A stretch of DNA of 52,414 bases, taken from positions 1-52,414 of the forward strand of contig JAFSCH010000005.1 of assembly GCA_017436865.1 (NCBI GenBank). Reading direction: 5' to 3'. The position numbers were made by a program, and so were the translations under genes. The number at the start of each line of letters is the position of its first letter. The first letter of the stretch is position 1. Source of the DNA: Lachnospiraceae bacterium. GTDB taxonomy: Bacteria > Bacillota > Clostridia > Lachnospirales > Lachnospiraceae. Positions 1-52,414 of the stretch are shown here, one piece after another. The notes below the pieces were generated by a model, which did not search any database, was not told the origin of the DNA, and was given only the letters and a program-made list of their open reading frames with translations.

Positions 1-228
1 GCCTGTGAAGGTTCTAAGCAGAGGTTTGTGCCTACCGGATTGGCAACCGGAGATAATGAGATAGAACAGCACCGGAATTTCAGCGAAACGCATTTTCCGG
101 GAGTGGCTCCCTGTAGATTCCGTCTGGATGGGCATGATGGAAATGCAGTGTGGGATGAAGCCGTCCCAATGTATGTTACCCGGCTGGGGGAACTGATTGA
201 GAAATCAGCTCAAAGAAATCTTTTTTGA
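1..228 (+). CDS. C-terminal part of an unrecognised element protein (5' partial)
   Basis: The reading frame is open from the first base of the window and ends with TGA at 226-228, giving 75 residues. The GTG at 28 is in frame but is probably an internal valine, because the frame continues upstream without a stop. The visible part is polar, with a short HFPGVAPCRFRLDGHDG stretch and a possible helix near the end (YVTRLGELIEKSA). I do not recognise the family. Its position upstream of the recombinase-related cassette suggests it belongs to the element backbone or cargo. Confidence 0.45.
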   Translation, partial: ACEGSKQRFVPTGLATGDNEIEQHRNFSETHFPGVAPCRFRLDGHDGNAVWDEAVPMYVTRLGELIEKSAQRNLF

Positions 229-243
229 TTTTTATGGATAATG

Positions 244-319
244 TGGCATTCGTGCCATGTTGTCCTTTGAGATAAGGAAGCTGACACATACATTGTTATA
301 TGAAGGACAGCTTTCTTAT
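244..319 (+). other. Intergenic hairpins upstream of the resolvase-like/MazF pair
   Basis: Two stems are visible between the partial gene and the next start. TGGCA-ttcg-TGCCA at 244-257 closes a TTCG tetraloop. ATAAGGAAGCTG (272-283) pairs with CAGCTTTCTTAT (308-319) with a single G-U. Neither is followed by a clear T-run, so attenuation or mRNA protection is as likely as termination. Confidence 0.4.
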
Positions 320-381
320 TTCAGAGGATAACTGCCGGCGTAATCTCTGTAAAAATCTATGAAAGAACAGGTACAAGAAAT

Positions 382-813
382 ATGTGCAACATAGGAATTG
401 TATTAGGAGACGCCGGGGTTAAATTTCCTACGGCTATTTTATTTATGAACTCCAACAAGTCGGAGCGTAATATCCGTAAAAAGGTTGCTAAGACCAGAGA
501 GAAATGTATGTCACATGGAATTGTCTTAGGGCATGATGTGGTAATCAACAAAGGTCCTGACAGAGATATTGACCGTGATGCAGTCAATATGCTTATCACA
601 TTTCTTCTTGACGGGGAATATCAGATGATTGTGGTGGACAAGCTCACAGACCTTACATCTGATTTATCGGATTTAGAGGAGTTCTTAAATGATGCGGCTG
701 CGATTGGTGTGAGTGTGTTTGAACTTTCTACCATGCAGGTCAGACATCATGTGTATATGGAAGGCTGCCCGGATTGTTCCACTATTGGTAAAATCATAAA
801 TCTGAGGTCTTGA
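382..813 (+). CDS. Degenerate resolvase-fold protein (catalytically dead), partner of MazF-like toxin
   Basis: This 143-residue protein looks like the N-terminal catalytic domain of a serine recombinase and nothing more. AILFMNS (18-24) aligns with AIYLRLS of the large recombinases, and the stretch MIVVDKLTDLTSDLSDLEEFL aligns with VIVKDLSRFGRNYIEAGRYIE. The Ser position is retained (Ser24), but the neighbouring Arg is Met and the two arginines of the S-R-x-x-R motif are gone, so strand cleavage is not expected. There is no DNA-binding recombinase domain or zinc ribbon. The stop is followed after one base by the MazF-like start, so the two are almost certainly co-transcribed. Its place is where an antitoxin normally sits. 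The fold assignment is by eye. Confidence 0.7.
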   Translation: MCNIGIVLGDAGVKFPTAILFMNSNKSERNIRKKVAKTREKCMSHGIVLGHDVVINKGPDRDIDRDAVNMLITFLLDGEYQMIVVDKLTDLTSDLSDLEEFLNDAAAIGVSVFELSTMQVRHHVYMEGCPDCSTIGKIINLRS

Positions 814-814
814 T

Positions 815-1180
815 ATGAAGATCAGACGAGGAGACATATTATATGTTGATTTAGGTGTGCAGTATCAGGGAAGCATTCAGGGCAGTATGCGTCCTGTGGT
901 GGTAGTAAGTAACAATATGGCGAACAAGCACAGCACCGTGATAACGGTTGTTCCCTTATCCACCAAAATCAACAAAAAGAGAAATCTTCCCACTCATGTA
1001 TTTGTGTCAGCTTATAAGAGCGAGGGATTAGAACAGCACAGTATCGCACTTTGCGAACAGGTGACAGCCCTCGATTATGGCAGAATTATTGAGAACATGG
1101 GCAAGGTTGATAAAGATACCCTTGCAAGGATAACCGAAGCTGTGCAAGTGCAGGTCGGGGTATTTGATAAGTATAACTGA
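815..1180 (+). CDS. MazF/PemK-family mRNA interferase toxin
   Basis: The 121 residues match the MazF/PemK family throughout. RRGDILYVDLG is at the start, MRPVVVVSNN follows a GS-x-Q-G turn, VITVVPLSTK comes next, and there is a late IALCEQVTALDYGRI strand-helix segment. Family members are sequence-specific endoribonucleases held in check by a co-encoded antitoxin. The length is normal for the family. The start lies one base after the upstream stop, with TGAGG at 804-808 as a ribosome site inside that gene. No ordinary antitoxin (AbrB, RHH or Phd type) is next to it; the only coupled partner is the resolvase-like protein upstream. It is followed by a hairpin terminator at 1201. Confidence 0.88.
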   Translation: MKIRRGDILYVDLGVQYQGSIQGSMRPVVVVSNNMANKHSTVITVVPLSTKINKKRNLPTHVFVSAYKSEGLEQHSIALCEQVTALDYGRIIENMGKVDKDTLARITEAVQVQVGVFDKYN

Positions 1181-1200
1181 TTATAAGGTAGATTTAGCAG

Positions 1201-1226
1201 AGCCGGGCAGGAGTGTCCGGCTTTTT
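1201..1226 (+). terminator. Rho-independent terminator after the MazF-like gene
   Basis: AGCCGG (1201-1206) pairs with CCGGCT (1217-1222) across a ten-base loop and runs into TTTTT. The 3' arm and tail (CCGGCTTTTTACATA) recur at the terminator at 2357. Confidence 0.75.
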
Positions 1227-1283
1227 ACATATTTGTCCGTGATAGGACAGGATATGTCATTCAGAAGAATGGAGGATTAAAGA

Positions 1284-2327
1284 GTGAAAGTAGCAATGTA
1301 TATGAGAGTAGGTAATAAAGACCAGTTAATGGATACAGATAGGAAAGAAGGTACAGAAGTGGATAAACAGGCAATCGGTTTTGTGTATGACTCTCTTGGA
1401 AGGAAAGAGCATTTTGAAGAACAGAAGCGGCAGATAAATCAGTATTGCAGTGATATGGGATTGAGCCTAAAAGCTGTTTATGAGTGCAGCAAAAAGGATT
1501 TAAAAGACAGAAAGGCATATTTCAATTCCATTATCGAAGAAAATGCAGCAGATGTAGATACTTTTATTATTCCTTCTGTGAGCAGGATTAGCAGGAAGTT
1601 TGATGAGTTTAAGGAGATTATAGAGAATTTCAGAGAGCATGGTATAGAGGTGGTTTCTCTTACTGTGTCAGAAAGTATGCTGCTTGATGCTAAAAATCCA
1701 TTACACGACTTTGCTATGGGAGTAGCAAGTGGAGAAATCGTGTTGTCCGGTGGGTATGATGAGGAAGAATATGAGGATTATGATTCGGACTATGAGGAAA
1801 GCTTCAAGACCAATCTTCCTTATGGATATGAGCTGGTAGATGGAAGGATTGTGGTGGACGACAGTAAAAGGGAAGTGGTTGCTTGGATATTCAATGCTAT
1901 GGAGCGTTATTCCAATGATGTGCCAGATATTCTTGTGAAGCAGTTACAGCAAAACTTTTATGAGGAGCTTGGTGCAGAGCTTGAATATGAGGAAGCTAAA
2001 GGACGGGTTTCTTTTGGTGCAGTTGAAGAATATCTTTGTACGGAGCTGAATGTCCGTTTGATGAATTTTGATCCTGACATAAAAGAAAGCCGTGTCGAGA
2101 GAATTAAGGAATGTCTGACAGCTCCATTAAATGAAGAACAGCAGACATTGATAGAGGACAGGTTTTTAAAGAGTGGTGCAGAATACAAAAAAGAAATTAT
2201 CCGCCATATTCTTATGGATTCTCAAAAAACTTCCATTGCAGAACGCAGACAGGCGGGAATTTACTATGGGAAACTTAGGAGTGGTGCGGAAAAGACCACA
2301 ACACAGCAGAAACCACCGAAGCGATAG
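1284..2327 (+). CDS. Serine recombinase homologue with catalytic Ser replaced by Gly
   Basis: The GTG start is preceded by GGAGG at 1271-1275. Residues 1-145 form a resolvase-like domain: AMYMRVGNKDQ (4-14) is the nucleophile motif with Gly10 where serine is required, while the downstream SRISRKF retains the S-R-x-x-R arginines. An acidic linker (DEEEYEDYDSDYEE) precedes a domain like the Pfam Recombinase domain (PYGYELVDGRIVVDDSKREV). No zinc ribbon or long coiled coil is present, and at 347 residues it is much shorter than the 530-580 residue recombinases downstream. It should still bind DNA or partner recombinases but not cleave. A regulatory or structural role in excision is inference. 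It appears intact, with its own ribosome site and following terminator. Confidence 0.75.
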   Translation: MKVAMYMRVGNKDQLMDTDRKEGTEVDKQAIGFVYDSLGRKEHFEEQKRQINQYCSDMGLSLKAVYECSKKDLKDRKAYFNSIIEENAADVDTFIIPSVSRISRKFDEFKEIIENFREHGIEVVSLTVSESMLLDAKNPLHDFAMGVASGEIVLSGGYDEEEYEDYDSDYEESFKTNLPYGYELVDGRIVVDDSKREVVAWIFNAMERYSNDVPDILVKQLQQNFYEELGAELEYEEAKGRVSFGAVEEYLCTELNVRLMNFDPDIKESRVERIKECLTAPLNEEQQTLIEDRFLKSGAEYKKEIIRHILMDSQKTSIAERRQAGIYYGKLRSGAEKTTTQQKPPKR

Positions 2328-2356
2328 ACATAAACATACACATATCTTACAAGGGT

Positions 2357-2381
2357 AGCCGGACTTTGCTCCGGCTTTTTA
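2357..2381 (+). terminator. Rho-independent terminator after the dead recombinase homologue
   Basis: AGCCGGA (2357-2363) pairs with TCCGGCT (2370-2376) around a six-base loop, followed by TTTTT. It shares its 3' half with the terminator at 1201-1226. Confidence 0.8.
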
Positions 2382-2428
2382 CATAGCAGTTTTAAACTGC
2401 CATGAATATATGTTAGGAGGCTTGTAAA

Positions 2429-2674
2429 GTGTCACTACTTAATTTGGAAGAAATGAGAGCAGTTGATATTAGAACTGTAAAGCCGGAGAGCCTTGTGGAT
2501 ATTACAAAAATTCATATAGACGAAAATCTGGAAGGGAAGGAAAGGGCAGAGGAATTTATCCGGCAGGTAAAAAATCCGTACTGTTATAAGGTTGGGAAAA
2601 TGATTGTGAAATCAAGCTACTCGAAGGGTTCTACACTTACGGAGCGTTTTCAGGAATTAGTCCTTGCGGTCTGA
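2429..2674 (+). CDS. Small element-associated protein (DUF6870-like)
   Basis: The GTG start at 2429 has a perfect AGGAGG at 2415-2420. The 81 residues contain VDITKIHIDENLEGKERAEE and a C-terminal NPYCYKVGKMIVK stretch, resembling a family of roughly 80-residue proteins often found beside serine recombinases in Clostridia elements; my memory is of DUF6870, and this was not checked. It has no membrane segment or evident DNA-binding motif. It sits between a terminator and the inverted repeats preceding the recombinases, so it could be an excision or regulatory accessory protein. Function is unknown. Confidence 0.65.
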   Translation: MSLLNLEEMRAVDIRTVKPESLVDITKIHIDENLEGKERAEEFIRQVKNPYCYKVGKMIVKSSYSKGSTLTERFQELVLAV

Positions 2675-2714
2675 TTTTTTTTGAAAAAGGGGTGGAAAAA
2701 ACACAGGAGTTATG

Positions 2715-2796
2715 TTAATCTAAGAATCATAAAAAAATAGGGCTGACATCAGTGCAGACCTCTGATTCTTAGATTATTAAGATTGGGCGATCTTAA
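2715..2796 (+). promoter_or_regulatory. Inverted repeats in front of the recombinase operon
   Basis: AATCTAAGAATCA (2717-2729) and TGATTCTTAGATT (2763-2775) form a perfect 13-bp inverted repeat with a 33-base spacer. Immediately after it, TTAAGAT (2777-2783) pairs with ATCTTAA (2790-2796) around TGGGCG. The arrangement directly precedes the first recombinase start at 2828. It could be a regulator operator, a leader hairpin or a recombinase-binding site; the sequence does not decide between these. Confidence 0.55.
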
Positions 2797-2827
2797 TTTG
2801 AAAATCATAAGAATGGAGCGATGCAGG

Positions 2828-4495
2828 ATGAAGGCGAACACTTCTAAAATTTATCACGCAGCCATCTACTTACGATTATCAAAGGAAGATGGCGATGTTG
2901 CCGAAGGTAGCAGACTGGAAAGCAACAGTATCTCAAATCAAAAAGATTTAATCATGGACTTTGTGGGTAAGCACCCGGAAATCCATATCCATTCCATACG
3001 GGTGGACGATGGATACAGCGGTGTTGACTTTAATCGTCCGAGTTTCCAACAAATGTTAGATGATATAAAGGCTGGCGAGGTTGACTGTGTCATTGTAAAG
3101 GACTTGTCACGATTTGGCAGAAATTATATCGAAGCAGGAAGATATATTGAAAAGATATTCCCAATGATGGGAGTGCGTTTCATTGCCGTTACGGACTGCT
3201 ATGACAGTCTTGAAAAGAATAACGGTACTGAAATGATTGTTCCTTTTAAGAACCTGATTAACGATGCGTACAGCAGGGACATTTCCATTAAGATTAGAAG
3301 TAATCTGGAAGTGAAAAGAAAAAGGGGCGATTACATCGGTGCATTTGTGGCATACGGTTATCAGAAGTCTTTTGAAAATAAGAACAAAATCGTTGTAGAC
3401 GAATATGCAGCCGAAGTTGTAAAAGATATTTTCAGAATGAAGCTACTTGGCATGAGCCAGCAGACCATAGCGGATATTCTGAATAATAACGGAATTTTAG
3501 CACCACTTGCCTATAAGAACAGTATCGGTATTCATTTGAAAACCTCGTTTGATATGGGGGAAGCACCGAAGTGGAATTATGTTTCTGTTACCCGTATTCT
3601 GAAAAATGAGATTTATACGGGTGTTCTGATACAGGGCAGACAGACAACTCCTAATTATAAAGTAAAGACAAGGGTAATGAAACCTGAGAGCCAATGGGTT
3701 CGTATAGAGAATAACCATGAGGCAATCATTAACCGGAGAGATTTTGATTTAGTTCAGGAGCTTCTTAAATTAGATACACGATGCTCACCGGGAGAAAATA
3801 AGGTTTATCCGTTATCAGGCGTTTTGGTGTGTGGGGATTGTCTTGACAGTATGGTGCGTAAGACGGTTCCGGCAAACGGTAAGCAGTATGTGTATTATGT
3901 CTGCTCTACCAATAAGAAGAATAAAAATCATTGTTCCTCACACCGGATCAGCGAAGCAGATTTAATGGATGCGGTATTAAAGTCCATTCAGCTTCATGTG
4001 AGTGAAATGCTGGGTGTCAAAAATGCCTTGAAAATGATTGATGAACTGCAATGGAAACAGGCAGGGATTGAGAAGTATGAGGAACGAATAAGGAGAGAAA
4101 AACAGAAGAAAGCCAAAATTGAAGCCCGAAAGCTGAATCTGTACGAAGATTTCAAGGATGGTATTTTAACCAAAGCGGAATATGTGCAGATGAAAGAGGA
4201 GTACAGCTATCAGATTGCTGTTTCGGATAGGGCAATCATTTCCTATGAGCATGAAGTGGAGCTTTTGAAAAATAACAAGGGTAGCAGACAGGAATGGATT
4301 AAGGCTTTTAAGAAATTTGAGAATATCACAGAATTAGACCGTGCGGCGGTAATTGCTCTGGTTAAGCAGGTGCGTGTGTATGGTAAAGACAGAATTGAGG
4401 TCATCTTCAATTTTCAGGAGGAAACAGAGAGACACAGCAGCTTAATTGCCTTTGCAAATCCTAACTACGATTATGTGGAAGGGATGGTGGTGTAA
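2828..4495 (+). CDS. Large serine recombinase 1
   Basis: Members integrate and excise mobile elements by a serine-linked double-strand exchange. The resolvase domain shows AAIYLRLSKED with Ser18, and VKDLSRFGRNYIEAGRYIE with both catalytic arginines. The Recombinase domain covers about residues 170-320. A zinc ribbon follows (VCGDC, then VCS and HCSSH), and then a charged coiled coil near residues 415-510. At 555 residues it is full length for the TndX/TnpX-type group. The ATG at 2828 is chosen over TTG at 2783 and ATG at 2813 because GGAG lies about nine bases upstream. Its stop is immediately followed by the next gene's ATG. Confidence 0.93.
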   Translation: MKANTSKIYHAAIYLRLSKEDGDVAEGSRLESNSISNQKDLIMDFVGKHPEIHIHSIRVDDGYSGVDFNRPSFQQMLDDIKAGEVDCVIVKDLSRFGRNYIEAGRYIEKIFPMMGVRFIAVTDCYDSLEKNNGTEMIVPFKNLINDAYSRDISIKIRSNLEVKRKRGDYIGAFVAYGYQKSFENKNKIVVDEYAAEVVKDIFRMKLLGMSQQTIADILNNNGILAPLAYKNSIGIHLKTSFDMGEAPKWNYVSVTRILKNEIYTGVLIQGRQTTPNYKVKTRVMKPESQWVRIENNHEAIINRRDFDLVQELLKLDTRCSPGENKVYPLSGVLVCGDCLDSMVRKTVPANGKQYVYYVCSTNKKNKNHCSSHRISEADLMDAVLKSIQLHVSEMLGVKNALKMIDELQWKQAGIEKYEERIRREKQKKAKIEARKLNLYEDFKDGILTKAEYVQMKEEYSYQIAVSDRAIISYEHEVELLKNNKGSRQEWIKAFKKFENITELDRAAVIALVKQVRVYGKDRIEVIFNFQEETERHSSLIAFANPNYDYVEGMVV

Positions 4496-6250
4496 ATGGC
4501 AAGAAAGAGCAGAAAGCAGACCACCGTTACACAGTTGGAAACTCCGGTTTCCGTAGCAGAATACAAGGTTTATCGCACAGCATTATATGCAAGATTATCT
4601 GCGGATGAGCATTGCAGGTCAGAAGGTACAACCATTGAAAACCAGCTTTACCTTTTACGAGATTATGTGAAGGATAAGCCATATCTTCAAGTGGTAGACG
4701 AGTATTATGATGACGGTGTAACCGGAACGAAGTTCGACAGACCTGATTTTAACCGTATGATAGCAGATATGCGGGCAGGTAAGATAGATTGCATTATTGT
4801 AAAAGATTTATCACGACTTGGCAGAAACTATTTGGAGGCAGGCGATTATCTTGAAAAAATATTCCCGTTCTTCGGTGTCCGTTTTATAGCAATTACGGAC
4901 GGATATGACAGCAGTTGCCCGAATCTTACGGAAGATGGGTTGATAGTTCCGTTAAAGAACCTGATAAATGACATTTATGCAAAAGACCTTTCACGGAAGA
5001 TAAGCTCAGCATTTCTTATGAAACAGAAGCAGGGGAAATTTATCGGAATGTCAGCTCCGTATGGATATATGAAATCTCCCGAAGATCATAACAAGCTGAT
5101 TGTTGATGAAGATGTAAGAGAGATTGTGTGGAATATCTTTCATTGGAGAGCAGACGGGGAAAGTCTTACAACTATTGCCAGACGATTGAATGATTATGAT
5201 ATTCCTTGTCCTACCAGATATAAATATCTCAGAGGCTGGGTTAAATCAGTACGGTCAAAGTCCGGTTTATGGACGGTCAGCACATTGGCAAGGGTTTTGG
5301 AAAATCCGGTGTATATCGGTGATATGGAACAGGGTATTGCAAGAACTGCATTATATAAGGGTATGAAAACAACCCGGATGCCTGTGGAGGAAAGAATTTA
5401 TGTTAAGAATACCCATGAGCCGATTGTAGAAAGAGAAATCTTTGAAAAAATCAATGAGCAGAGGCAAAAGTACAGAGAAAAATTCCATAGCAATTATGGT
5501 AAGCACGACAGCATTTCCAAAGAGCCGAATCTCCTAAAAGGTGTTTTGGTTTGTGCGGATTGTGGCAAGAATATGTCTCTTTGGAGGGATAGAAGCGGAG
5601 TTAAGCTGAATCCACCGAGGGTATATTATAAATATATCTGCCAGACTTATCAGACTTTGAAAGAGAAGGGTTGCACAAGAAAGCGTCTGAATAAGAAAGA
5701 TGTGGAAAGTGCAGTTGAGGAAGCTATCAGACTTCATATCAAGCTGTTTTTAGATGGCAGGAAGGCTCTGGAACAGTTAAACCGTACAGAACAGGCAAGA
5801 CAAATCAATGCAGGTTATCAGAGGGAAATCATTGAGGCTTGCAGGAGAAAAAGCAAGGCAGAGAGCAGAGCAGGCTCGCTTTACAATGATTATGCAGATG
5901 GTATCCTTAGCGAAAGTGATTATCTGTATGCGAAAGAGAAATATCTGAACGAAGCTGCGGCTGAGGAACAGAAAATCAATGAATTACAGGAACTTCAAAG
6001 GAGGTATGAAAAAGGCTGTAAAGAAGGCAGTAAGCTGGAAACAATCATTGAGAAGTATAAGAACTTTGACAATTTAACAGAGGACATTATCCAATCCTTT
6101 ATCAGTAAGGTGCTTGTATATAGTGATGAAAGGTTAGAGATATGCTTCCGTTTCAAAGACGAACTTGAGGAATTGGCACAAGTGGTTGAGGAAAGGAGGG
6201 ACGAGATATGCAGGGTAAAAGCACAGTTACCTATGGCAGCAAATATGTAA
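4496..6250 (+). CDS. Large serine recombinase 2
   Basis: This 584-residue recombinase has an N-terminal extension of about 28 residues. The catalytic motif TALYARLSADE follows (Ser35), then VKDLSRLGRNYLEAGDYLE with both catalytic arginines. A Recombinase domain, a zinc ribbon (VCADCGKNM, then ICQ and GCTRKR) and a coiled coil complete the family layout. The ATG directly abuts the upstream stop, so translation is probably coupled. The three recombinases are clearly homologous but diverged, which argues for separate roles or a heteromeric complex rather than a recent duplication. Confidence 0.93.
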   Translation: MARKSRKQTTVTQLETPVSVAEYKVYRTALYARLSADEHCRSEGTTIENQLYLLRDYVKDKPYLQVVDEYYDDGVTGTKFDRPDFNRMIADMRAGKIDCIIVKDLSRLGRNYLEAGDYLEKIFPFFGVRFIAITDGYDSSCPNLTEDGLIVPLKNLINDIYAKDLSRKISSAFLMKQKQGKFIGMSAPYGYMKSPEDHNKLIVDEDVREIVWNIFHWRADGESLTTIARRLNDYDIPCPTRYKYLRGWVKSVRSKSGLWTVSTLARVLENPVYIGDMEQGIARTALYKGMKTTRMPVEERIYVKNTHEPIVEREIFEKINEQRQKYREKFHSNYGKHDSISKEPNLLKGVLVCADCGKNMSLWRDRSGVKLNPPRVYYKYICQTYQTLKEKGCTRKRLNKKDVESAVEEAIRLHIKLFLDGRKALEQLNRTEQARQINAGYQREIIEACRRKSKAESRAGSLYNDYADGILSESDYLYAKEKYLNEAAAEEQKINELQELQRRYEKGCKEGSKLETIIEKYKNFDNLTEDIIQSFISKVLVYSDERLEICFRFKDELEELAQVVEERRDEICRVKAQLPMAANM

Positions 6251-7818
6251 TTGCCTTGTATATCCGATTATCACAGGAAGATCGTGATGTGTCCCTTCGG
6301 GCGGACAAGGCGGAGAGCAACAGTATAACCAATCAGAGAGCTTTACTTTGGGATTTCATTAGAAACCATGAGGAATTTGCAGATTGTACCGTAATTGAGA
6401 AGTGCGATGATGGATATTCCGGTGTACATTTTGACAGCAGACCACAGTTCACAGAGCTGATTGAACTTGCAAAGGTGGGCAAGGTGAACTGTATCATAGT
6501 AAAGGACTTCTCCCGATTTGGTAGAAACTATGTGGAGCTGGGCGATTATCTGGAGCAGTATTTCCCATTCCTCGGTGTAAGGTTTATATCAGTAAATGAT
6601 AACTATGACAGTAAGGATTTTGAGGGTACAACAGGCGGTCTTGATGTTGCGTTCAAGAATATGATTTATGACTTTTACAGCAGGGAGTTTTCTAAGAAAC
6701 AAAGAATTGCTTGGAGACGAATGGCTGAAAAAGGAGAGTATAATGCTCCTAATGCCATGTATGGTTATAGGAAAGCAGAGGATAATGTTCATCAGTTGGT
6801 AGTCCATGAGGAGACAGGGAAGATTGTTAAGGAAATTTTTGAGCTTGTAGCTTCCGGTGTTTCTACATTAAATGTTGCTAAGTTGTTGAATGAACGAGGG
6901 ATTTCGGCTCCGTCAGAGTTTCAGAATATGCAGGGATTTACAAAGCAGTGGAGCCCATACGGTGCTAAATGTTATTGGACTGCTGATAGAATCTATTGCA
7001 TGGTTAAAGACGAGAGATATACCGGAACAATGATTTCGCTCAAAACAACATCATTTACAGTAAGAGGCAAGCGTGTAAAAACACCACCGTCTGAATGGGT
7101 GAGGGTAGAAGATACTCATGAACCCATTGTGTCTTATGAGCTTTATGTGAAAGCAAATTCAATGCTGAGACAAATAGAGTTTAGGGCAAGTGGTAAGTCC
7201 GGCAGGAATATTTATCATTGTGGTTATTGTGGTAGAAAAATGCAGAAGGATGGAAAAGGTGGTCTTAGGTGTGGTCAGAGATATTTGATTAAAGAGTGTA
7301 GATGCCGAAGTGCGGTTATAAATCTTGAGGAAGCAAATGAGGCTGTTTTATCAGCTTTGAAGCAACAAATACGATTGTTTGTCAAAGAAGCTGAATTATC
7401 TAAGACTGTGAAGAATAAAACAGTTCCTTTTTCTGAAGGTGCTGAGATTGCAACCTTGATAAAAAGCATTGCTACAATGAAAAAGACATGGATGCCACTC
7501 TATGAGCAATACACGGATGGTAAGTTATCCAGAGAGGATTTCCTCGTGGAAAAGAAAAAATACGATGAAGAAACTGCAAGATTGGAGCAGAGGTTACATG
7601 AGCTTCAAAGCAAGCAGGAACTTCAACAGGAGAATGAACAGCAGATAGAGAAGAATATCAGTCAGTTAGGTTGCTATGCTGAACAGATGGAACTTACGGA
7701 AGAAATAAAAGAGAAGCTGATTGACAAAGTGAATGTATATTCCGATAATAGAATAGAAATCTGTTGGAACTTTGATAGCAGTTTCTTTGATTTGGAAACT
7801 ATGCACAAGTGCGGTTAG
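6208..7818 (+). CDS. Large serine recombinase 3
   Basis: The start overlaps the end of recombinase 2 by 43 bases in another frame and has a GGAGG at 6194-6199 inside that gene. Residues IALYIRLSQED carry Ser22, and VKDFSRFGRNYVELGDYLE carries the arginines. The zinc ribbon reads HCGYCGRKM, then RCGQ and CRC, and a coiled coil near residues 440-500 completes a 536-residue protein. All elements needed for catalysis are visible. The long overlap is a genuine coupled arrangement, since both proteins are full length. Confidence 0.93.
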   Translation: MQGKSTVTYGSKYVIALYIRLSQEDRDVSLRADKAESNSITNQRALLWDFIRNHEEFADCTVIEKCDDGYSGVHFDSRPQFTELIELAKVGKVNCIIVKDFSRFGRNYVELGDYLEQYFPFLGVRFISVNDNYDSKDFEGTTGGLDVAFKNMIYDFYSREFSKKQRIAWRRMAEKGEYNAPNAMYGYRKAEDNVHQLVVHEETGKIVKEIFELVASGVSTLNVAKLLNERGISAPSEFQNMQGFTKQWSPYGAKCYWTADRIYCMVKDERYTGTMISLKTTSFTVRGKRVKTPPSEWVRVEDTHEPIVSYELYVKANSMLRQIEFRASGKSGRNIYHCGYCGRKMQKDGKGGLRCGQRYLIKECRCRSAVINLEEANEAVLSALKQQIRLFVKEAELSKTVKNKTVPFSEGAEIATLIKSIATMKKTWMPLYEQYTDGKLSREDFLVEKKKYDEETARLEQRLHELQSKQELQQENEQQIEKNISQLGCYAEQMELTEEIKEKLIDKVNVYSDNRIEICWNFDSSFFDLETMHKCG

Positions 7819-7873
7819 CTTATAGTTCTAATGATGAAATAATGATTAAAATATTCAAAGGAGGAAGCTGCGT

Positions 7874-8539
7874 ATGGATTATGAAAAAATTATAACCAGT
7901 GTTTTACCTGCACTCATAACGGCTTTTGTGTCAACGATTGCAATGATTACCAGTTATAAAGCCTCGAAAAATGCACAGAAACAGTCTTATAACAATAATG
8001 TAGATAGTATGCGTTTTACTCAAAAAGAAAAAGTTGCAGACCAGATTGCTGAAAAAGCAGCAATTCTTCTTACCAAGTGCGATCCGAATGTATTGAATAC
8101 TGTCATTAACGAAATCGTTCCAAGACCTATTTCGCATGAAGAAAATGGAAAAATTAGACGGTATTTGTTAGGAATAGCAGATGAAATACAGACCTATTCC
8201 AATGTTATAAAAATGCTGTCATATTCAATTTTTGATAGTGAGGAAATGTTAAGGAAACTTGAAAAAGTATGGAATGAGATGGATGCTGTAGACAATAAAT
8301 GCTCTGAGATGCTGTTAAAATTAGCAGAGATATATACTGCGATGACACCGGAAGGAAATATCAAGGGAATGAATATTATGGAAGAAAAGCTGAAGCTTGA
8401 GAGGTCGTTTTCGGAAGAATACAGAGAGTTGTATTGTCAATTACATGAATCTATATCTGATTTAGTGTGGTATATTCGTCAGCAATCAATACCAAATGAC
8501 AAGAACAGAACGAAGAAAAAACAAAAGAAGAAAAAATAA
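7874..8539 (+). CDS. Membrane-anchored hypothetical cargo protein
   Basis: The ATG is preceded by GGAGG about ten bases upstream. The 221-residue protein has one N-terminal hydrophobic segment (VLPALITAFVSTIAMIT, residues 9-25), then a long, mainly helical soluble part and a lysine tail (KKKQKKKK). I do not recognise the family. It is visibly more AT-rich than the recombinase genes and is the last gene before the element junction, where cargo is common. The layout (one TM plus a helical domain) resembles many uncharacterised phage- or element-encoded proteins and gives no function by itself. Confidence 0.7.
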   Translation: MDYEKIITSVLPALITAFVSTIAMITSYKASKNAQKQSYNNNVDSMRFTQKEKVADQIAEKAAILLTKCDPNVLNTVINEIVPRPISHEENGKIRRYLLGIADEIQTYSNVIKMLSYSIFDSEEMLRKLEKVWNEMDAVDNKCSEMLLKLAEIYTAMTPEGNIKGMNIMEEKLKLERSFSEEYRELYCQLHESISDLVWYIRQQSIPNDKNRTKKKQKKKK

Positions 8540-8556
8540 TTTTTTTTAGTCCTTAC

Positions 8557-9246
8557 TTGACAGAAGAACAAGCTGTATCACGTTGGGAAAATGGAGAAAC
8601 AACACCGAACACCGAAACTTTAAAATTGTTATCTAAGTTGTTTGATGTTTCTATCAATACTCTTTTGGGTTCTCCACGACAACTGATATGTCAATGCTGT
8701 GGTATGCCTTTGGAAGACAATAACATTAGTCGTGAAATTGACGGAATATTTAATGAAGAATACTGCAAATGGTGCTATGCCGACGGTGAGTATATGTATC
8801 ATAATATGGATGATTTAATTGATGTATGCGTAAATCATATGGCAAATGAGCACTTTACGCCCGATCAAGTTCGTTTGTACATGAAAGACATGCTCCCTAA
8901 GCTAAATTATTGGAAACAATATAAGAATTTGGCTGGGGCGGATAAGTTTGAAGAATTTAAAAAGCAACTCATGAATGAAATCAATGATTTGCATATAGAT
9001 GGAATGCCAAAGGTTGAAAAACTTAATGCACTTGTGGGCGGATACATTAACCTTGAATATCGACTTCCTAATGGGAAATGTGTAAAGTTTTTGGATGACG
9101 CAGCAACCTATTTAGGAAACCAACTGGAATGCGAATTTGGTGGAGACAGGTGCTTTGGGATTGCTGCAAACATGGAATTTATTTTGATAAGCACCTATGA
9201 AAAAGACGGCGAAAATCCAGAATTGATTGTTTATAAGAAAAGATAG
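8557..9246 (+). pseudogene. 5'-truncated XRE-type regulator with zinc-ribbon domain, interrupted by the element
   Basis: The frame begins in the middle of a helix-turn-helix: QAVSRWENGETTPNTETLKLLSKLF is the recognition helix and following helices of an XRE repressor, but the usual 25-30 preceding residues are missing. Only a TTG at 8557 without a ribosome site is available. A zinc-ribbon-like part follows (CQCCGMPL, then YCKWCYADG), and then a C-terminal domain with GGYINLEYRLPNGK. Family members of this layout are cytoplasmic regulators. The cut falls exactly where the element's last gene ends, so insertion removed the start. The missing N-terminus should lie beyond the element's other end. 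Residual expression cannot be excluded. Confidence 0.75.
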
Positions 9247-9312
9247 TCAGATATTGGAAAACGAAACTTTCAGTAATACGCTTGGTTGGGATAGTAGTTC
9301 AATTTTATCTAC

Positions 9313-9343
9313 AAAAAAGAAAACATATGTTTTCTTTTTTTTT
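9313..9343. terminator. 28-bp perfect AT palindrome acting as probable bidirectional terminator
   Basis: Bases 9313-9340 are perfectly self-complementary (centre CATATG) and are followed by further T residues. The arms are A- and T-rich, so the RNA stem is weak in GC terms but ends in a long U-tract. It separates the truncated regulator from ruvA. Confidence 0.55.
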
Positions 9344-9456
9344 ATTATATGCTAGAATAATAAGATGTAAGAAAAACATTTTGGTTGAATTTAAAAATTT
9401 TTTCTTTTTAGGTCAACGGTAAAAGATAATGTTGAAGATATAATAGGAGAGCATGT

Positions 9457-10065
9457 ATGTACGCATATATTAAGGGTGAAATTGTAGATATATCAGAAGA
9501 TAATGTAGTGTTAGAATGTAACAATATCGGTTATAATATAAAGGTTCCGTTTGGTGTAGTCCAAAGACTTCCGGGCGTTGGAGAAGTAGTTAAAATATAT
9601 ACTTATACATCGGTACGAGAGGATGCATTTATATTATTTGGTTTTTTGTCAAAGGATGATTTGTTTATTTTTAAGAAGCTGATTACGGTAAATGGAATTG
9701 GACCAAAGGGTGCTTTGGGTATTTTATCGGCAATGAGTGCGGATGATTTGCGTTTTGCTATTATTGCAGGTGATGCCAAAGCGATTGCAAAAGCACCAGG
9801 AATTGGGGCGAAATCTGCGGAGAGAATTATTCTTGAATTAAAAGGCAAGATTGATTTAGAGCCAATGCTGACAGCACAGGAGCCTGCTGCTGGTGTGGGC
9901 GGTTTGACTAATTCCGATGCGAAGAACGAAGCAATTGAGGCTATGATAGCTTTGGGGTATTCTTCTTCAGAAGCGGTTAAGGCTATTAAGCAGTTAACCA
10001 TTATGGATGATATGGATTCTGGTGTTATCTTAAAGGATGCATTAAAGATATTGGTGCGAGGATAA
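9457..10065 (+). CDS. ruvA: Holliday junction DNA helicase subunit RuvA
   Basis: RuvA binds four-way junctions and loads RuvB for branch migration. The protein shows the N-terminal OB domain (MYAYIKGEIVDISEDNVVLE), two helix-hairpin-helix motifs (LITVNGIGPKGALGIL and APGIGAKSAERIILELKGK), and a C-terminal helical domain (NEAIEAMIALGYSSSEA) that contacts RuvB. At 202 residues it is normal length. AGGAGA at 9445-9450 sets the ATG. It is followed by ruvB in the usual order. Confidence 0.97.
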   Translation: MYAYIKGEIVDISEDNVVLECNNIGYNIKVPFGVVQRLPGVGEVVKIYTYTSVREDAFILFGFLSKDDLFIFKKLITVNGIGPKGALGILSAMSADDLRFAIIAGDAKAIAKAPGIGAKSAERIILELKGKIDLEPMLTAQEPAAGVGGLTNSDAKNEAIEAMIALGYSSSEAVKAIKQLTIMDDMDSGVILKDALKILVRG

Positions 10066-10131
10066 ATATAAAACAACAGCAAATTTGTATCTGCGGCTCA
10101 AATTTTGCAGGTACTATACTTGGAGGAAATT

Positions 10132-11130
10132 ATGGCTAACAGAGTCATTGAGACAAAATTATTAGAAGAAGATAAAAAGTTAGAGGGAAGCTTGCGACCT
10201 CAAACGCTAAAGGAGTACATTGGACAGCAAAAAGCTAAGGAAGTCCTTAGTATTTACATAGAAGCAGCCAAGCAACGTAACGATGCATTGGATCATGTAT
10301 TATTCTATGGGCCTCCCGGACTTGGAAAAACGACACTTGCAGGTATCATTGCAAATGAAATGGGTGTTAATATCAAAGTGACAAGCGGCCCTGCAATTGA
10401 AAAACCTGGTGAAATGGCCGCGATTTTAAATAATTTGCAAGAAGGTGATTTGCTATTCATTGACGAGATTCACCGACTTAATCGACAGGTAGAAGAGGTA
10501 TTGTATCCGGCGATGGAGGATTTTGCGATTGATATTATGATTGGAAAGGGAACTGCAGCACGTTCTGTTCGACTGGATTTACCAAAATTTACACTAGTAG
10601 GGGCAACAACAAGAGTTGGTATGCTCACCGCACCTTTGCGTGACCGTTTTGGTGTGATTGAACATTTGGAATTTTATTCTTTAGAAGAATTAAAGCTTAT
10701 TATACAGCATTCAGCAAGAATTCTTGATGTGGAGATTGATGAAAGAGGAGCTGTTGAGCTAGCAAGAAGAAGTCGTGGAACACCACGTCTTGCGAATCGT
10801 ATTTTAAAGCGTGTGCGCGATTTTGCACAGGTAAAATATGATGGTAGGATTACGGAAGCAGTTGCCAATACAGCGTTGGATTTGTTGGATGTGGATAAAC
10901 TTGGTCTTGATCAGACAGATAGGAATATTTTATTCACTATGATAGAAAAATTTGGTGGTGGCCCTGTTGGACTTGATACACTAGCTGCTGCCATAGGAGA
11001 AGATAGTGGAACCATTGAAGATGTTTATGAACCATATCTGATTAAAAATGGGTTGATTAGCAGAACACCGCGCGGAAGAGTTGTAACAGACCTTGCTTAC
11101 CGTCATTTGGGGCTTGCAATTCCTGAGTGA
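10132..11130 (+). CDS. ruvB: Holliday junction DNA helicase subunit RuvB
   Basis: This AAA+ motor drives branch migration with RuvA. Visible are Walker A (GPPGLGKTT), Walker B ([10 protein letters not shown]), a sensor region ([12 protein letters not shown]), the arginine finger context (PLRDRFG) and the C-terminal winged helix ([19 protein letters not shown]). ATG 10132 has a GGAGG at 10122-10126; the in-frame TTG at 10105 lacks one. The resulting 332 residues are typical. The partner nuclease is RecU, found here near 40736, as expected in Firmicutes. Confidence 0.97.
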
Positions 11131-11201
11131 TTTGCTATAATATAGCTTGTATAACTTGATTTACATAACGCACGATAAATTTGGCAAAAGGGGGACATTT
11201 T

Positions 11202-11609
11202 ATGCCTGCTAAAACAGATACAGAAGTGATAATCGGTGGTCAGGTGTTGACACTTAGCGGTCATGAAAGTGAAGAGTATTTACAAAGAGTTGCATCCTAT
11301 ATCAATAATAAACTGAGTGAGTACAATAAGCTTGACAGCTTCAAACGACAGAGTTCTGACAGAAGAAATGTACTGATTCAGCTAAATATTGCAGATGATT
11401 ATTTTAAAGCAAAAGATCAGATTGAAGTTTTAAAACAAGATTTAAAGGCAAAAGAAAATGAACTGTATGACTTGAAGCATGAATTGATTGCAACACAGAT
11501 TAAGCTTGAAAATACTTCAAAATCATTAAAAGAAACGCAGGATAAGCTTCAGGAAAATTCTAAGGAAATGGTTCGTTTAGAAACCGAATTAAAGGATTTG
11601 AGAAAGTAA
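11202..11609 (+). CDS. zapA: Cell division protein ZapA
   Basis: ZapA cross-links FtsZ filaments at the division ring. Residues 1-80 match the family (TEVIIGGQVLTLSGHESEEYLQRVASYINNKL). A C-terminal coiled coil (about residues 75-135, LETELKDLRK at the end) follows. The ATG at 11202 is preferred because it follows a G-rich ribosome site (AAAGGGGGAC); the TTG at 11181 is upstream of it. The protein has 135 residues, slightly longer than minimal ZapA because of the coil. It closes the ruvAB transcription unit. Confidence 0.88.
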   Translation: MPAKTDTEVIIGGQVLTLSGHESEEYLQRVASYINNKLSEYNKLDSFKRQSSDRRNVLIQLNIADDYFKAKDQIEVLKQDLKAKENELYDLKHELIATQIKLENTSKSLKETQDKLQENSKEMVRLETELKDLRK

Positions 11610-11644
11610 TAGAACCTTAAAAATATAGAATACATAAGAAAGAT

Positions 11645-11677
11645 AAAGGCTGTCAGGGTAGAAAATGACAGCCTTTT
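11645..11677 (+). terminator. Rho-independent terminator after zapA
   Basis: AAAGGCTGTCA (11645-11655) pairs perfectly with TGACAGCCTTT (11666-11676) over a ten-base loop and ends in TTTT. It also shows that the in-frame ATG at 11665 is not the start of the next gene. Confidence 0.88.
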
Positions 11678-11700
11678 CTAATCATAAAGGAATGAAAAAT

Positions 11701-13917
11701 ATGATAAATAATAAGAAAAAAGTTGAATTATTAGCCCCTGCCGGAGATTTTTCCTGTTTTATGGCAGCTATGAATGCCGGAGCAGATGCTGTTTATCTTG
11801 GAGGCAGCAAGTTTGGCGCAAGAGCGTATGCAAACAATTTTACGCAGGAAGAGATTATAGAAGCGTTAAAAATAGCACATTTATTTGGAAAAAGAATCTA
11901 TCTTACGGTTAATACGTTAGTAAAGGAAAAAGAACTTTCAGAGCTTGTTCCTTATATACAGCCATTATATGATGCAGGACTTGACGGTGTTATCATTCAG
12001 GATTTAGGCGTATTTGAGATATTGAAGAAACATTTTCCGGGATTAGAATTGCACGCCAGTACACAGATGACGATTACCGGTATTCATGGAGCCAGATTTT
12101 TAAAGAATTTGGGAGCATGTCGAATTGTTCCCGCAAGAGAATTGTCTTTGGAAGAATTAAAAGATATCAAAAATGAGACAGGACTTGAAATAGAGACCTT
12201 TATCCATGGTGCTATGTGTTATGGTTATTCTGGTCAGTGTCTTTTAAGCTCAATTTTAGGTGGTAGAAGCGGTAATCGTGGGCGTTGTGCCGGTCCATGC
12301 CGTTTACCATACAAAAATGCCAAGGGAGATACCATTTATCCGTTAAGCTTAAAGGATATGTATACATTACCTTTAGTTCCAAAGCTTATAGAAGCAGGTA
12401 TTGATTCCTTTAAGATAGAAGGCAGAATGAAGAGCCCGGAATATGTTGCAGGAGTAACGGCAATGTATCGTAAATATATAGATTTATATCTTGCAAATCC
12501 GTATAAATCATATAAGGTATCTGCTGTCGATGAGGCAATCTTGCGGGGCTTATATATTCGTTCGGATACTTGTACAGGTTATTATACACAGCATAATCAT
12601 AAATCAATGGTTACGTTGAAAGAACCAGGATACTCTGGTTGTTCGGAAGAAGTATTGCAGAATATAAGAAATCAATATCTGAATACGAAAAAAAACTTGC
12701 CGATTCATGGTTCGATACGTGTTATGCAGAATGAACCGGCAAAGCTAACCTTGTATTATCAGGATATTTCCGTATCTGTAACAGGAGATATGGTAAGTGC
12801 TGCGATGAACCGACCACTTTTGGAAGAAGATATCTGCAATAAAGTATGCAAGCTTGGAGATACTCATTTTCAGATGGACAAACTGACCGTGGAAACAGAT
12901 CAGGTTTCATTCATGCCAGTTAAAGCATTGAATGAACTTAGACGACAGGCTTGCCTTGCTTTAGAAGAAACCATTTTAGAGCCGTTTCATAAAAGGTCTG
13001 TTTCGAATGAGCAACCTGTGTATAAGCTGACAAATTTCCCAATGTCAGAAAAAGTAGAACAATCCCAAAAGGCATTATATGTATTAGTTTCAACTTATGA
13101 ACAGTTTAAAACGGTTCTTGAGAATACGGAAAGGGAACAGATGCAAGGTATTTACGTTTCGTCTGATTTATTATTAGAGCACAATGCGGAACAAATAATA
13201 CAACAAATGCAAAAATATTCCTATATAAAATATTATCTTGCTATGCCTTGTATTGTAAGAAAGCGTTCTTATCCGCATCTTGAAAAACTTGCAAAATATT
13301 TAAATCAGTCTCTTTTCGCAGGTGTTTTGATTCGAAATATAGAGACATTTCAGTGGCTTCAGGAGACTGGTTATAATGGTGAGTATATCGCAGACTATTC
13401 TGTATATGCATGGAATCAAGAAACGCTGAAGCTGTATGAAACATTATTCCATCGTACAACATTACCTGTGGAATTAAATAAAAAAGAAATAAACTCTCTT
13501 GGCAATATAGAAGCAAATGAAATGTTGGTATATGGTAGACTTCCGCTGATGTATTCGGCTAATTGTATAAGGAAAACATTAGAACGTTGCGAAAATAGAA
13601 CAGATACAAAACCGGCGATATTTTATTTGACAGATCGTTATCAGAACCGATTTCCTATTTTGCAGAATTGTTTACATTGTTACAATATTTTATACAATAC
13701 CGTTCCGATGTCTTTGCATAGCCAGTTAAAGACGTTGCTTTCTTATAATTGTGAAGTATATCGTATCGAATTTACATTAGAAAACGAGATAGAAACAAAA
13801 GAAATACTTGCCTTTTATTTCGATGCATTTACTTCTTATGAAAAGGGCAGAGATTGTAGCACGGAGTTTCCGTATCAGCAGTTCACGAATGGACATTATA
13901 AACGCGGGGTAGAATAA
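11701..13917 (+). CDS. U32 family peptidase / RlhA-like protein with DUF3656
   Basis: The N-terminal half is a U32 domain: KKVELLAPAGDFSCFMAAMNAGADAVY begins it, and ETFIHGAMCYGYSGQC near residues 165-180 is the family signature. Further cysteines in GRCAGPC could bind a metal or cluster. The C-terminal half is the DUF3656-like extension of long members. E. coli RlhA of this group hydroxylates C2501 of 23S rRNA, and others were named collagenases. RNA modification is the better guess, but substrate is not decided by sequence. ATG 11701 follows AAAGGA at 11686. With 738 residues it is a long family member. Confidence 0.85.
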   Translation: MINNKKKVELLAPAGDFSCFMAAMNAGADAVYLGGSKFGARAYANNFTQEEIIEALKIAHLFGKRIYLTVNTLVKEKELSELVPYIQPLYDAGLDGVIIQDLGVFEILKKHFPGLELHASTQMTITGIHGARFLKNLGACRIVPARELSLEELKDIKNETGLEIETFIHGAMCYGYSGQCLLSSILGGRSGNRGRCAGPCRLPYKNAKGDTIYPLSLKDMYTLPLVPKLIEAGIDSFKIEGRMKSPEYVAGVTAMYRKYIDLYLANPYKSYKVSAVDEAILRGLYIRSDTCTGYYTQHNHKSMVTLKEPGYSGCSEEVLQNIRNQYLNTKKNLPIHGSIRVMQNEPAKLTLYYQDISVSVTGDMVSAAMNRPLLEEDICNKVCKLGDTHFQMDKLTVETDQVSFMPVKALNELRRQACLALEETILEPFHKRSVSNEQPVYKLTNFPMSEKVEQSQKALYVLVSTYEQFKTVLENTEREQMQGIYVSSDLLLEHNAEQIIQQMQKYSYIKYYLAMPCIVRKRSYPHLEKLAKYLNQSLFAGVLIRNIETFQWLQETGYNGEYIADYSVYAWNQETLKLYETLFHRTTLPVELNKKEINSLGNIEANEMLVYGRLPLMYSANCIRKTLERCENRTDTKPAIFYLTDRYQNRFPILQNCLHCYNILYNTVPMSLHSQLKTLLSYNCEVYRIEFTLENEIETKEILAFYFDAFTSYEKGRDCSTEFPYQQFTNGHYKRGVE

Positions 13918-13923
13918 TCAACC

Positions 13924-16653
13924 ATGTTAAAAGCAGTTATTGAGTTATCAAATTATATTTTAATCGTAAATATGCTACTGTATGTATTAACAAGCTTCCT
14001 TTTAATACCTTTTGAGGATAGTAGAAGAAAGCGGTTTGCATTGGTAATGCAAAATATATTTATTTTTATAAATCATCTCACTGGTGGTCTTGTTTTACTA
14101 TCTGTGAAAATGGATTTAAAATACCTCTTTTTAATGCTTTTTCAGATGATAGCTATTTTTTCGTTTTTGGTATTAATGAGAGCAATCTATCCCAAAACGA
14201 ATCGGTTAATTCTTAATCATACAGCCATGCTACTGTCTATTAGCTTCGTTGTGTTGACAAGGCTATCGGTTACACGTTCCATACGACAATTGGCCATTGT
14301 CGCAGTTTCTTTGATTGTAGCATTATTTATTCCTGTCATTTCCGATCATTTTAAATTATTGCGGAAATGTAGATACCTTTTTGCTGTATTAGGCATAGGT
14401 ATATTATGTGCTGTATTGATTGCAGGTAGCATGACCAATGGTTCTAAAATTTCCTTTTCTATTATGGGAATTGCATTTCAACCATCGGAATTTATTAAAA
14501 TGTCCTATGTATTTTTTCTTGCAGGAATGTTATATCGGGCAGAGAAATTTCGACATATTTTCATATCCGCCATTCTTGCGGCTATACATGTTCTGACATT
14601 AGTAGCATCTAGGGATTTAGGAAGTGCTTTGATTTATTTTACTGTTTATATTGTTATGCTTTATATAGCGACTACTAGAAAACGCTATCTGTTTCTTGGC
14701 TTATCCGGTGCTATGGCTGCCTCTTATGTGGCATATATGCTCTTTTCTCATGTACAGGTCCGAGTGGCAGCATGGCTTGACCCATGGGCAGATATTGACA
14801 GTAAAGGATATCAGATCGCACAATCTCTTTTTGCAATAGGAACAGGAAGCTGGTTTGGGCTTGGTGTTGGTGGTGGTATGCCAAATACCATTCCTTATGT
14901 AGAGCAGGATTTTGTGTTTTCTGCAATCTGTGAAGAATTTGGTGTTATCTATGGGATTTGTCTGATTTTGCTTTGTTTAAATCTTTTTATGGAAATGGCA
15001 CATGTGGCATATTTTTGTAAAGACCGCTTTTTGAAGCTTTCTGCATACGGACTTGCGGTTACTTATATTTTCCAGTTGTTTTTAACAATTGGTGGAAACA
15101 TCAAGTTTATACCTCTTACTGGTGTTACACTTCCTTTGATAAGCTATGGTGGAAGTTCTGCTCTGGCTACTTTATTGATGCTTTCTCTTGTTCAGAGTAT
15201 TTATCAGAGACATGATTTGTTATTAGATGAAGAGGAAGAAGAACGACCTGGTACGTCAATGCAAATTAGCATAATTTCTGGTGCGTTTGTATGCCTTTTT
15301 GCGGCAATGTCAGTATACTTGGCACATTATGTATATTTTGATAGTGTGCAGGTAATTAACAATACTTATAATACCAAGCGTCAGGAAGTATTAGCTTCCA
15401 AAACAATACGAGGTGACATCTTAGCAGCTGATGGAACGATTCTGGCTACGACCCTGCAGGAAAAAACAGGAGAACGCAGATATTATCCATATAGTGAAGT
15501 ATTTGCGCATGCAATAGGATATGCTGAAAATGGCCGTATGGGTGTGGAGCAGTCAGCCAATATTTTTTTGGTATCTTCTGATGTATCTTTGGGACAGAAA
15601 ATGCAAGACAGTTTTGCTGACATAAAACACATGGGAAATACGGTATACACAACGTTTGACACGGAATTACAACAGGCTGCCTTCAATGCACTAGGCATCT
15701 ATGAAGGGGCTGTGATTGTGACAGAGCCGCATACGGGAAAAATCTTGGCTATGGTATCAAAACCGGATTTTGACCCAAATACCTTAATGGACAAGTGGCA
15801 AACTGTTATTGAGGATGATGATAGTTCGATTCTGGTAAACAGAGTATCGCAAGGGTTATATCCACCAGGCTCTACCTTTAAGATTCTCACGGCATTGGAA
15901 TATATTCGTGAAAATCCAAACAGCTATGATGATTATGGATATGAGTGTTGTGGTTCTTTTACGAAAGGAGACAGTACGATACGATGCTACCATGGTACCA
16001 AGCATGGGGAGTTGGATTTTCAAACTTCTTTTGCTAAATCATGCAATTCCTCGTTTGCGAACATAGGTATAAATTTGGAACGTACTGAATTTGCTAAAAC
16101 ATTAGATGTTTTGTTTTTTAATCAGAAATTACCCGTTGATTTTGTGTCAAATTCAAGCAAAATAAACATGTCGGATGACATTAGTGACACGAATATGATA
16201 CAGACGTCTATCGGTCAAGGAACAACACAAATGTCACCTTTGCATTTGGCTATGATTACAGCAATGATTGCAAATGACGGAAAGATGATGGTTCCATATA
16301 TGATAGATCATGTAGAAACAGCTAATGGTACTGTTATTAAAAGATTTGAACCAGAGACGTTAGGTCAGTTAATCGAGCAGTCAGAAGCACTTACTTTACA
16401 GGAATTGATGATTTCTGTTGTAGAAGAAGGAACCGGAACTCGTTTGCAAAGTGATAATTATAAAGCAGCCGGTAAGACAGGCTCTGCTGAATTTAGTAAT
16501 TCTTCGTCAGAATCACATGCTTGGTTTACTGCATTTTCTTATGATACAGATAATCCGATTCAAGTCACGGTAATTGTTGAAGGTGGTGGATCAGGTGGAG
16601 AATATGCCGTTCCGATTGCAAGACGAATTTTCGATGAATATTACACGAACTAG
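13924..16653 (+). CDS. SEDS glycosyltransferase (FtsW/RodA) fused to a class B penicillin-binding protein
   Basis: The first 435 residues form a multi-pass SEDS protein, the membrane enzyme that polymerises lipid II. LDPWADIDSKGYQIAQSLFAIG begins at residue 285, and the conserved PLISYGGSS is present. A further membrane segment near residue 445 leads into an extracytoplasmic transpeptidase with S-T-F-K at 650-653, S-C-N at 706-708 and K-T-G at 851-853, the three class B PBP motifs. The two activities are usually separate partner proteins. Both halves look intact, so this is one bifunctional wall synthase rather than an assembly error. The start lies six bases after the U32 gene. Confidence 0.92.
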   Translation: MLKAVIELSNYILIVNMLLYVLTSFLLIPFEDSRRKRFALVMQNIFIFINHLTGGLVLLSVKMDLKYLFLMLFQMIAIFSFLVLMRAIYPKTNRLILNHTAMLLSISFVVLTRLSVTRSIRQLAIVAVSLIVALFIPVISDHFKLLRKCRYLFAVLGIGILCAVLIAGSMTNGSKISFSIMGIAFQPSEFIKMSYVFFLAGMLYRAEKFRHIFISAILAAIHVLTLVASRDLGSALIYFTVYIVMLYIATTRKRYLFLGLSGAMAASYVAYMLFSHVQVRVAAWLDPWADIDSKGYQIAQSLFAIGTGSWFGLGVGGGMPNTIPYVEQDFVFSAICEEFGVIYGICLILLCLNLFMEMAHVAYFCKDRFLKLSAYGLAVTYIFQLFLTIGGNIKFIPLTGVTLPLISYGGSSALATLLMLSLVQSIYQRHDLLLDEEEEERPGTSMQISIISGAFVCLFAAMSVYLAHYVYFDSVQVINNTYNTKRQEVLASKTIRGDILAADGTILATTLQEKTGERRYYPYSEVFAHAIGYAENGRMGVEQSANIFLVSSDVSLGQKMQDSFADIKHMGNTVYTTFDTELQQAAFNALGIYEGAVIVTEPHTGKILAMVSKPDFDPNTLMDKWQTVIEDDDSSILVNRVSQGLYPPGSTFKILTALEYIRENPNSYDDYGYECCGSFTKGDSTIRCYHGTKHGELDFQTSFAKSCNSSFANIGINLERTEFAKTLDVLFFNQKLPVDFVSNSSKINMSDDISDTNMIQTSIGQGTTQMSPLHLAMITAMIANDGKMMVPYMIDHVETANGTVIKRFEPETLGQLIEQSEALTLQELMISVVEEGTGTRLQSDNYKAAGKTGSAEFSNSSSESHAWFTAFSYDTDNPIQVTVIVEGGGSGGEYAVPIARRIFDEYYTN

Positions 16654-16704
16654 AAATTAAAACTGAAATATTGTGAAAAATAGCAAAAATTTGCGAATAA
16701 TACT

Positions 16705-16733
16705 TTGTAATTTCTTGAAAAATGTTGTATATT
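16705..16733 (+). promoter_or_regulatory. Probable sigma-A promoter for the CheX-like/CheY unit
   Basis: TTGTAA (16705-16710) and TATATT (16728-16733) are separated by 17 bases and lie about 55 bases before the start at 16788. Confidence 0.55.
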
Positions 16734-16787
16734 AATTATAAGGTGTATTTTAAATACCGTAAATGCACAACAGAAGGGGGCTGGAAT

Positions 16788-17657
16788 ATGCTTAACCGTT
16801 TATTTGGAAATTATTTAGTAGAAAAAAAATGTATTACACAAGAGCAATTAGAACAATTATTACCGGTTCCACAAGAGGTTACGGCAAAGATTGAGACAAT
16901 TGTACTTGTACGCAAAATCTTATTGCCTGCACAAGTTCAGACTTTGCTTGAGAGTTTGAATGAAGCAGAAGAGTTTGGCGAGATAGCTGTAAAAGAAGGA
17001 TTGATTTCAGATGACAGATTAGAACAGTTGACTTCTTTTCAGACGAATTCCTTTATGAAATTCATGCAGCTTTTGGTAAATGAAGAGTATATTAGACTGG
17101 ATCAACTGAATCAGATTATTAGTTCTTTTGAAACAGAATATGAGTACACAGATGCGCAAATGAATTCATTGGTACTGAATGATTTAGAAGAAATTATAAG
17201 AATCTTTGTACCGCTAAAGAATCACCATTTGCATGAGCTTACTGTAACCTTACTTCAGACGTTAAAACGTCTGATTGATAAGGAAGTGTATCTTGATAAA
17301 GCATATACTTCTAATGCCGTACAGCTTGACAGTTATGCAGGGCAGACCGTGAACGGAGATATGAATTTCAAGGTTTATATTAGTGGTCTAGGAGATAATC
17401 TTCTTGGGATTGCTAATTATTTTACCGGAGATAAGTATGAAGAAGTAAATGAAGACGCCCTTGATAATGTAGGAGAGTTTATCAACTGCGTAAATGGTCT
17501 GTTTGCTACTAATCTGAGTTACGGTGATATTATGATTGATATGAGTTCACCTGATTATGCTATGGAGGGGCTATATTTAAAGGATAATCCATTATTTGTG
17601 ATTCCAATTCACGCAAATGGTTTTTGTTTCCGTGTAGTATATGAAATATATCAGTAA
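16788..17657 (+). CDS. CheX-like phosphatase-domain protein with an N-terminal helical domain
   Basis: The C-terminal 150 residues resemble CheX/CheC: the E-x-x-N phosphatase motif (EFINCVNG, Glu230 and Asn233) occurs in the right helix, and GDIMIDMSSPDY and a last strand region follow. CheX enzymes dephosphorylate CheY-P. The N-terminal 100 residues have FGEIAVKEGLISDDRLEQL, like the repeats in type II secretion GspE N-domains, a combination I have not seen named. ATG 16788 follows AGGGGG; the in-frame codon at 16722 overlaps the promoter. A CheY-like receiver follows 27 bases later, giving an obvious target. Confidence 0.75.
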   Translation: MLNRLFGNYLVEKKCITQEQLEQLLPVPQEVTAKIETIVLVRKILLPAQVQTLLESLNEAEEFGEIAVKEGLISDDRLEQLTSFQTNSFMKFMQLLVNEEYIRLDQLNQIISSFETEYEYTDAQMNSLVLNDLEEIIRIFVPLKNHHLHELTVTLLQTLKRLIDKEVYLDKAYTSNAVQLDSYAGQTVNGDMNFKVYISGLGDNLLGIANYFTGDKYEEVNEDALDNVGEFINCVNGLFATNLSYGDIMIDMSSPDYAMEGLYLKDNPLFVIPIHANGFCFRVVYEIYQ

Positions 17658-17684
17658 CAATTTGATAAAGTGAGGAGATACAAC

Positions 17685-18041
17685 ATGCGTACAGCTATCA
17701 TTATTGACGACTCTAAAACATCTAGAAGTATTTTAAGAAATATTTTGGAAGCGAATAATTATGAAGTTCTTGCTGAAGCCACAAATGGTGAAGAGGGATT
17801 TGATAAATATCAGGAATTACAACCTGATTTTGTAACACTTGACATTACCATGCCGGTTATGGATGGTATTGAGACATTGACTAAAATTAAGGAATTTGAT
17901 CCAGATGCTGTAGTTATTATGGTAACTGCTGCCGGACAGAAGCAGAAAATGCTAGAAGCAATTAAGCTCGGAGCTGCTGAATTTGTTACCAAACCATTTG
18001 AAACGGGACAGATTATCAGTATTTTAGAGAGTATTGAATAG
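17685..18041 (+). CDS. CheY-like single-domain response regulator
   Basis: The 118 residues are a receiver domain alone. The acidic pair is Asp8/Asp9, the phosphoacceptor is Asp53 (FVTLDITMPVMDG), the switch Thr lies in VIMVTAAG, and the conserved Lys in FVTKPF. With no output domain it acts by protein contact, as CheY does at the flagellar motor. ATG 17685 has GAGGAG upstream. No kinase is adjacent, so the upstream CheX-like protein is the likely phosphatase and the kinase must be elsewhere. Confidence 0.88.
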   Translation: MRTAIIIDDSKTSRSILRNILEANNYEVLAEATNGEEGFDKYQELQPDFVTLDITMPVMDGIETLTKIKEFDPDAVVIMVTAAGQKQKMLEAIKLGAAEFVTKPFETGQIISILESIE

Positions 18042-18073
18042 CGTTGCGATGCACCATACAGGAGGAAAACGCC

Positions 18074-18520
18074 ATGATTGAAGCAACAAGTTGTGGAGGC
18101 GTCGTTATATTCAGAGGTAAAATTCTTCTTTTATATAAGAATTTTAAGAATAGATATGAAGGTTGGGTTCTGCCAAAAGGAACCGTAGAAGAGGGAGAAA
18201 AACATATCGAAACGGCTCTTCGCGAAGTTTTTGAAGAATCTGGAGTAAAAGCAACTGTGATGAAGTATATTGGGAAAAGTGAATACACATTTTCTGTTCC
18301 ACAGGATGTTGTTACCAAAGAGGTTCATTGGTATTTGATGATGGCTGATAGTTATTACAGTAAGCCTCAAAAAGAAGAATTTTTTGAAGATTCCGGTTAT
18401 TACAAATATCATGAAGCATATCATTTGTTGAAATTCTCAAATGAGAAGCAGATACTTGAACAAGCGTATCAAGAATATCAGGAATTGAGAAAAAGAAAAC
18501 AGTGGGTAAAGCCCCTATAG
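18074..18520 (+). CDS. Nudix hydrolase
   Basis: A complete Nudix box spans residues 36-57 (G36, E42, then REVFEESG at 50-57), the metal- and diphosphate-binding motif of enzymes that hydrolyse nucleoside diphosphates linked to another group. The surrounding fold (CGGVVIFRGKILLLYKN and GWVLPKGTVEEGE) fits the dinucleoside polyphosphate/NTP group, but the substrate cannot be read from sequence. ATG 18074 has AGGAGG at 18060-18065. A terminator follows at 18525. Confidence 0.88.
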   Translation: MIEATSCGGVVIFRGKILLLYKNFKNRYEGWVLPKGTVEEGEKHIETALREVFEESGVKATVMKYIGKSEYTFSVPQDVVTKEVHWYLMMADSYYSKPQKEEFFEDSGYYKYHEAYHLLKFSNEKQILEQAYQEYQELRKRKQWVKPL

Positions 18521-18524
18521 TGGA

Positions 18525-18552
18525 GAAGGTCTTTGCAAAAAGACCTTCTTTT
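18525..18552 (+). terminator. Rho-independent terminator after the Nudix gene
   Basis: GAAGGTCTTT (18525-18534) pairs with AAAGACCTTC (18539-18548), followed by TTTT. Confidence 0.88.
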
Positions 18553-18630
18553 AAATTTATATATTTTGTGATAGAATATACATGGTTACATAACTTACTG
18601 TTTTTCGGGATAAAATAGGAGATGATTCAT

Positions 18631-18933
18631 ATGCGTTTTTACAAAAAATTATATATAAGTCCATCCCTGCAAAAGAAAAAGAGACAGATTGTCTGGAGAT
18701 TAAAGATGGGAAAAGCAGTTCCTTTTGTCTATGTAATCACTTTAGCGGAACAAAATGATTTAATGAATATCTATCAAGGACTTATATTAAAACAGCCCTA
18801 TTATCGTAAGAATCCTCCGTTTGTACTAGGGATTGCGGATAGTTATAGTGCAGCCCTAGAACTTGTACAGCAAATTTTGATGGATATACATGATAAAACA
18901 GGGAATTATGATATTCGATCGTTTTGTATGTGA
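18631..18933 (+). CDS. Conserved hypothetical protein (100 residues)
   Basis: The ATG at 18631 follows GGAGATGATTCAT, with GGAG about ten bases upstream; an in-frame codon at 18622 is less likely. The sequence is basic at the N-terminus (KLYISPSLQKKKRQIVWRLKMG) and has a mixed alpha-beta pattern with LAEQNDLMNIYQGLILKQPYY. No membrane segment, cysteine cluster or nucleotide motif is visible. The single-gene unit sits between the Nudix terminator and the sporulation pair. I do not recognise a family. Confidence 0.6.
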   Translation: MRFYKKLYISPSLQKKKRQIVWRLKMGKAVPFVYVITLAEQNDLMNIYQGLILKQPYYRKNPPFVLGIADSYSAALELVQQILMDIHDKTGNYDIRSFCM

Positions 18934-18994
18934 CTATGAAGGTGCTGAATAGTTACTTGTATACAACAATAAATAGTTACAATAAGGGGTAAAT

Positions 18995-19948
18995 ATGCTA
19001 ACAGTGGTTTTAACCATATTAAAATGGATTGGAATTACCATTTTGATGCTATTAGGCATCCTGATATTTATACTATGTCTGATTTTATTCGTACCAATAC
19101 GCTATAAAGCAGATGGATTCTATAAGGATTCCTATCAGATTCGTGCAAGAGTAACATGGCTTTTTCATTTCATATCTTTTTCGTTAGAATATGAAAAGGA
19201 GCAGCCATTTCGTATGAAACTGCGAATTTTGGGTATTTCAATTTTTGATAATTTAAAAAAGAAAGATAAAAAGTCTAAAAAAACAAATAGGAATACTTCA
19301 CCGGAAATTGTTGCTGCATCAAAGGAAGAACAAAATAGTAGTGAAGCTGTAAAAGAGATAACCAAGGCTGAGAAAACAACGATACAAGGACAGGATACGG
19401 TTGAGTTAAAGGACATCTCTATTTCGGAAACAACCGTAGATGAAGATATGGGTGTCAATCGTGAAGTAGATGAATTTACATTTATTCAAAAAGTAAAACT
19501 TGCCTTTTCAAAAGCTATCGGTATCTTTCGAAATATCAAGTACACAATTCGTAGGATATGTGATACAATAAAAGAACTTAAGGATAACATAACTTATTAT
19601 ATAGAATTGCTTAAAAAGGATTCTACTAAAGCTGCATTTGTAGCGTGTAAGAAGCAGTTATTACGAATTTTTAAAAATCTTAGGCCTCAGAAATTTCAAG
19701 TAAATCTTTATGTTGGAATGGATGATCCGGCGACAATGGGCGACATATTAGGTGTATGGGGGATGCTGTATCCGATTCATCAAGGATATATTGATCTTTG
19801 TCCTAATTTTGAACAAGCTGTTCTGGAAGGCGATTTTTACTGCAAGGGCAGAATAACAGTATACATTTATATATGGACAATCCTAATTGTATTATTTGAT
19901 AAAGACATCAGGCGATTACGCAAGTGTCTGGTGCGGAAGGGAAAATAA
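18995..19948 (+). CDS. DUF2953 domain membrane protein (YtfI-like)
   Basis: One long N-terminal hydrophobic stretch (residues 5-33) ends in LFVPIRYKADG, the entry to the DUF2953 fold. A charged, low-complexity linker (about residues 88-160) is followed by the second half (KKQLLRIFKNLRPQKFQVNLYVGMDDPATMGDILG), which contains the family core. In Bacillus the DUF2953 gene ytfI lies next to ytfJ, and here too a YtfJ/GerW-like gene follows three bases later. The linkage argues for a sporulation or spore-germination role. Its biochemistry is not known. Confidence 0.82.
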   Translation: MLTVVLTILKWIGITILMLLGILIFILCLILFVPIRYKADGFYKDSYQIRARVTWLFHFISFSLEYEKEQPFRMKLRILGISIFDNLKKKDKKSKKTNRNTSPEIVAASKEEQNSSEAVKEITKAEKTTIQGQDTVELKDISISETTVDEDMGVNREVDEFTFIQKVKLAFSKAIGIFRNIKYTIRRICDTIKELKDNITYYIELLKKDSTKAAFVACKKQLLRIFKNLRPQKFQVNLYVGMDDPATMGDILGVWGMLYPIHQGYIDLCPNFEQAVLEGDFYCKGRITVYIYIWTILIVLFDKDIRRLRKCLVRKGK

Positions 19949-19951
19949 GAT

Positions 19952-20347
19952 ATGGCAGATAATAGTTTTCAAGAAATTGTAGGAACAATGATGAAGGGAA
20001 TGGAAGGTTTTCTTTCGTCCAAAACAGTAGTAGGCGAGCCAACACAGATAGGTGATACTACCATTATTCCATTAGTAGATGTTACTTTTGGCGTTGGTGC
20101 AGGTGCCTCTGTACAAGAAAAGAAGAATGGTGGCGGTGGTGGAATGTCAGGCAAGATGAGTCCAAGTGCTGTCCTTGTTATTAAAAATGGGCAGATTAAG
20201 CTGGTGAACATTAAGAATCAGGATAGTATGACCAAGGTACTTGATATGATTCCGGATTTGGTAGATCGTTTTACAGCTCCTAAGGAGAATATGCCAAGCA
20301 ACGAGGATGCAATCAAGGCTGCATTTCCTGAGGATGATTTAAAATAA
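19952..20347 (+). CDS. gerW: GerW family sporulation protein (YtfJ)
   Basis: The protein has the YtfJ layout: an N-terminal helix (IVGTMMKGMEGFLSSKTVVGEP), a strand region (IPLVDVTFGVGAGAS), a glycine-rich loop (NGGGGGMSGKMS) and PSAVLVIKNGQIKLVNI. Family members are made in the developing spore and are needed for germination. The 131 residues match the usual size. It starts three bases after the DUF2953 stop, so the two are one operon. This marks the organism as a spore former or a close relative of one. Confidence 0.92.
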   Translation: MADNSFQEIVGTMMKGMEGFLSSKTVVGEPTQIGDTTIIPLVDVTFGVGAGASVQEKKNGGGGGMSGKMSPSAVLVIKNGQIKLVNIKNQDSMTKVLDMIPDLVDRFTAPKENMPSNEDAIKAAFPEDDLK

Positions 20348-20408
20348 ATGGCAATCATATAAAAGGCACATCATATAATAGAATAAGAGAGCTTACAGGA
20401 GCGTTTCT

Positions 20409-20552
20409 ATGAAAAAACTGATTGGATATACCTTATTTTGGATTGGAATTGGTATGCTCATTATGTTAATGCTTAAAAATATTTGGATAGGAATCCTGCT
20501 AATTATTCTCTTATTATTATTGGGGTTTATTTTATTTGATGTTGATTGCTAG
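20409..20552 (+). CDS. Small double-hairpin membrane protein (47 residues)
   Basis: ATG 20409 is preceded by CAGGAG at 20396-20401. The product is almost wholly hydrophobic: two segments (LIGYTLFWIGIGMLIMLML and WIGILLIILLLLLGFILF) are separated by a KN turn, and it ends in DVDC. It is too short for routine gene calling but has a good ribosome site, a consistent frame and a following gene 26 bases later. Small two-helix membrane proteins of this kind accompany sporulation genes in Firmicutes. No function can be read directly. Confidence 0.65.
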   Translation: MKKLIGYTLFWIGIGMLIMLMLKNIWIGILLIILLLLLGFILFDVDC

Positions 20553-20578
20553 CATTTTTAATAAAGGGAGTAATAAAA

Positions 20579-21136
20579 ATGAATTTTGATGAAAGACTCA
20601 TGAAGGCTGAAACATCAGATGAACTCAAAAAGATGAAAATCTGGATGTTTCAGGAGCAAGTCAGAATTCAAGCGCAAAAGGACGAGCTTATTGAGCTTTC
20701 CCATGAGTTACAAAAGGAAAAGAAGGTTATTGAGAGAGAACGAGCTGCTTTAAATAAGCGTATTAAGATAGAAGAGAAGCGCTTTGAAAATAATGAAATG
20801 TTGATTTCTAAAAAACAAAAAATTATTGAAGACGCATTTCGGCAACTTTCTGTAGATAAAAAAGTACTTGAATGTGAGCGTTTGAATTTTGAATATGAAA
20901 AGAGTAAGTACAGAAAACAACGTACATCGAATACTGCACGTAATCAGAATATGAATGCAACTGTATATGAAGGTTGTATTTTCTTTGGTGGTATTACGAA
21001 TGAGCTTGCTCTTAGGAAACGTTATAAAGAATTAATGAAAATATTTCATCCTGACAATGTATGTGGTGATACAAATACATTATTACGAATTCAGGCAGAA
21101 TATGAGAGTTTAAAAAGAAAATATTATGAAGCGTGA
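20579..21136 (+). CDS. Coiled-coil protein with C-terminal J-domain-like segment
   Basis: Residues 5-115 are predicted by eye to be one continuous charged coiled coil (SHELQKEKKVIERERAALNK). The final 60 residues read LRKRYKELMKIFHPDNVCGD, then an IQAEYESLKRKYYEA helix. This matches helix II, the H-P-D loop and helix III of a DnaJ domain, which stimulates DnaK. In classical DnaJ the J-domain is at the N-terminus, so this is a C-terminal arrangement after a coil. AAAGGGAG precedes ATG 20579. It could tether DnaK to a coiled-coil partner; that is inference. Confidence 0.75.
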   Translation: MNFDERLMKAETSDELKKMKIWMFQEQVRIQAQKDELIELSHELQKEKKVIERERAALNKRIKIEEKRFENNEMLISKKQKIIEDAFRQLSVDKKVLECERLNFEYEKSKYRKQRTSNTARNQNMNATVYEGCIFFGGITNELALRKRYKELMKIFHPDNVCGDTNTLLRIQAEYESLKRKYYEA

Positions 21137-21150
21137 GCTAAGCGCTCTAT

Positions 21151-21210
21151 ATAAAAATAAAGAACTAATCTTTGTTAAGTAAACTTACAAGATTAGTTCT
21201 TTATTTTTAT
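21151..21210 (+). terminator. 22-bp perfect-stem terminator after the J-domain-like gene
   Basis: The arms 21151-21172 and 21189-21210 are exact reverse complements and end in TTATTTTTAT. The 16-base loop contains a nested AAGT/ACTT pair. Confidence 0.8.
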
Positions 21211-21231
21211 GCACAGCTAATTAGTAGGAAT

Positions 21232-21313
21232 AAATAGTGCGTGCCAGCGCACGCACTTTGGCAAGAATTTCTTACGAAATTCTTGTCTAACTGCCACTAT
21301 GTTACAGCAATTT
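21232..21313. repeat. Two-hairpin dispersed repeat, copy 1
   Basis: The 82 bases match the reverse complement of 33724-33805 with five differences. It contains two perfect stems: AGTGCGTGC/GCACGCACT (21236-21244 with 21249-21257) and CAAGAATTTC/GAAATTCTTG (21262-21271 with 21276-21285). It has no reading frame and lies between two converging terminators. Confidence 0.85.
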
Positions 21314-21323
21314 CCTATTACAC

Positions 21324-21355
21324 AAAAAAATAGAAAGCACAAAATGTACTTTCTA
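21324..21355 (-). terminator. Rho-independent terminator of rpmB
   Basis: Read on the minus strand, TAGAAAG and CTTTCTA (21349-21355 and 21331-21337) form a stem followed by seven T residues (21324-21330), about 20 bases after the rpmB stop. Confidence 0.7.
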
Positions 21356-21374
21356 TCATATAAAACAATATCAA

Positions 21375-21560
21375 TTAAGCTCTTTCAACGCATCCGGATC
21401 TTAAGCAGCTTGTACAAACATGCATTCTCTTTGAAGCTCCGTTTACTTTGCATTTTACTCTTTTAACATTTGAATTCCAAATTGCATTGGATCTTCTATG
21501 AGAATGGCTTACGTTATTACCGAAATGAACGCCCTTGCCACAAACATCACACTTTGCCAT
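21375..21560 (-). CDS. rpmB: 50S ribosomal protein L28 (bL28)
   Basis: The 61-residue product reads MAKCDVCGKGVHFGNNVSHS, then basic RNA-binding residues and ending HVCTSCLRSGCVERA. The two C-x-x-C pairs mark the zinc-binding form of L28. The first methionine of the family is at 21560, and AGGAGG on the minus strand precedes it; an upstream ATG three codons earlier lies in the ribosome-site region. It is monocistronic, with its own promoter at 21610-21638 and its own terminator. Confidence 0.97.
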   Translation of the reverse strand: MAKCDVCGKGVHFGNNVSHSHRRSNAIWNSNVKRVKCKVNGASKRMHVCTSCLRSGCVERA

Positions 21561-21609
21561 AGTTAGCACCTCCTCGACGAAACTAAGTCATTCGACTCAC
21601 AACAGTAGT

Positions 21610-21638
21610 ATATTACCAAAAAAAAACCTGTTTGGCAA
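21610..21638 (-). promoter_or_regulatory. Probable rpmB promoter
   Basis: On the minus strand TTGCCA (21633-21638) and TAATAT (21610-21615) are 17 bases apart, leaving about 40-50 untranslated bases before the L28 start. Confidence 0.6.
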
Positions 21639-21712
21639 GATATAATTTTGATTTTTATAAAAAATAAAAGAAAACTATAGAAATACATGTTTCTTTTTTA
21701 TCGAAATACGGT

Positions 21713-21718
21713 TATAAT
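21713..21718 (+). promoter_or_regulatory. Minus-10 box (TATAAT) upstream of the Asp23-family gene
   Basis: A consensus TATAAT lies 80 bases upstream of the chosen start; no strong -35 match is present at 17 bases. It probably serves the Asp23-FakA-RecG unit. Confidence 0.45.
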
Positions 21719-21797
21719 AGTAGCGATACTGGTAACTGTATAGAGGATGAATAAAGAAATAACAGTTATCAAGAATGATGATAGAAGGAGGATTTCT

Positions 21798-22154
21798 ATG
21801 AAAGGATCAATGAATACCCATTTGGGCAACATCATAATTGACCCGGAAGTTATCGCACAGTACGCAGGCAGTGTTGCCGTAGAGTGCTTCGGTATTGTCG
21901 GAATGGCCTCAGTAAATGTAAAAGACGGCTTGGTTAAATTACTAAAGAAAGAAAGTATTACTCATGGAATATCAGTAAATATTGCTAATAATAAATTAAT
22001 TCTTGATTTTCATGTGATTGTGTCTTATGGTGTTAGTATTGTCACTGTATGCGACAATCTGATTAGTAATGTCAAATATAAAGTGGAAAACTTTACAGGA
22101 CTCGAAATCGAAAAAATCAACATTTTTGTTGAAGGTGTTCGAGTGATAGATTAA
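21798..22154 (+). CDS. Asp23/Gls24 family envelope stress protein (YloU-like)
   Basis: The product contains IIIDPEVIAQYAGSVAVECFGIVGMAS and VNIANNKLILDFHVIVSYGVSI, the family core. Asp23 proteins are membrane-associated in Firmicutes and linked to envelope stress. B. subtilis yloU precedes yloV, and here a YloV/FakA-like gene follows within 16 bases. ATG 21798 has AAGGAGG in front; an in-frame ATG at 21747 would add 17 residues without a comparable site. The 118-residue form is normal for the family. Confidence 0.9.
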   Translation: MKGSMNTHLGNIIIDPEVIAQYAGSVAVECFGIVGMASVNVKDGLVKLLKKESITHGISVNIANNKLILDFHVIVSYGVSIVTVCDNLISNVKYKVENFTGLEIEKINIFVEGVRVID

Positions 22155-22169
22155 GGAGGATTTTTTGAA

Positions 22170-23879
22170 GTGGGTTTTAATGTGATCGACGCGAAATTGC
22201 TTGCAAAGATGTTTCTCGCCGGAGCTAAGAATTTGGAGCATAAAAAAGAATGGATTAATGAGCTGAACGTTTTTCCTGTCCCGGATGGTGATACCGGTAC
22301 AAATATGTCAATGACGATTATGTCAGCAGCAAAGGAAGTAGCAGCAATTGCAGAGCCAGATATGGCTTCTCTTGCTAAGGCTATTTCATCCGGTTCTCTT
22401 AGAGGAGCAAGAGGAAACTCAGGTGTTATTCTCTCACAGCTCTTCCGTGGATTTACAAAGGTAATCAGCGAGTATGATGAGATTAATGTTGCCATTCTTG
22501 CGTCAGCATGTGAAAAAGCTGTTGAAACTGCCTATAAGGCTGTAATGAAGCCAAAGGAAGGTACGATTCTTACCGTTGCAAAAGGTGCAGCAAAACGTGC
22601 AAATGATTTGGCAGTTGCAGGTGAAAAGGATTTAGAAGTATTTATCAGTGAAGTGATTAAAGAAGCTGAGTATGTACTTTCTCAGACTCCGGAAATGCTC
22701 CCTGTCTTAAAACAGGCTGGTGTTGTTGATTCTGGTGGACAAGGTCTTGTAGAAGTATTAAAAGGTGCTTTTGATGCTTTCTTAGGTAAGGAATTAGATC
22801 TTAGTTTCGAGGCTGTTCCACAGGCTTCTGTAAACAAGAGTGCGCTGGCACCAAATATTGAAGCGCAGGCACAGGCCGAAATAAAGTTCTGCTATTGTAC
22901 GCAGTTTCTTATTATGTTGAATAAACCATTCAATATTAAGCATGAGATAGATTTTAAAGAATATCTTGAATCTATTGGTGATTCTATTGTAGTTGTGGCT
23001 GATGACGAAATTGTTAAAGTTCATGTTCATACCAATGATCCTGGACTTGCGATGCAGAGAGCTTTATTATATGGTTCCTTAACAACGATTATTATTGAAA
23101 ATATGCGTTTGGAAAGAGATGAAAAGGTTTCTGATATGATGGAGAAGCAGATGCAGGATTCTTCAACAGCTGATGTAACTAAGTCAGCCATATCTGAGCC
23201 AGAAGTTCCAATGGAGCATAAGGATACAGGATTTATTACCGTTTCCATCGGAGAGGGTATGAATGAAATATTCCGTTCGCTTGGTGTTGACTACATTATT
23301 GAAGGTGGTCAGACTATGAATCCAAGTACCGAAGATATGTTAAATGCTATTGAGAAAATCAATGCGGACAATATCTTTATCTTCCCGAATAACAAGAACA
23401 TTATCCTTGCGGCAAATCAGGCAAAGGATTTAACAACGGATAAAAATATCATTGTTATTCCAACTAAAACAGTTCCTCAGGGAATTACAGCTATTATTAA
23501 CTATGTTCCTGACGCTTCAGTAGAGGAAAACGAAGCTGTTATGATAGAAGAGGCTGGAAAAGTTGCTACCGGACAGGTTACTTATGCAGTTCGCGATACA
23601 ATGATTGATGATAAAGAGATTCATCAGGGTGATTACATGGGTATTGGTGATAGTGGAATCTTATCTGTTGGAACTGATATGCAAGAAGTTGCTTTTGAGA
23701 TGATTTCAGAAATCATGAAGAATGATTATGAATTGATTAGTATTTATTATGGTGCTGATATTACAGAGGATCAAGCAAACGAGCTTGTTGCAAGAGTGGA
23801 AGAAGCTTTTGATTCTTGTGATGTAGAATTACAGTTTGGCGGACAGCCAATTTATTCTTATATTATGTCGGCAGAATAG
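22170..23879 (+). CDS. fakA: DAK2-domain fatty acid kinase subunit A-like protein (YloV)
   Basis: The N-terminal 200 residues are a DhaL/DAK2 kinase domain: ELNVFPVPDGDTGTNMSMTI carries the metal-binding aspartates, and GSLRGARGNSGVILSQLFRG follows. The C-terminal half is the YloV extension. FakA phosphorylates fatty acids bound to a DegV-type FakB. A DegV gene lies downstream at 26098, so a complete pair is present. The GTG start at 22170 follows AAGGAGG at 22153-22159. The 569 residues are slightly longer than the S. aureus protein. Assignment to fatty acid activation is by family, not direct evidence. Confidence 0.88.
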   Translation: MGFNVIDAKLLAKMFLAGAKNLEHKKEWINELNVFPVPDGDTGTNMSMTIMSAAKEVAAIAEPDMASLAKAISSGSLRGARGNSGVILSQLFRGFTKVISEYDEINVAILASACEKAVETAYKAVMKPKEGTILTVAKGAAKRANDLAVAGEKDLEVFISEVIKEAEYVLSQTPEMLPVLKQAGVVDSGGQGLVEVLKGAFDAFLGKELDLSFEAVPQASVNKSALAPNIEAQAQAEIKFCYCTQFLIMLNKPFNIKHEIDFKEYLESIGDSIVVVADDEIVKVHVHTNDPGLAMQRALLYGSLTTIIIENMRLERDEKVSDMMEKQMQDSSTADVTKSAISEPEVPMEHKDTGFITVSIGEGMNEIFRSLGVDYIIEGGQTMNPSTEDMLNAIEKINADNIFIFPNNKNIILAANQAKDLTTDKNIIVIPTKTVPQGITAIINYVPDASVEENEAVMIEEAGKVATGQVTYAVRDTMIDDKEIHQGDYMGIGDSGILSVGTDMQEVAFEMISEIMKNDYELISIYYGADITEDQANELVARVEEAFDSCDVELQFGGQPIYSYIMSAE

Positions 23880-23895
23880 ATATATTATGAACTAT

Positions 23896-23922
23896 AAAAG
23901 GGCGGAAAAACCGTCCTTTTTT
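23896..23922 (+). terminator. Terminator between the FakA-like gene and recG
   Basis: AAAAGGGCGG (23896-23905) pairs with CCGTCCTTTT (23911-23920) with one G-U, around a five-A loop, and is followed by TT. Confidence 0.7.
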
Positions 23923-23939
23923 ATGGAATAGGAAAGTGT

Positions 23940-26024
23940 ATGAAATTATCAGATGAAATCACAACAATAAAAGGCATTGGTGAAAAAACAGCTGCCTTTT
24001 ATCATAAGCTAAATATTTATACCGTAAATGATCTGATTCAATATTATCCTAGAGATTATGAAGAGTGGAAAGGTGCTGTGCTGATTTCAGAGCTTTGTTC
24101 TGATGCAGTGAATACCATTCATGCCACCGTTATTTCTGCGCCACAAACGGTTCATATTAGACGTAATATGTCGATTACAACCGTGCAGGTCAGAGATCAT
24201 AGTGGTTCGTGCGAATTAACTTATTTTAATATGCCATATATGAAGAATGCTCTTCAAGCAGGAAAACAATACATTTTGCGTGGACGTGTTACCAAGCGTA
24301 AAAACAAATTGATAATGGAGCATCCTAAAATTGTCTCTGAAGAAGAATATGCTAGAAATCTAAATAAGCTGACACCGATATATAGCATTACAAAAGGATT
24401 AACATCTCAGGCGCTTTCAAAATCGGTTCGAATTGTATTAGAACAGATGGATTCTCAAATGGATTATCTACCGGAATATATTAGGAGAGAATATCAGCTT
24501 CCAGATCTTACAAAATCCATATATCACATACATTTTCCTGAAAACAAAGCTCAGCTTGTACGTTCAAGAAAACGGCTTGTTTTTGAAGAGTTTTTATTTT
24601 TTATCATGTCGGTTATGTCCTTAAAGGATATGACTCAGCAGGAGATTGTTGATTCTCCAATGATGAGAATAGATGCATGCCAAGAATTTATTGATAAATT
24701 ACCTTATGAACTAACCAATGCGCAGAAAAAGGTTTGGAAAGAAATTGAAAATGATTTGTGCTCTACTCATTTGATGAATCGTTTAGTACAAGGTGATGTA
24801 GGCTCTGGAAAGACGATCGTTGCTATTCTTGCCATTTTTATGTGCGTTATGAATCATAAACAGGCTGCGTTTATGGCGCCAACGGAAGTTTTAGCAAAGC
24901 AGCATTATGAATCTTTCTTGGAAATGATAGAACAGTATCAGCTTCCGTTTAAACCTGTTCTTTTGACGGGTTCTCTTACTGCGAAAGAAAAGAGAAATGC
25001 AAAAGAGAGAATTAAACTTGGCTTATGCAATGTAATTATTGGTACACAGGCCTTAATACAGGATGATGTAGAATTCTATGATTTGAAGTTGGTTGTAACA
25101 GATGAACAGCATCGTTTTGGTGTAAAACAACGTGAAACTCTCGCACAAAAGGGTATTCAAACACATGTTTTGGTTATGAGTGCAACACCGATACCTAGAA
25201 CCCTTGCAATCATTTTATATGGCGATTTATCTATTTCTGTCATGGATGAGTTGCCTGCAAACAGACTTCCTATTAAAAATTGTGTGGTTGGAACGGATTA
25301 TCGAAAAAAAGCCTATGAATTTATAGCGAAAGAAGTTGCAAATGGCAGACAGGCGTATGTAATATGTCCTATGGTGGAAGCTTCTGAAGACGAAGAGGGA
25401 AGTCATGCTCTATTGGAAAATGTTATCGATTATACAGAAAAATTAAAAACTGCATTGCCTCCTTCTATACAGGTCGCTTATCTTCATGGTCAGATGAAAC
25501 CAAGAGAAAAAAATGCTATTATGGAAGCATATGCGCAAGGACAAATACAGGTATTAGTATCGACTACGGTTATAGAGGTTGGTATTAATGTTCCTAACGC
25601 TACGGTTATGATGGTGGAAAATGCAGAGCGTTTTGGACTTGCTCAGCTCCATCAGCTTCGTGGCCGTGTTGGAAGAGGAAAGCATCAATCTTATTGCATC
25701 TTTGTAAGTACATCAAAACAGCAGGATACGTTAGAACGATTGCAAGTTTTGAACAAGTCGAATGACGGCTTTTTTATTTCTTCTGAGGATATGCGGTTGC
25801 GCGGACCAGGAGATTTATTTGGTATTAGGCAAAGTGGACAATTTCGTTTTCATTTGGGAGATATTTATCAGGATGCTTCTATTTTACAAGATGCACAGGA
25901 ATGTGCTACTGCATTATATAAGCGATATGCTGATAAAGAACAGATGTTAAGTGCAGATGAGCAAGACTTTTGGGGATACTATAACGAGAATATTGCCGCA
26001 AGTGTTGACTTTATTAACATCTGA
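23940..26024 (+). CDS. recG: ATP-dependent DNA helicase RecG
   Basis: RecG remodels stalled forks and branched DNA. The N-terminal wedge domain begins GIGEKTAAFYHKLNIYTVNDL. Helicase motifs are GDVGSGKTIVAIL (Walker A), VTDEQHRFGVKQR (DEQH box), SATPIPRTLA (motif III) and, in the second lobe, STTVIEVGINVPNA and QLRGRVGRG. At 694 residues it is close to the B. subtilis enzyme. It shares the yloU-yloV-recG order with Bacillus. ATG 23940 has GGAAAG upstream. Confidence 0.97.
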   Translation: MKLSDEITTIKGIGEKTAAFYHKLNIYTVNDLIQYYPRDYEEWKGAVLISELCSDAVNTIHATVISAPQTVHIRRNMSITTVQVRDHSGSCELTYFNMPYMKNALQAGKQYILRGRVTKRKNKLIMEHPKIVSEEEYARNLNKLTPIYSITKGLTSQALSKSVRIVLEQMDSQMDYLPEYIRREYQLPDLTKSIYHIHFPENKAQLVRSRKRLVFEEFLFFIMSVMSLKDMTQQEIVDSPMMRIDACQEFIDKLPYELTNAQKKVWKEIENDLCSTHLMNRLVQGDVGSGKTIVAILAIFMCVMNHKQAAFMAPTEVLAKQHYESFLEMIEQYQLPFKPVLLTGSLTAKEKRNAKERIKLGLCNVIIGTQALIQDDVEFYDLKLVVTDEQHRFGVKQRETLAQKGIQTHVLVMSATPIPRTLAIILYGDLSISVMDELPANRLPIKNCVVGTDYRKKAYEFIAKEVANGRQAYVICPMVEASEDEEGSHALLENVIDYTEKLKTALPPSIQVAYLHGQMKPREKNAIMEAYAQGQIQVLVSTTVIEVGINVPNATVMMVENAERFGLAQLHQLRGRVGRGKHQSYCIFVSTSKQQDTLERLQVLNKSNDGFFISSEDMRLRGPGDLFGIRQSGQFRFHLGDIYQDASILQDAQECATALYKRYADKEQMLSADEQDFWGYYNENIAASVDFINI

Positions 26025-26097
26025 CATTAGAATAGAAAAGGTTGAAAAAGTTATTTTAAATAGTTGAATTAACGTCTTTAGGGGGTTAAGTGATAAT

Positions 26098-26964
26098 ATG
26101 GCAAAGATTGCGATAGTAACAGATAGTAATAGTGGTATTACACAGGCACAGGCAAAAGAATTGGGAATTAGTGTAGTTCCTATGCCTTTTATGATTGAAG
26201 GTGAGACTTATTACGAAGAAATTACGTTAAGTCGTGATGAATTCTACAAAAGATTAGCAGAGAATGCGGATATCTCTACATCTCAGCCATCACCGGATTC
26301 TATCATTCAGTTATGGGACAATCTCTTGAATACTTATGATGAAATCGTGCACATTCCGATGTCGAGCGGACTTAGTGGTTCTTGCCAGACAGCAATGATG
26401 CTTGCACAGGATTATGATGATAAGGTTCAGGTTGTAAATAATCAGAGAATCTCTGTTACACAGAGACAGGCAACATTGGATGCTGTTGCACTTGCTAAAG
26501 AAGGCAAAAACAGCAAGGAGATTAAAGAGATCTTAGAAGCAGATAAATTCAATTCTAGTATTTATATTATGATTGATACGTTACATTATCTGAAAAAAGG
26601 TGGACGTATTACACCAGCAGCTGCAGCGCTTGGAACTTTGCTTCGTTTGAAGCCGGTTCTGCAAATTCATGGAGAAAAATTGGATGCTTTTGCAAAAGCA
26701 AGAACTATTTCACAGGCAAAATCAATTATGATGAATGCAATTAAGAGTGATATGGAAAATCGTTTTGGCGGTATTTCTGAGGAAAATCAGTTTTATTTGG
26801 AAATTGCACATACCCAGAATGAAGAAGCAGCAAATCAGTTAAAGGACGAGCTACAGGCTATGTTCCCTAATTACCCGATTTATATTGATCATTTGTCATT
26901 AAGTGTTTCTTGTCACATCGGACCTGGTTCTTTGGCAATTGCGTGCTGTAAAAAGTTAATATAA
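26098..26964 (+). CDS. DegV family fatty-acid-binding protein (FakB-like)
   Basis: The product has the DegV start (IAIVTDSNSGITQAQAKELGISVVPM), the TSQPSP motif and MSSGLSGSCQTA, which line the lipid pocket, and the GRI segment (YLKKGGRITPAAAALG). DegV proteins bind one fatty acid and present it to FakA. The FakA-like kinase at 22170 makes a functional pair likely, although recG lies between. Length (288) is standard. It ends at a terminator shared with the converging pta gene. Confidence 0.92.
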   Translation: MAKIAIVTDSNSGITQAQAKELGISVVPMPFMIEGETYYEEITLSRDEFYKRLAENADISTSQPSPDSIIQLWDNLLNTYDEIVHIPMSSGLSGSCQTAMMLAQDYDDKVQVVNNQRISVTQRQATLDAVALAKEGKNSKEIKEILEADKFNSSIYIMIDTLHYLKKGGRITPAAAALGTLLRLKPVLQIHGEKLDAFAKARTISQAKSIMMNAIKSDMENRFGGISEENQFYLEIAHTQNEEAANQLKDELQAMFPNYPIYIDHLSLSVSCHIGPGSLAIACCKKLI

Positions 26965-27000
26965 TACCATTTTATTGGTAGATAGAATTTTTGCGTAAAA

Positions 27001-27036
27001 AATCCTCTGGTTAAATAAATAGCCAGAGGATTTTTT
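27001..27036. terminator. Bidirectional terminator between the degV gene and pta
   Basis: AATCCTCTGG (27001-27010) pairs with CCAGAGGATT (27023-27032); a T-run follows on the plus strand, and preceding A residues give a T-run on the minus strand. It separates converging genes. Confidence 0.85.
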
Positions 27037-27071
27037 GCTTTATAAGAATGTCAATATTATATGAAATGATG

Positions 27072-28058
27072 TTATGCAAGTGCAGCTGTAATGATAGCCA
27101 TAGAATATACTTCAATTGCGTTACAACCACGAGACAAATCGTTGATAGGAGCATTTAAACCGAGAAGAATCGGACCATATGCTTCAAAGTTACCCATACG
27201 CTGTGCAATCTTATAACCAATATTTCCGGCATTAATGTCAGGGAAAATAAAGGTATTTGCATGTCCTGCAACGGTAGTATCCTTACATTTTGTGCGAGCA
27301 ACTCTTGGAGATACCGCTGCATCAAACTGAAGTTCTCCTGCAATAGGAAGATCAGGATATTTCTTAATGGCTTTTTCGGCTGCTTCACGCATCTTTTCAA
27401 CATCTTCACCTGTACCAGAACCCATAGTAGAGTAGCTTAAAAATGCAACTTTAGGGTCGATACCGAAAATTTTAGCACATGCTGCAATTTCACCAGACAT
27501 TTCTGCTAATTCATCTGCTGTTGGTTTGATATTGATAGCACAATCGCCCATTGCAAGAACTTCGTTTTCACCAGTTGCAGAGGGACGAACCAAAATAAAG
27601 CAAGAGGAAACAATAGAATATCCCGGCTTTGTTTTGATAATCTGAAGTGCAGGACGCACGGTATCAGCAGTAGAATAAGTAGCGCCACCAAGTAATGCAT
27701 CTGCAACGCCCATTTTTACTAGCATAGTTCCAAAATAATTTGGTTGTGATACAATATCTTTGGCTTGCTCAGGGGTGATTCCTTTGCTCTTGCGAAGTTC
27801 GCAGAATAATTCAACCATCTCATCAAAACGTTCATAATTTTTAGGGTCTATAATTAGCGCACCTCGAATATTATATCCTGCTTCTTCTGCAGCCTGATAT
27901 ACAGCATCAACATTTCCTACAAGGATAGGACTAAGAAAGCTACTGGCCAAAAGTCTAGAAGCAGCCTCTAAAATACGAGGATCGGTTCCTTCTGTAAATA
28001 CGATTGATTTCGGGTTTTTTTTCAATTTTTCAATCATTGTACCAAATCCGGACATCAT
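27072..28058 (-). CDS. pta: Phosphate acetyltransferase
   Basis: Pta converts acetyl-CoA and phosphate to acetyl phosphate, the first step of acetate formation with ATP gain. The protein matches the single-domain Pta fold: IVFTEGTDPRILEAASRLL at the start, MVKMGVADALLGGATYSTADTVRPALQ in the middle and AFLSYSTMGSG, then GELQFDAA and HANTFIFPDINAGNIGYKI at the substrate site. The length of 328 residues is normal. GGAGG lies upstream on the minus strand; two consecutive ATGs are possible starts. No ackA is adjacent in the window. Confidence 0.95.
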   Translation of the reverse strand: MMSGFGTMIEKLKKNPKSIVFTEGTDPRILEAASRLLASSFLSPILVGNVDAVYQAAEEAGYNIRGALIIDPKNYERFDEMVELFCELRKSKGITPEQAKDIVSQPNYFGTMLVKMGVADALLGGATYSTADTVRPALQIIKTKPGYSIVSSCFILVRPSATGENEVLAMGDCAINIKPTADELAEMSGEIAACAKIFGIDPKVAFLSYSTMGSGTGEDVEKMREAAEKAIKKYPDLPIAGELQFDAAVSPRVARTKCKDTTVAGHANTFIFPDINAGNIGYKIAQRMGNFEAYGPILLGLNAPINDLSRGCNAIEVYSMAIITAALA

Positions 28059-28098
28059 GTTTCAATTCCTCCAATTTATTAGATTAATATATTTTATC

Positions 28099-28112
28099 TG
28101 AAAGCGTTTATA
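28099..28112. promoter_or_regulatory. cre-like site in the pta leader
   Basis: TGAAAGCGTTTATA is close to the catabolite control protein A consensus TGWAANCGNTNWCA with one mismatch. CcpA controls pta in Bacillus. Here the site lies downstream of the predicted pta promoter, where it would more likely block than activate. Confidence 0.35.
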
Positions 28113-28151
28113 CTGTTGTGTTTTGTAGATTTGCGTCTTACCACAATTACT

Positions 28152-28179
28152 ATTGTATACAATTTCTATTCATTTGCAA
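28152..28179 (-). promoter_or_regulatory. Probable pta promoter overlapped by a 12-bp palindrome
   Basis: On the minus strand TTGCAA (28174-28179) and TACAAT (28152-28157) are 16 bases apart. ATTGTATACAAT (28152-28163) is a perfect palindrome covering the -10 box and could be an operator of a GntR-type regulator. Confidence 0.45.
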
Positions 28180-28345
28180 TGCTTGTATTGAAATAAGTGC
28201 ACAAATTTTTTTGCTCCTTTATTCTATTTTGGTAAAACGTGTACAAAAACAAATACAATTTTTTGATATTGCTTTAAGATAGTAGTTTCATATAAAACAA
28301 AAAATATGCACAATAAACATATGTTTGCTTTTTCTGCATTTTCTG

Positions 28346-28374
28346 TTTGCAATCAAAAAAAGTTATGTTATAAT
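28346..28374 (+). promoter_or_regulatory. Probable promoter of the topoisomerase operon
   Basis: TTTGCA (28346-28351) and TATAAT (28369-28374) are 17 bases apart, about 70 bases before the first start. Confidence 0.55.
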
Positions 28375-28442
28375 ATCATGATGGTATTATGTAGACATAA
28401 TATCGTTTTTGATTTATTATCAACGCAATGAAGGAGCGTAAC

Positions 28443-30368
28443 ATGACTAAAACAGATAATGTTTATGATGCTTCGAGTATTACCGTCTTGGAAGGTTTAG
28501 AAGCTGTAAGAAAAAGACCTGGTATGTACATTGGTAGTGTATCTACTAAGGGCTTGAATCATTTAATATATGAAATTGTAGATAACTCCGTAGATGAACA
28601 TCTTGCAGGTGTTTGTAATGAGATTCGTGTTACTTTAGAAAAGGATGGCTCAGCAACCATTAGTGACAATGGTAGAGGTATTCCTGTTGGAATGCATGCA
28701 AAGGGTGTTAGTGCAGAACGTATTATTTTTACGACACTTCATGCCGGAGGTAAGTTTGATAATGCTGCTTATAAAACCAGTGGTGGTTTGCATGGTGTAG
28801 GTTCTTCTGTTGTAAATGCACTTTCTACACAACTTACTGTAACCGTTCGAAATGGTGGTCTGATTTATCAGGATCAGTATGCTTATGGTAACCCTGTTAC
28901 AGAACTTGTCGATGGTTTACTTCCTGTTATTGGTAAGACAAAGGAAACCGGAACCACCATTAATTTTACGCCAGATCCAAGTATTTTTGACAAAACATGG
29001 TTCAAGGCAGAAGAAGTAAAGAGCCGCCTTCATGAAACGGCTTATCTGAACCCCAAACTTACTATTATATTTGAAGACTTGCGAGGTGAGGTTCCTGATA
29101 AGGTAACTTTTCTCGAACCAGAAGGTATTATCGGTTATATCAAGGATTTGAACAAGCATAAAGATGCTGTTCATGATATTATCTATTTAACTGGAAAAAG
29201 CGATGATATTACTGTAGAATGTGCGTTCCAGTATGTAAATGAATTCCATGAAAATGTATTAGGATTTTGCAATAATATTTATAATGCGGAAGGCGGTACA
29301 CATCTTACCGGCTTTAAAACGGTGTTTACAAATGTAATTAACACTTATGCCCGTGAATTAAATATTTTAAAAGATAAAGATGTTAATTTTACTGGTGCTG
29401 ATGTAAGAAACGGTATGACAGCTGTTGTTTCTATTAAGCACCCAGCACCACGTTTTGAAGGTCAGACAAAGACAAAACTGGATAATCAGGATGCCGCTAA
29501 GGTTGTCAGCAAGGTTATTGGTGATGAAGTTACACGTTTCTTTGATCGTAATGTTGAAACACTAAAAAACGTTATTGCGTGTGCTGAAAAGGCTGCTAAA
29601 ATCAGAAAAACAGAAGAACGTGCCAAAACCAATATGTTAACGAAGCAGAAGTTTTCTTTTGACTCTAATGGAAAACTTGCAAACTGTGAGTCAAAGGATT
29701 ATAGTAAATGCGAGATTTTTATTGTAGAGGGAGATTCTGCGGGAGGTAGTGCAAAATCTGCTCGTGATAGAAGTTATCAGGCGATCCTACCTATTCGTGG
29801 TAAGACTTTAAATGTTGAAAAGGCAAGTATTGATAAAGTTCTTGCAAATGCAGAAATCAAAACAATGATTAATGCTTTTGGTTGTGGATTTTCAGAAGGC
29901 TATGGTAATGATTTTGATATTACCAAGCTTCGCTATAATAAGATTGTTATCATGACGGATGCCGATGTTGATGGTGCTCATATCAGTACGTTATTATTAA
30001 CCTTGTTCTATCGTTTTATGCCGGAATTAATTTACGAAGGACATGTTTATCTTGCAACGCCTCCTTTATATAAGGTAATGCCTGCAAAAGGTAAAGAAGA
30101 GTATCTGTATGATGATAAAGCGCTTGAAAAATATCGTAAGAACCATAAAGGTGCTTTTACGCTTCAAAGATATAAAGGTCTTGGTGAAATGGATGCCCAG
30201 CAGTTATGGGATACAACACTTAATCCTGAGACAAGAATTTTACAACAGATAGAAATAGAAGATGCAAGAATGGCTTCCGAGGTCACGGAAATGCTGATGG
30301 GCACAGATGTTGCTCCTAGAAAAAAATTCATCTATGAGCATGCAACGGATGCCGAGCTTGATATTTAA
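28443..30368 (+). CDS. DNA gyrase/topoisomerase IV subunit B (GyrB/ParE)
   Basis: This is the ATPase subunit of a type IIA topoisomerase. Visible are the GHKL ATP site (YEIVDNSVDEHLAG, DNGRGIPVG, GGLHGVGSSVVNAL), the transducer, and the TOPRIM domain (IFIVEGDSAGGSAKSARD and MTDADVDGAHISTLL). Downstream is the short insert-free C-terminus, QRYKGLGEMDAQQLW. ATG 28443 follows AAGGAGC. The ILPIRGKTLNVEKA segment leans to GyrB, whereas the partner's short C-terminus leans to topoisomerase IV. Lachnospiraceae usually have another gyrAB pair near dnaA, so this could be the second pair, and I leave the symbol open. Confidence 0.9.
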   Translation: MTKTDNVYDASSITVLEGLEAVRKRPGMYIGSVSTKGLNHLIYEIVDNSVDEHLAGVCNEIRVTLEKDGSATISDNGRGIPVGMHAKGVSAERIIFTTLHAGGKFDNAAYKTSGGLHGVGSSVVNALSTQLTVTVRNGGLIYQDQYAYGNPVTELVDGLLPVIGKTKETGTTINFTPDPSIFDKTWFKAEEVKSRLHETAYLNPKLTIIFEDLRGEVPDKVTFLEPEGIIGYIKDLNKHKDAVHDIIYLTGKSDDITVECAFQYVNEFHENVLGFCNNIYNAEGGTHLTGFKTVFTNVINTYARELNILKDKDVNFTGADVRNGMTAVVSIKHPAPRFEGQTKTKLDNQDAAKVVSKVIGDEVTRFFDRNVETLKNVIACAEKAAKIRKTEERAKTNMLTKQKFSFDSNGKLANCESKDYSKCEIFIVEGDSAGGSAKSARDRSYQAILPIRGKTLNVEKASIDKVLANAEIKTMINAFGCGFSEGYGNDFDITKLRYNKIVIMTDADVDGAHISTLLLTLFYRFMPELIYEGHVYLATPPLYKVMPAKGKEEYLYDDKALEKYRKNHKGAFTLQRYKGLGEMDAQQLWDTTLNPETRILQQIEIEDARMASEVTEMLMGTDVAPRKKFIYEHATDAELDI

Positions 30369-30388
30369 AAACCTTTTTGGAGGCAAAC

Positions 30389-32626
30389 ATGGAAGAGAAG
30401 ATAATTAAAACCGAATATTCGGATACCATGCAGAAATCCTTTATTGATTATGCAATGAGTGTTATTGTTGCGCGAGCTTTACCGGATGTCAGAGATGGAT
30501 TAAAGCCTGTACAACGTAGAACCTTATATGATATGCATGAACTGGGGATTCGTTATGACAGACCATATAGAAAAAGTGCACGTATTGTAGGTGATACCAT
30601 GGGTAAATATCATCCGCATGGTGACAGCTCTATTTATGACGCGCTGGTTGTATTGACACAAGATTTTAAGAAAGGCATGCCATTAATTGATGGTCACGGT
30701 AACTTTGGTAACATTGAAGGTGATGGCGCTGCCGCTATGCGATATACAGAGGCACGTTTGCAGAAAGTAACACAAGATGCAATACTTTCTGACTTAGACA
30801 AAGATGTTGTCGATTTTATACCTAACTTTGATGAAACAGAGAAGGAGCCAGAGGTATTACCTTGTAGATTTCCAAATCTTTTAGTAAACGGTTCTGAAGG
30901 TATTGCCGTAGGTATGGCTACCAGTATACCACCGCATAATCTTGGTGAAGTTATTGATGCCATGAAGGCATATATGCTGGATGAAAATATAACAACCAAA
31001 GAATTAATGAGATATGTAAAGGGACCTGATTTTCCAACAGGTGGTATTGTTTGCAACAAGGATGATCTTTTAAGCATCTATGAAACAGGTACCGGTAAGA
31101 TAAAGGTTCGAGGAAAAATTGAAGTTGAAAAGATAAAGGGTGGGAAAATAAATCTTGTAATTTCTGAGATTCCTTACACTATGATTGGTGCAAAAATAGG
31201 TAAGTTTTTACAGGATGTAGCTGCTCTTTATGAACAGAAAAAAGCACCGGAGATTGTTGATATTTCGAATCAGTCCTCAAAAGAGGGTATTCGTATTGTT
31301 ATTGAATTGAAAAAAGATACAGATGTTGAGAATTTCAAAAATCTTCTTTATAAAAAGACACGTTTAGAAGATACTTTTGGTGTAAATATGATTGCCATCG
31401 CAGATGGACGTCCAGAGACACTTGGACTCAAAAGTATTATTGCTAAAAATGTTGCATTTCAATATGAGATTAATACCAGAAAATACAATACATTATTAAA
31501 TAAAGAACTTGAAAAACGCGAAATTCAAGAAGGTTTAATTAGAGCCTGCAATATTATTGACTTGATCATTGAGATTCTTCGTGGTTCTAAGGACCGTTCT
31601 ATGGTTAAAAGTTGTCTTACAAGCGGTATTACCGAGGGCATCAATTTCCGCTCCAAGGAATCGAAAGTTATGGCTTCGCAGCTTAACTTTACAGAAAAGC
31701 AGGCGAATGCAATCCTTGATATGCGTCTTTATAAATTGATTGGTTTGGAAATTGAAGCTCTGATGAAGGAACATAAGGAAACAACTGCAAATATTTACCG
31801 ATATGAAGATATTCTGGAGCGTAGAGATTCTATGGCACAGGTAATTATGCAGGATCTTGATGCGATAAAAAAGGAATATGCAAGAAAACGTAGAACCAGC
31901 ATTGAAAATGCAGAAGAAGCTGTTTACGAAGAGAAAAAAATGGAAGAAATGGATGTTATGTTCTTAATGGACAAGTTTGGTTATTGTAAGACTATTGATA
32001 TGCCTACTTATGAACGTAACAAAGAAACTGTACATACTGACTTTAAATATGTTATTAAGAGTAAGAATACCGGCAGAATGTGCATCTTTACAAATACTGG
32101 ACAGCTTTATACAATAAAAGTAACGGATATTCCATTTGGAAGACTTAGAGATAAAGGAATGCCGATTGATAATATTAGTAATTACAATTCAAGTACAGAG
32201 GACATTATTACCATTACCAGTCAGTCTGAATTAAATCTTTATCGTATGCTGTTTGTTACAAAGCAATCTATGTGTAAGATTGTTAATGGTAGCGAATTTG
32301 ATGTTGCTAAGAGAGCGGTTGTGGCGACAAAATTAAATGAAGGTGATGAAGTACTTAGTATTGTAATTTTGAATTTGCAGCAAAACATTGTATTTCGTTC
32401 TAAAGAAGGTTATTTCCTTCGCTTTGCGATTGAGGAAATCCCGGAAAAGAAAAAGAATGCAATTGGTGTACGTGGTATGAAAATGGGGGACAAGGATTAC
32501 CTTGAAAAAGTATACTACACACAAAATGGTATAGAAAATGTTATCAAATATAAAGGTAAAAAGATGGACTTAAATAAATTAAAGCTCAATAAGAGAGATT
32601 CTAAAGGTACAAAGGTTCGTGCATAA
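30389..32626 (+). CDS. DNA gyrase/topoisomerase IV subunit A (GyrA/ParC)
   Basis: This is the DNA-cleaving subunit. The active tyrosine lies in AAMRYTEARL, and the quinolone-pocket region reads KYHPHGDSSIYDAL, with Ser and Asp at the two usual resistance positions. ATG 30389 has GGAGG at 30379-30383; an in-frame TTG at 30377 overlaps it. The protein is 745 residues, shorter than typical GyrA (about 820), and I find no GyrA-box (QRRGGKG-like) in the C-terminal beta-propeller. That suggests a decatenase (ParC-like) rather than true supercoiling activity. It lies 20 bases after the B subunit. Confidence 0.9.
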   Translation: MEEKIIKTEYSDTMQKSFIDYAMSVIVARALPDVRDGLKPVQRRTLYDMHELGIRYDRPYRKSARIVGDTMGKYHPHGDSSIYDALVVLTQDFKKGMPLIDGHGNFGNIEGDGAAAMRYTEARLQKVTQDAILSDLDKDVVDFIPNFDETEKEPEVLPCRFPNLLVNGSEGIAVGMATSIPPHNLGEVIDAMKAYMLDENITTKELMRYVKGPDFPTGGIVCNKDDLLSIYETGTGKIKVRGKIEVEKIKGGKINLVISEIPYTMIGAKIGKFLQDVAALYEQKKAPEIVDISNQSSKEGIRIVIELKKDTDVENFKNLLYKKTRLEDTFGVNMIAIADGRPETLGLKSIIAKNVAFQYEINTRKYNTLLNKELEKREIQEGLIRACNIIDLIIEILRGSKDRSMVKSCLTSGITEGINFRSKESKVMASQLNFTEKQANAILDMRLYKLIGLEIEALMKEHKETTANIYRYEDILERRDSMAQVIMQDLDAIKKEYARKRRTSIENAEEAVYEEKKMEEMDVMFLMDKFGYCKTIDMPTYERNKETVHTDFKYVIKSKNTGRMCIFTNTGQLYTIKVTDIPFGRLRDKGMPIDNISNYNSSTEDIITITSQSELNLYRMLFVTKQSMCKIVNGSEFDVAKRAVVATKLNEGDEVLSIVILNLQQNIVFRSKEGYFLRFAIEEIPEKKKNAIGVRGMKMGDKDYLEKVYYTQNGIENVIKYKGKKMDLNKLKLNKRDSKGTKVRA

Positions 32627-32658
32627 CGAACTTCCCATCTTTTTAGAAAGGAAAAAAT

Positions 32659-33207
32659 ATGAGAGTAATTGCCGGAACAGCAAGAAGCCTTAACCTAAAG
32701 ACTCCTGCCGGATTAGACACGCGTCCGACAACAGACAGAATTAAAGAAACTTTGTTCAATATGCTTATGCCTTATCTTTCGGGATCTGTTTTTGTAGATT
32801 TGTTTTCGGGAAGTGGTGGAATTGGTATTGAAGCTATTAGTCGTGGCGCAAGAAAAGCGTATTTTGTTGAAAATAATCAAAAGGCACTTGATTGTATTAA
32901 TGACAATATTGCGCATACACGCTTTCAAGAGCAGTCTGTTGTATTAAAGCAAGATGTTTTCGCTGCATTGCGTGGTAGTATTAGAGATGAGGTTGATATT
33001 ATCTTTATGGATCCACCATACAATCAGCAATACGAGAAAAAAGCGTTAGAAATTTTAAAAGATTGTCCTTATGTTACAGAAGACACATTGATTGTTATTG
33101 AATCAGCCTTGGATACGGATTTTGATTACGTTTCATCATTTGGTTTTATTGTTACAAAGGAAAAGCTATACAAAACCAATAAACATGTATTTGTTAAAAG
33201 GAGTTAA
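32659..33207 (+). CDS. rsmD: 16S rRNA (guanine966-N2)-methyltransferase RsmD
   Basis: RsmD methylates G966 of 16S rRNA with S-adenosylmethionine. The start MRVIAGTARSLNLKTPAGLDTRPT is diagnostic, FVDLFSGSGGIGIEAISRG is the SAM loop, and IIFMDPPYNQQ is the N-methyltransferase D-P-P-Y motif. Length (182) is normal. AGAAAGGA precedes the ATG. It is followed nine bases later by coaD, as in B. subtilis (ylbH-coaD). Confidence 0.95.
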   Translation: MRVIAGTARSLNLKTPAGLDTRPTTDRIKETLFNMLMPYLSGSVFVDLFSGSGGIGIEAISRGARKAYFVENNQKALDCINDNIAHTRFQEQSVVLKQDVFAALRGSIRDEVDIIFMDPPYNQQYEKKALEILKDCPYVTEDTLIVIESALDTDFDYVSSFGFIVTKEKLYKTNKHVFVKRS

Positions 33208-33216
33208 TAAAATATC

Positions 33217-33702
33217 ATGAAATCTGCAATTTATCCAGGAAGCTTTGATCCATTGACATTAGGACATCTGGATATCATTAAAAGAGCTTCCAAAATGTTT
33301 GATCACCTTACGGTGAGTGTTTTAGACAATAAGGCTAAGAATGCGTTGTTTTCTGTCGAGGAACGTGTTAGTATATTAAAGGAAGCGACAAAGGATTTAC
33401 CAAATGTATCTGTTGATTCGTTTAGTGGGTTATTGGTAGATTATGCGAAGCAAAAAGATATACATGTTTCTGTGCGTGGTCTGCGTGCGGTAACAGATTT
33501 TGAATATGAACTTCAAATTGCGCAAACAAACAGAAAATTGTCAGATGGTTCTTTGGATACTGTATTTCTGACAACAAGTTTGGAATACGCCTATCTGAGT
33601 TCATCCAGCGTAAAAGAAATTGCTGCCTTTCATGGTGACATTTCTCAGCTTGTACCTAACTTTGTTGTAGAGCTTGTACATGACAAATACAAAGATAAAT
33701 AG
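33217..33702 (+). CDS. coaD: Phosphopantetheine adenylyltransferase
   Basis: CoaD makes dephospho-CoA from phosphopantetheine and ATP in coenzyme A synthesis. [18 protein letters not shown] carries the T/H-x-G-H nucleotidyl-transfer motif, [22 protein letters not shown] the phosphopantetheine site, and [16 protein letters not shown] the I-S-S-S-x-V-R/K motif. Its 161 residues are standard. The rsmD-coaD pair is a well-conserved Firmicutes order. Confidence 0.97.
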
Positions 33703-33723
33703 TATTACTTTTTATAGAAAAGA

Positions 33724-33805
33724 AAATTGCTGTAACGTAGTGGTAGTTAAACAAGAATTTCGACAGAAATTCTTGCCAAAGTGCGTGCGCTGGCACGCAC
33801 TATTT
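33724..33805. repeat. Two-hairpin dispersed repeat, copy 2 (inverted)
   Basis: This is the inverted copy of 21232-21313, with five differences in 82 bases. Stems are CAAGAATTTC/GAAATTCTTG (33752-33761 with 33766-33775) and AGTGCGTGC/GCACGCACT (33780-33788 with 33793-33801). All paired bases are unchanged between copies; two of the five differences are in a loop. It sits between coaD and the next start. Confidence 0.85.
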
Positions 33806-33834
33806 TTACTGTTTTGAAAATATGGAGGGTGAAT

Positions 33835-34434
33835 ATGAGTAGCAGAATAGAACAGTTAATTGATGAGATTGAAGAATACATTGATAATTGTAAATACAAA
33901 GCGTTTTCTACCGATATCATCATGGTAAACAAAGCCGAGATTGATGAACTTCTTCGTGAATTAAGAATGAAGACACCAGAAGAGATTAAGCGCTATCAGA
34001 AGATTATCAGTAATAAGGAAGCTATTTTAAATGATGCTAAGCAAAAAGCACAAGAATTAATCAACGATGCAACGATACAGACAAATGAACTGATTAGTGA
34101 ACATCAGATTATGCAACAAGCTTATGCTCAGGCGAATGAAATTGTTGAATTAGCGACGAAGCAGGCGCAGGAAATCCTTGATAGTGCCACCATTGAGGCA
34201 AATAATGTAAAAACAGCAGCAATGCAGTATACAGATGATATTCTTGCGAATTTGGAAAATATTATTAAACATTCCATTGAAGTTTCTACAAAAGATTATA
34301 ATACTATGATTTCTAATTTGAATAATATTGACACCATTGTATCAACAAATAGGGCTGAATTAAATCCTCCTTCTATTGAAGAAGAAACACCTTCTGTAGA
34401 TTCAGGAAACAATGAAGAATTAGATGTCATTTAG
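33835..34434 (+). CDS. Coiled-coil protein of the coaD-ylbJ interval
   Basis: The 199 residues begin MSSRIEQLIDEIEEYIDNCK. A long alternating Ala/Glu-rich coil follows (AQELINDATIQTNELISEH, then AQEILDSATIEANNVKTAA), resembling F-ATPase b-subunit or DivIVA-type helices. A polar tail ends the protein. ATG 33835 follows GGAGGGTGA and is preferred over the in-frame 33781 codon, which lies inside the repeat. Its gene is regularly found beside coaD in Clostridia in my recollection. It has no membrane segment, and a cytoskeletal or scaffold role is only a guess. Confidence 0.7.
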   Translation: MSSRIEQLIDEIEEYIDNCKYKAFSTDIIMVNKAEIDELLRELRMKTPEEIKRYQKIISNKEAILNDAKQKAQELINDATIQTNELISEHQIMQQAYAQANEIVELATKQAQEILDSATIEANNVKTAAMQYTDDILANLENIIKHSIEVSTKDYNTMISNLNNIDTIVSTNRAELNPPSIEEETPSVDSGNNEELDVI

Positions 34435-34438
34435 GCAT

Positions 34439-34464
34439 AAAACCCACAGGATACTGTGGGTTTT
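34439..34464. terminator. Bidirectional terminator between the coiled-coil gene and ylbJ
   Basis: AAAACCCACAG (34439-34449) pairs with CTGTGGGTTTT (34454-34464) around GATA; the A and T runs suit both converging genes. Confidence 0.85.
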
Positions 34465-34485
34465 ACTTTTACGATGAGAACTATA

Positions 34486-35427
34486 TTATATAAAAATAAC
34501 AAAATAGTATATAGTAGCAATCCCTGTAATGATAATCTTATGAAAGAGATATTTTTTCATAGACAAGTTTTCTTCAATTATTATACTACTAGTTTGAAGC
34601 ATGCAACAAATGCCGCTAAAACTTAAAGTTATCATAATGAAAAAAGCTTTCCACTGTGAAGGAAGTTGTTTGTTATAAAAAATGCCTGGTATTCCATACA
34701 CAATTTCAAGGAAACCTCCTAAAATCGATTTCGTTATACCAGAAAAATGCAATAACTCTGGTATTGCAAGAAATGCATTCACAAAGGTAACATATCCCCC
34801 CAATAACAGAATTGATTGGATACTGCTTAAACAGGCTAGTCTTAGTGCTGTTGCGATTGGGACGTGAACCACTTGTTCCATACAAGTGCTATCAGACAAC
34901 GGTTTTGATAAAAAATCTGTCTGTTTAAGCTTGCCTAAAAACACACCATATAAAAGTGGAATACCATATAGTCCAAACAATAAAAGCAATTTATTATGAT
35001 ATCCGTTCTGTTCCAAAAGAGGATACACACCCCCAAAAAAATAAGTTGGTCCTATGTTATTACAAAAAGCAAGAAGATATTCTGCTTCTGGTTTTGAAAT
35101 TTTTTTATTCTTTTGTAAATCGCAAGTAGCTTTTGCACCCATGGGAAAACCGCATAAAAATCCCATAACAATAGCATAAAGCCCATTTGAATTGCAAGGA
35201 AACAAGTGTTTCAAAAAGGGGTTTAGCATTTTTGTGAAATACGCATCTACGCCTGTGTGTATTATCATGGAACTGATTATCATAAATGGGAAAAGAGTAG
35301 GGACCATTCTGGTTGCCCATTGCGTTAGACCTTGATAGGCATACTCGATCGTATAATCAGGAAAACAAAGTAGGATTCCGATAAAACCTAGGTAAAAAAG
35401 TGCCATTACAATATATTTCATCATCAT
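34486..35427 (-). CDS. ylbJ: Sporulation integral membrane protein YlbJ-like
   Basis: The 313-residue protein has about eight membrane segments and the Gate/nucleoside-recognition motifs of YlbJ: ATRMVPTLFPFMIISSMII, GFLCGFPMGAKATCDL and LLAFCNNIGPTYFFGG. B. subtilis YlbJ is made under sporulation control and is needed for a normal spore cortex. The gene lies near rsmD-coaD in Bacillus as well, but here on the opposite strand. Three consecutive ATG codons open it; any could be the start. Confidence 0.88.
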   Translation of the reverse strand: MMMKYIVMALFYLGFIGILLCFPDYTIEYAYQGLTQWATRMVPTLFPFMIISSMIIHTGVDAYFTKMLNPFLKHLFPCNSNGLYAIVMGFLCGFPMGAKATCDLQKNKKISKPEAEYLLAFCNNIGPTYFFGGVYPLLEQNGYHNKLLLLFGLYGIPLLYGVFLGKLKQTDFLSKPLSDSTCMEQVVHVPIATALRLACLSSIQSILLLGGYVTFVNAFLAIPELLHFSGITKSILGGFLEIVYGIPGIFYNKQLPSQWKAFFIMITLSFSGICCMLQTSSIIIEENLSMKKYLFHKIIITGIATIYYFVIFI

Positions 35428-35483
35428 TTGATAAATATTTCTTTCTGTTACTATAAGATTGATGTATACTTATGAGGTAACGA

Positions 35484-35511
35484 TTGGTTACATATAATTG
35501 TTTAATATAAT
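35484..35511 (+). promoter_or_regulatory. Probable promoter upstream of the RsuA-type gene
   Basis: TTGGTT (35484-35489) and TATAAT (35506-35511) are 16 bases apart, about 20 bases before the start at 35533. Confidence 0.55.
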
Positions 35512-35532
35512 TTATGCAGGAGGTCGCACAAT

Positions 35533-36243
35533 ATGCGTCTGGATAAATATTTGGCTGACCTACAGATGGGAACACGAAGTCAGGTAAAGGATTTTATAAA
35601 AAAAGGAATGATAACTGTAAATGGTGAAACAATCACAAAAGCAGATTTTAAAATAAATGAAAACAGTGACTGTGTTACATGCAAAGGTAAAACGCTTGCT
35701 TACCAAAAATATAGATATTTCTTATTACATAAGCCAGAAGGAGTCATTACAGCAACTAAAGATAATCACGATAAAACAGTAATGGACTTATTGCCAAAAG
35801 AACTTTCCAGTGATTTTTTTCCGGTTGGACGGTTAGATAAAGATACAGAAGGTTTTTTGCTGATTACAAATGATGGTGAGCTTTCTCATAGATTGCTTTC
35901 ACCGAAAAAGCATGTTGCAAAAACTTATTATGTAGAATGTAATGGGATAATGACACCAGAAAAACGTCAGGCTTTAGAGCAAGGAGTAGATATTGGAGAT
36001 GAGAAGAAAACTTTACCTGCAAAGGTAGAGATAATAAAAACAGAAGAAAACACCTATGTTATTGAACTCACAATAACAGAAGGTCGTTTTCATCAAGTGA
36101 AACGTATGATACAGGCAATTAGTGGGGAGGTAACTTACTTAAAACGATTGTCTATGGGTGGACTTTCTCTTGGAAAGTCACTTACAAAAGGTGACTACCG
36201 TGAATTAACATCCGAAGAAGTTGATATTTTGAAAAGGAATTAA
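35533..36243 (+). CDS. RsuA/RluB-family pseudouridine synthase
   Basis: An N-terminal S4 RNA-binding domain ([31 protein letters not shown]) is followed by the synthase domain with the catalytic aspartate in [20 protein letters not shown]. Enzymes of this family isomerise a single uridine in rRNA; RsuA targets 16S U516 and RluB/RluE target 23S sites. The length (236) fits RsuA. AGGAGG precedes the ATG at 35519-35524. Substrate assignment needs phylogeny, so no symbol is given. It forms an operon with the YgiQ gene four bases later. Confidence 0.92.
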
Positions 36244-36247
36244 AATT

Positions 36248-38269
36248 ATGTCTATTGCAAATGGTTTTCTTCCAATTTGTATGGAAGAAGTAGAAGAGCT
36301 TGGTATAAAACAACTTGATTTTGTATATGTTACAGGAGATGCTTATGTGGATCATCCCTCCTTTGGTCATGCCATCATAACCAGAATCCTTCAATCACAT
36401 GGTTATACGGTTGGTATCATTGCACAACCAGACTGGAAGGATGACAAGAGTATTACCGTATTGGGTGAACCAAGACTTGGTTTCCTCGTTTCCTCTGGTA
36501 ATATGGATTCTATGGTAAATCATTACTATGTTTCCAAAAAGCATCGTGAATCGGATGCCTATACACCGGGAGGCGCTCCTTATAAACGTCCGGATCATGC
36601 AACGGTTGTATATAGTAATCTGATTCGTCGCACTTATCGAAATATACCTATTATCATTGGAGGTATTGAGGCAAGTCTGCGTCGAATGGCACATTATGAT
36701 TATTGGTCAGATTCATTCAAACGTTCCATTCTGTTAGATAGTCAGGCAGATTTAATTTCCTATGGTATGGGCGAAAAGTCGATTGTAGAAATAGCAGATG
36801 CACTGAACAGTGGAATTGCGGTGAAAGATATTAGCTTTATACCAGGAACCGTTTATAAGACAAAAGATATTTCTGGTCTATATAACCATGAAATATTACC
36901 ATCTTATGATGATATGAAAGCTGATAAGAAGAAATATGCTTCCAGTTTTAAGATTCAGCACGACAATACAGATCCATTCACTGGAAAGGTATTGGTAGAA
37001 CCGTATCCCAATGGTGTATATGTGGTGCAGAATATCCCACAGCCTCCGCTTACTATGCAGGAGATGGACGATGTTTATGCATTACCATACCAGCGAACCT
37101 ATCATCCTATTTACGAAAAAGATGGCGGCATTCCTGCAATTAAAGAGGTAAAATTCTCCTTAATTAGTAATCGTGGCTGTTTTGGCGGTTGCAATTTCTG
37201 TGCATTAACCTTCCATCAAAGCAGAACCATACAAGTCAGAAGCCATGAATCTATTATTGAAGAAGCAAAAATGATTATTGAAGACCCTGAATTTAAGGGT
37301 TATATTCACGATGTGGGAGGCCCTACTGCAAATTTCCGCCATCCGTCCTGCGAAAAACAGATGACAGTTGGTGTATGTAAGCATAGACAGTGTCTTTTCC
37401 CAAAACCTTGTCCTAACCTGCATGTGGATCACTCTGATTATCTGAATCTATTACGAAAGCTTCGAGAGTTGCCAAAAGTAAAGAAAGTATTTGTACGTTC
37501 TGGTATTCGTTTTGATTATCTGATGCAGGATAAAAATGATACATTTATGAAAGAGCTTGTAGAACATCATATTAGCGGACAGCTCAAAGTAGCACCAGAG
37601 CATATTTGCGATGCTGTTTTATCAAAAATGGGCAAGCCGGAAAATGCTGTTTATGAAGCATTTACAGAAAAGTATAAGAGACTGAACCAAAAACTTGGTA
37701 AAAATCAGTTCCTTGTTCCTTATTTGATGTCTTCTCATCCGGGTTCCACAATAAAAGAAGCTGTAGCACTTGCAGAATATTTAAGAGATATCGGTTATAT
37801 GCCAGAACAGGTACAGGACTTTTATCCAACGCCTTCAACAATGTCTACCGTTATGTATTATACCGGATTAGACCCACATACGATGAAATCTGTTTATGTA
37901 TGCCGTAATCCACATGAAAAGGCTTTACAAAGAGCCTTAATACAATATCGTAATCCTAAGAATTACGACCTTGTTAAAGAGGCACTTACGCTTGCAGGTA
38001 GAACAGATTTGATTGGGTTTGATAAAAAATGTCTGATTCGACCACGTAATTTTGCCAAGAATCAGCAAGACACGGATGGAAATAAACGTTCACAGAATAA
38101 TAAATCTAAAAATACAAAACAAAAAAACACTTCAAAAAACAATCATCGTTCTACGGTAAAAAATAAAAATACAAATGTGGCGAATACAAACAAAAATAAT
38201 TCACAAAATAGAAGAAATGTTTCAAATATGAAAGGAACTGTTAAAAAATCATCAAGAAAAACAAGATAG
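36248..38269 (+). CDS. YgiQ family radical SAM protein
   Basis: The N-terminus matches YgiQ ([20 protein letters not shown] and [12 protein letters not shown]), a cobalamin-like domain. The radical SAM core has C-F-G-G-C-N-F-C ([11 protein letters not shown] near residue 316) and a further cysteine-rich segment ([21 protein letters not shown]). The family is widespread but its reaction is unknown. The last 55 residues are a Lys/Asn/Gln/Ser-rich tail (for example [13 protein letters not shown]), probably disordered and possibly RNA-binding. Length with the tail is 673. It starts four bases after the pseudouridine synthase stop. Confidence 0.9.
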
Positions 38270-38287
38270 ATTGAAAGGGTTATTAAT

Positions 38288-39052
38288 ATGAACATTATTA
38301 TCATCACAGGCGCTTCATCCGGTATGGGTGTTGAATTTGCATTACAACTTGATAACGTATTTACTTACACAATTGATGAAATATGGATGATAGCACGAAG
38401 AAAAGAGCAAATGCTTGAAGTTGCAGAATCTATGATGAATACCACCCGAATCCTTGATATGGATGTAACAAAGCCAGAAGATATGGAACGTTTTAAGAAT
38501 CTTCTTGTAAAAGAAAAACCAACTGTACGTATGTTGGTAAATTGCGCAGGTTACGGTGTTATGGGTGAGTTTTCAAAACTGAATATGCAGGAAGAGCTTG
38601 GTATGATTGATGTGAATTGTAAGGCATTGACACAGATGACTTATATGTGTATTCCATACATGCGTGAAAACAGCCGCATTATTCAGCTTGCTTCCAGCGC
38701 TGCATTTATGCCTCAGCCTGGTTTTGCAGTATATGCAGCAAGCAAGGCATATGTTAACAGTTTTTCACGTGCATTGACAGAAGAGTTAAGAAAAAAGAAA
38801 ATCTATGTTACCTCTGTCTGCCCAGGACCTGTTGATACACCATTTTTTGACCTTGCAGAAAAAGATGGCAAAACCCTTGCCATAAAGAAGTTAACTATGG
38901 CACTTCCTGAAAAAGTTGTTGAAAAAGCGATACAGGATTCCTTTCATAAACGTTCGGTTTCCGTATATAGTGGCTATATTAAGGCATTTGAGGTACTTGC
39001 AAAAGCCGTACCACACCAGATTCTTTTAACAGCAATGCGTTACATGAAATAA
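38288..39052 (+). CDS. SDR family NAD(P)-dependent oxidoreductase
   Basis: This is a classical short-chain dehydrogenase: NIIIITGASSGMGVEFAL is the Rossmann T-G-x-x-x-G-x-G loop, VNCAGYGVMG the N-A-G-like segment, and YAASKAYV the Y-x-x-x-K catalytic pair, with ASSAAF serine upstream. It resembles the YqjQ/DltE-like group. The 254 residues are normal and no signal or membrane segment is present. The substrate cannot be inferred; nearby genes are RNA-modifying enzymes and give no hint. Confidence 0.9.
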   Translation: MNIIIITGASSGMGVEFALQLDNVFTYTIDEIWMIARRKEQMLEVAESMMNTTRILDMDVTKPEDMERFKNLLVKEKPTVRMLVNCAGYGVMGEFSKLNMQEELGMIDVNCKALTQMTYMCIPYMRENSRIIQLASSAAFMPQPGFAVYAASKAYVNSFSRALTEELRKKKIYVTSVCPGPVDTPFFDLAEKDGKTLAIKKLTMALPEKVVEKAIQDSFHKRSVSVYSGYIKAFEVLAKAVPHQILLTAMRYMK

Positions 39053-39071
39053 TTAAGGAGCACTAGATATT

Positions 39072-39647
39072 ATGTCACAAATACAAAAGATACAAAAGGG
39101 AAATCCCGGTTATCTCAACAAACAAAAAAAAGCTGTTTTTATTCGAACGATAATTTATTTTGCTATTTCTCTTGCAATTTTTCTTATGGGATATTTATCA
39201 ACTAAGACAAAAGCTAATCTTTTGACTGTAGTTGCAGTGGTAGGATTATTACCAGCATGCAAGAGTGCAGTATCTCTCATTATGTATCTGCGCACACCTA
39301 AATATAGTGAAACTATTTTACAAAATATTCAGAATGCAGTAGGAGATATTCCGGCATTATATCATCTATATCTGACCTCTTATAAAGAAAACTTTCCATT
39401 AAATTGTATAGCTATCAGAGGTAATAACGTTATGGGTTATACAGAGTTTGTAGCTTGCAATACAACAGCCTGCGAAGAGCATATCCAACTCATAGCAACA
39501 CAAAATAGCATGAAGAATCTTAATATTAAAATTTTTAAGGGTTCAGAATTGAAAAAATACGAAGAACGTCTAAAACAGCTTCAGAATTCTGAAGCTGGAA
39601 AAAAGGAAAACGAGCTTTTGGAATTAATGAAGGATATTTCTTTATAA
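39072..39647 (+). CDS. Two-TM membrane protein of unknown function
   Basis: A basic N-terminal 25 residues precede two membrane segments (IRTIIYFAISLAIFLMGYL and LLTVVAVVGLLPACKSAVSL). A cytoplasmic or outside soluble part of about 120 residues follows with FVACNTTACEEHIQ and a charged C-terminus. AAGGAG lies upstream of the ATG. I do not recognise the family by name, though this gene is commonly seen beside the RluA-like gene in Lachnospiraceae as far as I recall. It could be an envelope or stress factor. Confidence 0.65.
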   Translation: MSQIQKIQKGNPGYLNKQKKAVFIRTIIYFAISLAIFLMGYLSTKTKANLLTVVAVVGLLPACKSAVSLIMYLRTPKYSETILQNIQNAVGDIPALYHLYLTSYKENFPLNCIAIRGNNVMGYTEFVACNTTACEEHIQLIATQNSMKNLNIKIFKGSELKKYEERLKQLQNSEAGKKENELLELMKDISL

Positions 39648-39667
39648 TTATAATATAGAGGTAATTT

Positions 39668-40726
39668 ATGCAACAATATGTTATTGGAGATAATGAAGCA
39701 GGACAACGCTTTGATAAATATTTGAAAAAAATATTAAAGGAAGCTCCTGACAGCTTTATCTATAAAATGCTAAGAAAAAAGAACATTGTACTAAATGGTA
39801 AGAAAGGTACGGGAAATGAAAAGCTAGAGAAACAGGATATCGTAAAAATCTTTCTTGCGGATGAAACCTTTGAAAAATTTAGTGGTCAGAAAGTGAATAT
39901 GAATTCTGATACGCAGCCAAAGCTTTCAGATGAACTAATCCGGCAATATCAAAAAGCTTACCAAACAATTAGAAATATATCTGTTATCTACGAAGATGAA
40001 AATATAGTAATTCTAGATAAACCGGCAGGTGTTTTATCCCAAAAAGCAGCGCCGAGTGATTTGAGTCTGAATGAATGGCTATTAGGCTATCTGTTAGAAA
40101 AGGATGTCGTATCTGCGACATCTCTTTCTACCTTTAAGCCATCTATTTGTAACCGCCTTGACCGCAATACTTCAGGTATGGTTGTTTGTGGTAAATCTCT
40201 AGCCGGAAGCCAATTTATGAGTCGAATTATCAAAGAAAAGACTCTTGAAAAATATTATCATTGTATTGTACCTGGAGCAGTTACTTTACATGAACGTCTG
40301 ACAGGATATCTCTATAAAAACAAAGCTTCTAATATAGTAACTATATACAAAACGATAGATGAGGTTCCTGCCAAACAGAAGGACAAAGCGGAATTTGTTG
40401 ATACGGAATTCCATACCTTACAGTCAAATGAGAAGCATTCCCTTATAGAGGTACAGATATATACTGGAAAAACACACCAAATTCGAGTACATCTTGCTTC
40501 CTTAGGTCATCCAATTATTGGAGATAGTAAGTATGGTTTTACAGATAGTAATCATGAATACGGCCCAATAGGTGTTCACTACCAGTTGTTACATGCGTAT
40601 AAGCTTGTTTTTCCTAGCATAGAAGAGGAACGTTTTAAAAAGCTGTCAGGTCTTATTCTAACCTGTAAAGAACCGGAACTATTTGAAAAAATCCTCATGC
40701 AAAGCGAATCAATCAAAGGCAGGTAA
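39668..40726 (+). CDS. RluA-family pseudouridine synthase
   Basis: An N-terminal S4-like domain (QRFDKYLKKILKEAPDSFIYKMLRKKNIVLNGKK, visible in parts) is followed by the RluA synthase core. That core has VIYEDENIVILDKPAGVLSQ and ICNRLDRNTSGMVVCGKS (catalytic Asp), then GKTHQIRVHLASLGHPIIGD. Members modify 23S rRNA or tRNA uridines; the exact site is not evident. With 352 residues it is a typical RluC/RluD-like protein. The start is 21 bases after the upstream stop. Confidence 0.93.
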   Translation: MQQYVIGDNEAGQRFDKYLKKILKEAPDSFIYKMLRKKNIVLNGKKGTGNEKLEKQDIVKIFLADETFEKFSGQKVNMNSDTQPKLSDELIRQYQKAYQTIRNISVIYEDENIVILDKPAGVLSQKAAPSDLSLNEWLLGYLLEKDVVSATSLSTFKPSICNRLDRNTSGMVVCGKSLAGSQFMSRIIKEKTLEKYYHCIVPGAVTLHERLTGYLYKNKASNIVTIYKTIDEVPAKQKDKAEFVDTEFHTLQSNEKHSLIEVQIYTGKTHQIRVHLASLGHPIIGDSKYGFTDSNHEYGPIGVHYQLLHAYKLVFPSIEEERFKKLSGLILTCKEPELFEKILMQSESIKGR

Positions 40727-40735
40727 ACAAAAGAA

Positions 40736-41266
40736 ATGGCAACATGGAGTTCTCGAGGCCTTCGTGGTTCTCTTTTAGAAGAAATGATTAATATGTCAAA
40801 TGAAAAATATCGCGAGAACCATTTGGCATTAATTCAAAAAGTACCAACCCCAATCACACCTATTACGATTGACAAAGAGACAAGGCATATTACATTGGCT
40901 TATTTTGACCAAAAAAGTACGGTCGATTATATTGGTGCAGTTCAAGGTATCCCTGTTTGTTTTGATGCGAAAGAGTGTGCGGTTGAAACTTTTTCCTTGC
41001 AAAATATACATTCTCATCAGGTCGAATTCATGAAGGATTTTGAAGCCCAAGATGGTATTTCCTTCTTTTTGTTATATTATACAGGAAAGGATCTTATGTA
41101 TTATCTGCGTTTATGTGAGCTTCTTGTTTTTTGGGAGCGAATGCAGAATGGTGGCAGAAAAAGTTTTCGTTTTGATGAACTGAATCCAGATTACTTCTTT
41201 CAGAAAAAAAATGGTATTATGGTACCGTATCTTGATATGATTCAAAAAGACTTGAATGATAGATAA
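40736..41266 (+). CDS. recU: Holliday junction resolvase RecU
   Basis: RecU is the Firmicutes Holliday junction nuclease that completes RuvAB branch migration. WSSRGLRGSLLEEMINMSNEKYRE opens the protein as in RecU, and STVDYIGAVQGIPVCFDAKE (61-80) holds the metal-site residues (Asp64, Asp77, Lys79 by my alignment), with QKVPTPITPI in the flexible stalk region. At 176 residues it is shorter than B. subtilis RecU (206). It is encoded far from ruvAB. The gene ends four bases before the his promoter. Confidence 0.88.
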   Translation: MATWSSRGLRGSLLEEMINMSNEKYRENHLALIQKVPTPITPITIDKETRHITLAYFDQKSTVDYIGAVQGIPVCFDAKECAVETFSLQNIHSHQVEFMKDFEAQDGISFFLLYYTGKDLMYYLRLCELLVFWERMQNGGRKSFRFDELNPDYFFQKKNGIMVPYLDMIQKDLNDR

Positions 41267-41269
41267 CAG

Positions 41270-41298
41270 TTGACACATAACTATAAAAAGTGTATACT
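41270..41298 (+). promoter_or_regulatory. Strong sigma-A promoter of the his cluster
   Basis: TTGACA (41270-41275) and TATACT (41293-41298) are 17 bases apart. Transcription should begin near 41305, leaving a leader of about 125 bases before hisZ. Confidence 0.8.
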
Positions 41299-41304
41299 AC
41301 GGAT

Positions 41305-41432
41305 AATTCGCCATGCTAATGAAGTAACACGTTAGCAGACTAAAGTGTGAACTGATGTATGCTTTGCTAAATGTTATCACTACTCATCATCGGCTTGGCA
41401 GAACACAAATAAACGTAGAAAAGAGGATTCTT
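41305..41432 (+). promoter_or_regulatory. Structured leader of hisZ with mutually exclusive stems
   Basis: TGCTAATG (41314-41321) can pair with CGTTAGCA (41330-41337), while TTAGCAGA (41332-41339) can instead pair with TTTGCTAA (41363-41370). The two pairings share 41332-41337 and cannot coexist, a hallmark of attenuation-type control. No T-box element or T-run terminator is visible. Confidence 0.45.
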
Positions 41433-42614
41433 ATGGATTTTACAGGAAAAAGATTAGTACATACCCCTGAGGGAGTTCGTGATGTATATGGCTCAGAATT
41501 TGCAGCAAAGCTGAACATTCAGAAGCTGTTTCATGATAAGCTTCGTAGCTACGGCTATCAGGACATTCAAACTCCGACGTTTGAATTTTTTGATGTATTT
41601 AGCAAAGAAGTAGGAACAACTCCATCTAAGGAATTATATAAATTTTTTGACAAAGAAGGTAATACTTTAGTATTACGTCCTGACTTTACACCTTCCATTG
41701 CAAGAAGTGCTGCAAAGTATTTTATGGATGAGAGTATTCCTCTTAGATTTTGTTATTGTGGTAATAATTTCATTAATAATAGCAATTTACAGGGTAAATT
41801 AAAAGAAACAACTCAAATGGGTGCTGAACTGGTTGGCGATTCCAGCCCAGAAGCAGATGCCGAGATGATTGCCATGTTAGTAGAAGCTTTGATGAATGCC
41901 GGTTTAAAGGAATTCCAGGTTGCTATTGGACAGGTTGATTATTTTAAAGGACTTTGTGCAGAAGCAAAGCTTGATGAAGAAACAGAGCTTGCATTAAAGG
42001 ATTTCATTTCTAATCGTAATGAATTTGGTGCACAGGAACTTTTAGAAGGAAAAAGTGTTGCTGAAGCTGATATTAAAGCTCTTTTAAATGTAAGCAATTT
42101 ATTTGGTTCTTATGAAGTTCTTGATGAAGCTTTAGAATATGCACAAAATGAACGTTCTGTAAATGCTATCGAGCGTTTGAAAAAGGTATATGAACTCTTA
42201 AAGATGTATGGTGTTGAAAGATATGTTTCTTTTGACCTTGCTATGATTAGTAAATATCATTATTATACTGGAGTTATTTTCAGCGCTTATACCTACCAGA
42301 TGGGTAATGCCATTGCAAAGGGTGGTCGTTACGATAATCTTCTTGAAAAATTCGGTAAACCTTCACCTGCAACTGGTTTTGTTGTAATGATTGATGACTT
42401 AATGACTGCGCTAACAAGACAAAATCTTTGCCCTGAACCTGAAAATAAGAATCTTCTTCTTGTATATCAGTGTGATATCCAGAAAGCATTGGAAGAGGCA
42501 CGTAACTATCGTAAAGAAGGATATGCTACCGTTATGATGAAACAGGAACAGTCAAAAGAAGATTATGAAGCTTATGCTCAAAAACAAAATTTTGCAAAAG
42601 TCGTATTTCTGTAA
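41433..42614 (+). CDS. hisZ: ATP phosphoribosyltransferase regulatory subunit HisZ
   Basis: HisZ is a catalytically inactive histidyl-tRNA synthetase homologue that, with short-form HisG, performs and feedback-regulates the first step of histidine synthesis. The class II synthetase fold is plain: PEGVRDVYGSEFAAK, LVLRPDFTPSIARSAAKYF (motif 2 region), and GGRYDNLLEKFGKPSPATGF. The C-terminal anticodon-binding domain of HisRS is largely missing. ATG 41433 with AGAGG upstream matches the family start; an in-frame ATG at 41355 would add 26 unrelated residues. It precedes hisG, as expected. Confidence 0.95.
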   Translation: MDFTGKRLVHTPEGVRDVYGSEFAAKLNIQKLFHDKLRSYGYQDIQTPTFEFFDVFSKEVGTTPSKELYKFFDKEGNTLVLRPDFTPSIARSAAKYFMDESIPLRFCYCGNNFINNSNLQGKLKETTQMGAELVGDSSPEADAEMIAMLVEALMNAGLKEFQVAIGQVDYFKGLCAEAKLDEETELALKDFISNRNEFGAQELLEGKSVAEADIKALLNVSNLFGSYEVLDEALEYAQNERSVNAIERLKKVYELLKMYGVERYVSFDLAMISKYHYYTGVIFSAYTYQMGNAIAKGGRYDNLLEKFGKPSPATGFVVMIDDLMTALTRQNLCPEPENKNLLLVYQCDIQKALEEARNYRKEGYATVMMKQEQSKEDYEAYAQKQNFAKVVFL

Positions 42615-42674
42615 AAATATTCCTGTATGAATTTCTGAATACATAGCTTGATAAAAAGAAGGAGTTAACGTAAA

Positions 42675-43322
42675 ATGAATGAAGATATGAGATATCTTAC
42701 CTTTGCACTTGGTAAGGGAAGATTAGCAAATAAAACCTTGGAACTGTTAGAAAAGATTGGAATTACTTGTGAAGAAATGAAAGACAAGGATTCCAGAAAG
42801 CTTATTTTTGTCAATGAAGAATTGAAGTTAAAATTCTTTCTTGCAAAAGGACCAGATGTTCCAACCTATGTAGAATATGGCGCAGCAGACATCGGTGTCG
42901 TAGGAGCAGATACCATCATGGAAGAGAATCGTAAAGTTTATGAGGTTCTTGACCTTGGTTTTGGAAAATGTCGTATGTGTGTATGTGGACCAGCATCTGC
43001 AAAGGAACTGTTACAGCATCATGAAATGATTCGTGTTGCCAGCAAATATCCCAAAATTGCAAAGGATTACTTTTATAACAAAAAACATCAGACAGTTGAT
43101 ATCATTAAATTAAACGGTTCCGTCGAATTAGGACCTATCGTTGGTTTGAGCGATGTTATTGTTGATATTGTTGAAACAGGTTCTACATTAAGAGAAAACG
43201 GACTTGAAGTATTAGAAGAAATCTGTCCATTATCTGCCAGAATGATTGTAAATCAAGTGAGTATGAGAATGGAATCACAGAGAATCAAACAGATACTTCA
43301 GGCTCTGAAGGAAGAAGTCTAA
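42675..43322 (+). CDS. hisG: ATP phosphoribosyltransferase, short form (HisG)
   Basis: HisG joins ATP and PRPP to give phosphoribosyl-ATP. The product starts TFALGKGRLANKTLELLEK and contains the PRPP-binding loop IVDIVETGSTLRENGLEV. At 215 residues it lacks the C-terminal regulatory domain of the long form, so it depends on HisZ just upstream. AGAAGGAG precedes the ATG at 42675. Its stop forms part of a hairpin with the intergenic bases. Confidence 0.96.
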   Translation: MNEDMRYLTFALGKGRLANKTLELLEKIGITCEEMKDKDSRKLIFVNEELKLKFFLAKGPDVPTYVEYGAADIGVVGADTIMEENRKVYEVLDLGFGKCRMCVCGPASAKELLQHHEMIRVASKYPKIAKDYFYNKKHQTVDIIKLNGSVELGPIVGLSDVIVDIVETGSTLRENGLEVLEEICPLSARMIVNQVSMRMESQRIKQILQALKEEV

Positions 43323-43369
43323 AAGAATAAAATTCTTTTAGACAGAAGTTTATGCAAAGCATAAACTTC
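43320..43369 (+). other. Two perfect intergenic hairpins between hisG and hisD
   Basis: TAAAAGAAT/ATTCTTTTA (43320-43328 with 43332-43340, AAA loop) and GAAGTTTATGC/GCATAAACTTC (43345-43355 with 43359-43369, AAA loop) stand side by side. The first includes the hisG stop codon. No T-run follows, so processing or stability is more likely than termination. Confidence 0.6.
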
Positions 43370-43397
43370 CACGCTAAGAAAAGGAGAAAGTTTTTAC

Positions 43398-44699
43398 ATG
43401 AAGATTGTAGCATTAACAGAAGAAACAAAGAAAAATCTTCTGGAAGATTTATTAAAAAGAAGCACCAATGATTATGGTGAATATGAAAAAATTGTTGCAG
43501 ATATTATTGAACAGGTAAAAACAAGAAAAGAAGACGCTATTTTTGAATATTCCTTAAAGTTTGATAAGTGTACTACAACCAGAGAAAACTTTGAAGTATC
43601 AAGAGAAGAAATTGAAGCTGCCTATTTAGAGGTTAATGAACGTTTCATTCAGGTTATGAAAAACTCTGCTAAGAATATCAGAAAATATCATGAAAAGCAG
43701 AAGCATAACAGTTGGTTTGATGCAAAGGAAGACGGCACCATTTTAGGTCAGAAGATTACACCTATGAATTCAGTTGGTGTTTATGTACCAGGTGGAAAGG
43801 CTGCTTACCCATCTACAACACTTATGAATGTTGTTCCTGCAAAAGTAGCAGGAGTTCCAAATATCATTATGACAACACCAGCAGGCGCTGATGGAAAAGT
43901 AAATCCTGCAACCTTAGTTGCTGCTGATATCGCAGGAGTAAATAAGATTTTCAAGGTAGGTGGAGCACAGGCAATTGCAGCACTTGCATACGGAACAGAA
44001 ATGATTCCAAAGGTTGATAAAATTGTAGGACCAGGTAACATCTTTGTTGCATTAGCAAAGCGTGCTGTATATGGACATGTTAGTATTGATTCCATTGCAG
44101 GACCTTCTGAAATTCTTGTTCTTGCAGATGAAAGTGCGAATCCAAGATATGTTGCAGCTGACTTGTTATCACAGGCTGAACATGATGAAATGGCATCTGC
44201 AATTTTAATCACAACCAGCAAAAAATTAGCAGAAGAAGTATCAAAAGAAGTAGATGTATTTACAAGCCAGCTTTCACGTAAAGAAATTATTCAGAAGTCC
44301 TTAGACAATTATGGATATATTCTCTTAGCAGAAGATATGGATACTGCAATTGAAGCAGCAAATGAAATCGCATCAGAACATCTTGAAATTTTAACAGTAA
44401 ATCCTTTTGATACGATGACAAAGATTAAAAATGCCGGAGCTATTTTCCTCGGCGAATATTCTTCTGAACCATTAGGTGATTATTATGCAGGACCAAATCA
44501 CGTACTTCCTACCAATGGTACTGCCAAATTCTTCTCACCATTAAATGTAGATGATTATATGAAGAAGTCCAGCATTATTTCTTATTCTAGACAAGCATTG
44601 CAGAAGGTTCACAAGGATATTGAGTTATTTGCAGAAAAAGAAGGCTTAACTGCACATGCAAATTCTATCCGTGTTAGATTTGAAAACGAAAATGACTAA
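43398..44699 (+). CDS. hisD: Histidinol dehydrogenase
   Basis: HisD performs the final two oxidations from histidinol to histidine with NAD. The protein shows the family core: NSVGVYVPGGKAAYPSTTLM, VGGAQAIAALAYGTE, KIVGPGNIFVALAKR, SIAGPSEILVLADE and LLSQAEHDEMASA, the zinc/histidine region. GPNHVLPTNGTAKFFSPL is near the C-terminus. Its 433 residues are normal. AAGGAG precedes the ATG, and it follows the two intergenic hairpins. Confidence 0.97.
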   Translation: MKIVALTEETKKNLLEDLLKRSTNDYGEYEKIVADIIEQVKTRKEDAIFEYSLKFDKCTTTRENFEVSREEIEAAYLEVNERFIQVMKNSAKNIRKYHEKQKHNSWFDAKEDGTILGQKITPMNSVGVYVPGGKAAYPSTTLMNVVPAKVAGVPNIIMTTPAGADGKVNPATLVAADIAGVNKIFKVGGAQAIAALAYGTEMIPKVDKIVGPGNIFVALAKRAVYGHVSIDSIAGPSEILVLADESANPRYVAADLLSQAEHDEMASAILITTSKKLAEEVSKEVDVFTSQLSRKEIIQKSLDNYGYILLAEDMDTAIEAANEIASEHLEILTVNPFDTMTKIKNAGAIFLGEYSSEPLGDYYAGPNHVLPTNGTAKFFSPLNVDDYMKKSSIISYSRQALQKVHKDIELFAEKEGLTAHANSIRVRFENEND

Positions 44700-44723
44700 C
44701 GAAAAGGAAGGCGTAAACAGATT

Positions 44724-45314
44724 ATGAGCAGAACAGCAAATATAACCAGAACAACAAAAGAAACTGATATCAATATGACTCTAAATCTGGATGGCGAAGG
44801 GGTATCAAACATTCATACCGGAATTGGCTTTTTTGATCATATGCTGGAAGGCTTTGCTAAGCATGGTTTTTTCAATCTTGATGTTACCATCAATGGTGAC
44901 CTTGAGGTCGATGGACATCACACGGTTGAAGATGCCGGAATCGTCCTTGGTACAGCAATTAAAGAGGCTGTTGGAGACAAGAAGGGCATAAAAAGATATG
45001 GTTATTTTATTCTTCCTATGGATGATGCTTTAGCACTTTGTGCCGTTGATTTGTGCGGACGTCCTTACTTACAGTTTGATTGTATCTTCCCGAATGACAT
45101 GGTTGGAGGTTTTGATACCTCCTTAGTTCGTGAATTCTTCTATGCTGTATCTTATAGTGCAGGTATGAATATTCACATTAAGATGTTAAGTGGCGAAAAT
45201 AGCCACCATATGATAGAAGCCATTTTTAAGGCTTTTGCAAAAGCACTGGATGAAGCAGTGGCTTTTGACCCACGTATCAAAGATGTTCTTTCTACCAAAG
45301 GAGCATTAGCATAA
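44724..45314 (+). CDS. hisB: Imidazoleglycerol-phosphate dehydratase
   Basis: HisB dehydrates imidazoleglycerol phosphate. The two metal-ligand repeats GFFDHMLEGFAKHG and DGHHTVEDAGIVLG occur in the first half and HHMIEAIFKAFAKAL in the second, as in all single-domain HisB. It has 196 residues and no N-terminal phosphatase domain, so histidinol-phosphate phosphatase must be encoded elsewhere. A ribosome site (AAGGAAGG) precedes the ATG. Confidence 0.97.
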   Translation: MSRTANITRTTKETDINMTLNLDGEGVSNIHTGIGFFDHMLEGFAKHGFFNLDVTINGDLEVDGHHTVEDAGIVLGTAIKEAVGDKKGIKRYGYFILPMDDALALCAVDLCGRPYLQFDCIFPNDMVGGFDTSLVREFFYAVSYSAGMNIHIKMLSGENSHHMIEAIFKAFAKALDEAVAFDPRIKDVLSTKGALA

Positions 45315-45329
45315 AATGTACATAAATGC

Positions 45330-45355
45330 GGCTGAGGGAATTTTTTCTTTCAGCC
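45330..45355 (+). other. Hairpin in the hisB-hisIE interval
   Basis: GGCTGA (45330-45335) pairs with TCAGCC (45350-45355) over a T-rich loop. It may slow or process the transcript; without a T-run after the stem it is not a standard terminator. Confidence 0.4.
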
Positions 45356-45400
45356 ACATATTTGTGTTTGGAAAAGACCGAAAGGAGCTAGTTTAATAGC

Positions 45401-46681
45401 ATGAAAAAACAATTTGACGCTTGTATTTATTTATATCAGGGAAGTGCTGTAAAGACACTGACCGACCACACTATTGTAAGTGAGGATCCAGCGGCCCTCG
45501 CTGCTTATTACTGTAATAACAATGCAGATCGCATTATTGTCTTTGATCAGTCTAATACAGACGAAGAACATGAAGAGGCTTTAGATACCATTAAGAAAAT
45601 TGCTCTTGCCTGTGAAGTTCCTGTCATCGGTGCGGGTAATGTAAAGCGTATGGAAGACATTAAGAAGCTTATCTATGCAGGTTGTGCAAAAGCTGTATTG
45701 AATTACAGCAAAGTTTCTAATGTTGAAATCACAGAAGAAGTATCGAAAAAGTTTGGAAAGAAAAAAATCCTTGCAGCTTATATGAATGTAGAAGAGTTAA
45801 GTACAAACAAAGCACTGTTAGAAGAGTATGTAAGTGAATTAATCTGTTTGAATTCTTCTATTGTTGAAACAAGCAAAGATATTACAACGTTACCAACCAT
45901 TTGTAGTCTTGATACAGATAAGGCAGACCAAATAAAGGAATACCTTACACTGGAAAACGTAAGTGGTGTGACCGGTAATGCAATAAACTCTCGTATTGCT
46001 GACATTTTCCCTATGAAGCTTGCCTTTGCAAAAGAAGGTATTGCTGTAAGTGCTTGCGAAGCATCTATGAAATGGTCTGACTTTAAGCTTAATTCAGATG
46101 GAATGCTTCCTGCTGTTGTGCAAGATTATAAGACCAATGAAGTACTAATGGTTGCATATATGAATGAAGAAGCTTATAATCGCACCGTTGAAACAGGAAA
46201 AATGACTTATTGGAGCAGAAGCCGTAATGAACTTTGGATTAAGGGAGACACAAGCGGACATTATCAATATGTAAAGTCACTTTCTGCGGATTGTGATAAC
46301 GATACCTTACTTGCAAAGGTTTCTCAGGTTGGCGCCGCCTGTCATACGGGAAAATACAGCTGTTTCTTTAACGAAGTATTGAAGAAAGAATACAACGATA
46401 CGAATCCATTAAAGGTTTTTGAAGATGTTTATGGAGTCATTGCTGATCGTAAGGTAAATCCAAAGGATGGTTCCTATACAAATTATTTATTTGATAAGGG
46501 AATTGATAAAATCCTGAAAAAGCTTGGTGAAGAAGCAACGGAAATTGTGATTGCTGCAAAGAATCCAAACGTAAATGAAATTAAATACGAAATCTCTGAT
46601 TTCCTCTATCATATGATGGTATTAATGGTAGAAAAAGGGGTTACTTGGGAGGAAATCATGGCTGAATTAGCCAATCGCTAA
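45401..46681 (+). CDS. hisIE: HisIE with an N-terminal degenerate HisF/HisA-like domain
   Basis: The last 210 residues are HisI followed by His[22 protein letters not shown] and [12 protein letters not shown] mark the phosphoribosyl-AMP cyclohydrolase, and [26 protein letters not shown] the phosphoribosyl-ATP pyrophosphatase. The first 215 residues resemble a HisF/HisA TIM barrel ([33 protein letters not shown]), but catalytic aspartates are missing: Y10 sits where HisF has Asp11, and M replaces the second Asp. This part probably no longer catalyses anything. Operon placement after hisB confirms the pathway. True hisF, hisA and hisH lie outside the window. Confidence 0.92.
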
Positions 46682-46721
46682 CAAACAATAACGATAAAAC
46701 ACTAGTAAAAGGGGAATACAT

Positions 46722-48263
46722 ATGTTTCATATTTTTAAACATCTAAGAAAAAGAGTATATACAAGAGTTCTGTGCATGATACTTTCCATTGCATTAGTCT
46801 CAGCAATTCCGGCAGCCAAAACAGAGGCTGCTGTTGTTGCGCAAGGAATTGATGTCTCTAAATGGCAGGGAGTTATAAACTGGGTTGCTGTTGCACAAAG
46901 TGGTGTTTCTTTTGCATTTATTCGTGTAGGTAATACAAAAAAAGGCATTGATAGCACATTTTATTATAATATGCTGTCTGCACAAGCTGTAGGGATTAAA
47001 ACAGGTGTTTATATCTATTCTTATGCAACAAACGTACAGGAAGCTGCCATCGAAGCACAATTTGTATTAGATACTATTAAAGATTTACCTATTTCTTACC
47101 CTGTTGTATGGGATGTTGAAGATGATGTTCAGAAAAACATACCAAAAGAAACACTTACTCTCATGGCAAATACTTTTTGTGCGATTATTGAAGCAGAAGG
47201 TTACACTCCTATGGTTTATTCAAGTGCAAGCTGGTTTAAGAATCGATTAGGAACTATTTTTTATGATAAATGGGTTGCACAATGGTCAAGCGCATGCAAT
47301 ATCCCAGATGCAAGCGTATGGCAGTATACGGATAGTGGAAAAATTGGTGGTATAAACGGAAATGTTGATTTAGATTTTGCTCTTAAGGATTACTCAACAA
47401 GTATTATTCATACAGGCTGGGTTCCAAGAAAAGGTTTTTTGTATTACTATAATAATTATAAAATGCAACGTGGCTGGCTTGATCTTGGATTAGCGAAATA
47501 TTATCTTGATTCATACGGAAGAATGGTTACAGGCTGGCTACCATTGGAAGATGGTATTTACTATTTACAGCCTGATGGTATTATGTCTGTTGGGTTTACT
47601 CCAATCAGTAATGGTATGTATTACTTTGATTCTGATGGTAAAATGCTTGTTGGATTACAAAATCTAAGTAATGGATTGACCTATTATTTTGCAGAAAATG
47701 GTGCAATGTATACCGGTTTTCTTGACTTACCAGATGGTAAAAGATATTTCTCAACAGATGGTCATATGCTAACCGGATTAAATATTGTTGCTAACCGTTA
47801 TTATTATTTCAATGAAAATGGTATTATGCAGACTGGCTGGCAGAAAATAGGAGATAAGAAACACCTATTTGCATTAGATGGTTCCATGGCTTATGGCTGG
47901 TTCCATGATGGACAATACAGTTATTATCTTTCAACCTTAGACGGTAGCATGGTTACAGGTTTCCATACAATTGAAGGAAAAACATATTATTTTGATGAAA
48001 ACGGTCATATGATTACTGGAGCATACAATTTGAACGGTTTAAACTTCTTATTTGCTGCCGATGGTGTCATGTATACCGGCTGGTTCCATGATGGAATTAA
48101 CACAAGATATTATGATTTAGATGGTCACATGGTAACAGGACTTGCAACAATCAATGGTTTCATCTATTATTTTGATGATGCTGGAAATATGCAAACGGGT
48201 ATTGTTGATGTAGGAGGTACTCCTTTGCAGTTTGATATTGATGGAAAATTTGTAGTAAACTAA
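46722..48263 (+). CDS. Secreted GH25 lysozyme with C-terminal cell-wall-binding repeats
   Basis: An N-terminal signal peptide (RVLCMILSIALVSAIPAAKTEA) precedes a glycosyl hydrolase family 25 domain that cleaves peptidoglycan glycan chains: QGIDVSKWQGVINW, AFIRVG, and VVWDVEDD hold the acidic catalytic residues, followed by DKWVAQW. From about residue 230, around fourteen 19-22 residue Tyr/Gly repeats (GMYYFDSDGKMLVG type) form a choline- or glucan-binding solenoid that holds the enzyme on the wall. AAAGGGGAA precedes the ATG. It could serve in wall turnover, cell separation or bacteriolysis. Confidence 0.94.
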   Translation: MFHIFKHLRKRVYTRVLCMILSIALVSAIPAAKTEAAVVAQGIDVSKWQGVINWVAVAQSGVSFAFIRVGNTKKGIDSTFYYNMLSAQAVGIKTGVYIYSYATNVQEAAIEAQFVLDTIKDLPISYPVVWDVEDDVQKNIPKETLTLMANTFCAIIEAEGYTPMVYSSASWFKNRLGTIFYDKWVAQWSSACNIPDASVWQYTDSGKIGGINGNVDLDFALKDYSTSIIHTGWVPRKGFLYYYNNYKMQRGWLDLGLAKYYLDSYGRMVTGWLPLEDGIYYLQPDGIMSVGFTPISNGMYYFDSDGKMLVGLQNLSNGLTYYFAENGAMYTGFLDLPDGKRYFSTDGHMLTGLNIVANRYYYFNENGIMQTGWQKIGDKKHLFALDGSMAYGWFHDGQYSYYLSTLDGSMVTGFHTIEGKTYYFDENGHMITGAYNLNGLNFLFAADGVMYTGWFHDGINTRYYDLDGHMVTGLATINGFIYYFDDAGNMQTGIVDVGGTPLQFDIDGKFVVN

Positions 48264-48392
48264 ACTCTTGCTTGCGTATCCACTGTTAATGATTTATAGT
48301 ATAATTCTACGTAATAAGAATGAATGTGATTATGAACGCACGGAACAATTATGAATTAGTAGTATTATATAGAAAGGCATGGTTATATTTAT

Positions 48393-50276
48393 ATGCGAAA
48401 ACTAGCTCTAAGCGATGAAATATTAATGAAAGTTGAAAAACCGGCACGCTATATCGGTGGTGAGATTAATAGTGTGATGAAGAATAAAGATGACATATCT
48501 GTCAGATTTGCCATGTGTTTTCCTGATGTGTATGAAATTGGTATGTCACATCTTGGTATTCAGATTCTTTACGATATGTTTAACCGATTCGAGGATACTT
48601 GGTGTGAAAGAGTATACTCACCATGGCCGGATATGGATGCTGTTATGCGTGAACAACAGATTCCACTATTCGCCTTAGAGTCACAGGAACCAATCAAAGA
48701 TTTTGATTTTCTCGGTATTACGATTCAGTATGAAATGTGTTATACCAATATATTACAGGTAATTGACTTAGCGGGAATTCCTTTACTTGCTAAGGAGCGT
48801 ACATGGGATGATCCTATTGTTATCGGTGGTGGCCCATGTGCATATAATCCTGAACCAATTGCTGACTTTTTTGATCTTTTTTATATTGGAGAAGGAGAGA
48901 CACAGTATCGAGCTTTACTTGATTTATACAAAGAATGTCGTGCAAAGGGTATGTCAAGAGTTGATTTTCTTGCAGAAGCTGGAAAGCTGCCTGGAATCTA
49001 TGCTCCACAGCTTTATGAAGTAACATACAATGAAGATTGTACCATTGCAGCATTTGAACCTGTACGTGAGGATATTCCTCGCACAGTTACAAAGGAACTT
49101 GTTCATGATGTTACAAATACTTATTATCCAGAAAAGCTTGTTGTACCATTTATTAAGTGTACACAAGATAGAGTCGTATTAGAAATACAACGTGGTTGTA
49201 TTCGTGGCTGTCGTTTCTGTCAGGCAGGACAATTATATCGTCCGGTACGTGAGCGAGACGTAGAAATGTTAAAAGACTATGCAATTAAATTGCTTGATAA
49301 CACAGGATATGAAGAAATTTCATTAAGCTCGTTAAGCTCTAGTGACTATTCACATTTAGAAGAGCTTGTAAACTTCTTAATTGATGAATGTCGTAATAAA
49401 AAGGTTAATATCTCATTACCGTCTCTTCGTATTGATGCCTTTTCACTTGATGTTATGGAAAAGGTACAGGATATCAAGAAGAGTAGTCTGACCTTTGCGC
49501 CTGAAGCAGGAAGCCAGAGACTTCGTAATGTTATCAATAAAGGTTTAACCGAAGAAGTTATTTTAAATGGTGCAAAGCTTGCCTTTGAAGGCGGCTGGAA
49601 CCGTGTAAAACTCTATTTTATGCTAGGACTTCCAACAGAAACAGAAGAAGATATCAGAGGTATTGCGGAGCTTTCCAATAAGATAGCAACCACCTACTAT
49701 GAAACCGTTCCAAAGGAAAAGAGAAATGGAAAGGTACAGATTGTAGCAAGTACATCATTCTTTATTCCAAAGCCATTTACACCATTCCAGTGGGCTTCAC
49801 AGAATACAAAAGAACAGTTTATCGAAAAAGCATACCTTACTAAGAGAGCCGTTATGGATCAGTTGAATCAGAAGAGTATTAAATATAACTGGCACGAAGC
49901 AGATGCAAGCGTTATGGAGGGTATTCTTGCCCGTGGTGACCGAAGAATTGCTCCGGTTATTTTGAGTGCTTATAAAAAAGGCTGTATCTTTGACGCATGG
50001 GGTGAATATTACAAGCATGATATCTGGATGGAAACCTTTGCAGAATGCGGTATTGATACCTCTTTCTATACAACACGTGAGCGTAATCTAGATGAAATTT
50101 TCCCATGGGATTTTATCGATTGTGGTGTTACAAAAGAATTTTTGAAAAAGGAATGGTTAAAAGCGTTAGAAGAGGATACTACCAAGAATTGTAAATTACA
50201 GTGTAACGCTTGTGGCGCTGCCCGTTTTGGATGCGGCATCTGTTTTGAACCACGTAACCAGAAGGAGGACGTATAG
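48393..50276 (+). CDS. B12-binding/radical SAM protein (TIGR03960 type)
   Basis: Residues 35-190 are a cobalamin-binding-like domain (AMCFPDVYEIGMSHLGIQILYDM, GGGPCAYNPEPIADFFDLFYIGEGE). QRGCIRGCRFCQAGQLYRPVRERD then gives the C-x-x-x-C-x-x-C cluster motif. The C-terminus has C-x-x-C elements (LQCNACGAARFGCGICF). At 627 residues it matches the TIGR03960 group, whose reaction is unknown but which is nearly always beside a TIGR03936 protein, as here three bases later. RNA or ribosome-linked modification is suspected from the neighbouring rng-rplU genes. Confidence 0.92.
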   Translation: MRKLALSDEILMKVEKPARYIGGEINSVMKNKDDISVRFAMCFPDVYEIGMSHLGIQILYDMFNRFEDTWCERVYSPWPDMDAVMREQQIPLFALESQEPIKDFDFLGITIQYEMCYTNILQVIDLAGIPLLAKERTWDDPIVIGGGPCAYNPEPIADFFDLFYIGEGETQYRALLDLYKECRAKGMSRVDFLAEAGKLPGIYAPQLYEVTYNEDCTIAAFEPVREDIPRTVTKELVHDVTNTYYPEKLVVPFIKCTQDRVVLEIQRGCIRGCRFCQAGQLYRPVRERDVEMLKDYAIKLLDNTGYEEISLSSLSSSDYSHLEELVNFLIDECRNKKVNISLPSLRIDAFSLDVMEKVQDIKKSSLTFAPEAGSQRLRNVINKGLTEEVILNGAKLAFEGGWNRVKLYFMLGLPTETEEDIRGIAELSNKIATTYYETVPKEKRNGKVQIVASTSFFIPKPFTPFQWASQNTKEQFIEKAYLTKRAVMDQLNQKSIKYNWHEADASVMEGILARGDRRIAPVILSAYKKGCIFDAWGEYYKHDIWMETFAECGIDTSFYTTRERNLDEIFPWDFIDCGVTKEFLKKEWLKALEEDTTKNCKLQCNACGAARFGCGICFEPRNQKEDV

Positions 50277-50279
50277 ATT

Positions 50280-50984
50280 ATGAAGCTTAGAGTAAAATTT
50301 TCCAAGCATGGTGCAATTAAATTTATAGGTCACCTTGATGTTATGCGCTATTTTCAGAAAGCAATTCGTCGTGCAGGTATTGACATTGCTTATACAGGAG
50401 GCTTTAGTCCTCATCAGATTATGTCCTTTGCAGCACCACTTGGCGTTGGACTTGAGAGTAATGGCGAATACATGGATATCGAAGTAAATTCTTTAACTAG
50501 TACACAGGATACCTTAGATCGTTTGAATCAGCAAATGGCAGAAGGAATATATGTTTTAGAGGTAAAGCTACTTCCTGACAATGCAGGTAATGCCATGGCA
50601 AGTGTCGCTGCTGCAAAATACACCATTCGTTTCCGTGAAGGTTATGAACCGGATTTTGAATACAAAACGCTTTTAGATGAATTCTATAAACAGGAAGAGA
50701 TTGTTGTAACGAAAAAGACAAAAAAGAGTGAATCTACTTTTGATATGAAGCCATTTATTTATGACTGTCATATAGAAGAAGATGGTGCTATTTCTCTTAC
50801 CGTTGATGCAAGTAGCTCAGGTAATATTAAACCAAGCCTTGTCATTCAGGCATTTTATGAAAAATATGGAAAATCTCTGAATGAGATAGCACTTATGGTT
50901 ACACGTGAGGAAACTTATACAAATATTGGTGATGAAACTCAGAGAAATTTAGTTCCATTAGGAGCCGTAGGAGAGAATTTCTAA
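50280..50984 (+). CDS. TIGR03936/DUF2344 radical SAM-associated protein
   Basis: The product opens KLRVKFSKHGAIKFIGHLDVMRYFQKAIRRAGI and continues YTGGFSPHQIMSFAAPLGVGLES, the DUF2344 signature. It has no cysteine cluster itself. It is the regular partner of the upstream radical SAM protein; AGGAGG at the end of that gene drives its start. Its stop overlaps the rng start by one base (A of TAATG), so the three genes are translated as a unit. Role unknown; the link to RNase G hints at RNA. Confidence 0.92.
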   Translation: MKLRVKFSKHGAIKFIGHLDVMRYFQKAIRRAGIDIAYTGGFSPHQIMSFAAPLGVGLESNGEYMDIEVNSLTSTQDTLDRLNQQMAEGIYVLEVKLLPDNAGNAMASVAAAKYTIRFREGYEPDFEYKTLLDEFYKQEEIVVTKKTKKSESTFDMKPFIYDCHIEEDGAISLTVDASSSGNIKPSLVIQAFYEKYGKSLNEIALMVTREETYTNIGDETQRNLVPLGAVGENF

Positions 50985-52174
50985 TGATAGCTTCAAAATT
51001 ACTTTTGACAAAATATCAAAACGGAATCCTTTCCTTACTTTTGAAAAATAATCATATTGAAGAGATTTCCTATTCTTCACTTCATGATACTGGAAAAATC
51101 GGGGATATTTATGTTGCAAAGGTACTTAATGTTGTTAAAAATATTAATGCAGCATTCATAGATTATCAAAAAGGAAAACGAGGTTATCTGCCGATTTCAT
51201 CCAAATATGTACCGGTTCTCCTAAACAGAACCTATGACGGCCGTATTCTTGCAGGCGATGAGATTCTCGTCCAGATGGAGAAAGAAGCCATTCGTGAAAA
51301 AGAACCTGTTTTTACCATGAATCTGTCACTTGCAGGGAAATATAGTGTGGTAACAAACGCTAATACAACAAAAAGTGTTTCCAGCAAACTTGGGAAGCAG
51401 GATAGAGAACGACTAAGAGAGTGTATTCCGTCAGAATGTGAATATGGAATTGTAATAAGAACTAATGCGAAAGAACTTCTTCAAAGAGATGATTTGTCAG
51501 CATTAGAAACCGAGTGTTCACAATTAATAATGCAAATGGCTAAGCTATTAAGAGAAGGCATTCACAGAACGTGTTATAGTCAGGTTTATCAAGCTCCGGC
51601 ATCCTATCTTACAGAGCTTCGTGATCATACTTCCTGGGAATACGAACAGATTGTAACAGATGATGAAATGATATATCACGAAGTAGAAGGCTTTTTATCG
51701 ACCTATATGCCTGAGAAAAAAGAACAATTAACCCTTTATCAGGATGAAGCGATCACACTTCATAAGCTATATGGAATTGAAACAAAAATACAGGAATTAT
51801 TACAAACAAAGGTTTGGTTAAATTCCGGTGCTTATTTAGTTATCGAACAGACAGAAGCAATGTATGTAATCGATGTAAATTCCGGGAAAAATATTGCTAA
51901 AAAGCCTACGGATTCCTATATTTTATCTATTAATCTGGAAGCAACAAAAGAGATAATGCGTCAAATACGTCTGCGTAATTTATCAGGCATTATCCTTATT
52001 GATTTTATTAATATGGAAGAGACTTCTATGAAAGAACAGCTTATGCAGGAATTGAAAAGACTTGCACGGCTTGATCGCATACCAACTACGATTGTGGATA
52101 TGACAGCATTGGGCTTAATTGAAATTACTCGAAAGAAAACAAAACGTTCTTTAAAGGCTCAATTAAATTCATGA
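50984..52174 (+). CDS. rng: Ribonuclease G/E family protein
   Basis: RNase E/G enzymes cut single-stranded AU-rich RNA and help mature 16S rRNA. The N-terminal S1 domain includes GKIGDIYVAKVLNVVKNINAAFIDYQKGKRGYLP, and catalytic aspartates lie in MYVIDVNSGKN (Asp297) and GIILIDFINMEE (Asp340). It ends at 396 residues with ALGLIEITRKKTKRSL, so the zinc-link C-P-x-C segment and the small C-terminal domain of E. coli RNase G (489) are absent. The minimal catalytic core is nevertheless complete. The start overlaps the upstream stop. Confidence 0.92.
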   Translation: MIASKLLLTKYQNGILSLLLKNNHIEEISYSSLHDTGKIGDIYVAKVLNVVKNINAAFIDYQKGKRGYLPISSKYVPVLLNRTYDGRILAGDEILVQMEKEAIREKEPVFTMNLSLAGKYSVVTNANTTKSVSSKLGKQDRERLRECIPSECEYGIVIRTNAKELLQRDDLSALETECSQLIMQMAKLLREGIHRTCYSQVYQAPASYLTELRDHTSWEYEQIVTDDEMIYHEVEGFLSTYMPEKKEQLTLYQDEAITLHKLYGIETKIQELLQTKVWLNSGAYLVIEQTEAMYVIDVNSGKNIAKKPTDSYILSINLEATKEIMRQIRLRNLSGIILIDFINMEETSMKEQLMQELKRLARLDRIPTTIVDMTALGLIEITRKKTKRSLKAQLNS

Positions 52175-52203
52175 AATCAACTAAATTTTTCACAAAAATA
52201 TTG

Positions 52204-52232
52204 TTGACTTTTCAAAAGTAGAATGGTATCAT
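52204..52232 (+). promoter_or_regulatory. Promoter of rplU
   Basis: TTGACT (52204-52209) and TATCAT (52227-52232) are 17 bases apart, directly before the L21 leader. Confidence 0.65.
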
Positions 52233-52241
52233 TTATGAGTA

Positions 52242-52292
52242 TGCCGCATAGCGAGGTTTAAATATGTCAGCAGACATTACCGAAGCTAGCGA
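52242..52292 (+). ncRNA. Ribosomal protein L21 leader RNA (probable)
   Basis: A nested stem is visible: TAGC (52249-52252) with GCTA (52285-52288), GGT (52255-52257) with ACC (52279-52281), and ATGTC (52264-52268) with GACAT (52273-52277) around an AGCA loop. Its place directly before the rplU ribosome site fits the autoregulatory L21 leaders known in Firmicutes. Family membership has not been tested by a covariance model. Confidence 0.65.
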
Positions 52293-52314
52293 GTAATTTT
52301 TTAGGAGGTGCAAT

Positions 52315-52414
52315 ATGTACGCAATTATTGCAACAGGTGGAAAGCAGTACAAGGTTTCCGAAGGTGATGTTATTAAGGTTGAAAAGCTTAATGCTGAAGC
52401 TGGAAGCACTGTAA
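52315..52414 (+). CDS. rplU: 50S ribosomal protein L21, 3' partial
   Basis: The first 33 codons ([20 protein letters not shown] and following) are the conserved start of L21, a 23S rRNA-binding protein. AGGAGG at 52303-52308 precedes the ATG. The frame runs off the window end. It follows rng, a typical Firmicutes order usually continuing with rpmA. Confidence 0.97.

Follow-up and report, generated by a model that had tools for sequence, protein, structure and literature searches.

In mobile elements of gut bacteria of the Lachnospiraceae, a gene for a catalytically dead serine-recombinase catalytic domain, here labeled alpha, lies directly in front of a gene for a MazF-family endoribonuclease, and the two follow a structured leader RNA. 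The pair was analyzed in the window, by which we mean the whole 52,414-nt stretch of DNA under study, and in relatives across the family and the order. The arrangement is real, conserved, and unusual, while its function is unproven. We tentatively favor, at somewhat less than even confidence, a reading in which alpha is an auxiliary, antitoxin-like partner of MazF within an RNA-led control operon, its antitoxin activity being putative.

Table 1. Coordinates of the leader RNA, the alpha-MazF cassette, and the recombination module in the window
Feature	Position	Strand	Basis or remark
3' part of conserved structured RNA core	1-191	+	nhmmer 1-191 (L102); 5' part beyond contig start
Two more leader hairpins, 243-258 and a 25-bp stem at 259-332	243-332	+	RNA folding
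Alpha, catalytically dead serine-recombinase catalytic domain, 143 aa	382-813	+	Sequence profile, predicted fold
MazF/PemK-family endoribonuclease, 121 aa	815-1180	+	PF02452, 4.7e-27
Terminator-like hairpin then T run, directly 3' of MazF	1199-1224	+	MFE -18.6 kcal/mol, z -4.8 (1185-1232)
Degenerate larger recombinase-like protein, 347 aa	1284-2327	+	PF00239, 35.4 bits
DUF6870 protein, first gene of separate recombination module	2429-2674	+	PF21757, 96.6 bits
Three large serine recombinases	2828-4495, 4496-6250, 6208-7818	+	PF00239, PF07508, zinc-ribbon domains

The layout of the locus is given in Table 1. An earlier sequence-only reading of this DNA had described a 143-residue protein ending one base before a complete MazF/PemK gene; both points were borne out, the alpha ORF starting with ATG and the gap measuring 1 nt. 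In agreement with its further statement that no ordinary antitoxin is present, no MazE/AbrB-like protein was found among the 10 larger window proteins scanned. The hairpin behind MazF is absent from the list of a simple terminator scan, and the zinc ribbon of the third large recombinase scores under the cut-off. From about position 9457, the sequence is chromosome-like (ruvA, ruvB; named by reading of translations). A second copy in the same genome (L002, contig C130) has an alpha 92% identical and a MazF 98% identical to those of the window, and a first recombinase only 38% identical. The degenerate 347-aa recombinase has no counterpart in this copy nor in L004, L005, or L008. In this genome (G000), the ends of contigs C4, C33, C61, and C130 carry the leader RNA. 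Inside the RNA, the C4 and C61 ends are each identical over 138 nt to the C33 and C130 ends, so that more than one left half may belong to the window; by eye, agr-like genes are seen on C4 and radical-SAM-like genes on C61.

The window alpha on its own matches PF00239 weakly (15.3 bits, under the cut-off of 23.3) and has no NCBIfam match. For the family, the relationship is clear. A profile of 15 members (A4), compared with PDB sequences, matched the TP901-1 integrase (3bvp; E, 1.8e-7) and gamma-delta resolvase (E, 9.8e-6), and hhalign paired alpha with the recombinases that the elements themselves encode (E, 6.5e-7; probability, 92). The same profile weakly picked open frames of about 450 to 680 aa in the family genomes (E, 9e-9 to 1e-3), a size typical of large serine recombinases. 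A distant alpha, L011, clears the Pfam Resolvase cut-off (39.2 bits), and the divergent alphas L063 and L073 gave no Pfam Resolvase match. The AlphaFold2 model (mean pLDDT, 77.4; residues 1 to 9 and 124 to 143 under 50) is a single domain with no DNA-binding domain. When it was compared with known structures, all six Foldseek matches at E<=0.001 were serine recombinases (best, 3g13; TM, 0.60), and a viral fold search returned integrases and resolvases at the top and nothing further. By sequence and predicted fold, alpha is a serine-recombinase catalytic domain, confirming the resolvase relationship first proposed for it.

Alpha does not, however, carry the catalytic Ser and Arg residues of a working serine recombinase. 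Conservation was assessed over 47 distinct alphas out of 57 collected, those under 100 aa being left out, with Ser10 and the arginines R8, R45, R68, and R71 of gamma-delta resolvase taken by us to be the catalytic residues. In the profile alignment, gamma-delta D44-R45 correspond to alpha D64-R65, and D67, R68, and R71 to T89, D90, and S93. The R45 equivalent, R65, is kept in 43/47, D64 in 46, and D94 in 45. The R68 position is D, E, or Q, with Asp (residue 90) in 43/47, and the R71 position (residue 93) is Arg in only two. With the register at Ser and R8 resting on F21 (in 46/47) aligned with Tyr6, the R8 position is N, K, G, or S, and the Ser10 position is Asn25 in the window alpha and N, M, R, Y, or Q over the family; the nearby S24 and S27 vary. 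The sequence-only reading had held that the Ser position is kept, which is not supported in this register, and that all catalytic arginines are lost, which is right for the R8, R68, and R71 equivalents but not for that of R45.

Loss of these residues might suggest a decaying recombinase remnant without function. Yet alpha is under purifying selection (median dN/dS, 0.13 over 364 pairs with dS of 0.05 to 1.2), and the Asp in place of Arg68 as well as the nearly invariant D64 and D94 also speak against decay. Alpha is a real gene; a functionless remnant is contradicted by the selection estimate, and we regard it as highly improbable.

The MazF of the window appears ordinary by sequence. It matches PF02452 at 94.8 bits (cut-off, 23.1) and, in PDB, the Bacillus MazF-type structures 4hke and 7bxy at about 1e-19. 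Its Arg26 aligns with Arg25 of the RPV motif and its Ser49 with Thr48 of the PDB MazF, both of which are presumably catalytic. An alignment scan of genome contigs gave 285 relatives, of which the best 80 were taken: 48 close ones, at about 64% identity or more, and 32 distant ones. An alpha gene lies within 1.3 kb upstream in 41 of the 48 close relatives, or in 41 of the 46 that are informative (L027 and L053 have no upstream sequence), and the gap between the two genes is -4, -1, or +1 nt in 35 of the 41. Viewed from the alpha side, with alpha genes counted at a profile E<=1e-11 in an open frame under 200 aa, 299 family genomes hold 19 places, and MazF follows downstream at 18, the exception being G110:C18 (L195); the 18 include G122 (same locus as L026), where the MazF behind alpha carries a stop. 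An order-wide search of 392 genomes added three alpha places, all with MazF, for 21/22 in total. Several loci are near-identical or come from one genome, so these pairing counts, which do not include the PF02452 survey of the 299 genomes, are not independent. The pairing of alpha and MazF is real and conserved, even if the two are not always adjacent. The association spans MazF relatives of about 32 to 37% identity, two divergent resolvase-derived families, and elements with serine-recombinase triplets as well as Tn916-type tyrosine integrases; it is old and specific. The ORFs inspected included no fusion of alpha with MazF.

The exceptions to this pairing were inspected on both sides. Five close loci (L054, L057, L058, L059, and L061) have an intact MazF and no alpha, and a search of the draft genomes of four of them (L054, L057, L058, and L061) detected no alpha at E<=1e-7 in other places. 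Median dN/dS is 0.043 for these alpha-less MazF genes (9 of 10 pairs; three of the five are nearly identical), a sign of strong purifying selection, and 0.071 for MazF with alpha (pairs with dS of 0.05 to 1.2). L026, L055, L064, L065, and L066 do not enter these estimates because a stop falls inside the 363 nt that were compared; in L065, the shorter length of its MazF is the sole cause. The five alpha-less genes form one clade in both outgroup-rooted trees, which were built from intact close MazF genes with four distant MazF genes as the root (ultrafast bootstrap, 89 for codons and 92 for protein); an earlier midpoint-rooted tree, with degraded genes included, placed L061 with the alpha-bearing L065 and L066 instead. 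An alpha-less clade among alpha-bearing relatives suggests one loss of alpha. A MazF that keeps its sequence without alpha does not need alpha, unless another inhibitor exists. In the opposite direction, alpha is intact and MazF interrupted by a stop in L026 and L055 or rearranged in L052. Losses thus point both ways, to MazF without alpha and to alpha with damaged MazF. In L064 and L066, alpha is shortened and MazF broken, and MazF is absent behind the alpha-like gene of L195 and the resolvase-like gene of L235.

Among the 32 distant MazF relatives, nine have alpha and gamma (gamma and beta being our labels for further small proteins of related cassettes), one has gamma at a contig edge, and 22 have neither. 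In four of the latter (L074, L090, L097, and L098), another protein of about 163 aa (5493-5984 in L074) ends 6 to 7 nt before MazF; we take it to resemble phage sigma/ArpU-like regulators, and the one tested, that of L074, has no Pfam match. An acidic peptide with the pattern MSIDWEELL.AEGEDL.DAY also precedes distant MazF genes (L094:5727-5837, L096:2359-2469, and L091:5610-5831) and is possibly another kind of partner. The sequence-only reading had named homologous toxins regularly lying next to a different conserved antitoxin as a finding that would count against its proposal, and some of this was seen, with 5/46 informative close and 22/32 distant loci lacking alpha and four MazF genes lying behind another protein. 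In a further locus (L193:2484-3251), a stand-alone resolvase-like protein of 126 aa, in which an SRxxR motif is kept, begins 6 nt after a Bacillus-like MazF.

A second cassette layout, seen for 8 of the 22 alpha genes, runs XRE regulator, alpha, gamma, XRE, beta, MazF (XRE names are by reading of translations, save one Pfam HTH_3 match in L199). Behind this cassette, L199, L200, and L190 carry a Tn916-type tyrosine integrase, with a Tn916-type excisionase between cassette and integrase in L199, and L192 carries a serine recombinase; in L196, no recombinase gene was found in the 4 kb downstream. The loci with this layout or with beta are L196 to L201, L190, L192, and L218 to L232. Since alpha and MazF stay together in elements that use a Tn916-type tyrosine integrase, alpha cannot be explained just as a subunit of a serine recombinase encoded nearby.

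Beta (about 125 aa) scores over the Pfam Resolvase cut-off of 23.3 in two of four cases (26.4 and 27.2; the others, 14.9 and 19.6), matches TnpX in PDB (9.2e-7), and aligns with alpha in hhalign (1.8e-5; probability, 78), so that the alpha and beta families may share one origin. Besides one long-frame recombinase, beta was found at 14 places in the 299 genomes, with MazF just downstream in 12. The gap at these 12 is -4 to +3 in ten, 65 nt in one, and overlapping frames in one. Beta itself carries a stop in L224, and it stands without MazF in L227, where a tyrosine integrase follows, and in L231. Gamma is a protein of 45 to 80 aa with the pattern SETxVxDxxGxxVVxCPTExEAxEYI, found before MazF or DUF6870 (L092:5757-6002, L073:5856-6011, and L204:1332-1547). 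It lies between alpha and MazF in G009, G014, G605, and G594, and three gammas tested had no Pfam match over the cut-off. Gamma is another candidate antitoxin in its layout.

Next, we considered the conserved, non-coding-looking region just upstream of alpha (window 1-381), of which a complete core is found at L160:958-1240. The leader RNA is present in 39/41 close alpha loci, missing only in the degraded L064 and L066, in 9/9 distant alpha loci, and in 5/5 close loci without alpha; it was found in none of the 23 distant MazF loci without alpha and in none of the beta loci. Model R1 matches window 13-113 at 120 bits; one of the relatives behind the model is a 99% identical copy. RNAalifold on 23 sequences of the core gave 54 pairs, 33 of them with changes on both sides, and 93.5% of alignment cells pair. 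The covariation score was 0.404, compared with 0.061 to 0.106 when partners were slid, and 0 of 500 shuffles scored as high; the structure was derived from the scored alignment, which favors it, and the sequences are related. Positions 240 to 381 fold with z of -5.5. The 3' hairpins comprise 26 pairs with 97.6% of cells paired and 10 pairs with double changes (19 loci), and their 22 pair types are no excess over the shuffle mean of 22.3. A short "ORF" at 28-228 has its frame broken by one-base indels in L143 and L061 and is probably the leader RNA read in frame.

Rfam returned only chance-level matches for the window part and for L037, and nothing at the gathering threshold but HTH-XRE RNA, which occurs elsewhere in 12 loci (nine with the leader). 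This HTH-XRE RNA (RF02923) lies upstream of the cassette in both layouts (L022:4047-4121, L073:3048-3127, L199:8-83, and L200:2585-2660). The leader is a large structured RNA that covaries strongly and that no Rfam family matched; it may be among the unnamed candidates of PMC8040213. A covariance model of a 101-nt part gave strong matches in L176, the only such case in 77 other loci, and in three family genomes out of 99. In L176 and L233, the leader heads gamma, DUF6870, and recombinases; in L235, it heads a Resolvase-domain protein (46.9 bits), gamma, DUF6870, and recombinases; in L195, it heads an alpha-like gene only; and in L234, it heads gamma, MazF, DUF6870, and recombinases. Because it also heads operons without MazF, as in the first four, the leader marks the control operon and not MazF as such.

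These data also bear on the idea that the leader RNA is the main regulator of MazF, through cis control or as a type III-like RNA antitoxin, with alpha secondary. Its covariation and its near-constant presence at close MazF loci with or without alpha would fit, and the fold of MazF is also that of type III toxins such as ToxN. Type III RNA antitoxins, however, have tandem repeats, and the only array in positions 1 to 1300 consists of two 9-nt copies at 657-675, inside alpha. Together with the occurrence of the RNA without MazF and its absence from beta loci and distant alpha-less MazF loci, this makes such a role for the RNA improbable in our judgment.

To see which genes travel together, pairwise protein distances were correlated over 28 non-redundant loci, out of 32 complete enough, from the 41 close alpha loci. 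Alpha correlated with MazF (r=0.89) and DUF6870 with recombinase 1 (r=0.84), whereas correlations across the two groups were 0.16 to 0.35; of 129 MazF pairs at most 8% different, 95 come with first recombinases at least 40% different. Alpha and MazF form one co-varying block, and DUF6870 and the recombinases stand apart from it. Such block structure shows linkage and not contact, and the alpha-MazF correlation may reflect linkage alone.

DUF6870, a term absent from the literature searched, was weighed as the antitoxin of this MazF, as it is encoded at most 1.8 kb downstream in 69 of 80 MazF loci (the best 80 of 285) and overlaps MazF in some. For a wider view, 60 DUF6870 loci (L130 to L189) were taken from about 97 places, being the best 62 minus the two of the window's genome. 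A serine-recombinase match lies downstream in 59 of them, and MazF lies upstream in only 10, with 10 of the 60 showing under 1 kb of upstream sequence. Since its distances track recombinase 1 and MazF is so rarely upstream, DUF6870 is a poor antitoxin candidate, and we rejected it as having almost no chance of that role; it is an uncharacterized protein with a probable role in recombination.

What alpha does to MazF has two main answers. Tuning of MazF is its most likely role, as alpha is encoded first, in overlapping or adjoining genes, occurs almost only with MazF, and is kept with an unrelated integrase. The damaged MazF genes behind an intact alpha also count in favor of this role, while the alpha-less clade, the distant MazF loci with neither alpha nor gamma, and the beta genes without MazF speak against an obligate antitoxin. 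Nearly as likely, and a close second, is that alpha, beta, and the other resolvase-derived proteins control the element as modulators of recombination or transcription, do not bind MazF, and leave it to be checked by low expression or other means. The position of the cassette, which in most loci directly precedes recombination genes (there are none close by in L196 and L228), the beta or resolvase-like proteins without MazF in L227, L231, L235, and L195, and the persistence of MazF without alpha all fit such control of the element; the near-constant presence of MazF behind alpha, the use of tyrosine integrases by some carriers, and the single-domain alpha model without a DNA-binding domain argue for a tie to MazF instead. 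Toxin activity may also depend on the integration state of the element, the other suggestion of the sequence-only reading; most cassettes, though not all, do sit next to recombination genes.

According to the favored reading, that alpha tunes MazF, the leader RNA would head a control operon that, in most loci of these Lachnospiraceae mobile elements, immediately precedes the recombination genes, with resolvase-derived proteins, gamma, and MazF as optional parts. Alpha would be a former serine-recombinase catalytic domain that lost catalysis; it would bind MazF and hold down or tune the RNase, while being dispensable in some elements. The single transcript, the physical contact between alpha and MazF, and the direction of the effect are all steps that we infer. 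Speculatively, the Asp that replaces a catalytic arginine could suit contact with the basic RNA-binding groove. A more far-reaching version, in which dead serine-recombinase domains (alpha and beta), acidic at the catalytic-Arg site, were recruited as MazF inhibitors and an operon led by an unclassified RNA couples toxin control to recombination genes, we consider rather unlikely in its entirety. The sequence-only proposal that a dead resolvase was recruited as antitoxin is therefore upheld as to the recruitment and the association with MazF, but the antitoxin activity is unproven, and MazF also occurs without alpha.

Several known systems resemble the locus in part. As in mazEF and pemIK, a mobile element carries a MazF-family RNase gene right after a small protein gene whose stop overlaps or abuts the toxin start; here, however, the upstream protein is a dead serine-recombinase domain and not MazE/AbrB-like, and it is absent in 5/46 informative close relatives with intact MazF. 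In the two-gene hipMP operon, as described in PMC8262856, the gamma-delta-resolvase-like protein HipP is postulated as the antitoxin of the HipM kinase. HipP, compared here by its description only, is thus a known precedent for a resolvase-like putative antitoxin, though only a postulated one, and its toxin is a kinase and not a MazF RNase. Streptococcal ICEs likewise have three tandem serine integrases, with varied conjugation modules, but the word MazF is absent from the text of PMC4701971. In the C. difficile island 023_CTnT, a resolvase-family serine recombinase is followed first by a hypothetical protein and then by PemK/MazF (Table 1 of PMC6814731), a likeness of gene listing and not of sequence. 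Type III systems (ToxIN) share a structured RNA upstream of an RNase toxin (PMC8040213); the RNA here differs in having no tandem repeats, in occurring without MazF, and in usually having a protein gene in between. Among the papers listed in the literature searches, titles and abstract openings named no resolvase-like antitoxin for a MazF. Alpha gave no tblastn match in phage and plasmid records, scans of viral contigs gave one locus with alpha and none with beta, PADLOC had no match for seven proteins, and PHROGs had none for the window alpha.

In either case, the elements carry a large structured RNA with strong covariation, unmatched by any Rfam family. If alpha or beta does restrain MazF, RNase toxins of a well-studied class would have an antitoxin with an unusual fold, and a recombinase domain would have turned protein inhibitor beside the recombination genes of the very element that it would guard. 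If not, the locus would be a test case for MazF in mobile elements without MazE.
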